Positions 1 through 64,000 of a stretch of DNA of 64,000 bases are shown here, in pieces. The translations under genes were made by a program, and so were the position numbers. Source of the DNA: Cloeon dipterum (lineage: Eukaryota; Arthropoda; Insecta; Ephemeroptera; Baetidae); contig NC_088789.1 in assembly GCF_949628265.1 (NCBI RefSeq), positions 25,165,883 to 25,229,882 of the forward strand. Direction: 5' to 3'. A model generated the notes under the pieces. That model was not told the origin of the DNA and ran no database searches. It was given only the letters and a program-made list of their open reading frames with translations. Within the stretch, counting starts at the first letter, position 1, and the number at the start of each line of letters is the position of its first letter.

Positions 1-62
1 TGGGTTAGTGCGGAAAATTTCTAAAATTCAGACAAAATTAAAACCAATACTGCTTCATTCAG

Positions 63-444
63 GGAGAATTTGCTGAGGAAAAAGAGGAGGAAGCGTCCTG
101 GAAAGCTGCCCAAGAACTACATCGCCGGGGCCACTCCTGACCCTGAGCGCTGGCTGCCGAGGTACGAAAGGTCTGGCTACAAGAAGAAGAAGGACCGACG
201 CGTCAAGGAGCAGCTCAAGGGGTCGCAGGGCACAGCTTATGGAGCCAGCGAGCAGTTGTAAGGATTCAATATGGAGATGCGAATTTATAGATTTGAATTT
301 TGAATTTTTCTCAACAGCGACATGTCTGCTCGAGTGCCTGTGGCCAAATCGTCGCCGCAGACCCCTGCCACTCCGGACCAAGGGCCCAGGTCGTACCAAA
401 AGAAGCAGACGAAAAAGAAGAAGGGAAAGGGAGGAAAGTGGTGA
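63..444 (+). CDS. SRP72: SRP72, signal recognition particle 72 kDa subunit (3' end only)
   Basis: SRP72 is a protein subunit of the signal recognition particle. It binds 7SL RNA as a heterodimer with SRP68 and takes part in cotranslational targeting to the ER. Only the last two coding exons are here, 63-257 and 318-444; the rest lies left of the window. The first exon opens after an attcag acceptor. It encodes a lysine/arginine-rich stretch followed by the family signature NYIAGATPDPERWLPRYERS, which is the SRP72 RNA-binding region. A gtaagg donor at 258 and an acceptor ending at 317 join in phase 2 (TT|C). The protein ends in the usual basic tail, KKKGKGGKW, with stop TGA at 442-444. It is tail-to-tail with the R3HCC1-like gene. 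The assignment is firm; the N-terminal TPR part cannot be judged here. Confidence 0.93.
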
Positions 445-986
445 AAGGCTTATTGTGTGATTTTTGAATTAAACTTCTGTTATATAAATATTCAGTTGAA
501 ATTTTTAATTAGTCAAACAATCCCAGCATGAAATTAAAGTTTTAGAGAAATGATTTATAATAATTTGTTTGCCTTCTTGGAAAAAAAATTAAATCAAGTA
601 AAAATCCCAATTCTTCCAATCTAATTAAAAATTATTGATCAGATCTTCAGCCAGTTCACTATAATTCTGTACATTCATTTCAGAAAATATAAAAATTCCC
701 TTCCCTCATCATTCAATAAAAAACAGAATTTAGAAAACTACCAATAACATTTTATTAATGTAGGTGGTACAAAAATTTGATTTTCAGCTGTATGAGAAAA
801 TCAGGTATCATTTTACGTCATCAGGATAAAATTTACAAGGGGCGTTTCCATGAAACCCCTTCAAGCCAACATCAGCATTGCGTTTACACAGTAATTCACA
901 ATTAAAACACATGATGTACTTTTCTGGAACTTGATTTCTCGCGACTAGCAGAAGGTGCAGACATGAGCCTCGCCTTGATTCACTCT
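445..986. other. Convergent 3' UTRs and polyadenylation signals (SRP72 / R3HCC1-like)
   Basis: AT-rich spacer with no coding signal. A + strand AATAAA at 715-720 would serve SRP72. A - strand AATAAA (TTTATT on the + strand at 751-756) would serve the R3HCC1-like gene. The two transcripts should therefore end within a few tens of bases of each other or overlap slightly. The short open frame on the - strand at 808-1011 lies mostly in the 3' UTR and overlaps the true last exon in another frame. Confidence 0.6.
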
Positions 987-3900
987 CTACTTTCCGAAGT
1001 TGCCCTCCCACGCATCCACGGTCTGCTTCTGGGCCAGTCTTCTTTTTTCTGTTGGCAGAAATTAACCAGTTATAGACTTAACATATTTTTTATATTAACC
1101 AACAATAATTTATAAATTAAACTGTTGAATGAAATTTGAACAAGCCTACCTCTCGCAGTTTTGAGCATAGCCTTCTCCTTGTCACGCTCCTCCTTGGTGG
1201 TGTTGCTGCGGACGCCAAGAGCGGAGTGAACGAGCCGCTTGGCCATGGCAGCGCACGTTTCGGGACGCGGTTTGTACGGCCTCATAAATTGCGGGCACTT
1301 CTTGGCCTTCATCCGCGTCTCCGCAATTGCTTGCGACAGCGGACGCACCTTCAGCAACGGGTGGTTAGTCGCGAGAACTCTTTCGGCTGAAAAGAAAATA
1401 TTTTATAAGTATTTTTTAATTAAAAAATTGCATTTTAGATCGAAAATTTGATTAATTTTGAAACTGACCAGTCTTAGTAGTGCCGAACACAGCCATGGCG
1501 TGGGTGTCGTCCACCCACTTAAGGTCAAAATCGGAGCTACCGACGGCGGGTGTAAGCACAGCAACCAGGTCGGGAGTTTTGAATGCGGCTGGAAAATCAT
1601 AGATCTCCAGCACGTGGCCGAACTCGCTGTCCCTCAGCTCCAGCCCGGATTCGATGTAGTTAGAGTATGTCGACGCTGGTTTGCTGATTTCCACTTTCCC
1701 AACAGTCTTCGTCAGCTGAAGGAACGGAAAAAACTTTATTTTAGAGACACAGTTCAACTCGCTGTGAAAAGCAGCATGTAAGGTGAAAATTAAGGAATTT
1801 ATTTATTTTCCTTCAGAAATAAAAAATTATTTTGACAGAAAATACACCCTGGTCTCTTAATAGGAATTTTTTAGATTAATTAAATTAATTATAAAACTGT
1901 GTTTTTAAATTTATTTTGTATTTTTTAAGTTATTGTAATTATTGAATCCAAAAATGTCCACTTAAATTGATTCAAATTAGTTTAGGGTAAAATAAAGAAA
2001 ATTCTTCACTGAAATTAAAAATGGCTCTAGGCTTTAGTTGCCACTGCCAAGGAGATAACAATTGTGCAACATGCAGCCGCACAGTGCCAAAAGCAAGAAT
2101 TAATCCAAGTCTTACGTCATCCAAAGCTTTGGGATCAAGGCAGTCGCCAGTTTCGTCAAACTTGGACTCCCACGAGTCTTCTTCACAACTCTCCGGCACA
2201 AACTTGGGCATCACCTCCTCTTTTTCAACCAGTTTCTCGGAGGCACAACGCACCTCGTCAGCCTGATTGCACTCCACGGGCAAGTCTTTCGGCTCTTCCG
2301 AAACCTGCACAACATTCTCAACAGGCACAGAAACCTGCACAACGACCTCAACAGGCACAGTCTTTTCCTCCTTGGCAACTACGTCGCAGGCCTGCTCCTC
2401 GGTGAGATCACAGCTGGAGGCATCAGAGTCGCCAGACTTGCTGCTGCATAGCGACAGAGGCTTGTTGTTCTTGATTGCAGACTTCTTGCGCGGCGTCACC
2501 ACGGTCGGCGACGTTTGCCGCGGCGACTTCACCAATTGTGGCGGCGACGGCGTCGACTCGGCATTCTCAGGCGGCGAGTTGGTCTCCTGTCGCCGCGCGC
2601 GTGGCACGTACATCTGTCTGTCTGGCCTCTTAGCCTTCGACGCTCGCGAACTGAAATTAAAAATGAAAATCATGTTAAAAATTGGAAAACTCCAAAGGTA
2701 CAAGTAGAAATTTCACATTATGATCAAAAAATACGATTTTCAAGCTAACAGCCAATGAAACGATTCCAGCAAATCCTGTTTAAACCCCCTCCTTTCAACA
2801 TAATATAAGATGGTACCTAAGAAAAAATTTATTGCTTTTTAGCCTTTAAACCTTGATGAGATGAAGTATATTATTTATTTATAAAATAGCAGTTAAGGAA
2901 ACAATTATCTTAAAGAGGAAGAGTACTTACTCTGAATTATTCCTGTCGTTTGTTTGAATTTCCGTTTGGATCCTGGCAGCCCTCATTGCTGGAGGCTGGT
3001 ACAAACCCACGCCCGACATCAATTTCGGAGCTAGTAAAATAAACTTAATTTAGCACCACACAAATCGTTAAGAATTTAAAAATAAATTTACCTTTTTTCT
3101 GTTCCATCGTAGCAGCTGCCATGGTGGCCTCACTCTCCTTGAAATTAATCAAAGCCTGCCTGCAAATAAGTAACAAATTGTCAAATTATGATCTCTTGCC
3201 AAAAATATGGGTATGAAATATTAGAAAATTCAAAGAATTCCGAAATTATACAAAATTAGAACACATTCTTAATTAAAATAAAAATGATTTGAGATGGAAT
3301 GTATCATATTTGCAAGCTACATTTTCTACAGTGTCAGACTAAAAGGAATTTCTAATAGACAAAAACTTGCTGGACTAAACTACATTCTTGTAAATGGAGA
3401 AAAATTTCCAGGAATGCAGCAAAGATGACCAAACTAGATTTTTAGAAATTTCAACTACCCATTCGTCCTGGTCCCGGCAAAATTGCGCAACTTTCAACAA
3501 CCAAACGCGAATTTCCTTGTTGCAAGAAAAGGTCAACAATCAATTTGACAATGAAAATTTGGGTGTTTGTTGAACGTTGCGCAATTTTGCCGTGACCAGG
3601 ACGCATTTAAAGAAATTAAAAAATGGTCTCCGTTAATTACAATAATTCTTAATTTTAATTGAAACGCCTGATTGATAAATTAACCACCTTTTCTGGCGTT
3701 CAATAAATTGAAATCAACAAATTCGATTGAAAAGCCAAATCACCGTACCTGTCGAATTGTTTGACGAAGCAAACTACAGTCCGGCGGGCATCACCTTCAC
3801 CGACGGAAAAAGTCTTGAGCTCTGCGAACTGCTCGGTCGTCTTGTGGATCAAAAAGCGTCTGTAGTTATTGACTGGCGGGAAAAGCAGCACTCTGCAACG

Positions 3901-5433
3901 AGACGAGCAATTCTTTTTTAACTCTGGTCGCTTGATTACATTGCTTTTGCTGCACTTTCACTTGGCGCCGGCACAACGCTCGCGCCTCTCACTGCACGAG
4001 CGGCGCGAGTGAAAGTGCGAGTGCAGTTTCCAACTCGGGGCAAGACGTGTGCTTTACGGCAGCGTTACACACACACATGTTACATTAGCCACTGGCATAA
4101 TAATCATAACCGCATAATTCACAGCTCCTCGCGCGCAAGGTCGCTCTTTCTCGTCAACCTCACAGCTTTGACAGTGAATTCTGATCTTGAACTGATCACA
4201 AGGCGGTTGGAAGTTGGAAATAATAATTTATCTATCAATTCCGAACGGAAGGGAATCTTGATATAGGTTAAAATTAATTAAAAACAAATTCGAAATTATG
4301 TTGAAAAATAAATAAAATTTGTTTAGCTGTTGCAAAAGGTGAGTTAACGCTAATTTAACTGTTGGAAATCTATTTCTCAGTTTTAAAAATAAAATAAAGA
4401 TACCTTTCCACTAAAAAAATCCAGTTCGAAGTCATTTTATGAAATTTAAAAAATCTAATCTAAAAATTTTGAACAGGGGTTTCAAACCCTGCTTAAATTC
4501 CAGGAAAAATTGAAAACCTAAAAGAATTCCCTTCATCTGGCTCTTGTTTTGTTTAAGAATGTTTACGCGCCTGCAAAAAATATTTAATGTTTCTGTTGAT
4601 ATTATATCCGGAATTCAGCCAAGGCAAGGTTGGCTAGTCAGGGTTAACCAGGGAAGTGTTAGCTCAAATGTCCTATTCAAGACGTCTCAAGGCCTTGAAA
4701 GTGAGTTTAAAAAACCGCAGGAATGAACCAAGCAGACAAACTATCAAGGGAAAAATTCGAAATATTTTCAAATTTATAGATTTTCCAAATGTTTTTATGT
4801 GCATTGATCAAAATGTGCTACTTACAAAAGAGTGATTATTGCTGCAAATGCAAATTTGAGGACTTATTTCGTGAGAACGAAGCCACGAACCGCTTGGTGT
4901 GAGAGTCAGGTAGCAACAACTACAGTTCCTGCAGGTGACTTTGCTCAACAAGAGGCAATAATATTTGTGCCTGTGTGTGGGATCAAGTTTAGGGGGGAGG
5001 GCGACACACTGGCGAATAAGGGATGAGAAGGGGCGCTTAACGCATGTACATACAGCACAATAACATTCCTGAAAGGAAAACGCATCTCATTCCTTTCTAT
5101 TTTTGTTTGTTGACATATTCTCACGTTTTTTTCAAATAAAAACTCACATTTTAAAGCAAAGTCAACAAAACTGTATAAGCATGTGTGAGAAAAGGCAACC
5201 CTCCTGGAAATCAACTTACATAAACGAAAACCCTGTCCAAGAGACCAAGAAAATTATGAGCAAACATAAAACACAAGATTTTGTCGCTTTTAATTAATAA
5301 TCAGGGTAAACTGCCATACCTTCTGCAATTTTCACTAGCCGTCCGGAAGGTCTCAATGTCGAAAATGACGAGGTCCAAGAATTGGCTGTCCTCGAGAGTC
5401 AAAAACCTGCCTCCGAGGGCCTCCAGTTTTGAC
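987..5433 (-). CDS. R3HCC1L: R3HCC1/R3HCC1L-like protein (R3H + EJC-binding-like motifs + RRM-like domain)
   Basis: Eight exons, in transcript order: about 5433-5320, 3892-3749, 3159-3092, 3030-2931, 2650-2116, 1715-1469, 1386-1150 and 1048-987 (stop TAG 987-989). All junctions are GT-AG and in phase, giving about 501 residues plus an unresolved N-terminus. The R3H domain spans exons 1-2: a helix ending [12 protein letters not shown], then [20 protein letters not shown] with the R-x3-H pair, then [12 protein letters not shown]. Next come a short motif [11 protein letters not shown], a second motif [13 protein letters not shown], a long acidic low-complexity linker, and an RRM-like domain ([31 protein letters not shown]). 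The C-terminus ends DAWEGNFGK. The architecture matches vertebrate R3HCC1/R3HCC1L; those proteins carry exon-junction-complex-binding motifs. The start codon is not located. The first listed exon has no in-frame ATG and probably begins at an acceptor near 5434, so a further 5' exon must lie between there and Sfmbt. Confidence 0.88.
3463..3603. mobile_element. Small inverted-repeat element (MITE-like) in an R3HCC1-like intron
   Basis: A stretch of about 140 bp with near-perfect terminal inverted repeats of roughly 35-40 bp. The left end starts cgtcctggtcccggcaaaa; the right end is its complement, ending ccgtgaccaggacg. It contains no coding potential. A clear target-site duplication was not recognised. 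A related pair of ends (ccaggacg ... cgtcctgg) occurs near 51,790-51,885. Confidence 0.65.
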
Positions 5434-6037
5434 CTGCGTTCTCGATGAGTCAAAAAAAGGTCGGAAAAAATCACCAGGAACGCAGAACTGGCGCAGTTGT
5501 GTCGATCGAATCAAACTGCACCACGTTCTCGATAGAAAATGACGAAGGTCGGTCACCCGAGCACGATACCCTGCCGTTTTACTGCTGTTTGGTGTTTTTG
5601 TAAAATTTCCATTGTGTAGGAAATAATCAAGTCGCATGCAGAGACCTCTATGAAAGTGGCAGTTCATTAAAGTTCATTTTGCATCCGCACCGACCAATCA
5701 GTGGGCCCATGCGGTGAAAAGGCGGCAGAAGTTGTTTCCCCCTCCAACACCAGATGGCTGGTTTCTATGCAGAGCATGCAGAAAAATTGTGGAAAATTGT
5801 TTTGTCAGCGCCACAGCGGGGCTAAAGTTTAAACTAACTGATAAACTCTGCAAAACAAACTCTCATAGCCCGTGTTTGCTTGCGTTTTCGTGCAAAATTT
5901 TTAAAGATGAGCTAGAAATTTCGATTGATAGGTCGCTTGTATGCTTTAACAAAGTGGATCTTTTCACGACCGAAAGAACTTTCACTTCGGATATTGGCGA
6001 TCCGTCGTAAATTTCTGGTCTAAGTTCGAGCAGCACT
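5434..6037. promoter_or_regulatory. Shared divergent promoter region, R3HCC1-like / Sfmbt
   Basis: About 600 bp between the first recognised R3HCC1-like coding exon on the - strand and the Sfmbt start codon on the + strand. It contains a CCAAT box (gaccaatcag, CCAAT at 5694-5698) and no clear TATA box. The two 5' UTRs and the missing first exon of the R3HCC1-like gene should lie here. Short open frames inside it do not look coding. Confidence 0.5.
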
Positions 6038-14281
<8,244 letters not shown>

Positions 14282-14700
14282 TCAAAGACAAAACACGTGT
14301 AGTGCTTTCTGTAAAACTAATTTATTCAGCTGACACTTCAGTGAAGAAAGCGCGTCGACAAATAAGGAAATAATGTGCCTCGTAAATTTTAAATTTTGTT
14401 GGTTTATCCACTTATTATTTTTTCCTTAATTTCGCTTTGATTTTCACTATAGTGAAAACAACAATGATGGAATGACTTCCAAAGTGTGATATCTCCATAC
14501 AGCAAGCCTCACCGACTTAAAAGTTACCCCCTTGCAGAGTCACGTGGGTGACAACAATTCAGCTTATATTTTCATTTATCCCATTTATCTCAAATCCTCA
14601 ACCCTGTGTAATTTGCTTGCAGGACCCATCTTTAAATTCAATTTGATTGTGTGTTCTTTGTAAAATAAAACTGAATAAATCATCTTATTTTTGTCAAAAA
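14282..14700 (+). other. Sfmbt 3' UTR with tandem polyadenylation signals
   Basis: AT-rich non-coding sequence after the Sfmbt stop. Two AATAAA hexamers at 14664-14669 and 14674-14679 mark the likely transcript end. Nothing else was recognised here. Confidence 0.65.
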
Positions 14701-15179
14701 TTGAATTTTTATTAGAAAAACTTCATGTCAAACAAAGAGTTAGTCGCTAGGGAACTAGATGGCGCATGCGGTTCTTCCGCGACGGCTTGGTTTGGCTTTT
14801 AAAGTAGTTACTCAAACAGAATTCATCCGCGACACGAAAAATAGTTCGGGATGTTTATCAATAATTTCGATTTCCTTTTATTCCTTTCTGACAAATAAGT
14901 AAAATTTTGGAAAAACAACGTTTTGACGGTGCTTCAGATTGCGTTCAAGTTAGCTCGAAGTCAATTTTCGGTCGGTTGCCCATGAATTGAGTCGGCGGAA
15001 GGATCCGGCGCCGGCCATCACATCGAAGACCGCTGCCGCTGCAATCGCTGCATTCTTCAGCTGTTTCCCGCCAAACATCGCCATTGCAAGGCGCAACTTC
15101 GTCTGTCGCGGCGTTTCTCTGGATAATTCGCCAGGAAAATCGGAGCAGCAGGTCGGGCAGAGCATCGGGATAGCCAGGA

Positions 15180-15256
15180 ATGTCCGTCAGTCGTAAGAGG
15201 AGTGAAAAATCAAATTCGGAAGAGCCGCAAGTGAAAATCGTCAGCCGTTCTTCAAG
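15180..15256 (+). CDS. Candidate first coding exon (unassigned; possible alternative TFAP4 start)
   Basis: In a GC-rich island, an ATG at 15180 opens 26 codons of coding-like sequence (MSVSRKRSEKSNSEEPQ...SRSS). It stops exactly at a strong donor, AAG|GTAAGG, at 15257. The exon ends in phase 2 (TCA AG|), the phase needed by TFAP4 exon 2 at 23251, so it could be an alternative first exon 8 kb upstream. Alternatively it is the start of a small gene. The same frame continues past the TAA at 15258-15260 for another 65 open codons to 15458, including LLIVGGKTRVPPFQTELRR. The opposite strand is also open from 15433 to 14945. The strand and reality of the gene are therefore not settled. Confidence 0.3.
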
Positions 15257-15458
15257 GTAAGGAACTGCCAGTAGTTGTTTTAAGCCGCCATGTAAGGCAC
15301 ACCCCGGCGCAACTTGCCTGCTGATCGTCGGCGGCAAGACCCGCGTGCCACCTTTCCAGACCGAATTGCGCCGTATCGTCGGCACTTCCGCTTCTAAATT
15401 TCTGAAATATAAATCGGGCCTACAATTGGGCACACTGATGCGTGGTCAGAATTTGTAA

Positions 15459-18400
15459 AAAGTTGATGCATTTTGGAGAAAATTGAAATTTTCCAGGCGT
15501 GTGTAGGTCAGCTGTTAAAAGTACCGCCATGTTATTCATTACCATGTGCTCCGCTATCAAGATTTTTTATCAATCAAAACAATCAAGTTTGTTTGTTTTT
15601 ATGTAATCCAACACCCTCCAGACGTCGGGAGGTGCATAGTGCCCGCGTTTGTTCATATTCGGTACGCGTCGGGTGAAAAACATGGCCGGATTTCATCAAG
15701 GCACGCTGCTTGCCTTCATTTTAAATTCCTTTCAGCGTTAGGACGCTTACGCAGCAGGGAAGCAGGCATGGAAAAGCTCCTTCCAGAAACCTCTTATGGA
15801 TGGGGGGATGAAAATTTTAGGATCACCTGTACAGTAGCAGGGTTGATGAAATTTAGTGGTGTTTGCGAGATTTTTATGTATTTATTTATTTTTTTTGTAA
15901 ATTTCGCTCTTTGGGCGTCATGCAGACGACCTTCGGGAGGGGCTGGCGGCCGGCTGGTGTTTCGGCAGCGCAAGTGCATCATCACGAGCAGTCGGACGGC
16001 ATCCGTTCGCTCACGTCTGCTGCCTGTGTACGATTTTGCGTGGGCGGATAAGAGAGTGAGTCACTCGCTTGCTGGCTGGCTCGACTCGAAGCGGCGGCGG
16101 TTGGGGCCCTGGACCAAAAGTTTGAGGTTGCGCCTGCGTGCAACCCTTCCGCAACCCAACCCATTTCGACCCTCTCGCTTGCTCGAAATTTTTTGTTATT
16201 CGCGAATCGCGCCAGCACGCCCAGATGCGCACAATTTTTCCGGATGCTCGGAAACGGGGCCGCCAGTCGCGAATTTGTATCAATTCCCCTCCTTTCCTAT
16301 GTGTGTGTTTGTTTGCAGTGGCGGCTGCTTTCGAAACTAATTCACGAATTAAACCGATCAGTGGGTGTATAATTATCATAATTACGCGTGCGTGGTCACG
16401 TTCGTTTGATTAATTCTGTTTATCGGAGTGGAACGCGATTATCGATTCGCTCACCTTGTTTCCGTTTGCTAAATTGATGTGGGTTTTAACCCATGAAATT
16501 CATCCATTTTAATCAATTAATTCACAAGGACATTGCTAACTTTGGATAGAATGGTATTTTTATTGCAATACATAATAATTCTGCCTTTAAATAATTTCAA
16601 AAAATAAAATTAATAATGCTTGATTACATAACTTGAATAATTGAACAATTTTTTAGCTTCTTTTGGCGTGCGAAAATATTTTTTGCAGGTCCGGAAAACT
16701 GCTGTTAATATTTAATTTTGTTTCTCAACTGTAATTTGTCGAATTTTTCGTCCTACTCAAAAACTTTCATGCCGAAATGGAAGATATAAACTCGTCTAAT
16801 GATATTCTGTGCCAATTTTAGCATAGCTCGTGCCCAGTCGTAGCAATTTGAACTGTTACGCCACATTTCGACATTTCCATTAATTTAATTAAATTACCAA
16901 GTGACGCAAAAGGTCATTAGAACGTATATATTTCGTTCACAAACGCAACGGTATTGTCCGCCATTCAATTTCCGCAAACAATCGCGGCTGGACGGGCGTG
17001 TCCGGCTGTCCAGAAGTGCAAAACAATGAGCCGCAAAGCGAGCACGTGGCCGGCAAACTCTGCCCTGGTGGCTTGTGAAACGGCGAATTTGGTTTGTGTG
17101 TCAAGGCCCTGGCTGCGTCGGTTGCGCGATTTAATTCGCGCGTCGTTCGACGGCCACCCGAGAGGGTGCCCACCGAGGAGGCACCAAAGTGGGTCGCCGC
17201 ACTTTCCTGGAAGATAGCCCGGCCTCTCTTTGCAAGTGGACCGATCGCACGCGCCCAATCTAATCGCTGGTCCGACGGTCGCAGCACGTGCTGTTTCGCA
17301 CGTGGCCAAAAACACACACGAATAGCGAAATTCGCGGCGTGAATTTGCACACCGCCATTTCTTGACACATTGTGACACTCCGATGTTGGCATTATTTTTG
17401 TTTTTCAGTCCATTTTTATGTAGGTTCGTTTAGTGGGGGGGGGACTGTGTTTTTTCTGTGGTTTTAAATTGAGGAAATTAATTGAAAGCTGTGGGTTGTG
17501 GTCTGCGTCTGCAAATTGCCTCAGAATTTTTACTACAAAAATGTTAAAAGTTGAATTTACGGTTTTCCTGCTTTTGTTAGAACGGAAGTTAACCAATTTT
17601 AAGATTCCCTTTCAATTTGAGTGCTTAAATTCTGCCCTTGAAACTTGAAAGCCTCTTGAAAAGTTAGAAAATTTCTTTCTACTTTAAAGGACGTCAAACT
17701 TAGCCGGATAAATGTGATTTATTATCAATTATTAAGAGACTCTGGGGTAAATAACTTCAAGACGTTGGGCAAGAACCTAAATTCCCTTGCATTCCCTTAT
17801 TTAAATTTTTTTTCGTTTGAATCTGCTGACAGGTGGCACCATTGTTGAGGTCTGATTTAAGTGCTTTTGAGGTTTCAGATGCTAGAGTTATTTATTTGAC
17901 ACGCTGAAAACTAAAATAAATTAACCCAATCGTGGGAGAAACTAAAAAAATCATGTATTTCTGGCAGAATTTAATAATATCCTAAGCCGCCAACAGATGA
18001 CGCCACCTTCTAATGCCAATTTTAGGATTATTCGCTGCGATTTCATATTCAATACTTGCTAACCCCACTTAAAAATTCTAAATAAAAGAAATTATTTTCA
18101 AAGTTCGACTTCTCACAGGCTTTCCGGAAAATCTGGTTTCATTTTTAAGTCGTAACATGAATTATTTTATTCTATTTAATTCCGCTCTTTTCTCTTTATT
18201 CCATTCCCACCGCGGATTAAAGCCTATTCTCGCGCGAGTGAGGGTCTTCTAAATGAAGTTGGCGCCGACAATGGTGGATCGTTGTGTTGTCGGTCGGTCG
18301 GTCGGTTCCCTCGCGTTTTGTGCGCTGTACAGAGACAGACACATACCGGTTCTCATTACTTTTGGCCGCGCGGCAATTTCGCCCGCGTGCGTACTTTTGT

Positions 18401-21400
18401 GTCCGTGCAAGCAGCAGCGAGTGTCGTGTTTTGCTGACTGCACTCGCACGGATTGAGTTACACACGACGCTGCGAAGACAAGTTGGCCGCCGAATCGTTC
18501 CCACCGCAGCACCGTGAGAGAGCTCTCATTCATCTCGCTGCTGCTGCTTTGGAAATAATATATATTATGAAAATGTCAATGAGTGCAACAGCAGCCAAAT
18601 TGTAGTAAATTGTTGCTTATACCAATCATTGCAATTCGCAATTTGGCAGGCGGAGACCTTGGCTCCTCCGCTGGAGCGAATTTTCAAGGCCCGTTCATTT
18701 TCGCACGTGCGAATCGCTGTGGCGCCAAGGTTGCGCCAAACTGACTTTTTCAACTCTCTCATTCCCTCTCGATCTGCCATCTGCGGTGCTTTATTATTTG
18801 TTTTCATTCTGCTCCGCTGACTGTCGCCGCCCGGACCGATGCACGACGAGTTGGTTGTTATTGATGCGTTTTAATTATTCAAGAGACATGCAGACGATGA
18901 AATCTTAGAAGATGAGACCAATTTTACATTTTATTGGACTGGCGTCGTTGACTCCATGACGAATCGACTGAGAGAGAGAGAGAGAGAGAGAAAGAGAAGC
19001 CGTGCAGGGTCGATTGACGCATTTGTTCCGTCGAAAAGCAGGCTGATACGGTTTTATCATTGTGTACCAAAAGTTCTATTGATAATTTTTGTTGCTGTAA
19101 ATCGTTTACCTCTAAAAGGGAAAATAAAATAATAAAAATCCTCTTTTTCTAGTATCCTTTAAAGTTTAATTCTTCGTGATGTTTAGCTAAAAATCCTGAA
19201 AAGCTGAGAATCAATTTGCTGTTTATTTTTTACCCAATTAAAAAAACCGCAGAAGAGAGCGGCCAGAATACATTTTTGTGTCGTCTTCACTGCTCAGATT
19301 CCTAAGTATAACATTGTCAATTTTTTAGCGAAGTGGCTGCAAAGTTAGAATGTCTCCCTACTTGAAATATTTTATTACACAACAAACAGTTTCCCCAAAA
19401 AGTCTATGTACACTTTATGAAAAGATCTTGACGAGAGGAATCGAAATCTGCCAAGAAAATATTAGTCCAGTGCTGTAAATTTTGAAGAAAAAACGAAACT
19501 TAAATTTTACTGTCCTTTGTCCTCTTTTGGTTTTTACACATTGATAATTAAATTGTTTAAACTGCATATATTGTAGTCAAAAATTACAATAATTCATTTA
19601 TGCACTAAACCCAAAAAAGAAATCGGCAAGTAACAAAGCTTAGGGCAACATGTGGCGTGTCCTGAACACCAGCGGTCTGAACAATTCAGTTTTATATACT
19701 GGAAATATCATTTCTTTTTCATTTCATGAGGCGGGATATCTGATCAAAGCCACCATCTTGGTCCAGCTACCAGCTAGTTTCACCCAAACCATTTCTGGAA
19801 TTTTAATAACACAAGAAGCTGTGTGAAATCTTTAAAACGACTGCTTCAATCATAAGCATTTTTAAACTTAGAAAAAACTAGATAAATACTTTTTCACAAC
19901 CTTTACCAGTCACTAAGTAAGAATTCCAGTTCCCTCTTGCTCCATTAATAAATACGCACTTAGGAATTTAACTCGAGTAATCCTTTTGGAATTTAAGCAA
20001 TTGCACAACGAAACTTGTTGATCGCACCTCGCAGCAGCGTGCGTAGCGTCGGTTCGGCTTGAATTTTCACAAGGTTTCGAATTTCTTCTCCAGGATCGAA
20101 TTTTGCGCGGCTGCTTCTTTTTGACAGTAGCCTTTTGTCAGTCTCCTCTTGGCCTACGGCAACGCTTTTGCACTTCTCTCTCTCTCTCTCTCTCTCTCTG
20201 CCGTCTAGACCTCTCTTCATTGTTTCGCTCTCTAAGCAATTGGAGTGCCTTTTTCGTTTGCAAAAATGTCTATAACCTACCTCAAAGCCGCGTGTGCACG
20301 CCGTTTTGTAAATCGCGCTGCGGAGGCGAAACGAACACGAAACACCGCAGATTCGCGCGCGCCCAACTCCTCTGCACCGGCCGCGGACACTGGCAAACAA
20401 GTTTGCGGCGACAAACAAGCCGCCCGCGCAATACTCCGAAAACAGCTACAGCGAACGAGTGAGTGAGTGAGTGACTGACTGAGTGAGTCACTCGCCCGCC
20501 CATCATCTTTCAAACATGATTTGCGTCCCATGAAATGAAGCAATTAAAGGGTACGAACGGTGAAGTTATGATTTTTCCAAGGCAGAAGAGAAATCCTAAC
20601 TGGAAATTGTTTGTGATGAAGCAGCATTGCGGATAAAACGAGCTTACTTTGTTCAGGGTGTGACCTTTCTGCTGCCCTGATTGTCAAGGTTTCAATAAAC
20701 CCGCATTTTAAAAAAAAATGCTGTGCAGTTGTAAAATCAGTTTTTTTCATTGTTTACCAGTTTCTTGCAGGCAATGTTTGCACCTCAGTTTTCTAATTAT
20801 TTGCTCATGACCTCGACTTGAAAATTGGCAGCAAAAAACAATTTTAAGAAAAAATCCACACAGAAATGGAAATTTTGACCACCACTGGGGAAAAAATGGA
20901 AAGCTTAATTTCTTGCGCTAGAAAACCAGTGGTGAAAAAAACAGGTGGAAAGCAAATACGACCCTGCGTGATTGTTGTTTTTGAATTAATAAACAAGGTT
21001 ACAAAAGTGCAATAATTAATTTTTTCATATTATGATTTATTTAAACTTTCAAACTTTGTTTTCTTTTATTATGTCGTTAATTTCTTAATAGTTGCAAAAT
21101 TATAATTATTAAACCGTAACGAATGAGTGCATTTTCCGTTGGTGTTGCTTTTTGCTGGTAAAATATAAATAATAAAACGATGAATACCATACACTTTAAT
21201 CCAAAGATTAGAGATAAGGATCCGACAATAGGCCAACATTCAGTGTTCCCCGCGATATATTTTGTTTGGGAAAAAGGATTTTGACCTATGGTCGGTTCTA
21301 ATCTTACTTTAAATCGATACAATTCCGTCTGTGGATATTTCCAGCTGCTTTAATTGTAATTTCACCGTCCATAGCTTGTCCTCCAATCCTTCTACTTTGT

Positions 21401-22100
21401 ATCAATGCGCTCTGCTATTTCTGTCGTGCTCTCTGCGACATCAACACAACCGGAACCACCGCGGCCTCGTGGTTATTCCGAGAATTCTCCGTTTCTCGTC
21501 GCTTTAATCTTAGATTGCTGCGCTGCGGCGGCGGTCTCTTTGTCCAGCGTTCCTCTCTCGAGAAAGAAGTAAATAAATAAACAAATAAATGAGCCGTCGA
21601 GAGGTGAACCATAAACGGCCGTCGTTTTATAACTTTACGCTCGAAACAATAATTATTCCATAAAATTTATCCATCATCGCAGGCCGGTGCTGCGTTAAAC
21701 CAACTTTCCTTTTTAATGAAGTGCCTTTATGGAGCACTCCGGGAAAATAAATTAAAATCGTGGTATTTTCTTTTTTTTATTATTTACCGAGTTGTAGACT
21801 TCGAGATTGATTTCTCCAGGGTGCCACTCAACGTCGTTTCTTCAGAGACTGCTTTTAAAATCAAATTATAATGATGCAATGCTGTAAACAGAATATTAAA
21901 TGCCCATATTTCAAGGGTTTTGGCTTTCAGAAATTTTTTGATCAAATTTTCGCGCTTAGTAAAGAAATTAACTACTTTTCTCAATGCAGCAGAAAGAAGA
22001 ATCGATTCTTAAATTGATCAATAAAGTAAAATTAAGTTTCTTCCCTTTCAAATCGATTGAAAAGCTCTGGCTGTCGATCGTGTTCCAATTTTTAGGCGTA
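15459..22100. other. Intergenic and upstream region of TFAP4
   Basis: About 6.6 kb with alternating GC-rich islands (for example 15.9-16.4, 16.9-17.4, 18.2-18.8 and 20.0-20.5 kb) and AT-rich spacers. Long open frames in the islands change codon character along their length and lack splice or family support, so none is called. Visible items are (GA)n at 18970-18990, (CT)n at 20175-20199, a GAGT/GACT tetranucleotide run near 20,456-20,492, a fragment of the gccgccaacagatg repeat near 17,983, and a dispersed repeat at 20,706-20,974. CpG-rich islands like these are plausible distal regulatory DNA. Confidence 0.45.
20706..20974 (+). repeat. Dispersed repeat, copy A (related to 60,561-60,890)
   Basis: It shares ordered blocks with a stretch in a SPEF2 intron: an A-run then atgc.gtgcagt, ccagtttcttgcagg.aatgtt, then aaccagtggtgaaaaaaac, then ggtggaaagcaaat.cgacc. 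No coding capacity was seen. The family was not identified. Confidence 0.6.
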
Positions 22101-22628
22101 AACAAGACAGCTGGCGCCTGCGGAGGCGATTTTCCGCATCGATCGCCGCGGCCGCGATGTCACTCTTTTAATTTTAGCGATGCACACTACACTATCGCTC
22201 GCGGCGTCAGCTGGCGTCGGCCGCTATCTTATCTCTCTCTCTGGTGCCAATATTTGCCTCGGAGTGGCCAGCCGACCAACCGACGGCCGTCATCACGAGG
22301 CTCGCGACTGCACCAGTGCACGTGACGCCCAGCTGATTGCGGAAAACACGTCGATAAAAAGTAGTAGAGCCGAGTTTTATTTTGCCGCCGTTGCTCATGC
22401 TAGAGAAGAAATAGGAGAGCTCGCCCCTCGATAAAAATACTCACCACACATACCGCCTCGCCTCGCTTTTGGCGTTGCACGACACGTGGGCGGGTCCCGT
22501 CTATTCGCGCTGCACCGCGACCGACCGACACGCCGCGCTCGCCAGCTGTTGGGAGCGAGTCGGCACCGCGGCACCACACTCGCAGCTGATCGCACGGCAC
22601 GGGACGCGAAATTCCGCTCGGAAAAGGC
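22101..22628 (+). promoter_or_regulatory. TFAP4/crp proximal promoter and 5' UTR with five CAGCTG E-boxes
   Basis: GC-rich, CpG-rich block just upstream of the TFAP4 start codon. CAGCTG hexamers occur at 22108-22113, 22208-22213, 22330-22335, 22543-22548 and 22583-22588. CAGCTG is the known core site of AP-4, the factor encoded downstream. No TATA box was clearly identified, and the transcription start is not resolved. Confidence 0.55.
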
Positions 22629-25600
22629 ATGGAAGCGTTCGACGAGATGATCGAATTCGACGCCGAGTCGGCCGATGACTCAGGGTGAGCCCGATTAACG
22701 CCGAAGCCGCACGGGAACGTTGATTTACAGTAGTTGCCCACTCTTGGAGGGGGATTTTAAATATTTTCTTGTGATTTTAAAAACATATTTGTGCCTAAAG
22801 TTAATAGATTTGAGTTACAAAGCTTTAAATGTATTTTTCCTGTTTATTTTTACCCCTTCACTTGTGATTTAACGTGGTTTTTTAATTTTATACGAATTTT
22901 ACCGAAGTTGTTTTTTTAAATATTTTATTTTCATTCACTTATCAGCATTTTACCTCTAACCTTGACTTCCGTTGGAGGGGAAGTGGAAGTAGGACAGAAA
23001 TTCAGGGCAAAATGCTGTTGAGGGGAGTGTTTACAGATAATGCCACGTTTAAAAGTTCGTTAAGTGTTAATTATTCAGGAGGTTTTTTTTAATTTTAAAA
23101 TTTAAAAAAAATACTGATTTACGAGGATTTTGGAAAATTTCTCCGCGATTAACCAAAATGCATCAACTAAAAAAAATATCGTGATACAAACAAGCAATGC
23201 ACTAAATTTAACATATGTCTTAATAAATTTTATTTTCCTTTGATTGACAGTGTGACTCCCAGTATGACTGACAACACGAGCAACTCAGTCGATGTCACGG
23301 CGCCGCCGATGGAGCAGGAAAAGCGGATCCGCCGCGAGATCGCCAACTCGAACGAGCGGCGCCGCATGCAGAGCATCAACGCGGGCTTCCAGTCGCTGCG
23401 CACCCTACTGCCGCACCATGAAGGCGAAAAGCTCAGCAAGGTCAGTTCTGTTTCACTTTTGCGAGTGGCGAGAACCCGATCACCTTCCCTCCCGAAGCTT
23501 TCCTTTATTCGCCAGGGGTTTTTTGCCGGCGCGTTGTTCGCGAAATTGTGTGTTGGCCAACGCCGGCCGGCCGGCCGGCTTTCTATTGCACAAGCCGCGG
23601 CTGCGGACGAAACTTTTATTGTGTCTGAACGAACCCCGCGCTGAAATGGGTCTCTCTCACACACACACACTCGCGTCGTAAGTCTGCCCACGTCCGAGTG
23701 TCGCGAGCGCCGAAGTAGGTCAGCACGCAGACAACAGAAATCAAGAGGGAATTAAGCAGGTTTCCAATTGACTGCCATTTTCCTGCGCCAATTCCGAGAA
23801 GCGGCGATCGAGACTGGCCGGCCCCAAATGAAACAATGCAGGCTCCTGCTTTAGCAACAACACGCGAAATTTCCTTCTGTGCTCACGCTCGGTGGTAGTG
23901 CGTTTTTCTCCTAGGAAAATTGACCTTTTTTTAACTCTAAACACACGCAATGAAAGGAAATGCATTAAAAAGTCAAAGACGCTCGGGAAAAACCAGGTTA
24001 TTGAACCTTGACGCTGATAAACGCAACTAATTATCTAAACAATTTAAAAGATGGCTGTTGATTTCGACTGCTGACCAAAATTTCAATGAAAAATTCTTAT
24101 TAGCCACGAATTTCAGGCCATTTTTCCCGTCAGACGAGTTTCCAAAGTCGAAATACCAAAAATTCTTGCTTGAAATTTTTTTTCTCTTTGAGAAAACGTC
24201 ATATCTTTGTGATTCCAGACCTTTGAGACCCACGTATTATTTTTTCATTGGAGCTTTTCAATTATTTCTTATCTCCTATTCAACGTCCAATCGTCAACAA
24301 ACTTCCCGTCCTGCTTAAAAAGTTGCTCGCGTGATTTAGAGTTTGTTTACTCGTATCAGCACGCGGTGGCGTTTATGGCGCGCACGCCATGGAAAGAAAG
24401 CTCACCCACCGGAAGCGACATTTAATCCTTTCATGGACCGTCTCGAGCTCAGGCTTTTATTTTATTGCACTGCCGCCGCTTTTGCTTTACGACTTAATAT
24501 CACACACGAATCGAGTGCTCGCACATTCAAATCGTGGCTCGCTCTATTGTTCCTCTCTGCCGCCGCACAAACACTCACGCACGTAATCATCTCTCGAAAG
24601 GCGGCGGCGGCGACTCCTCCTTGCCCGTCACGTGACGTCTGTCTGCCTTTGTGTTCTGCCGGAGAACAGGTGCATCTCCGATCTCGCCGCGCCGATCCAA
24701 ATTATTTATTGCTTTATTCCACTCCTTTTCACTCCGCTCATCCGTGGACTTCGAGTGGAATTTACAACAGCCGCACGTGCTTGACTCCAAAAATCCCTTG
24801 CTGGATATTTTTACGCTGCCTTTTTGTAATCTTAAATTTCAGAAAAAAGAAAACTTAGAAAATATAAAAACTGGGATATTTTCCTGAAACAATAGGGTTG
24901 AATATCATTTACCAAGTCTGCTTCAAAGCGTTTTTTTGCGAGATTAACATTTGATTTTTTTTAATATTAGTCAATTTTAATATTACACGTCCATCAAATA
25001 ATAATAGGCTGCTGATCGCTCAGCTGCTAATCTCTGCTCTTACATGAAAAAAAATATCGTGTCTTCTCTAAAAATTTAGTAGCAAAAAACATCAATCCAG
25101 GGATGAAATCTTGGTTTGATCAGTCTTGTGCGACATTGGTGCGTTGGTTCACGATCAGAATATGCTTGATTCATAACAAATTTAAAAAAATGCAGTCCAT
25201 CAGCTGAATGTTATTTACTGCCGCGAGTAAACAAAGATTTGGGAGTTGTTAGCTCTTCGTGATTTTCGACTGTGTTTGGAATGCCGCAAATTACAGTGGA
25301 CGAGGAAAAGGCGAAAAACGCCAGCTGGTCCCAGCGGCTTGACCTTCACTTTTCCTTGAGACGCGCTGACCTTTCTGTTGGTTTCGGTTGCTATGTATCG
25401 GCCGGCGGTGGTCCAGCTGCGTCTTCTCGAAACAGCTCGAGCATCAACGAGGTGTCGAAACAATCGATTAATTGGCCCAATTATCAAACTGCCGCGTCGC
25501 GTGCAATCGTTCAAAAGGACCTGAGGTGCCGCTCATTAAATCCGAGATGAGAACGAACGAACGAGCGTCGTGTCGTGTGTGTGTATTTATTATGGAGGTA

Positions 25601-28600
25601 TAGTCAGTCAGTCAAATAGATTGTGTAACAAACACATTGCGGCCATGGCCGCAGCACTTTGTGTGTATGTGTTTTCTCAGCTGGATAACTCAGAGGCTGT
25701 TCACCTGCTTTGTGCAACGTAATCCAAGCAAACAGTAATCACCTCTTGCGCCGCTTGCATTTGAAACGCCAATCAAGCGCGCAGCCGTGCCAGGATGAAG
25801 TCATCCTTTGATTTATGACAAGTGTAATGGATCCGTGCCTGCCATTGAAGGACTATCACATGTCGTCGCATTTTTCTACTCGCTCCAAACGAACGAACCC
25901 CATTTGTAGGACATGTAATGTGCACAACACCCGTTTATAATGACAAACAAGCCGAGCACGAGCGACGGGGCAGGTGGATTGAATTCAGAGCAACAGCCTC
26001 CGGCGTCGCACTGTTTAATTCAGGTGGACTGAATGCGAGTGCGGAGTGCGAGCGAGCTGTTTGCTTCAGAATGGAATTGTTTTCGGGAAATTCTATAAAA
26101 TGAAACGAGAAAGGAATGTTTCCTTTTTCATTTAATTGGTGATACATTGTTGCATGCATTCAATCAGTTGCTTTGTTTCTACTTTGTGTTTGTTTTACTC
26201 AAGAAAAAAATCCTTTGCTTGCTCCACGCAAACATTGCTGCCTTGGAGGTCAAGCGGTAAATTAGAAAAAGGAAATTCTTAAAAAATTCGGATCCGGATG
26301 CACAAATTTGAAAAGATAAAAAACGTGAGCATCTACGTTTCTGATAATTAGTGGTCCATTTATTGGGGGAAGGGGGATTAAGCAACAATTCATACCTGCA
26401 TTTTGCCCAATTTTTCAAAAAATAATACGATTTTTTGGCTCAATTTCCACTCCTATCGTCGTGAAATTATCCCACGGCTTACAAATTTCGTGATAAATTT
26501 TCCTTGTGTGAAATAAATCATGATTTCCAATAGGGGACAGAGCCCAACACTTGGCTAGCTTGAAAATTTTGCTTAGTGACAAAAATAATTCATAAGAAAT
26601 TTAAATTTCAGACCTACTTGAATTGAAAGTAAACAAAAAATAAAAAAATTTAGACTAAAAAAATTGGCAGTGCAACATGCTGGCTCCGGAGTTTCGGGAC
26701 AACAGCTGGCGTTGAAGGGGTTGTTGCGAATGCCGGGGGTGCAGTGCCCCGTCTCGTCAATTCGCAATTAGCATCTGCCGGCGTAATTGCATCCGGCGGC
26801 TGGGCCGGGCGTGCTGCTAGCAAGCGGGCGGGAGCGGCCCTTTGTGGCGGCGGCGGCGGCAGCAGCTGATATTTAGTGGCGCGCATAGCGTTTACTCTTT
26901 CATTCAGGCCCCGTTCTTTATAGTATAGCAGTGGCACGCCACGCCACGCTCGCTCGCTCGCTCTCTCGCTCGTGTTTGTCCACGCACTCACACACAAGGG
27001 CTGCAAGATCGGCTCCTCCAGGTCGCTTCCATAGGGCTGTTCGGCTGGCACCGATTTCTGTGTGTGTTTACTCTCGGCGTCGTTATCTTAATTGCCGTGC
27101 CGCTCCGTTTCATTCGGACATAATGTTTTTTCCACCCCTGCGCGCGCTCGTTAGAAATAATGACTCACACTATCCACCTGCGCCGCTTTTTTAATAGCCA
27201 CCCCCACCACTAGCCGCATTACGTACGTAGGTGGCCTTCTCCACATCTCCACTGTTGGTCGACCGGGAAATTTTTATCGATTAAATATAATTTCCAGGGT
27301 CCGAAGACTCATAACAACATGTTTTTTAGGCATTTATATCATTCTGATGGAAAAATTGCGATTTCTGGAGGCTTCAGAATTTTTATAAACAATTCTGTAA
27401 CATCTAATTATTTTTGATTAAAAGTCCCTTTCATTTGTAACCTGATTTTGCCTATTAATTAATTTTATTCAATCAGATTATTTTATAAAGCCAAGCTAAA
27501 TAATTTTCACACGAGTTGCCATTTTCCTTTCGGACCAATCGGACCGAAGCCGTGCTCTCACTTGCTGAACGACAAAAGAGAATAATTTTTGCTCGTTGGC
27601 TGCGGTTGCTGTTATTCGTTTCCACGAAGCCAGACACAACAAAATTAAGATAATGCACGCGGCGGCGACGGTGGCGGCGCGACTCTGGAAATTACAGGGA
27701 GTTGTTCGTTCGCACGCACGCGGCCGATGATGGGCCGCAGCCGCACGCACGGATGTGTATTTGCTGCACTTTGCGCCGAGCGCGGAATGGCAGGCAAAAA
27801 GATTGGTTTTGAATGGATTTTGATAAGGGCTCCGATAAGCGAGGCGAGCGATGAATGGAAAACACGGCCGAGATGCTGCGCAAAGCCATTGTTATTCTCT
27901 CGCACCGACGCGTCTCCATTCAGCAACTGATTTTCCTCGCTCCGCATAAATAATAAACAACCAAGTAATTACATCCGAACGCATCGGTATCTCTCTCACT
28001 CTTTCACATAGCACACACGTAAAATGCAAATTTATTCGTTGTGCAAGGCGAGGTAATTACCCTGAGCAATAAATTGTTGCCGCTCGTCGGTTTCGAAAAT
28101 GAGCAGTTCATCAACCTCGTGTGTGAGTGTTTCTCTCTCTCGCTCCATCATCCAGCACGACGCGGTATTATGATTTACGCAGCTAAATAAGTGCATCGAA
28201 AGAGCCAAGCTGGCGCTTTATTAGGTCCGCTCGCTCGCTCGCTCACTCACTCACTCGCCAGTAAGCAAGGTGAACTGAATAAAATGCTGACTGGCTGGCT
28301 GCATGGAGTGTCAAAGCAAGGCGAGCTGGTGAATATAATTAAGTGCAGTGCAATGAAGTCATTTCAATCAATCATCGGGAGCGTAAAAGGCGTGCTCGCT
28401 CGATCACTTAAGGCAATCGCGCTTAATTGATTGTTTTCTCGTTTCACACTTGCATCGAGATCGGCGTAATTATTATAAAAGGGCTTAATTAATCGTGTGG
28501 AAACGCGTTTAGTGTACTACATTGAGTTTCAATGGATCGGATTTCATTGAAACTGAAAGTCAGCCGCATTTAAACTAGAACTGGGACGTAATCATCCTTG

Positions 28601-31112
28601 TGAATCAATGTGCCGAGAATATTTATTTCAGTGATTGAGCAAATTGTATCTATTTTAATCCGACCTCGTTTAATGTAAATAAAGGGGATAGAGACAGGGC
28701 AATAATTAATAATTTTTTAAATTGTAGCCGATGTTTAGTAGTTGACTGAGCTCATTCGTTGGATAATTAAAATCAAACGAGGTCTATCCAACGGTGTGTG
28801 GCAATTTTCGGGGGAAATCTTGTTGTGAAATAAAATAGGACTCAAATTAAAGAGACGGTGGTCACCAGATGAAAATCATGCAAATCCCATTCAAACGAAT
28901 CAGGCCAAACTGAAAGGAATTTGCCAAGGACAAAAGTTAATATTATTATCAATCATTTCTTTGTTCGGTCTTTCAAAAGTGCAGCAAAACCGACCTGATT
29001 TCGCCGCCCAATCAGGTCATCTTTTATTAAAAAAACTGTCTGTCAGCAAAACAAGTCAAAATAGATCGGAGCACATTTAAAAAGTATGAATACGTTAAAT
29101 TACCAACCAGGGTTCGTTCCCTGACGAAAAAAGTAATTGACGTTTCATTTTTCGTCTCATCTTTCATAACATCTTTGAAATACATTTTATCCTGAATTTC
29201 TGGTCAATCCCACCATATTTCTATCCGCCCCAGCGCACCTCTAAAGCGATTGTGAGCTTTATCAATAGGGAGCGCCTGATTTTCAGAATGGAGGAAGATT
29301 TCTGGCGGAGCGAAAGGGCTGAAAGAGTCTGCCATGTGGCATGTTCGATCGGTGCGCGCGCGATGACGACGAACCGGCGGCATTCGCGTATTTTGTTAGG
29401 GCAGCCTGGTTGGCTGGCTGGCGAGGGGTTGGTGGCGTACACCAACCACCCCAGCTATAGCATGTTCGATTTTTCAATGCGAGCAGCAGACACAGCAGCT
29501 CTGAAGTGAGGCTGCCGCCGCCGCCGCCGTTCTTGCCCAGCTTTTCGCCAGCAGTGTGACGTCTGCCTGCCGTCGCCATGGAGACGCCCGCTCATCGATT
29601 TCCGCGGCTGCACGAATTTATTTTTTAAATGCGAAAGAGAGGTTATCTCTGTCTCGAGCCTGCTTGCTGCCTTCCCCGGATGTATTTTTATATATACACG
29701 TATTTTTTTTCTTTTTGCAAGAAATAGAGCCGAGTATGGTGCGGTGGCGTCGCTGCCTTTTTTCCTGCGCATTCATTATCGCCGTCGTCGTCTTTTGATG
29801 TTCACCTGCCAATGGCGGCTCACTCACTTTTTTATTCATTCATGGCGTATACACATACACACGCTGCTGCCACTCGCGCCTAATTGCTGCTGCTTATCGA
29901 CTGAGTAATAGTCGGCGGAATCAGGTGGCAGCTAGAAGGGCGTGTCCGTTAATTGCAGAAATAAAATTGTCGCGACGATTAGAGCAATTACAGTGGTAGT
30001 GGCGCCGGCCTTGCATCAATAGCGCACACATGTTTTGTGCAAGAATCCAGCTGATCAGGAGAAGCTTGGCCGAAATTGCATACCTTTCCGCTCTCTCATA
30101 TTGAATCCCATTGACAAATCGGCTGACGGTTGGGACGGGGCGGCTGCCGCTTGGGCCGCCCGGCAAGGTCGATACGCTGCGCTGCAGTATCAATATAGAG
30201 TATAGCGTAGTAGCCCGTTGCCATGGCTACCCGCTCATCTTGGCCGCGCGCGTCTCGCCTTCTTTGATGGGGCGAAAGCAAACCAGCCGGCCGGTAGGGT
30301 CACGTGACTGCGGCAGAAGCGGCGGCCGAATTACCAAATTAATTGTGTGTGACACCGTTCAGCCTGTTTCAGCCTGCCAGCGACCGGATGTTTACGTTCT
30401 CGAGCCAAAAGTGAACGCCCTGGCATGACAGGTGCACCCCTTTCTGAAGACTCTGGGTTTTCGAGCGAGTCGAGTAGGCTATTTCATTATTTCGCCCGCC
30501 GCATTGCGATTGCACGCCGGCCGGCCGGCCTGCTGGAGGATATTTTTTTGCTGCCTTGGAATACTTGGAATGTTGACGAGGCTGGAGAGTCAGCTGACTG
30601 AATGGAAGAGCGTGGGGGGCCCTGGGAAGGAAAGCAGCGAGCAGCCTTCGCCGGCCGCCGCGATGCATAGCAACAACCTTCGAAGAATGACCCGATGCAA
30701 GCATTATTTTTTCCCTCCCAACTGCCATCGCTGTCGTCCCTGCTTGCCCGGCGACGGCGACACAAAAAAGCACACACACAAGCATTATTTGTAAACACGA
30801 ATTAGTCGCCCCCTTGTTGCGTTTCCTCTCGCGCTCCCGCCCGTTCGGTGGCAGGTGCGAGAGCGGCGTCTATTTCTGGTTCTTGCCGAGCGCGAGCGCG
30901 GGGGAGGCGGCCAGGTGGAAAATAAACCGTCCCCAAATCGAAAAAAATATCAAACAAGCGTCCGCCCGGCCGGAGTCAGCTGGCAAACGTAAAATCAGCT
31001 GCAGAGGTCCTAGCTCTGGCCTAGGGCGCTTTTCCGCCATCATTTTTCAAACTTTGATCGCTCTCGTGATGGTTCTCTCCCAGGCAGCCCGCGGAGCCGA
31101 GAATAATAAAGG

Positions 31113-31159
<47 letters not shown>

Positions 31160-34100
31160 GGTATGCTTTGGTCCTTTGCCGCTCTGACCAAATTATTCGA
31201 CGCCGGCACAACAGCTGAGCCGGTTGAATGAGTGGATTGAGAGAGAAGAGAGAGAGAGAGAGCGTGTGGGAATGCAGCTCTGAATTTATAAATAAGCGGC
31301 CTCTTCCCCACAACCATTTTTTATCTCTGCCGCTCGCTGCTTCGTTCCATCCATCCTTCGTTCGCAGTCTCAATTCTTCTCCAGAGCCCGTGGCGGGGAC
31401 TGCTTGCTCGCTTGCTCTCTCACTCGACGGCTGATTGTGAGGGGGACGGGGGCACGAGGCTCAGGAATGCAGTAACCCACTGTCAGTCAGGTTCCAAGCC
31501 GCGAGATGCTATTTGCCTCGCCAATCTGGGACCACACAGCGATTTGCCCGAATTCATTGCCTTAAGCCGATGCACCGGCGACATTGGCAAAGGTCAGCCG
31601 CCCACCTGCAACGGCCGGTGCATCCGCATCTGACTCGGTTGGGCTGCATCAATGACCCTTTGACCTCTAAAAGTCTGGCGGCGCGGAGGTGCAAACCACG
31701 CCCTGCCATTGCTGGCTGGCTGGCGCACCACGTGACCCGCTGACGTCATGTCTAGCCGCTGTTACATGCACACACACATACACATTCTTTTCGAATCCCG
31801 GCTTTATGCCGTCGCAGTCGCCGCCGCCGCCGCCACCGATTTCTTCAGTGCCCCGATGAAAATTTCTCAGCTTGCATTTCAAATCGTGGCGGCGGCAACC
31901 GGCAACGACGCCGCCGCCGCCGGCAATTAAAACTGCATTGATAAGATGTCGAGGGAGAATCGCATAATAAATGTGCGGCTTCCTGTGTTATTGTTGTGAT
32001 GATGATTGCTCTCACGCACGGTTTCCTAGCAAACCTGTCCTTGAATGTGCGCCGACGACCACTTGATAATTTACAAATCTCCTTGATTGTCGTGTTGTAC
32101 AACGGATTCCGTTCTGCATACGACGGCAAAGAAAAAAAGAACATTGGTTGCACTCTCTGTCACTCTTGAATAGAAACCAACTTGTCATATTTTATTTTGG
32201 ACGCTTCTCATTTGTCTCATCCCTTTGATCCCTTAACCTCAATTTTTTACCTTCTCCCTCAAATAATACAGCCAAATTTAAGTTACGGACAACCGGTGAA
32301 ATTATAAAAACAGGCAAGAAATTTGGAACCGGACAGACTGAAAATTTTCTGCCCGCAGACCCCGACATCAGCTATTTTTGCCGCGAAAACTGCGGACATA
32401 TGTGAAGCGGCGGCGGCGGCAGGGAAGTCGGGTCGGGCTGTAAATAATGTTTGGCTGCAAAAGTGGCGCCTCTTATCGATCTGAATTGCGCCCGACAGGG
32501 CCTCCTGACTGCTGCTATGCCAGCCAGCCGGCAGCGCATTGTTTCCTCGGCGGCCGGGGGAGGGGGGGACGGAGGGGCCCTGAAATGTATAACAAAACCA
32601 GCCAGCCGACTGAGTGAGCCGACTCGCGGGGGTCGCTCCCTCTCGCGAAGGGGGTGCGAAAAACAGCTGACGCCACCCCGTTGTAGCTCTCAAGCGGCTA
32701 CCTTGCGTGCTAATAAATAATAACTATAACTGCGGCTGCCTGGGATGGTGATAATAATAATGAAGAGGAACACTAGGCGTGCTGGCTGAATTACCTACTT
32801 GGCTTTTTTTATTATCGCCAGGGAGCGAGCAAGCGAGCGCCGCCGCCGCCGCCGGTCTAGCAGCTGCTGCACAAGGACATGGTTTCAGCTGGCTGCCTGT
32901 TTGTTGTGATCCACACGAAATCGCTTGGGCGCAAACTACGCAGCAGCAGCGGCGGCGGCAGCGCGATATTTTTATTTTGATCGCACGCCACGCCGAGCAC
33001 GTCGATCCGTCCGTCTCGTATTACTTTATTCAGCAATTTTTCGTGCATTACTTCGGGCAAAGCGAAGAGAGGGGCTCGATCCAAGGTTGATCGCCGCCGC
33101 GGCTGCGAATATTTTATTTAGACTGTAGCGGGAAGTAGTCAAGGCTGAAATCTTTTCTTCCGAGTGAGGGGCCCATTTTTGTTTTCTTCTCTCGCTGCTG
33201 CCGCCGGCCGTCCGTCGCCGAGTCGAGCAAGCAAGCAAGCAAGCGAGCGAGAAGGGGAGAGGGATGCAGCAACATTTTCTCTCTCTCTCTTCACAACAGG
33301 AAGACGCCGAAGAATGGATCGCACCAGCTGCTGCTGTTCCTTTCAAGGAGAGGGCAGCTTGCAGCTTTAGGGAAAGAAAAATAAAATAGGTTGCTCCAAC
33401 AAGGAACACCTGGTGTGCCAAGACGAACTTTGTCTCTTGCGCTCTTAACACAATGAGAAATTTTTTTCTTAGCAACACGCGAGCTAATTCGCAAAACATC
33501 TGCCGCCGCCGCGGAGAAAAAATGATGGCGGTGTTGCTATCCGAAATCACGAAGCCAAACGCCGGCCGGACGAATCGAATGATATATATTCGGTCAAGCG
33601 CCGAGTTGGCTCTGATTGCTGGCGTAATTAGCGGCTCGCGCGCGCGGTGAGGCAATGCGAGTGAAATGCCGGCCGGCAGTCATTTTCTACAGCGCACTTT
33701 TCAATCTCTCAGCTGTTGGTTGCACAATAACCGCCGTCAGCTGGGTTTGTTGTGGAAATAGAGAGAGACAGGCCAGGCGATGGCTGGCTGGTTGTTGGTT
33801 GGATGGATGGCGAGTGCAGGCGCACTCTCCTCTCCCAAACGCGCATTGCACAAATTCCTAAATCGTGACGCGTCATACTAGATCAAAAGCCGCGCTCATT
33901 AGACCTTTTTCGGAAATTGTAAGCGTCCGTGGAAAGGAATTCGGATTGATTTTATGGTTTTGTCAGAAGTCGAGAACCTTCTTCTTCCTCCGAGGGGAGA
34001 GAGAGTTGGAAACATCGGGGTAAAAATAAATGCAGAGCATGCTCCACAAAACGCGAGACCGTAGTTGCCGCGTGGGCCGCACGGGGATCGTGGCGGCGCC

Positions 34101-36243
34101 AGCGTCCAGCCGCCGGACAACTCCCCGCTAGGAACAGATGATGGTTGGTGCGACTGGCTTTCGATTAATGACGAGCCCCGCCAATCACGCGCCGCCACTA
34201 AACCCCCACTCGCTCGCTTAATTCATGGTGCCTTTACAACCACTCGCGCATTCCTTTCTTGTGTACACCATCTCGGCGGCGGAGTATGATTTTATTCCAC
34301 CACCGTGGGCTCCAGCTGATTGGCTCACCGCCAACGCTGCTTCATCCCCCGTCGCTGCTAATTGCTGAATAATTAGCGAGCGTCGTGCAGACAGCCTTGT
34401 CCCCGCTAGAGTAAAAACACTTGAGAGTGTTTCCGAGAGAGACCGCGGTGAATTAAATTCTTTGCTAATCCAAGTGTAAGGTCACGAGCACTTAACGACG
34501 CGTTGAATGGATTACGGTGTTGAAATTACGAGAGTTGAATAAAAAAGACTATACTAATACAAAGTGCTTCATGTTAAGACAGACTAACAATGCGTGAAGA
34601 ATGTAAAAATAAACAAATCGTCCTGGGTGGGATGCGAAAAATGGCGATCCTTTTAAATAACAATAAATTTGCGAATTTTTAAATCAGGATTGCAAGAAAA
34701 TGACGTATCCTTTTTAGCAGGTAAAATAATCAAAATTTCCCTGATTTCTGCCCTCAGGCTGCCATACTGCAGCAGACGGCCGAGTACATCTACCAGCTGG
34801 AGCAGGAGAAGACGCGGCTGCTGTCCCAAAACTGCCAGCTGAAGCGTGTGATCAACTCTAACGAGGGCGATGCCGGTGCTGCCAAGAAGCGGAGGCTGGA
34901 GGCCGTCAAGGAGCAGCAACCACCTGTCAACAACGCTCCGCAGGCCGCCGAGCCGCCGGCCGAGGCTGGCGAGCCCGCCAAGTACAAGATCGTCATCTCG
35001 TCCAATGGCGTCGTGTGTGTCAACGAGTCTTCAGCCGACGAGGGCATCGGCAGCATGTCCCCGGAGCCGAATCTGCTGGACGGCGGCGAACCTTCCGTCG
35101 ACGCTTTGCGCAAGGAGATGATCGAGCTGCGCATGCAGCTGGACCGTGAACGCCGCCTGCGGCTGCAGCTCGAGGAGCAGGTCCGCAGTCTTGAGACTCA
35201 GCTCTACCCTGAGCGCATCAGGGAGATCACCCAACAGGTGCAGATGCAGTACCAGCAAGTCATCCCTGAGGTGAGCCTCAGATACTCAGAATTTTTTAGA
35301 AAAAAATGGGTTTTTTATTTAAAAACAAGTCATATTTAATTTTTTCAATTTTCAATTCCATAACCCATATTTAAAAAGCAAAAATCCGTATTTTGCGTTG
35401 AATTAATTTTTAATTTCAAGTAAAATTGGTAAAAATTAAAAAATTATGAACCAAACTCATTTGTGCTTGGCTTTAATCATTAATAAAATAAGCAAAATTT
35501 GGGATTTGCAGCATTTTAAATTTTTATCGAACTGAGAAACATATCTGGGGAAGCCTTTTTTTCGTCTAAATTATTTCCAAAAATAAAATAATAATAATTT
35601 CTTAGAACATGATTGAGACGAGTGAGACAGACGGCTCCATGCACTTGGAAAAGTTGGACGCCATCCCACAGACGGTGGAAGAAGAGTTCCTTCAGGTGAG
35701 CCCACCACAATCGCCCTCGGCCACGACCATTGTCGCCATCGAGGAGCAAGAGCAGGACAGACTGCCCAGCGTGCTGGAGGCCGCCATCAAGGCCGAGCCC
35801 AAGGTCGAGGTCGAAGTGGCCCCGCGCATTTCTTCGCCAAACTCCTCCGAGGACATGCAGACTAGGTCAGTACCAAATTTTTATTTTCCAATGATTTTAA
35901 GTATTTGCCGTCGCATGAATGTTTTTGCCAATGTGACATTTTGATTCGCAGGCTGTACGCTCCGAGCACATCTCGCCAGAATCTGGAAACGATCGTGGAG
36001 GCGATCCGGCACCTTGAGGGTGACCACTTGTTCAGCGACGAGCCGACGCCACAGCAGGAGGTGCCGCTGGCGCTGACGACCGGCTCGAGCCGCATGCTGA
36101 AACTGGATGTGACCCCGATGGACTACCGGGCCGGTGCCACCACTGTTCTGCGCACCGGCGCCAGCCAGATCATCCTGCCGGCCGTGAACGTGGCCCAGCA
36201 GCAGCAGCGACCCGGCGTCATCGTCGTCAAGCAGCACACGTAG
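22629..36243 (+). CDS. crp: Cropped/TFAP4, bHLH-leucine-zipper transcription factor AP-4
   Basis: AP-4 is a nuclear homodimeric bHLH-Zip factor that binds CAGCTG; the Drosophila ortholog is cropped. Five exons: 22629-22684, 23251-23440, 34758-35270, 35606-35865 and 35952-36243 (stop TAG 36241). Phases close to 436 residues. Exon 2 carries the basic region and helix 1 (RIRREIANSNERRRMQSINA, FQSLRTLLPH) and ends in the loop at GEKLSK. Exon 3 continues with helix 2 and the first zipper (AAILQQTAEYIYQLEQEK), a linker with the conserved DEGIGSM motif, and a second zipper (LRKEMIELRMQLDRERRLR, EEQVRSLETQLYPE). Exon 5 has the family block STSRQNLETIVEAIRHLEG. The intron between basic region and helix 2 is 11.3 kb. 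The exon 3 linker after the first zipper is longer than in vertebrates. An in-frame GTGAGC at 35696 could act as an alternative donor. Confidence 0.94.
23441..34757 (+). other. TFAP4 intron 2 (11.3 kb), GC-rich and CAGCTG-rich, probable regulatory DNA
   Basis: Starts with gtcagt and ends ccctcag. No nested gene with matching splice phases was found; the many long open frames lie in CpG-rich stretches and have no family signature. By eye there are at least 19 CAGCTG sites, for example 25021, 25201, 25322, 25414, 25678, 26703, 26863, 30048, 30591, 30977, 30996, 31212, 32664, 32861, 32886, 33325, 33710, 33738 and 34313. The intron also carries GA arrays and CCG/GCC runs. It is most simply read as a regulatory intron. 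Confidence 0.5.
31115..31156. repeat. (GA)n microsatellite in TFAP4 intron 2
   Basis: About 42 bp of uninterrupted GA dinucleotides; a second, interrupted GA run lies at about 31,240-31,262. GAGAG is the binding core of the insect GAGA factor, but simple repeat expansion is an equally good explanation. Confidence 0.9.
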
Positions 36244-37660
36244 AAGGAATTTATTCCTGGCCTGCCGTCTGTCTTAACTCTCTCGCGATTTAATTCAACA
36301 TTTTTCCTCTTCTGTTCTCCCCATCCGCACTCCCTGACGAACGAGAGAGAAAGGAGAAATGGCGATGTATACTTGTGTTGAAATTAGGTGGCCATTTGTA
36401 GATTATGTCCCATCTGAAACACGAAGCAAAGAAACAAACACTCTCGAAATCTTCTTTCATGTCTATGTAGTTAGTGACATTGTCATTCTCCAAATTTTGA
36501 TGAGTTCATTCGATCACACAGAGGAGTTTAAATTTACTTTTTAGCGTTCCAACGAAGGGAACAGTACTGATATTTAAGTAATTTGATGTATAACCCCGCT
36601 CGAAAAGATGACTTTGTAAGGAGTTGGCGCGCGTTAATAACGCTTTTCGAGGTTTAGAGCAAACAAAAAATATTCGAGATGGTTTTCTTTTAGACGTAAG
36701 ATGTACTTGAGAAGTTGTAAGAATGGAACTAAATTGCAACCCTGCCAGCAGCAAGAATGGAAGCAAAATCTCATAAACACACATGCATACACACATGAAA
36801 TCGCAGTTATATAAAAAAAAAAGAATTCGCGTGCACACAGGAAAAATCCGTTGCTACAAGTAACTTTTTCTGTTAAGCAAAGTCTGATTTGCTGTCTAAA
36901 TCCTAAAATAGGAAGACTGAGGAGAACATTTGCGTGGACTTTTACCTTGTGATTAAGTGAGGTTGAAAACCTTTCGTTTGCAAGGTCTTATATAACTTTA
37001 TATAAAACAATACCAATTGGAATTCAAAAGATATTTTCTAAAAGCTCATTTTCCAATAAGAAAGATCAGAATCGAAAAAGCAGCCGTGTGTGGACGGCTC
37101 GGGGTAAAAAAGAAAGAAACACGGACGGCGCCGCCGCCGTAGACCAGCGCCAATTAGCGTCCTGGTCGCAGGCGATGGCAGGACGCCCTCGCAGCGGCAG
37201 GCGCCGTCCGGCCTTCGGGAAAAATTGCTCAAACTCCGAGAGCTCCAGCCACGCTCTGATTAATGAAAGAAAAGAATATGCTGCATCGGTTGCATCAAAG
37301 TATTGCGTGTAAAATATGGAATAATGCCAGTTGAAAACGTTATTTTCAATAAGATTAGTCGCAGGAAGGAGAGGAGACGAGAAAGATAAATTGATGAGAA
37401 CACCTTCTTACGATCTTTTTTATTAAGAATCATATAGTAGTTGTAACGCATTATAATTAAAGATAGCAAACATACAACAGCTTTTTCCGAGTATGTAAAA
37501 TATTGAAATCGTGACAGACGAAAAAAAAATTAATCACCCGCCGTGAGCAATAATGAATGGTAACCGACCGATCCTAATTAAAATATATATATATTGTGGT
37601 ACCTAAAATCATTCACAACATTTTATCCCCACACCCTGTCTGCAAATTGAATAAAATAAA
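36244..37660 (+). other. TFAP4 3' UTR region
   Basis: Non-coding sequence after the TFAP4 stop. AATAAA signals occur around 37650-37655 (aataaaataaaata), a plausible transcript end. A GC-rich block at about 37,110-37,250 stands out in AT-rich surroundings and may be a conserved UTR element or an unrelated island. No gene is supported. Confidence 0.4.
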
Positions 37661-39760
37661 ATATAAAAAATCGTAATTTTGCATAACAGCCACTTTAATC
37701 GATTATTGCAGTGTAGCATTATTATTGTAAGATTACTCTAGATAATATTAGCGCTTAATACGAGAAAGACACGTCTTCAAGAGGTGGGAGATTTTCATGT
37801 ATACTAATAAGAAAGCAGGTTTAGTTTAAACACACCCATTGAATCGGTTTGTCAATGAAAGTAGGCTGTTGAATTTCGGTTACTGTTTAATTTTTTTTAT
37901 TCATTTCCACCCCCTGGAAACACACCGCTTTGGACAAGAGTTAATACGGAAGCAACACAACACAACACACACACACACACTGTAATTACTATAGTAGCAA
38001 TAAGCAATGCAGACGATTTGAGCTGTCGTATGAGTGTTTTGCACCTCTATTTGTTTTCGATTCCGGGATGAGGCGTTTCGTGCGCCACGCCGCGTCACGC
38101 TTACTCATGGAAGGAATCATAATTTTTCATCCGCCTATGCTTCTCTTCTCCATACTTGATGTTCAGACAAAAAAATAAATCAGCACGTTGTAAGGTGAAT
38201 CCTTTAGTTGTTCCATGTTTATCTTATTCGCTTCTATCACAATGCATATTGAATAAAATATATTCGACTCATGGTTCATACATAGTAATTTGAGATAATA
38301 TTCAAGTATTGCAAGTTTCAAGTGCAACTCGAAGCTATGTTAAATCAATATTTTTCTTTTTGTAATCTATATTAATAATAAAAATCGTTTCATAGAGAAA
38401 TTTGGCTCTCGTTTATTTCAACTCTACCCTTTAACCTTAAGTATTCAGATTCCAAGAGACTTTAAAATTTAAGTATGGAAAATAAATCCCTAGATGGATC
38501 TGATATTTTTCCAATCATTATCAAGTCTTTTTAAAACCAGTACAAGCTTAGAAGATTTAATCGAAACGTTAATAATTGTATTTTCACCAATTCTTAACTG
38601 GATCTGTACAGCTAAATTCTGGAAAATGAATTTTGTACAAAGATGGAAAAAGCAAAAAAAAACATTGCAATTTAGATTTAATGAGAAAATCGATTCATAA
38701 GGGCACTGCTGTATTAATTCTTACTGAAAATCGCAATTTGTTTCATCGGAGAGGAAAATTACCTTTCAGTTTAATGAAAATAAATCAAAAAATATAAAAC
38801 TTATAGGCAAAACTAATGCCATACATACTGCAAAGAATTCAGTATAATTTTTGTACATTTTCTAAAAAATCCACACATCTTCCCGACATGAAAATTCGAT
38901 TCCTGCAAGAAGTATTAAATAAAACTAAAAAGGACTCTTTCGGCCGGTCATCAGAACCCAGAGCCGGGCACTCGCCTTGGTCGATCTCGTGGTCGACACG
39001 ACAGGCGGTTTCCTCGAACTCCGTCATTGTCAGACGGACTGACATTTTTTAGTAAAAATGCAAGAGCAGCAATAGGCCGAGAGTTATGAAGGTGCCATTG
39101 TTCAAAAGAGAAATCGTGTGAGTCGCTCATAAAGCAGCAAAGGTTGTGTCGGCGAAACGAATCATCGAATAAGGGAAGAAGCACGTACGCTATTCTCTTG
39201 TTGCGACACAAATACATACCCTTGAGTGAGCAAACATCGGACGAGCAGGTAGCTACCTGTGAGGGTGGCCACCTATTGTGTTGCAAAGGAATGCGTTCGA
39301 CCAGCCGAATTCTTTGAGCAGAACGAATTGTAGCTAACACACGGAGAGTGCTCCATACGGAGATTTACGTTATTTAAATGAATTGCCTTTTAAGTCAACT
39401 TACTTCCCTTCAGGTGATCTCAAACAATTATACAACTCCTCTTATCATTTGAGCACTTGAGTATTTATTATCAGAAACGACGACCGCCGCTCGCGACAGC
39501 CTAATTGTATCTTACAATGACCTCCTCCCCGCTCGCTAGCGCACGCAGAGGGGTTGCGTTTTACATAAGGTGATAATGGGGGAAAAGGTGGCTCCTACAG
39601 GAAAAGTTCAAATAAATATCTTTCAGAGTTTGAAGGTATTTTTGAATATGATTTTGAAATATAGAAAATGTGTTTAAAGTTGTTTCATGACAAATGTGAG
39701 CTTATTTGGAGAAATTACATGGCGATGATTTTGTTTTTTAGAAATTCCACTTCGAAACTC
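37661..39760. other. Intergenic region
   Basis: Mostly AT-rich. It holds a CA-rich run ending near 37,980 and several short open frames without splice or family support. The one stretch with coding-like base use is at 38,938-39,045 (listed separately). Nothing else is recognised. Confidence 0.4.
38839..39045 (-). CDS. Hypothetical small ORF or exon remnant
   Basis: An ATG at 39045 in an A-rich start context opens 68 codons. The first ~36 codons (MSVRLTMTEFEETACRVDHE..., then IDQGECPALGSDDRP) are acidic with GC-rich third positions, like true exons in this window. The rest is AT-rich and looks non-coding. No convincing donor lies at the composition switch. It may be an exon of an unannotated gene, a pseudogene fragment or chance. 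The family is not recognised. Confidence 0.22.
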   Translation of the reverse strand: MSVRLTMTEFEETACRVDHEIDQGECPALGSDDRPKESFLVLFNTSCRNRIFMSGRCVDFLENVQKLY

Positions 39761-39789
39761 GTACTAATTGGAATTTTACACAATTTTGT

Positions 39790-40740
39790 AACATTTGCAA
39801 CTTCAAAACTCTTGTTTTTACCATCAGAATTGTAAAATATGTACACTGTTGGACTCATCTCGACCTTCCTTGACCAGTTGAAGGGTTTAGGGTGCGTAAG
39901 ATAACCCTCCACTACCAAAAAATTGCCACATTCAACCCACTTTAAAAATATAGCTTTGGATTTTTGTATTAATTTAAAAAATTAATTTGTTCAGTTTTGA
40001 AAGAAGGGACGAGGTGGTAATTTAGAAGGAGTTTTGGATAATTTAAAACATTTTTAAGCCTAAAGGAAGCATCCTAAAATATTATTTATCGGATTTGTAT
40101 CAATGGGGTTGAAAGGGGATGGGGTAATCACCCCGTAAATACTTTAGCTGGTTAGGGAAGGTCGAGACGAGTCTAACGGTGGTTTGTTTTTGCAATTCTG
40201 ATGGCTAGAACTCGAGATTTTGGAGTTTAAAATGTTGGCACAACACAAAAATTACTATAATTTCTTGACTTCGAATTTTGCACACCCGAAATCTCGGGTT
40301 CTAACCATTCAAATTGCTAATATTAACACCATTGGACTCATCTCCACCTCCCCTATAACCAGCTAATGGGTTTAGGGATGCTTTCCTTCCACCCCTAATT
40401 GTAAGTGGAAAAATACACAAAAAAAACCTTCGACAAAGTAAACATTTTTTTAACTCAAAATTAATGTATTAATTTTTTTAATATTTGTTCATTTTAATTT
40501 TAAAATAAGGGATGTAGTGGTAGTTAAGAAAAAGTTTTGGGTTATTTAAACTATGTTTAAGCCCAGAGGAAGCATGCTAAAATATTTTTATTTCAAAATT
40601 GTAGCAATGGGAATGAGGGTTATCACCCCCTAAACACTTTGGCTGGTTAGAGTGGAAATTGGGGCGAGTCTAACGATTGTTAGTTTTTGCATTTCTGATT
40701 GTTAGAACCCGAGATTTAGAGTTGCAAAGAACCCGAAAAA
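39790..40740. mobile_element. Array of related inverted-repeat (MITE-like) units
   Basis: Two related units lie in tandem, and each has inverted ends. The left end of unit 1 (ttggactcatctcgacc near 39,850) is the reverse complement of ggtcgagacgagtctaa near 40,160. Unit 2 repeats this with attggactcatctccacc near 40,332 and ggggcgagtctaacg near 40,660. The interiors also match directly, for example taagcc.agaggaagcat.ctaaaata near 40,050 and 40,560. No open frame was seen, so these look like non-autonomous elements. The right part may serve as 3' flank of the secreted-protein gene. Confidence 0.7.
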
Positions 40741-40881
40741 TCGATTTTTTTTTTGTGGAAAATTGTTAGAGGAATTTCTCAAAACCAAAAGTAACATAAC
40801 GCTGAAATTTTCAGTCTGGGTGTTTGTGTACCCTGATCGCGGGGCGCACAACGAGACGTCGTGCCATTTTAAGGAATTGAG

Positions 40882-42480
40882 TTAATCGAGACTTGTCCGG
40901 CCGGTATAGTGGCCGTCCCGGCGGCCCTTTATCCAGACCTGCTTATTTCCTACATCACTCTCTTCCGTGATTATTGATGTTTTGTCTGCTGGCGTAAAGA
41001 AGTTCTTCACGCTCGTCCATATTTCCGACAACGTTTCCGTCTAAAAATAAAAAATGCAATCACTTAAAATCTTTTGGACTCGTTGGGAAAGGATTATTGT
41101 ATTGGAATTCACGTTTAACAGACAGTGAAATTTTTACTTACTATGATTTTTCCTAAAGACGCTAAAGACGGATATTTTGATGGCTCATTCTTTAACGTAG
41201 GAGCATCATTTTCATCACCAGACGATTTGGTACCTGCAACATGAAAAGATTTGTAAGTAAAATTGCACTTGTCGAATTAAATTAAGTTAGGCCCTTACGA
41301 TTTGGCGAATTTTCACTGTCATCATCCCCGTAGCATGTCTTATAGAAATTCTGTGAATGATACAAATTTTAATTAATTAAATATGTATGTTGTGTTAAGT
41401 ACAATACGCATATAATGTGTTTCAAAATCGTTCAAATTTAGGTAAAATAATCATGGACTGCTATTTTGTTTATTTCGCACGCTCATGTCATTTAACTATA
41501 TCTGAAAATTTAGTTAAAGAAGTGGAAGCGTACCTCCATGAATTCATCATATTCTAGAAACTCATGTCCGGTCATGATGAAGACTATATAAGTTTGATTC
41601 GTGACTGTATCTTTATGCCTTTCGCACGACATATCTGCATCAATAGCTTCTTGCTTACTCTTCGCATCATCCGCACTCGAAAGATCTAATAATAAGATGA
41701 GAGTTAATAAAACAAAATTATCTAACTATACACATAAAACATGTAATTTGCATAAATTAAAATGAAATAAAAAAATATTTTTACTTTAAATCAGTTTAAA
41801 ATGCATTCTAAAATTTAGATTCCGTGAGATCCCTTCACCCTGCCCCTTAAAAAGGTCACTGTTGGAAAGGTGCAATCCAGCAAATTATAATAGTGTGTCG
41901 ACATACTTTATCAAATAATACTCCTATATCCACAGGGACGACACGTCAAAATGATATGCAAGTTGTCAAACAGCGCAGAATCAATCAAATTCAGACTTCG
42001 CAAAAATGTCTAATGACGGTTATTCCGGGCGTTTAAATTAAATAAAAAAGAATATGGAAGGAAAATAAATGTTTTTCCCCATATATATATAATCAAATGA
42101 ATTAATTTTATGGCACGTTTTCTCATTTTTAAAAATTCTTTTTAAACAAAATTGCGATACGTGACGAAAACCTCGCATCCTCTTTAGATAAAAAAACCCA
42201 ATGCGTTCACTTCTGTTGCTCCTTCCTGAGGTTATAATAGTTTAAAATATTTTTGTTTCTAAAATCCAACTACTTTAAAATTACAAAGCCGCGCAAGATA
42301 TTTCCCTGAAGCCCACTCAGATCATTCTAATTTTTACACACCTCAATATGACTTTAATTTAATTAATGTTTCCTTTACTCTTAAATAAAACTGGAGAATT
42401 TTTGTAAAAGACTCACCAGGCCTGGCTGCTGCAAGGGTCAGAAAGGACATCGCGAAAAGCAAAACGCAAGTTTTCATCAT
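40882..42480 (-). CDS. Small secreted protein, unknown family (five exons)
   Basis: No single exon is long enough to stand out, but five join perfectly: 42480-42417, 41685-41534, 41350-41299, 41233-41142 and 41040-40882 (stop TAA 40882-40884). Donors are gtgagt, gtacgc, gtaagg and gtaagt; acceptors are attattag, attcacag, gttgcag and atttttag. Phases are 1, 0, 1, 0 and no internal stop appears across 172 codons. The protein starts with a classic signal peptide (MMKTCVLLFAMSFLTLAAA, probable cleavage near residue 19). The mature part is acidic, with only two cysteines (MSCERH and FYKTCYG) about 38 residues apart, two N-glycosylation sequons (NQT, NRT), and a basic C-terminal segment containing KGRR. 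It is probably exported and may have one disulfide. The family is not recognised. The upstream side (42,481-42,560) has no obvious TATA box. Confidence 0.82.
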
Positions 42481-43500
42481 CTTGTGAGATATCAATTGAA
42501 GAGATATATCAATCGAAACGCACCGCTCGGAGGCTAAAAGATAATTGAGGAAATATCTCACGACCTCCACTAGCTCAGGTAAAATGCTTCTGGCCAGTGG
42601 GGGATGGGGGATGATGCTTAGGGTTGTTTTTCCTCCCTCTGCCACCCAAATGCTCAATTGGACGTTGGACACGCAGGATGTGCATTGTTGTCAGGGCCAG
42701 ACTGGTGGGGCATTCTTAATTTTGGCGGCCCACGAGACCGTAGCAGCCCCCTCCCCCTCCACCTGGGGTTCGCAAAAACAAAATACCTGCATTTTCCGGA
42801 AAAAACCAATACAATGCAAATACTGTTTTTTTTCTGAAATTTTGCGCATTTTTATTGAAAATAAAAAATTGTGATCTTTACAAATCAGTAAAAAATATAC
42901 CACTGCTTTCACCATGAGACCGAAAACATTAATACTAATCGAACGTTTCCAAAATTTCTGGCACTTTTTGCGTGAAATATGACCTTTTAGGAGTTAAATT
43001 CGAAAAAATTAACTCGGAAAAACCCAAAACTGGTGGGATTTTTTCAGCTGGTTTTTTTTAGCGCAAAATACCAGTGGAGCATTTTTGCGCTTTGCAACCC
43101 TGGAGATGAGTCCGCAATTATATGGGTAGTTTTTGCAATTTTGATAAAGCCTAAAATTTGGAGTTGCAAAAAAATGAAATTTAAAAAAAAACTTCTTTTA
43201 CGAGTTTTGAAGCGGAAAAAATGATCACTTAGAAATTATTTGCAATTTTCGTATTTGTCATGGGACATCTTTTGAACACATTTTCTAAATTTGTATTTAA
43301 AAAACATTATTTTTTACAAAAAAATAAACAAATAAATAACCGTAAAAATATTCATATTTCGGAAAAACATTATATGCGTGAATATGCGGAAAAAACAGAA
43401 AATGTCTATTTTGGTAATCTTTCACTGCACTGAACTATATAATAAACACTTAGAAAACTATCGATGTAAATTGTAAGAATTTTACAACAGCCCAGCTATC
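42481..43500. other. Upstream region of secreted-protein gene, then spacer
   Basis: The first ~100 bp contain the putative promoter and 5' UTR of the - strand secreted-protein gene; a TATA box was not identified. The remainder is AT-rich with A/T homopolymer runs and no coding signal. Confidence 0.35.
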
Positions 43501-43940
43501 AATTGACCAGTTGTACAAACCCTTAGTGTTCGAAGCCGCCAACAGATAGCGCAACCCTTTATTATACTTTCTTAAAAATTTATTTTTAAGGCATTTCCGC
43601 TGCGATTTTTAGACTTAATCCTGCCACTGTCCATTCTTCACTTAATATGCTCTCTTTTGACGTTCTGAAAACCAAAATCGGATAAGCCATGGCTGCAGTC
43701 GCCGTAGAATGATGAAAAACTATTTTTTTAAAATAAAATATATTTTTGATGGTTCTACGGCGGTTGGCTGAACCAATTTTGGTTTTCAGCACGTCAAAAG
43801 AAAGAAAATCAAGTGAAGAATGCACAGTAGCTAGATTAAGCGGAAATGCCTTAAAATTAAATTTTTAAGAAAGTGTAATTATACGGTTACGCCATCTGTT
43901 GGCGGCTTCAATCACTAAGGGATTATACAACTGGTCAATT
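43501..43940. mobile_element. 440-bp near-complete hairpin element (foldback MITE)
   Basis: The ends are inverted copies (aattgaccagttgtacaa at left, ttatacaactggtcaatt at right). Complementarity continues inward almost to the centre near 43,720. Examples are gccgccaacagatagcgc against gcgccatctgttggcggc-like sequence, and gacgttctgaaaaccaaaat against attttggttttcagcacgtc. No open frame was seen. Fragments of the family occur near 17,983, 45,236-45,370 and 51,525-51,560. Confidence 0.78.
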
Positions 43941-45811
43941 GCAAAGTTATTTCGGAATAAGTAAAATGAAAATCTTTGTTCTTTTGCCAAGAAATATGGG
44001 AAGTACTGTATATATTAATGTTCTTCAAGATATTTTTCAACGTAGATATAGATGCACCCGCCTGATTTATATTATCATGAAATAGCTATACGCAGAGTAT
44101 ACAGGTAAGCTTATATGAATGTAACTTGACAGGGCAACAAATTGAGATATTGATGCGCAGCCAAACTGCATTTCGGCATGCACGTACCATAGAAGTGTCA
44201 GTTGGCATTATTCTTATTGTTAAAATAAGAAGAATTGATGGCATTTTTGTTTCACAAATAGGTCACCTTCGACGTACCTGGTTTCAAAACCGAGACTTAA
44301 CCTTTATAACGCGTAGCCGCATAAACTTTCTTGCACAATGTTATATTGTTAAGAGACTCCCCTGCTCTCCATCTCCCGGGGGAAAGAGAATGGGATTAAA
44401 ATAGACAGGCCCTTCTGTAAATTTTAACTGACATTTTGTATTTTGAATAAACAATCAACAATGCAGCAACAGGGTGTATGCGCGGTATAGACCCCCACGT
44501 CAGGGTTCTGACAATGAGTTCCACAGTGAGAGCCGTGTCACAAAAGAAAATAGAAACCCAAAAGCGGCTTTTTTAATTATAAGCAGGTTGCAAAAAGTCA
44601 ATCGTTTCCAATGATTTATGCGTAAATAATAATTAATACTGAGGATTCCCGTCGAGCTATAGGATCTCTTCTCAGGAATTTCCTTACTTATTGTTATTTA
44701 AACGCCATGGTATATGTGTGGTCTTCTTCGTCATTGTCAGCCAGGATACAAAAGTTGGTCGATTTTCATTGTCGAGCATCCTCTAGTTTATATGTAGCGG
44801 CACACAAAAAGAAATTGTTTTACATATTAAGAAATTCCCACAGAAGCAGCATTATTGGTTCCAAAATCGTTGCAGAAGAATTTATAAGGAACGGTGGCGT
44901 CATCTATCGTTTTTGCACTTAACACGCAAATGGAGAGCCTTTGCAGACCCACTAACAATAAAAGGGAAACGTGTATACGTGTACACTAATCGATCCAACA
45001 AATAAATGTTTATACTTTTGAATCACCACCCTACCGGCTATTTATATGTTTTTGTGTTATATAATAATGCTGAATTATTTGTTGTTGAATTTATTATAGT
45101 AAAAGTTTTTCACGACACTCAGAACAAAACCTATAACAATAAACGTGTAGAAAGAAAGGTCAGCAAAGATTTTTAATTTATAGTAGTTTTTCTTGGCACT
45201 GCGGCGATTTAAACATTTAAAGCATCAAGAGAAATCTTTTAAGGAAAATATTGCACAACAGCGAGATTGAGTCTGAAATCGCAGCGGAAGCGTGTGCCTT
45301 AAAATCGAAATTAACTGCTGGCACCATCTATTGGCGGCATCAAATACTTAAGGGCTGTCGCAGCTGGTAAATTTATGCTTGAGAAAAGTCCGCATCCCCT
45401 AATATCAGGAATTTGAGGGGGCGAAAATCCGAACTGATTGAGCTGGATAGAGAGATGAGATTTCGCAAAAATTATTGGAAATTCATCAAAAAATCTCACG
45501 TTCTTTTGTATTACTAAAATTTTCCAGGATGAATCAACTTTATATTTAGCGATATTGAGAGACAAAACAAATTAATTTCCAAAAAAAGCAAAAAGTAAAG
45601 AAATAATTTAATAATTATCACGAATTTTAACTACGCGCCACAAGAATATTTCAAACTTTGACGCCACAAGAGATCCAATTAAATTCAATCACCGACCACT
45701 CCTTCTACTCAGTCGCCATCTTTGTTGTTTATAGAAGCTGTTTATCATATTTGCTGCTGGAAATTTTGCTTACGTCTCTATTCCCTCCCCATTAAAGGAA
45801 CTTTGAAAGCG
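43941..45811. other. Intergenic spacer upstream of SART1
   Basis: AT-rich sequence with no supported gene. Open frames at 44,126-44,404 and 44,707-44,922 show no family signature or splice context. A degraded arm of the 43,501 hairpin family lies at about 45,236-45,370. The last ~150 bp before 45,812 should hold the SART1 promoter and 5' UTR. Confidence 0.4.
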
Positions 45812-48800
45812 ATGGGGTCTTCAACAAAGAAGCACAAATCCGACAAAACACGTGACAGCCGCAAAAGAAAACACCGGAGCAGGTCCAAGTCGCCTGAAAC
45901 TAGCGAAAGGTCGGACAGGCAGGACAGACACAGGCACCGCAGACACCACAGAAGGAGGTCGGACAAGAACGACAAAAACGAGCATTATTCAAGTGAAGGT
46001 AGGCATCACCGTCAGTTACTATTTCCCTGGTTGGTTCACTGATTAATGCCATTCCCACCGGTCCCCGATTTATATTATGTATGTGACAACAGTAATATTG
46101 CCTGCTGTTTTGTACGTTTTCAGGCTTGTAAGCCCGTGCACGGCTTACTTGCTGATTGTGAGCTTTCTTCTCCGCCAGCAAAGGCTGAAAGTCGAGAGAT
46201 AAGGTAAGATCTACATACACAAAGGAGTCTTTTCTTTACGGTGAAGATGAAAAAATAATTTAGGAAAGTTGTCAACTTAAGCTACAAGATATGTATTACA
46301 TAATTACTATGTTCGACATCATTCCATTCAGGGTGTCTTGAGGTAAACAAGTCGATATTCTAGCTCTCTAAATGAAAGGAGGCTTGGAATAATATTCTAG
46401 ACATTATACGCAATTAAAAATTCAACGTCTTTGACTGTCTTGGTCGCTTGCAGACAGCAGACAGTGAAATTAGCCAGAAATGTTGATTAATTTTTTAAAC
46501 AGAGGATTAAGATTGTATAATAAAATCTTTCCTTAGGTGTAGAGATAAATTTAGACCCTTAAACATTTGTTTTTCTAACCCTCAATTATTTAATTTTATT
46601 CGAGGAAAAAAATCGTAGCATCTGTAAATTAACAACTGCTAATTCTGTTAAAATGCATAATATTTGTAAGCTCAATTTTCTTTCAACGGGAAATTATCAA
46701 TACATAAAATATCTCTGAGAACGTCTTTCAAGCCAGAAGAACGACATTAAAAACGGCTCAATTGTAACAAGAAGAGATTGATTTAACAAATTGATTTTTC
46801 GACTGAAAAAAGGAATGTAATTTTTATGTGTTTTGTAATATTACTGTTGAAAGCATGCCATATTTTATTTTTATGACTCCTTATTGAACAAATTTAATAA
46901 AAAAAATTGTTGTCAAATTAAAACTTCAGCGTCTCCTTGGGCTGCCTTTTTTTAAATTAAATACAGCCACTTCTTATGCCTGTGTGCTAGAAATCTTTCA
47001 AAATACACCTGGTTATTTTAGGTAAAGTCTTAAATAAGTGGATATAAATATGATCAATTTTTAAACCAGCATGAAATATGACAATTGACTGAAAAACTGA
47101 CCAGTGATATTTTCTGAAAATATTCGGACTTCTATAAAACAGATTTTGAAATAGTTTGAACCAGAATCCTACTTTTCACGTTTGAAAAATCTTGTAAAAC
47201 GTTGTTTTTTGCTATATTTATAAATTATATATATTTTGAATACATCTAAGGCGCAAAAATGTCATATTTTGAGCACTCAATCGAGTTGTCACTTTTCGAC
47301 AACCTTATTTTCCTACTTTAAACCAGTCATAGAGAAATAAAATCATTTTTTAGATTTTACGTTTTCATGTCTACATTTTTTCCTCTGAGCCTATACATAT
47401 TTATACTTTAATAAATTCTATAAATTGGACTGAAATCAACTTTTTCAACATTTAAAAAATTATCTCTTGGACCCCAATAATTTTCTCTGGAAAATGTGGT
47501 CAAAATTCGACTATTTCCTAAAACTGGACTTCTCTGTGCTGTTCTTCTCCGGAAAAAAATCAGCCCTCCAAAAATCTCAGTGAACCAACCCAATTACTCC
47601 CCGCAAATATTGATTACGCACTCGTGTTACGCTTTCTTCTCTCCTCCCTGCAGATGAAGGGTCCGCGCCTGCCGCACCACCTCCTCCGAAGCTGTCGAGG
47701 GAATCGACGACGCCTCCGCCAGCGCCGGCCATCAGCTCTGGCTCCAACTCGGAGGCACTGTCGATCGACGACACGAACAAACTGCGCGCCAAGTTGGGCC
47801 TGAAGCCGCTCAAGGTGGACGACGGCGATACTGGTGAGAAGAGCAGCGGCCCCAAGAAGACCGCCGCCGAGCTGATGGGCGGCAAGGACATGGGCGAGTT
47901 CGTGCACCGCGCGCCTGAGAACCTCGGCGCCAAGGCCAAGGCCGAGAAGCTGCGCCAGAAGCTCAAGGACCGCCGCGACAAGCGTGAAATCGACGACAAA
48001 TTGCGCAGGGTCAGGGGCCTTGGCGACGAGTCGAGCGACGATGACGCCGTCGCCTGGGTCAACAAGAGCAGGAAGATCCAGGATGAAAAGGCGCAGGCTG
48101 CCAAAAGGGTAATTTTGACGGAAAAATGGGAAATTAGAAGGAGGGAGGAATTTAGGACAAAAAATTCAAACTGAAAAAATTTATTCTTGCACTGCTCATT
48201 AGGAAAAATCCAGAAATTGCTCCTAAATTGTTCAATTTTAAGTTTGTCGCTATGAATAGGGAAAGGAAATCTTGAGACCAATTTTTCCTCTGCATTTTTA
48301 TCACAAATGCCGCTGGGAAACTGAATAAATATTTCATTAAAATTTTTTTTTAGCTATTTGGAGCACTCCCAATTTGCAATTTTTTGTTTCAAAATTTCAC
48401 CAAGGTTTGAAAAAATTGCTTAAGTTCCAATTTTAATTTTTTACTCTAGACTGGAACTAATATTTTAACTTAAAGACAAATTTGCCTGTAGAGAAATTCT
48501 CTTTCCTTCCAATCAGTGAGTTTTGAGACGATTAAAGCATTTTTCTTTATAAAAAATTATCATTCTAATCAACTGTTTAAATAACTTGCTTTTAGGCTAA
48601 AATGCTGGAAGAGATGGACGAGGAATTCGGAGTCGGCGAGCTGGTCCACGATGAATTCCAGCACGCCAAGAGGCAAGCGTACACGGCCAAAGATCTGCGG
48701 GGGCTCAAGGTGCAGCACGATTTGGAAGCTCTCACTGAGGATCGGCAGGTGATTCTTACCCTGGAAGACAAAGGCGTGCTGGACGAGGAAGACGATGTCT

Positions 48801-51672
48801 TGGTCAACGTCAATCTCAAGGATGATGAGAAATACAAAAAGGTAAGTGCCTCTCTAGAGCTACATTTTAACTATTTTATCCACCAAAACCTGCTGGTTCT
48901 TAGAAATTTTTTAAAATTCAATAACTTAATTAAAAGTGCATGTTCTAATCCTGTATTTTGTTAAAATTTTCAGAATAACGAGAGGAAGAAACAGAACAAA
49001 ACCGGCTACAGCGCGTATGACGATGAACAGGTCGATAAGTTTGGAAATATCGAGAAGAGTCTTTTAGGAAAATACGATGAAGAAATCGACGGGGAAAAGA
49101 GGAAGAGTTTTGTCATCGGTGCGTCCTTGGAACTCAATTTAAATGAAAATAATCAAACATAATTCTCAGGTACGGAGAGCGATGAGTTAGAAAGAAGGGA
49201 GTATGAGCGAAAAATCATCCAGGCTAAGCTGCAGAAGAAAACGCTGGAGTCCCTGGCAACGCCGGGCTTGGTTCTCGCCTCTGAGTATTACACCAAGGAA
49301 GAAATGTTCAAGTTTAAGAAGCCGAAAAAGGTACATCAGCTTAAATTCAAAATTCAGGGCTTAGGAATTCATTTTGTAGGTAAGGAAAATCCGCAAGAGA
49401 GTGCTGAAAGCGTCTGACCTGGAGGGGAACGCCCCGTCGACCAGCGCAGACCTGGGTCGCCGAAAACGCGATGAGGCTGAGACCTCAAGCGGATTCAAGC
49501 CCGTGGACAAACACGAGGAGCAGAAGAAGCAGCAGCCGCAAGCGTCGAGCAGCAAACAGGAAGAGGTGGAGGAAATGGAAATGGACAGCGACTCCGAGGA
49601 CAAGAACAAGGCTGTCGGCTTCCTCGACTACGATGACTTGCCTCGTGAGTTAATTTGTGCTTATTTATTTGTGCCTAGTTTGTACATCAAATATTTATAG
49701 GTAGTCAATGTTTAAATTGGCACTGGAATTTAGCATTTTTAATTTGTATGTAAATACTTAATTATAGCCCAAAATAACTGCAGTATATGCTTTTTGAAGG
49801 GTCCTAAGTATAAATTCAATGTTTTTTTTTATTATTTTCCCGTGCTATAAGAGTAAAGAAATATTTTGTTTTAAAATACATGATTTATTATTTCTTTTGT
49901 TCACCTATTTTTACATAATAAAGAATTTTCTAATTTCACGTTTCAGCTCCAGAGGTAGATCTATCAGATGTCAGGTTGGATCCTGACGAAGGTGAGCTTG
50001 AGTTGCAACTCGCCTTGAACAAAGCCCGCAAGTTAAAACAAATCAAGGACCTCAAGCCGACAAAGAGAATCGAGGATGTAAGTTTCTAAATTAAGTGTTA
50101 CATTTAATTAATGTATTATTTTACTTGGCAGATCGCAATGAGGGTGGCCCAAATAAAACAGGAGCAAGAGGGTGAAGAGGCAGGCAGCGGCGGCCACAAC
50201 ATAATGTTGAACGCCACTGCTGAATTTTGCCGCACGCTCGGCGACATTCCAACTTATGGCATGGCTGGAAACCGAGATGAAAATGTTGATGAGCTCATGG
50301 TAAATTCTATATTTTTAATTGTCATTGAAAATAATCATAAAAAAGTGACACAAATACTGAGATTTAGACATTTTATAGATAATTTCTCTTAAGAAATCTA
50401 TCAAGAGTTTTTCCTTCCTTTTAAAGATTCATAAACTAATTTTTAGTAGAGGAAATGAATCCGATCACAATTCCATAAATAAAAGTGGTTTCTACTTATC
50501 AAATTAAAATATGGAAGCGTCTTTTTTACGACAGCCATAATTTTTATCATCTTTTGTAGGATTACGACCCGAATGATGGTAAAAAGGCAACCGATGATGA
50601 CAAAGAGGTGCGAGGCACGTGGAATGAAGTTGAGGTGGACGACACGCCTGTCGACATTCTTCCTCCTGAGGCTCCTATCTTGGAAGAAGAGCCCGACGTG
50701 GGCAGCGGTGTCGCCGGGGCCCTTCGCCTCGCTGTCAGTAAGGGCTACTTAGAAAAGGAGACCTCCAACAAGCCCTCCAATTCAAGGATGAACCATTTGC
50801 AAGCGCAGAATTACTCCATCGACGACAAAAATTACATGTTAGTTTTAATTTAAGAAATCTTTGATTGAAAGGAGTTTAAACATTTAAAAATTGCTAGATT
50901 TTTCCTTTAAAATGCTGTCAGGGCAAAATTAACAACTCTGCTTTGTAATTTGATGGTACTAAACTGAAACTGTAAATTCATTTGCATTTTTTCCCCCAGT
51001 GAGGACGATAAACACAGTCGCCGGGAGCGATTCAATGGACCAACCTCAGACTTCAGAGAGAAAGACGGATACAAGCCGAACATCAAACTTGAGTACATAG
51101 ATGACGACGGGAAAATTCTAAACGCTAAGGAAGCATTCCGGTATCTGTCTCACAAATTCCACGGTAAAGGCCCTGGCAAGAACAAGGTCGAAAAGCGAAT
51201 CAAGAAAATGGAACAGGAAGCGGTAAATTTTATTAAAACTCTTGTTTTGCTTAGATAAATTGTTAACTTTTTTTCTAACAGCTCATGAAGCAAATGAACT
51301 CAACGGACACTCCTCTTGGCACTGTCACCATGCTCCAGCAGAAGCAGAAGGAGACACATTGTCCTTATGTTGTTCTTAGTGGAAGCAAGCAACTCACTTC
51401 GTAAGGATCTTTGCTTATGTCGGGGTTTCTCCTTCGTGGAAATAATTGAATTATCACAAAATTTAGTCAGAAAATGACCATTTTATTCATTCTTATAGCA
51501 TGGTTGTTAAACCAAACATTTTGGTGGCAATACACCAGTTGTATAAGCCCTTCCAAGCCATTATGTTGTTGTCAGTTCAAAGTATAGCCTTTTAATTGGC
51601 TCTTAACCCTGGTTGATTAGTCATCTAATATTTCTTGTATCTTTTTTCAGGATTTCCAAGACGAAGATGTAG
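45812..51672 (+). CDS. SART1: SART1/Snu66, U4/U6.U5 tri-snRNP-associated splicing factor
   Basis: SART1 is a nuclear splicing factor of the U4/U6.U5 tri-snRNP, needed for spliceosome activation. Twelve exons: 45812-45998, 47654-48108, 48596-48841, 48974-49118, 49170-49330, 49380-49644, 49947-50077, 50132-50299, 50560-50837, 51000-51222, 51282-51400 and 51651-51672. All phases close, giving 799 residues, about the human length. The N-terminus is an SR/basic stretch ([15 protein letters not shown]). Hallmarks follow: [89 protein letters not shown] and [19 protein letters not shown]. It ends [10 protein letters not shown]...ISKTKM. Intron 1 (45999-47653) is AT-rich and otherwise empty. The polyadenylation signal is at 51704-51709. 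The last intron carries a fragment related to the 43,501 hairpin family. A dead copy of the 3' exons lies at 52.1-52.7 kb. Confidence 0.96.
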
Positions 51673-51787
51673 GCTGCTTTTTAAAATTATGTTGTAATCA
51701 GTTAATAAAACAATTATATAGTGGTAATATTACTCTTAATGTTCTATTAATATCACCACATTCTTATTCTTACAAAGCGGCACACAC

Positions 51788-51885
51788 CAGGACGCGCATG
51801 GGTCTGTCTTTTTATTTTTGAGAGACACAAAATCCGACGACAGTAACACGAGTGATAATCCGTAGTCGCACGTCCTGGTTCTAGG
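51788..51885. repeat. Short inverted-repeat fragment
   Basis: Ends read caccaggacg at left and cgtcctggttc at right. They are inverted relative to each other and resemble the ends of the small element at 3463-3603. It interrupts otherwise matching duplicated sequence downstream of SART1. Confidence 0.4.
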
Positions 51886-51890
51886 GATAT

Positions 51891-52135
51891 GAGATTATAT
51901 AATTTGCTTTATTAAATTTTGAATGAACATAGATTCATAGGGTTGTAATATTGATAAACATTGCTTCTGCTGTTAGTGTATCTCATACGTAAAGTACATG
52001 TAAACTTTGTGGAGCACATGGGAACTGAAAAACAAAAAATAATAATAGATTAAATTCTCAAAACAAAAAATATTATTGCTTTATATAAAATGATAACAAA
52101 AAATACTACTCACGGAAATTGACTTCATTCTATCA
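51891..52135 (-). pseudogene. Truncated duplicate of the Elongin C 3' end
   Basis: Matches the real Elongin C locus at 52,754-53,160 in order. It has the 3' flank (gagattatat..aatttgc, aaattttgaatgaacatag), a piece of the last exon (ctgctgttagt.tatctcat, gtaaagtacatg.aaactttgtgg), the acceptor and the AT-rich intron, then the start of the previous exon (ttgacttcattc). The stop codon and about 60% of the last exon are missing, as are all upstream coding exons, so it cannot encode Elongin C. It ends abruptly at about 52,130-52,135, where SART1-derived sequence begins. Confidence 0.85.
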
Positions 52136-52688
52136 TGGACGAAAAGCCCGTCTTGGGTAGTGGCGTCGCTGGAGCCCTTCGCCTCGCAATCAGCAGGGGC
52201 TACTTACAGAAGGAGACCTCCAACTCGAGGAGGAACCACTTGCAAGCGCAGAATTACTCCATCGACGACAAAAACTACATGTTAGTTTTTAATTTTAGGA
52301 ATCATTGATGGAAAGGAGTTTATTTCAATCCGAAACATTTAAAAATTGCTAAGATTTTTCTTTTAAGCTGACAGGGTAAAATTAACAACTCTGCCTTGTA
52401 ATTTGATTTTACAAAACAATCCAGACATATTCTGTAAATTCATTTGTATTTATTCCCCAGCAGAAGCAGAGAGAAACGCGCTGTCTTTATGTTGGAAGCA
52501 AACAGCTCACTTCGTAAGTCTTTGCTTTTGTCGATATTTCTTATATTATAACCAAAAGTTGATGGAACTGCAGAAAGTTTTAAATTTTAAGGATAATAAT
52601 GTTTCAGGATTTCCAAGACGAAGATGTAGGCTGCTTTTTAAAGTAATGTTGTAATTAGTTAATAAAACAATTATATAGTGGTAATTGG
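52136..52688 (+). pseudogene. Truncated duplicate of the SART1 3' exons
   Basis: Copies SART1 from within exon 9 onward (cttcgcctcgcaatcagcag, aaccacttgcaagcgcag), its donor and intron 9. It then jumps from the intron 9 acceptor straight into the middle of exon 11 (cagaagcagagagaaacgcg), skipping exon 10. It finishes with a shortened last intron, the terminal exon atttccaagacgaagatgtag and the polyadenylation signal. There is no promoter or 5' coding part, exon 10 is missing and in-exon indels are present, so it is dead. Adjacent to the Elongin C fragment, it marks a tandem duplication of the SART1/Elongin C junction. Confidence 0.88.
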
Positions 52689-52891
52689 TTTATTGATATC
52701 ACCACATAATTTTCTTACAAAACGGCGATTTTTTAGGAGTGATTTTAGGAGTTTGAGATTATATTATAATTTGCTGCATTTAAATTTTGAATGAACATAG
52801 ACCCCGAAGGTTGTAGTATTGATAAACTTAATTTCCAAATTAATGTGTCCAGTGCGGAATGAGCACAATTTTAAAATCAAGTAAAGTCAAA

Positions 52892-53659
<768 letters not shown>

Positions 53660-54412
53660 TATGTGTGTACACAGGTAGCGGGTGGTGACTCTTCTGGTGA
53701 GACTAGAAAAATTCAGAAAATTATAAATATGTGTATACATACTTAATCGACATGCAGGTGCACGCCAAGGTCAGGCCAAACAAGTGAATTTTCATCAAAC
53801 GCGTAAATCGAGAAAAATGCATTACTAAAGGCAATATATTAAATCAAATTCGCGTACACAAGGAATGTGAGAACAATATAAATGGTTTCCGAGACTCAAT
53901 AGTAGTAGACTAATGTCCTTAGAGCTTACCTAACACGAATTCAGCACTGACACTGACAGCGAGATGCTTCTCGAAGCAAGGATAGCTTACAAGTGAAGTG
54001 ACCTGACCAGTCGACCAGTGACAATGACCAATGACGACACGAACACGAACTGTGCAATGTAATCGCTGAGCAAGAACATGGAGGCTATAACAGTCCAAAA
54101 GTTGTGCAAAACAACTCGAAAAAAAAGCTCCTAGATTTTCTCGCAAGGTATTGTTTGTTTATATTTTTCAGCCAATCAGAGGAGCTGTCACGATGAATCC
54201 AACAGCTTCTGATTGGCTTGTGAGTGTTTCAGCGCTCCAAGCGGACATTAGTCTAAATATTGTGCACAGCAGCTATCAATACGCATGCGTTTTCTCAAAG
54301 AACTTCAAGCAATCGGTGCGCTGATTGGTACTCTGAAGGTGAAAATACCTCTTTGACAACGAGCGTGAAGCTTGCTGCTCGCGTTTGCCGCTCGCGAGAA
54401 GTTAGCTGATTT
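53660..54412. promoter_or_regulatory. Elongin C 5' UTR and promoter with CCAAT palindrome
   Basis: Holds the probable 5' UTR exon pieces of Elongin C (acceptor near 53,702, donor near 53,930) and upstream promoter DNA. Three CCAAT boxes in the full ctgattgg context occur at 54172-54176 (+), 54212-54216 (-) and 54324-54328 (-). The first two form the arms of an inverted repeat (agccaatcaga ... tctgattggct) at about 54,170-54,220. CCAAT in this context is the NF-Y site. Confidence 0.5.
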
Positions 54413-55222
54413 TTCAGCAATGTTGCCAACCTAAAAATCTCAAACGCAAAAAAGGGTGTGGTTCAACTCAATTTAAGGGATGGGGATGAATCAGCTGATT
54501 CCCAAATAAAACTAAATAGATAAAATACGGCTCTTAATTAATTAACAGATTAAAATGTGAGAAATATCAAGGGCTAAAAATTCTAGGGACTATTTTATAG
54601 CCCCTGATTGAGTAAAGTTCGATCTCGATTTCCTGTGATTTTGAATCAATTTCACTGCCGTTCCTAAGCCAAGATATTAGAATAAAATTCCGAATGAGAG
54701 TGTCGAATTATTTTGTCGAGGAATAAAAATTAACTGAAATAAAAATAAAAATTAAAACTGAGGGGAGTTCGATCTTGAAACCCTAAATTAATTTTATTTA
54801 AAACCAATGAGAATGCATTATTTCTTGCGATTTTCAATCAATAATTTCACCGTTTCTATAGGCGCCGAGAAATTAAAATAAAATTCCAAAACACGGTCGA
54901 AATAAAGGAATAAAATTTTGGATCACTCTTTCGACCCTTTTAAGTAATCTGAACTCAGTTCGGAGTTTTTAATATCTTGGCTGAACGGTGAAATTGATTC
55001 AAAATCGAGATCGAACTCGATCAGGTGCCATAAAAATAATTCACTAGAATTTTTAGCCCTTTACTTTGCTCAAATTTTAATTTTTTTACTAAGGATTAAG
55101 ACACGTATTTTATCTATTTTGTATTATTTTGGAATCAGCTGATTCATCTCCATCCCTATTAAATTGAGACGAACCACATCCTTTTAGCGTTTAAAATTTA
55201 AGTTGGCAGCATTGCTGAAAAT
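54413..55222. mobile_element. ~810-bp foldback element between Elongin C and VPS28 promoters
   Basis: Long imperfect inverted repeat. The left end ttttcagcaatgttgccaac mirrors the right end gttggcagcattgctgaaaa. Inward, gatgaatcagctgattcc mirrors ggaatcagctgattcatc, and tagccaagatatta-like sequence near 54,665 mirrors aatatcttggctgaacgg near 54,970. The interior also holds a direct repeat (ttgaatcaatttcac... at about 54,650 and ttcaatcaataatttcac... at about 54,834). No coding frame was found. Flanking ctcgcgag sequences may extend the arms by about 25 bp. Confidence 0.75.
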
Positions 55223-55445
55223 GCGGCTGTCTTCTCGCGAGCAGCTAACTGAGCAAACTTCAAACTCGTTCTTCAGCAGTGTTTACAACTTGAATAACCA
55301 CGCCCCCTTCTGAATCACTACGACTGTTTTATTAATATATTGCTGTAGGAAAAAAACGAAAGCAATTTGAGCGAATACATAACAGTTTATCATTTTGGTG
55401 ATATATGTAGTTCGAGTGTTTTTTGCCACGAATTAAAGGTGCAAA

Positions 55446-56368
55446 ATGGCGTTTTCAGTTGGATCAGTGAATCAAGGTAGTCTTTTTAAACTCGGGATTT
55501 TTCATCGCTTTTTTAGTCATTTGAAAATTCCAACACCTCATACCAAAAATAATTTCATTCCTTTCTAGATATTAACAGACCTGAACTATACGAAGAAGTG
55601 AAGCTCTTCAGGAATGTCAGAGACAGAGAAAAGTACATATTATGCATAAAACGCCACGAAGTCTGTGCTATTTTCTTTATCTAATGCACAATTTTCAGGT
55701 ACGACAATATGGGCGACTTGTTTGCAGTCATCAACACCCTGCAGCATTTGGAGAAAGCCTACATCAGAGACTGTGTGACTCCGAAAGAATACACAGCGTC
55801 GTGCTCGAGACTGCTTGTACAGTACAAGGCAGCCTTCAATCTCGTTCAAGGTGATGAATTCCCCACAATCGATGCGTTCGTCAAGAAGTTCAGGGTGAGT
55901 TCATGTGGTTTTACTATGTGGTTTAAAATTTTTATGATTGGTTTCCAGCTCGATTGCGCAGCTGCTTTGGAGAGAATCAAAGAGGACAAACCGATCACAA
56001 TCAAGGACGACAAAGGAAACACAAGCAAGTGCATTGCAGACATTGTCTCGGTGAGTTATGAAAAATTTCCCCTAGAATTGAACTAAATTTGAATCTTGCA
56101 GCTTTTCATCACTTTAATGGACAAACTTCGGCTCGAGATCAAGGCCATGGACGAGCTGCAGCCTGATCTTCGTGACTTGCACGACACAATGAACCGATTA
56201 AGTATCCTGCCGACCGACTTTGAAGGCAAGGAGAAAGTTGCCGATTGGCTCAACACACTATCCTCGATGCAGGCGTCCGATGAATTGTCCGAGCAGCAGT
56301 CTAGGCAGTTCATTTTTGATCTTGAGACCAGCTACAATGCGTTCAACAAAATGCTGCATCAAAATTAA
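55446..56368 (+). CDS. Vps28: VPS28, ESCRT-I subunit
   Basis: VPS28 is a cytosolic ESCRT-I component that acts at endosomes. It contacts VPS23/TSG101 through its N-terminal core and ESCRT-II (VPS36) through its C-terminal four-helix domain. Five exons: 55446-55476, 55569-55632, 55699-55894, 55949-56050 and 56102-56368, encoding 219 residues, the usual size. Conserved blocks are [60 protein letters not shown] and, for the C-terminal domain, [20 protein letters not shown] through [20 protein letters not shown]. The start ATG is in the context gcaaaATGGC. The polyadenylation signal AATAAA is at 56456-56461. The gene is head-to-head with Elongin C across the foldback element. Confidence 0.97.
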
Positions 56369-57018
56369 GTTATTGTGATCTCTCCTGCTGGTTACTATCT
56401 TCTGATTGCATGAGTTTTATTTCCGTTATTCCATAATTATTGTATCATTTAAATTAATAAAACGATATTTATCAAATAATTTAACACCAGTTTTCTATTC
56501 ATCAATGATATCATGACATAAATAATGATTTAATATTTATCGGATAGTGATTGTTATGATTTTAACAAGTATACTCTTACCACTTGGAAACATGCTTTGG
56601 TTTTAATGAACAAATAATAATATTGATTATAAATGTTTTTCTACACAATAAATTACATAATGCAAGAATAGTTTTGACAACTAATATTACATAGGTGCTC
56701 TACTAGACTCAAAGTAATGTGATTAAATTTATCACCACAACTCCACAATTTCTAGCAATTAAATCAAATGTTTCGCTTGAAACTAAACTATAATTCAATT
56801 GTATATTATGTGGTTTTAGGTAAGCAAAATATACAATTTGTGTTATTTTAACTCTTTTTATTTTTTTGCACAACTAAAAATTAACAGAATTATCATTTAT
56901 TCGACCAAAAGTATTTTTTCAAAAAGGTTTGCCTTTATAAACCTGTAAGTTATTTCATAAAAAACTCAAATCAATAAATGAAAACAAAATCAATTCATTC
57001 TCTGCTAATAAAAGTGTT
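56369..57018. other. Convergent 3' UTRs, VPS28 / SPEF2
   Basis: AT-rich spacer. The VPS28 signal AATAAA is at 56456-56461. Candidate SPEF2 signals on the - strand (TTTATT on +) include 56896-56901. Nothing else is recognised. Confidence 0.5.
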
Positions 57019-60000
57019 TTATTTCGAGTTTAGCAGTTCTTCTTCACTAATCAAGTCCTGAAAGCTCTTCTTTCCGAACAACTCAGCAGCCAGTTCGAGA
57101 AACGCTTCATTCTCCTTGAGCAGCTCGACCGGCACCTGACTCGCGTCCACAGCCACGTAGGTGCCAGCGGCCACGGCCCTGTTGCGGGCCCGCCTATGCT
57201 CGCTGTCCAGACCGGCGTCCTCGACTTCGTTCCAGATGCTCTGCAGGAGTGGCGCGATTTCTTCGTTCTCGACAGGCGAGACGGCGTGGCAGGCGGCCAC
57301 GGCCGCTTCTAGGAGGACTGCGTTGTCCTGTTGCAGTGACTGGCCCTGGTGGAGGGCGCACAACTTCAGGAATGAAGCGACCGGACAAGGTCCAATGGCG
57401 GCGGCGGACAGCAGACGCAGTACGGAGACCCTGAAACGGTAATCAAGATTGTTTGTAAAAAAACGTAAATTTTACAAAAATTATAAGGCTCTCCATTGGA
57501 AATAATTTTTAGAATTATTCAAAACAATAATTTTTACTGTAATTTTGGAAATTTGGCTATTCTTGAAGACATTAAAGACACTAAAAACAGTTTTAAAGGT
57601 TATATTATCATGAAATAAATTGATTGTATCAAGTAAAAATTACTTTTTAAATTTGTATGGTTTAATTCATCTACGTAGAAGTTTTTAGCAACTCAAATTT
57701 AGCGTCAGTGGCGTATTAGGTATAATAAATTTACTTTAAAAAATTTAAGACATTTAATGAAAATAAAAATAATAGATTTCAAATTTCAAGTGGTTAAAAA
57801 ACAGGTCATGTCTTGCTCGTTTTACCGGAAAACAAGCCGTAGAAAAATACCTGGAGCACAAAACTACAAACCTTGGACGGTAGGCGTCAAAAAGGAGACG
57901 CTTCACGGACTCAGGGTCGTCCTCAAAGGCCGCGTCCAGCCAGATCCGTGACTGGGTGAAGGCCTCTAGGGTGCCAGGACGGAGCCGCTCCTCGGCGTGA
58001 AGGAGCTGCTGCTCAGTGGCCTCAGGCAGTTCGAGCAGCCCAACCACCATGGCCCTCCAGTCGACAATGCAGCCTCCGTTCAGCCTCTTCCGCAGGACCC
58101 TGGCCGTCTGCTCACTGTCCAGCTGGCGCCAGGGTGCGGCCTTTGACTGTTGCAGAAGGAATACCAGTCCGGACACCAGGATCACGCCGTCCGGAGCGAG
58201 TCGCCGGAGGACCCTGATCAGGCCCGCCAGGTCCCGCTCTTCAGGAACCGCAGCCGAAGGAGGGGGCGGAGCGTTCGGGAGCCGCAGGTAACTCAGGTAG
58301 AGGCTCTTACGGGGGAGGGTTTGCGGCACTTCCAGTTCCGCCTCAGCCTCAATGGCCGCTTCAAGGAACTCTTTCAGTTCGTACAGCGCCTGGCTGTCTG
58401 AGCTTCGCTGCTCGTCGGCGGCCGTGCGCATCACCTGGTACCCGTTCCTCCGCAGGTGCTCGATCAGCTTTTCTGCCTCGGATTTTTGGCGTTCCATTTC
58501 TCGATCAATCGCACTGAGAGCCTGCTCTGACTCGCTGTCCAACATGTCCCGCCACTCCTGTTGAAGGGATTAAAATTACAAATCGAAGTATAAATGCAAA
58601 TTTTATACAATCAATTCTAGTGGATATTTTTTCCTGAAACCTTAAATTTCCTTTTAAGAGGAAATAGGTCAAAACGATCCAATTAGTTTTCTTTTCAAAT
58701 TCCCAACCCTATTTATGACAATCGCATTTAAATATTTTCCAGCCTGATTTTGATGCACATGAACAAAAATTCACACCTGAAGAAGATTGATCCGCTTGGT
58801 TCTCAGCCTCTCCTCCTCCAAATCAGCGAGACTGGGCACGTCATCGATGGTGGGCCCTTTTTTGCCCTTCTTCGCCTTCTTCTTGTCCTTGCCCTTCTTC
58901 TTCTTCGGCTGGAACTCCTTCTCCATCTTGCCGATGGCGCTTTTCTGCCCACCAACCAGCTTTGTGACAAACGCCTTGGCCGACTCGACCACCGAGCCCA
59001 AATAAGCGACAAATTCCTCAGGAAGGGCAGGTGGCCCTTCAGGCCCGAGCAAAGCCTCCGCCAGGGCAGTGGCCCAAGCGTCGCCGATCTCGGGGCCGAG
59101 CACCTTAGGCACTTCAAATCGAACGCTTTTCTTCGCGTCCGGCGGGATTTTTCCCAGGGACGCCGACGCAAAGTCCTGCAGCACGGCCATCGTGTCGACA
59201 AAGCGGTCAAGCTCGAGCTGCGCCACCGCACCGCCGACCTGCAGCTTTTCCAGCAGTGTCCGCGCCAATACTGGTTGCTCGCTGTTTCTTTTCACCTCCT
59301 CGTCCGCTTCTCGTCGACGTGCCTCAATCTGGCTCAAAATCGACTTCTCCACCACTTCCAACCTGACGACACAGAGGAAATAGAGATTTTAGAGCTTGAT
59401 TATCATACCCATCAAAATGACAAGCGTAAATTAAAATCATTTGTACAATATGGATTTTTTTCTACCTGAAATTAACTTTTTTAGTCGATGTTTTGGACCT
59501 AGTCGGCTAATTTGATGGGTTTCTGGCTCTAATATTTATTTTTAGCGATTTTAATCATTTTTTGGCAGTTAAAATATTTATGGGATGAAAATTGCAACAT
59601 ATATTTTGTAAATATTAACCGCTTAAACGGTTTCAAGGACTAAAAAATGTAATGGTTTATGGTTTACAGGAAAAAATAAATTATTCAAGAGTTTGAGGGA
59701 AAGGTCACAATTTCAAAGCGATATTCTGTCAACATTTAAGCGAATAATTTTGTTTTCGATAAAACAAAGTTCAATTTACTGCATTAAAACAGGGTTTCCA
59801 TTTTTTTCTGAAAAAATGAAGAACGTTTCTCCGCAATCCATTAATTGTGTAAATTTAAAACGATTTTTTCACCTGTTTCTGATCTCATTCTTGGACTCCT
59901 CGACCCACGGCCTGGGCACCGCATTGTACCACTCAACAAACTCATCTACGGTCCTCTGCAGGTTGTCCTCCCTGGCCAAGAACCTCTCGAAACACTTCTT

Positions 60001-63000
60001 CAGCGAGTTCACATGCCTGGCGAACAGATTTGTCATCGTCCTCCTCGCCAGGGTGACTCGGTGCAAATGCCCAAGGTAGGCGGTCTCCAGGGCCTCCCAC
60101 AGGGCAACCATTCCTCTAGCCAGGTCGGCAGGAATTTCAAAGTCGGGGAACGCGACCTGGCCCTGAAGAGCCGCCGGCTCAGGTGGCGCGTGGGGCGAGC
60201 TCTTGAGCAGCATCTCGGCCACGGCCAGCACGTTTTCCTCGGTGAAAGAGTTGCAATGCAGACAGGAAAGCACGTCCTGCCGCAGGTACAGCTCGTTCAC
60301 CAGCGGCACCACGGGCGGCGGAGGCTCTGTCGGAGACAACGACACCACGGACGTGAAGATGGTGCGGAAGGGCCGGCACGCTTCAACAGGCGAGTGCGGG
60401 TCGCAGACGATCTTGGACTGCACCACCGACAGCTGACCACCCTGGTCCTCGTCCGGCATGTCCGGATTTGGAACCCACTGTCCAGTTATCTGGGGATGAA
60501 ATTGTTAAAAACAGTTAGTCCAGCGAGAGGAGATTTCTTGTGTAATATAATTAAATCAAGCATTTAAAAAAATGCAGTGCAGTGGAAAAAAACGTGTTTC
60601 TTTCAATTTTTCCAGTTTCTTGCAGGTAATGTTTTCACTTTATTTTTCATAATTTTCTATATATTAGCTTCTAACCTCCACTTGAAAAATTTTCAGAGAT
60701 AACTTTTTGGAGAAATTGAGGCAGCAAAATGGCAATTTAAAAGAAATTATCTGCACAATGGAGGAAATTTTGAGATTTTCATAAGTGAAAAATAGAATAA
60801 ATTCATTTTTTGCACAAGAAATTGGTAAAAATTTAGTGGTAAAAACCAGTGGTGAAAAAAACCGGGTGGTAAGCAAATGCAACCATGAATTAAATTAAAG
60901 CTGAGAAAAAGAGAGAAATACACACGCATGTAATTTCAATCTCGTAAACTTGTAAATTAAAAAGATTTTAAATTTTTCAGTTGAAGCCAAATGCAGTTTC
61001 CTTGATGTGTATCCAAGCTTTTTATTATTCCACATTTTTTTTGTCCTGCTCAAATGGTTTTGGCTGCCGGTAAACCACCCCCTATCTCAAAAGGGGAAGA
61101 AAGATTTACCCCGTGCACGAAGACAGCGAAAAACATAGGTTTTATACGACCAATAGGAGTGAGCTACGATGAAATTAATTCCAGAATTGAGTTTTTTGTG
61201 ACGAAAATATTTTAAACAACACGCTCAGTTTGGACCAAGTTAGTTACAATAAAAAATATGCTCCTTGGGGCAGGAGGCGGGTCTGGGCTAGTCCCAGCCC
61301 CCTACAGCATGCCCGTTTTTAAAAAATTTCTCCATGTTCAATGGTCAGGAGTTTTTATTTTGCAAAATCAGCAAAAACACAATTTTTTTCAACTATAACT
61401 TTGGCTATTACGGATTTTTGAAATTTTATGTACTAGATTACACCAGATTTATTTATTTTTGTTAATCTCAACCTGATTTTTGTGACCTTAAATTTCATGA
61501 TAATAAAAAATAGCCTTACCGACGCCTCGAAAATGCGGGCCTGCTCGAAATTCGAGGGAAAATCAACGAGGATCCAACCAAGCGCGCCTTCAGCCGAGAT
61601 TTTCTTGAGGTACTCAATGACCAAAGCCGTGGTGAGCCAGTCCGAGAGGGGCTGCCGCAGTCGCATCACCTCCAGCGCGTGCTTCCCGAGGGAGGCGGCC
61701 ATGCTGAGCTGCGGCTCGACCTCAGGCCCAGTCTGCGTCTCGATTTCCTTGTGCGTCGGCGGCGGCTGCAGCGCCTCCAGCTCCTCCAAGAGGGCGTGCG
61801 GCACCAGTCTGGCCGTCGGGGTCACCTGCACGGGCTCGGCCACTTCGGTCGGCGGCTCCCTCGACTCCAGGAGGGGAATGCCGGGTCCCTCCCGCCTGTA
61901 CGCCTCAACGCACGAGTCCACGGCGTCCTGCACGCGCACGACGGATACTTTTGCCTCTGACACCACATTGGTCAGGTCTGGAATGAATTCGTTGCTCGTA
62001 GACACCAACAGCAGAGCCATCACCTTAAAAATAAATATTTATTCATATTTAAGGGGAAATCTGAGACATTTTAACTGAGAGTTAATTTACTAAATGATAG
62101 AAAAAGAGGAAAATTATTATTTCCCTGTCATTTTTTAAAAAATAAATGTCAAAATAATCTAAATAAATATCTTATCACAGTTTTTATTGCATTGTGAATT
62201 GTAATATATTCCGTTTTGTCCGCAATTTGACAATTTAGTTAATTTCTAGTTTTAGCCGTGTATTTTTAACTCAGAATTTCGTTACTCAACTACAGCTTTT
62301 TAAAATTTAATAATTTAGTCAGTAAAACTTTAGTTTAATTTTTAGTTTAAAAAAAATAAGGTCTTACCTTCAGGCGAGGAAGACATTCGCCAGGGGGTAC
62401 TGGTGGTCTGGGATACTTAGTGGCGAGGAGGCGATGGACAACGTGTCCGATCGATTGGCTTGAGCCTCTATCCGACACGTACGCATCCACCTCGAGCTGA
62501 TTAAGCGCCAACTGCCGCTCCGCCTCTTTCCTCAACTTCGCCGGAGACACGGTCTTGGTCCACTTCTCGTCCAGCAAATCCTCCAGCCTCTCGACGATCG
62601 CCTCCACGGGGAATCCGTGCGAGAGCAAAAATCGGCATTCTCGCTTCGTCTGTTCCTCGAAGCCCACTCGTTCGGCTTGTCCGATGGCCGCGGCGGCGTC
62701 GGCCATGTTTTTCACGGCGTGTCTGCATTCCAGAAGGGCAACTTGGGATTTTTTCTCTGCCTGTTTTGCTTTTAGGCTTTGGTAGTTGGACAGGTTGCGC
62801 TGGTGCTGGTCTGCGTCCGGGAAGAGAGCGAATGCTGACGCTTTTCTTTCTGCGAAAATCCATGTTTCTTTTTTATTTAAGTTTCTATGGAGATTTTTTT
62901 GCATAAAATTACGTTTGATTTGAAATAAAAAACAACCTGAATTGAATTATAGTATTTTTAAAAATTTCTTGTCTATTTTCTAAGAAAGTTAAAACGCAGT

Positions 63001-63680
63001 TTTTGTCAACATACGAAACATGCATATTAAATTAGATTTTTTTAATGTAAGTTGATAGAAGGATTTAGTTAAATTAAATTAAATTATTGTCCAAAATTTA
63101 TTAAATTTATTTTATTAGACAATTTTAAAACTTAGTTAAATTTTCGTTATTTGAATTAAATAAAACTTTGAGTAAAACTTTCCTTATTCGTTAAGAAAAT
63201 TTTATTTATAGTTGCGAGGGATATTTAATTTTTTATGAAAGCTGACGAAAAGTGTTAAGAAAAAATACGGTTTCCGCCGACTAACACTTTTCGCCAGTTT
63301 CCATAAAAATATCAAACAAAATTAGGAGAGGCAAATAAATGGGATGATCCAAATTAAATTTTAAAATTTAAATTCAGAAAGAAAATAATATATTTGTTTA
63401 TACCTGGTGGTGCTGGTTTCGGCTGCAGGGTCTTGGCCACCTCCGTGAATTGTTGGAGGGAAGAATTAAGGGTTTCAAGCCAATCGGGAAGCAAGGCGAG
63501 CGTCTCCAATTTCTGCACCACCGTCATGTCCTCTGCATCTTTGCTTTTGGCGTTAATTTCTTGATTAATCTTCTCAAGTGTAGCTGCGTCGAGCACTCCA
63601 CCTGCATTTTCCGCCACGAACTCGTTCAAAATCCGCAGATGTTTGTCTAGTTGCTGGCGAATTTCCTGAATTTTCTCCAT
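57019..63680 (-). CDS. SPEF2: SPEF2 (CPC1/KPL2-like), axonemal central-pair protein, N-terminus short or outside
   Basis: SPEF2 is a projection protein of the ciliary central apparatus, needed for sperm flagella. Seven exons: 63680-63404, 62849-62368, 62023-61520, 60489-59873, 59362-58777, 58557-57872 and 57430-57019, all in phase, giving 1187 residues. Family matches run in order: IGHVVHRLLATKYPRPP; an adenylate-kinase-like segment with LVIEYLKKI and GWILVDFPSNFEQARIFE; a proline-rich stretch; WYNAVPRPW...ARRREADEEVK; LELDRFVDTMAVLQDF; a lysine-rich block (QPKKKKGKDKKKAKKGKK); and the C-terminal FQDLIS. The calponin-homology domain and first ~500 residues of vertebrate SPEF2 are absent. ATG 63680 follows an in-frame stop at about 63,763, so either this is the true start or an upstream exon beyond the window splices in just before it. 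The position of the vertebrate P-loop reads VSTSNEF and lacks the lysine. Confidence 0.87.
60561..60890 (+). repeat. Dispersed repeat, copy B (related to 20,706-20,974), in a SPEF2 intron
   Basis: Shares ordered blocks with copy A: ttaaaaaaatgcagtgcagt, tttttccagtttcttgcagg, taaaaaccagtggtgaaaaa and ggtggtaagcaaatgcaacc. It is slightly longer than copy A and has no coding capacity. A short matching tail (gtggtaaaaaaatgcaaccc) also occurs near 8,936. Confidence 0.6.
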
Positions 63681-64000
63681 TTCTTGATTTGGTTCAGATG
63701 GTTTGAATCGAAAGAATGAAATTCGGTTTAAAACAAAATCAAACGCTATTGTTGCAATTAATTAAGTCTGGATTTAATACTGTTGATAAAAGTGCACTGG
63801 CAACACTAGAAGACAATATATTTGTAACAATGAAGACAAATTTAATAAACATTTCAACTGGGTATTAAAAAAATCTTAACATAGATTTCCCATTAGTCAT
63901 TTTGGTCCCTTTAAAGAATTTGACTAACGCTTCGTAAAGATCGGAATGAAATTCGAGGGATTAGTCGTTTCGAAAATGCTTTGAGCAGATCTTAAAAGTG
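63681..64000. other. Upstream of the SPEF2 start, window edge
   Basis: AT-rich sequence. The SPEF2 frame stays open leftwards of ATG 63680 (on its strand) to a stop at about 63,763. No other coding exon, TATA box or clear promoter element was recognised. Confidence 0.35.

What the first reader, a model, noticed from the sequence alone, without database searches (positions are those of the whole stretch)
40882..42480. Hidden five-exon gene for a small secreted protein with no recognised family
Every exon is under 160 nt, so no single open frame shows it. Yet five GT-AG-bounded exons join in phase into 172 codons with a textbook signal peptide, two cysteines, two N-glycosylation sequons and a basic KGRR motif near the C-terminus. 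It sits alone among inverted-repeat elements. Such short secreted genes are often lineage-restricted and fast-evolving.
Basis: partly seen in the sequence, partly recalled or inferred. Interest (0 to 1): 0.72.

Follow-up and report, generated by a model that had tools for sequence, protein, structure and literature searches.

The report
Secreted insect gene under accelerated evolution
The hidden gene is real: it is one of three copies of a small secreted insect protein whose coding parts have changed much faster than its introns, the mark of an evolutionary arms race, and its tail is read from the end of a neighbouring jumping gene.

Summary
The five-exon gene is there, on the MINUS strand, exactly at 40882-42480: 519 nt, 172 codons, signal peptide, five exons joined in phase at GT-AG introns. 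It is not isolated: the same genome holds two tandem paralogs (A, B) 2.5 Mb away, each modelled as an open 7-exon gene. Three copies is all that four DNA searches and three protein searches showed. Between copies, exons 2-5 differ at 20-34% of sites, but introns 2, 3 and last only at 3-6.5%. In exons 2-3, dN/dS is 3.3, 5.4 and 9.95. Exon length differences are multiples of three, where about six frame-breaking indels per pair are expected at the intron rate. So this is a coding, secreted family under strong diversifying selection, comparable in mode to Hessian-fly SSSGP genes. No Pfam, NCBIfam or PDB relative (18, 22, 62). The window copy is shorter than A and B, and its last 19 residues, with the highlighted KGRR, are read from the end of a hAT-like transposon (32, 38, 49), so KGRR is no evidence of a prohormone. 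The host is an insect, probably a Cloeon-like mayfly (inferred). Function is inferred; expression untested.

The parts
42417..42480 (-). Exon 1: signal peptide MMKTCVLLFAMSFLTLAAARP + first base of a split codon (donor gtgagt)
   Evidence: 4.5-11% nucleotide divergence among the three copies
41534..41685 (-). Exon 2: first mature segment, Cys42, sequon N51; 22-34% divergence between copies
41299..41350 (-). Exon 3: Cys78, acidic; 21-33% divergence between copies
41142..41233 (-). Exon 4: corresponds to the start of paralog exon 4a joined to the end of paralog exon 4c; exon 4b, two introns and the adjoining coding ends are absent, frame kept
40882..41040 (-). Exon 5: C-terminal segment and stop
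40882..40941 (-). Last 19 codons QVWIKGRRDGHYTGRTSLD and stop, read from the end of a hAT-like element (40882-40927 by sequence match to other copies; 40928-40941 by resemblance to their terminal bases)
40942..42691 (-). Gene block homologous to paralogs A and B (211 bp 5' flank to the end of the shared 3' part); bounded by two transposon termini
41351..41533 (-). Intron 2, 5-6.5% divergent among copies
41234..41298 (-). Intron 3, 3-6% divergent among copies
41041..41141 (-). Intron 4 (last intron), 3-5% divergent among copies
41686..42416 (-). Intron 1, about 13-15% divergent in the three-way alignment; lacks the ~1.3 kb repeat-bearing insertion of A and B
39602..40941 (+). 3' part of a hAT-like repeat, terminus facing the gene
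42692..43403 (+). 5' part of the same kind of hAT-like repeat, terminus facing the gene (reversed-ends arrangement)

Best explanation
A functional, spliced, secreted protein gene belonging to a three-member, apparently lineage-restricted insect family whose mature part is under strong diversifying (positive) selection. SHOWN by sequence: open frames and shared splice positions in three copies; a signal-peptide exon that changes less than the rest; amino-acid changes 3-10 times faster than silent changes in exons 2-3; introns 2, 3 and last far more alike than the exons between them; exon length differences only in multiples of three; a different C-terminus in each copy, that of the window copy read from a transposon end. 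INFERRED: the protein is exported, folds as a small acidic protein with few cysteines, and binds a fast-changing partner outside the cell. If the host is a mayfly (adults do not feed, recalled), that partner is most likely a pathogen or parasite component (immune effector or decoy) or a mate or gamete component (seminal or egg-surface protein). Short-tract gene conversion may keep the non-coding parts alike. The window copy moved, or was stranded, between two hAT-like fragments and probably uses transposon sequence for its stop and 3' end.
For: Paralogs A (C4:22623989-22627830) and B (C4:22629537-22633008), open 7-exon models with phases 1,0,1,0,1,0. Exons 2-3: 57/198, 60/198, 48/198 differing sites (WA, WB, AB) against introns 2+3+last 14/332, 17/338, 16/333 (Fisher 2e-15, 3e-15, 7e-11); against intron 1 p = 1e-5, 2e-7, 6e-5. 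dN/dS in 61 codons of exons 2-3: 3.3, 5.4, 9.95; bootstrap P(dN<=dS) 0.0010, 0.0000, 0.0000 (2000 draws); Fisher 0.024, 0.0025, 0.0003. Whole mature region 2.1, 3.5, 3.1. Signal peptide A-B dN/dS 0.14. Frame: no frame-breaking exon indel in the alignments used; 6.1, 6.4, 5.9 expected at the intron rate, P about 0.002 each.
Against: No transcript or protein evidence was available. Only three sequences, all from one genome; dN/dS is pairwise Nei-Gojobori with no tree model. For the window copy, signal-peptide dN/dS is not below 1 (1.56 and 1.23, on six and five differences). BLAST places the exon 2 gap as several pieces that are not multiples of three and sum to six; MAFFT gives one gap of six. 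The window copy lacks the paralogs' middle exons and both their stop positions and has only 211 bp of shared 5' flank, so it may be decaying. Gene conversion is only suggested: dS in exons 2-3 (0.04-0.11) is low, but dS over the whole mature region (0.13-0.18) is like intron 1. The immune or reproductive role has no direct support.
Confidence: 0.72

Rival explanations
1. A and B are functional, but the window copy is a recently dead or dying duplicate stranded between transposons, its frame open by residual luck.
For: It lacks exon 4b, two introns and adjoining coding ends, and the stops used by A and B; its 3' end is transposon sequence; the nearest AATAAA is about 290 bases after the stop. 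Only 211 bp of shared 5' flank.
Against: All its splice sites are canonical, the missing part keeps frame, no stop in 172 codons, and no frame-breaking exon indel against about six expected relative to A or B. By arithmetic, about 24 nonsynonymous and 2.5 synonymous differences in exons 2-3 fall on the window branch plus the A/B stem.
Confidence: 0.25
2. Relaxed constraint rather than positive selection: weakly constrained exons diverge freely while introns are held by regulatory function or gene conversion.
For: Introns 2, 3 and last (3-6.5%) are also much slower than intron 1 and the 5' flank (13-17.5%), so something lowers divergence there.
Against: Relaxation cannot take dN above dS: in exons 2-3 dN is 0.37-0.43 and dS 0.04-0.11 in the same codons. 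Exons 2-3 also exceed intron 1 (p 6e-5 or less). Reading frames are kept.
Confidence: 0.1
3. A highly diverged member of a known insect secreted family (for example an odorant-binding-type helical protein) not recognised by profiles.
For: Small, secreted, multi-exon; the Cloeon dipterum paper reports 191 OBP genes (PMC7250882, passages).
Against: No Pfam model reached its cut-off for any of the three proteins; best PDB profile match E 0.19, to a calcium-binding protein; NCBIfam one weak hit in 1 of 3. Two or three cysteines in the mature part do not fit the six-cysteine OBP pattern (recalled).
Confidence: 0.15
4. Chance chain of GT/AG-bounded open segments; no gene.
For: With permissive splice sites, 29 of 150 random sequences give a chain as long, and the region itself admits longer chains.
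Against: 0 of 150 with stricter sites; two paralogs with the same shared boundaries and a codon-structured pattern of change and indels.
Confidence: 0.02

Closest known systems
Hessian fly small secreted salivary gland protein (SSSGP) families (PMC2955719; abstract and two Results sections read)
   Same: Family of small secreted proteins with tandem members; conserved signal peptide and non-coding parts with a hypervariable mature coding region; pairwise dN/dS 1.12-18.8 there, 2.1-9.95 here; concerted homogenisation of non-coding parts proposed there.
   Different: No plant-parasitic context here; three genes rather than a large repertoire; one copy 2.5 Mb away and ending in transposon sequence; 5' flank and intron 1 here are only moderately conserved; no sequence relation tested or claimed; expression unknown here.
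Snake venom phospholipase A2 and conotoxin genes (recalled, not compared by sequence)
   Same: Introns and signal more conserved than mature coding exons.
   Different: No shared cysteine framework or fold is claimed; no venom apparatus implied.
Sea urchin 185/333 immune gene family (search listing only)
   Same: Highly variable, lineage-specific family.
   Different: Resemblance is in evolutionary mode only; nothing compared.
hAT-type transposons with reversed ends (recalled from maize Ac/Ds work)
   Same: Two partial copies in direct orientation with 3' and 5' termini facing an inter-transposon segment.
   Different: Both copies are truncated; no transposase was looked for and no transposition shown; the way the gene moved is not demonstrated.

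Membership tests
Accelerated-evolution secreted family (SSSGP-like mode, not homology) | Non-coding parts of the gene more conserved than mature coding region | tested here: met
   Introns 2, 3, last 3-6.5% and 3' UTR (A-B) 8.5% against exons 2-5 20-34%; intron 1 and 5' flank 13-17.5% are intermediate; A-B intron 4a-b, which holds an insertion, is an exception at 29.7%
Accelerated-evolution secreted family (SSSGP-like mode, not homology) | dN/dS > 1 in mature region | tested here: met
   2.1, 3.5, 3.1 whole mature; 3.3, 5.4, 9.95 exons 2-3
Accelerated-evolution secreted family (SSSGP-like mode, not homology) | Signal peptide conserved relative to mature part | tested here: met
   Exon 1 divergence 4.5-11% against 20-34%; but signal dN/dS is below 1 only for A-B (0.14), W-A 1.56 and W-B 1.23 on few changes
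Hessian fly SSSGP proper | Salivary-gland expression and effector role in a plant parasite | not testable with these tools
   No expression data
Odorant-binding protein (PF01395) | Match to PBP_GOBP profile | tested here: not met
   PF01395 not listed for any of the three proteins at E up to 10; the tool's filters drop most matches above about 0.1
Neuropeptide/prohormone precursor | Conserved dibasic cleavage site | tested here: not met
   KGRR lies in or at the edge of transposon-matching sequence and is absent from the A and B proteins
hAT transposon (flanking repeat) | 8-bp target-site duplication and CAGGG-type terminal inverted repeats | tested here: met
   5' terminus CAGGGCC in 4 of 4 copies read; 3' terminus GGGCCTG followed by the duplication GTGCTTCC seen complete in 1 of 4 (L036); transposase not sought

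The most novel reading that the evidence does not exclude
A mayfly-restricted secreted recognition family in which conversion or homogenisation keeps introns 2, 3 and last nearly identical, even for a copy 2.5 Mb away, while amino-acid positions in the exons between them diversify several-fold faster: an arms-race protein system in an early-branching winged insect not known for venom or plant parasitism, with a transposon terminus recruited as new C-terminal coding sequence.
Probability: 0.3. Interest if true: 0.72.

Novelty: new member of a known kind. Interest (0 to 1): 0.5.

Why it matters
Genes whose introns are better conserved than their exons are unusual and usually mark molecular conflict. 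One in what is probably a mayfly, with three paralogs at hand, gives a direct way to ask what conflict (immune or sexual) drives secreted-protein turnover near the base of winged insects. It also shows how a transposon end can become protein sequence.

Tried and rejected
Chance ORF chain: rejected by paralogs and codon pattern. Prohormone reading of KGRR: rejected. Known domain: none. Internal duplication of a two-exon module, suggested by alternating phases 1,0,1,0,1,0: module similarity no better than shuffled in 6 of 6 comparisons; intron-intron hits were overlaps of my own flanks or weak. More family members: none by DNA or protein; one search scored only 40 of 1298 candidates, most of its 138 match rows being repeats in the intron 1 insertion, and protein searches go exon by exon, so distant members could be missed. 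A pairwise alignment of the whole of intron 1 between the window copy and A or B (32-33% apparent difference) was judged misaligned, because A and B carry a 1.3 kb insertion there; the three-way alignment and the end pieces were used instead. Rfam: no match in the window at gathering scores. Paper searches gave one unrelated-looking listing and none. The species is supported only indirectly.

Full report
OBSERVATION. The finding's coordinates are right, and the gene lies on the minus strand. Exons 42417-42480, 41534-41685, 41299-41350, 41142-41233 and 40882-41040 join in phase (1,0,1,0) into 519 nt, 172 codons plus stop, with GT-AG introns. The product starts MMKTCVLLFAMSFLTLAAA, a typical signal sequence by inspection; no predictor was run. 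The mature part (taken from residue 20) is 17.3 kDa, calculated pI 4.7, with Cys42, Cys78 and sequons at N51 and N89. The longest chains in the real region are 240 and 198 codons, so length alone does not pick this model.

THE GENOME. The window is G000:C4:25165883-25229882 of a 190.1 Mb assembly in 10 contigs. The contig lengths that I saw are 36.4 (C4), 37.5 (C2), 37.1 (C3) and 33.2 (C5) Mb, and C1 has matches beyond 41 Mb, so five large contigs carry nearly all of it. An exon matches insect Orco (PDB sequences, E 4e-21), so it is an insect. Cloeon dipterum has 2n = 10 (PMC6446309, passage) and a 180 Mb assembly (PMC7250882, passages). I infer a Cloeon-like mayfly. Against this, the exon-wise search found only 1 OBP-profile match and 5 OR-profile matches, whereas C. 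dipterum is reported to have 191 OBPs and 49 ORs; the tool's counts are lower bounds. The species is not established.

PARALOGS. DNA search of the genome gives the gene itself and two tandem copies 2.5 Mb away on the same chromosome. Separate searches with the exon 3/intron 2 core and with exon 1 plus 5' flank, at E up to 10, each list the same three places and no other (3 of 3 candidates scored). A search with the whole B gene finds the same copies, its other match rows being mostly repeats in the intron 1 insertion (40 of 1298 candidates scored). Three protein searches add none. A (C4:22623989-22627830) and B (C4:22629537-22633008) are modelled with seven exons, phases 1,0,1,0,1,0, encoding 165 and 170 aa. 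Splice positions shared with the window copy are kept; the end of B's exon 1 and of its exon 4c have more than one possible in-frame donor. In the window copy the start of exon 4a is joined in frame to the end of exon 4c; exon 4b, two introns and the adjoining coding ends are absent. A and B carry a repeat-bearing ~1.3 kb insertion in intron 1 that the window copy lacks. Whether the window place or the cluster is original, and so whether these are losses or gains, is not shown; I think losses in the window copy likelier.

ACCELERATED EVOLUTION. Pairwise nucleotide divergence (pairs WA, WB, AB): exon 1 11, 9, 4.5%; exon 2 27, 34, 22%; exon 3 33, 21, 31%; exon 5 30, 26, 33%; intron 2 5.3, 5.1, 6.5%; intron 3 3.1, 6.2, 3.1%; last intron 3.1, 5.1, 3.1%; intron 1 14.6, 13.6, 13.0%; 5' flank 17.5, 14.5, 14.0%. 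For A-B alone: exons 4a, 4b, 4c 33, 20 and 23%; 3' UTR 8.5%; intron 4b-c 14.2%; intron 4a-b, which holds an insertion in A, 29.7%. Exons 2-3 against introns 2+3+last: Fisher 2e-15, 3e-15, 7e-11; against intron 1: 1e-5, 2e-7, 6e-5. Nei-Gojobori on 61 codons of exons 2-3, with the codons around the only gap left out: dN 0.37, 0.43, 0.37; dS 0.11, 0.08, 0.04; ratios 3.3, 5.4, 9.95. On the whole mature region (101, 113, 136 codons) dS is 0.18, 0.13, 0.14 and the ratios are 2.1, 3.5, 3.1; the middle of that alignment is less certain. Signal-peptide ratios are 1.56, 1.23 and 0.14 on six, five and three differences, so only A-B shows constraint there. Why introns 2, 3 and last are slower than intron 1 is open. 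Gene conversion is my preferred explanation, by analogy with the Hessian fly case and because dS in exons 2-3 is also low; the higher dS of the whole mature region speaks against a simple version of it.

CODING CONSTRAINT. The exon length differences seen are multiples of three up to the stop; in exon 2, BLAST splits the six-base gap into pieces that are not, MAFFT does not. Introns carry 0.013-0.020 frame-breaking indels per aligned base, which predicts 6.1, 6.4 and 5.9 in the coding sequence compared for each pair (308, 335, 471 bp); none is seen (P about 0.002 each; these rates include edges of the cut intron 1 pieces, so they are approximate). By arithmetic, the exon 2-3 differences assignable to the window branch plus the A/B stem are about 24 nonsynonymous and 2.5 synonymous.

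C-TERMINUS AND TRANSPOSON. A and B stop at different in-frame stop codons; the window copy has neither and reads on. Window 40701-40927 matches a repeat found at many places (42 match rows, itself included; six of the others reach the 40927 end). The next bases, 40928-40941, resemble the terminal bases of other copies. Taking the element to end at 40941, exactly 19 codons plus the stop (QVWIKGRRDGHYTGRTSLD) are read from it; KGRR lies at and inside the directly matched part. On the other side another partial copy begins at 42692 (direct match from 42707; terminal bases CAGGGCC). All four copies read begin CAGGGCC; one, L036, is seen to end GGGCCTG between 8-bp duplications GTGCTTCC, hence hAT-like (assigned from recalled features; no transposase was looked for). 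In three of four reference copies the two halves lie complete in the order 5' part then 3' part, and the fourth has the same order with a short 3' part; around the gene the order is 3' part, gene, 5' part: two truncated copies with their ends facing the gene. Homology to A and B stops at these termini (40946 and 42691). A transposon-associated move of the gene block is likely; whether by a circular intermediate, reversed-ends transposition or two independent insertions cannot be told.

WHAT IT IS. No Pfam model reaches its cut-off for any of the three proteins, the PDB profile search has a best E of 0.19, and NCBIfam gives one weak hit in one of three members. The nearest described situation is the Hessian fly SSSGP genes: conserved promoter, UTR, signal peptide and intron with a diversified mature region, dN/dS 1.12-18.8 (PMC2955719; abstract and two sections read). 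That is a likeness in mode, not a claim of homology. I commit to an extracellular protein in antagonistic coevolution, immune or reproductive, with the role itself unsupported by direct data. Literature searches for Cloeon with positive selection and secreted (two listings) and for mayfly seminal or accessory-gland proteins (one listing) showed, by their listings, no report of this family; the library lacks most subscription papers.

VERDICT. A real family with a strong selection signature; the mode of evolution is known, the family appears new, and the function is open.

Noticed in passing
window 39602-40941 and 42692-43403: Two truncated hAT-like copies in direct orientation with reversed ends facing the gene; together they make up nearly one element, circularly permuted around the gene.
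   Followed up: partly
intron 1 of A and B (L009:3200-7400 for B); A intron 4a-b: Both paralogs carry a ~1.3 kb repeat-bearing insertion in intron 1 related to the repeats at window 39.8-40.7 kb; A also has a long inverted-repeat insertion in intron 4a-b.
   Followed up: partly
paralog exon 5 region (C4:22623989-22624018 and 22629537-22629593): Beyond A's stop the same frame continues to a TAA overlapping an AATAAA (DKTSIIIDESDVGKE*), similar to the window copy's frame, hinting that the ancestral C-terminus was longer and that A and B gained stops separately.
   Followed up: partly
window 57754-58569 (-): ORF with a weak SPEF2_C (sperm flagellar protein) match just under the cut-off (25.9 against 27 bits).
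   Followed up: no
window 47614-48964 (+), 55685-56086 (+), 12522-12884 (+): Conserved neighbours: SART-1, VPS28, MBT-repeat protein.
   Followed up: no
L010:1666-4287 (-): OATP-family transporter exons beside the A/B cluster.
   Followed up: no
L008:1508-3785 (-): Cysteine-rich short open segments next to paralog A that look C-type-lectin-like by eye, but the four scanned gave no such Pfam hit.
   Followed up: partly
G000 whole genome: Only 1 PF01395 (OBP) and 5 PF02949 (OR) matches at E <= 0.001, though Orco is clear; either few genes or poor exon-wise detection.
   Followed up: no
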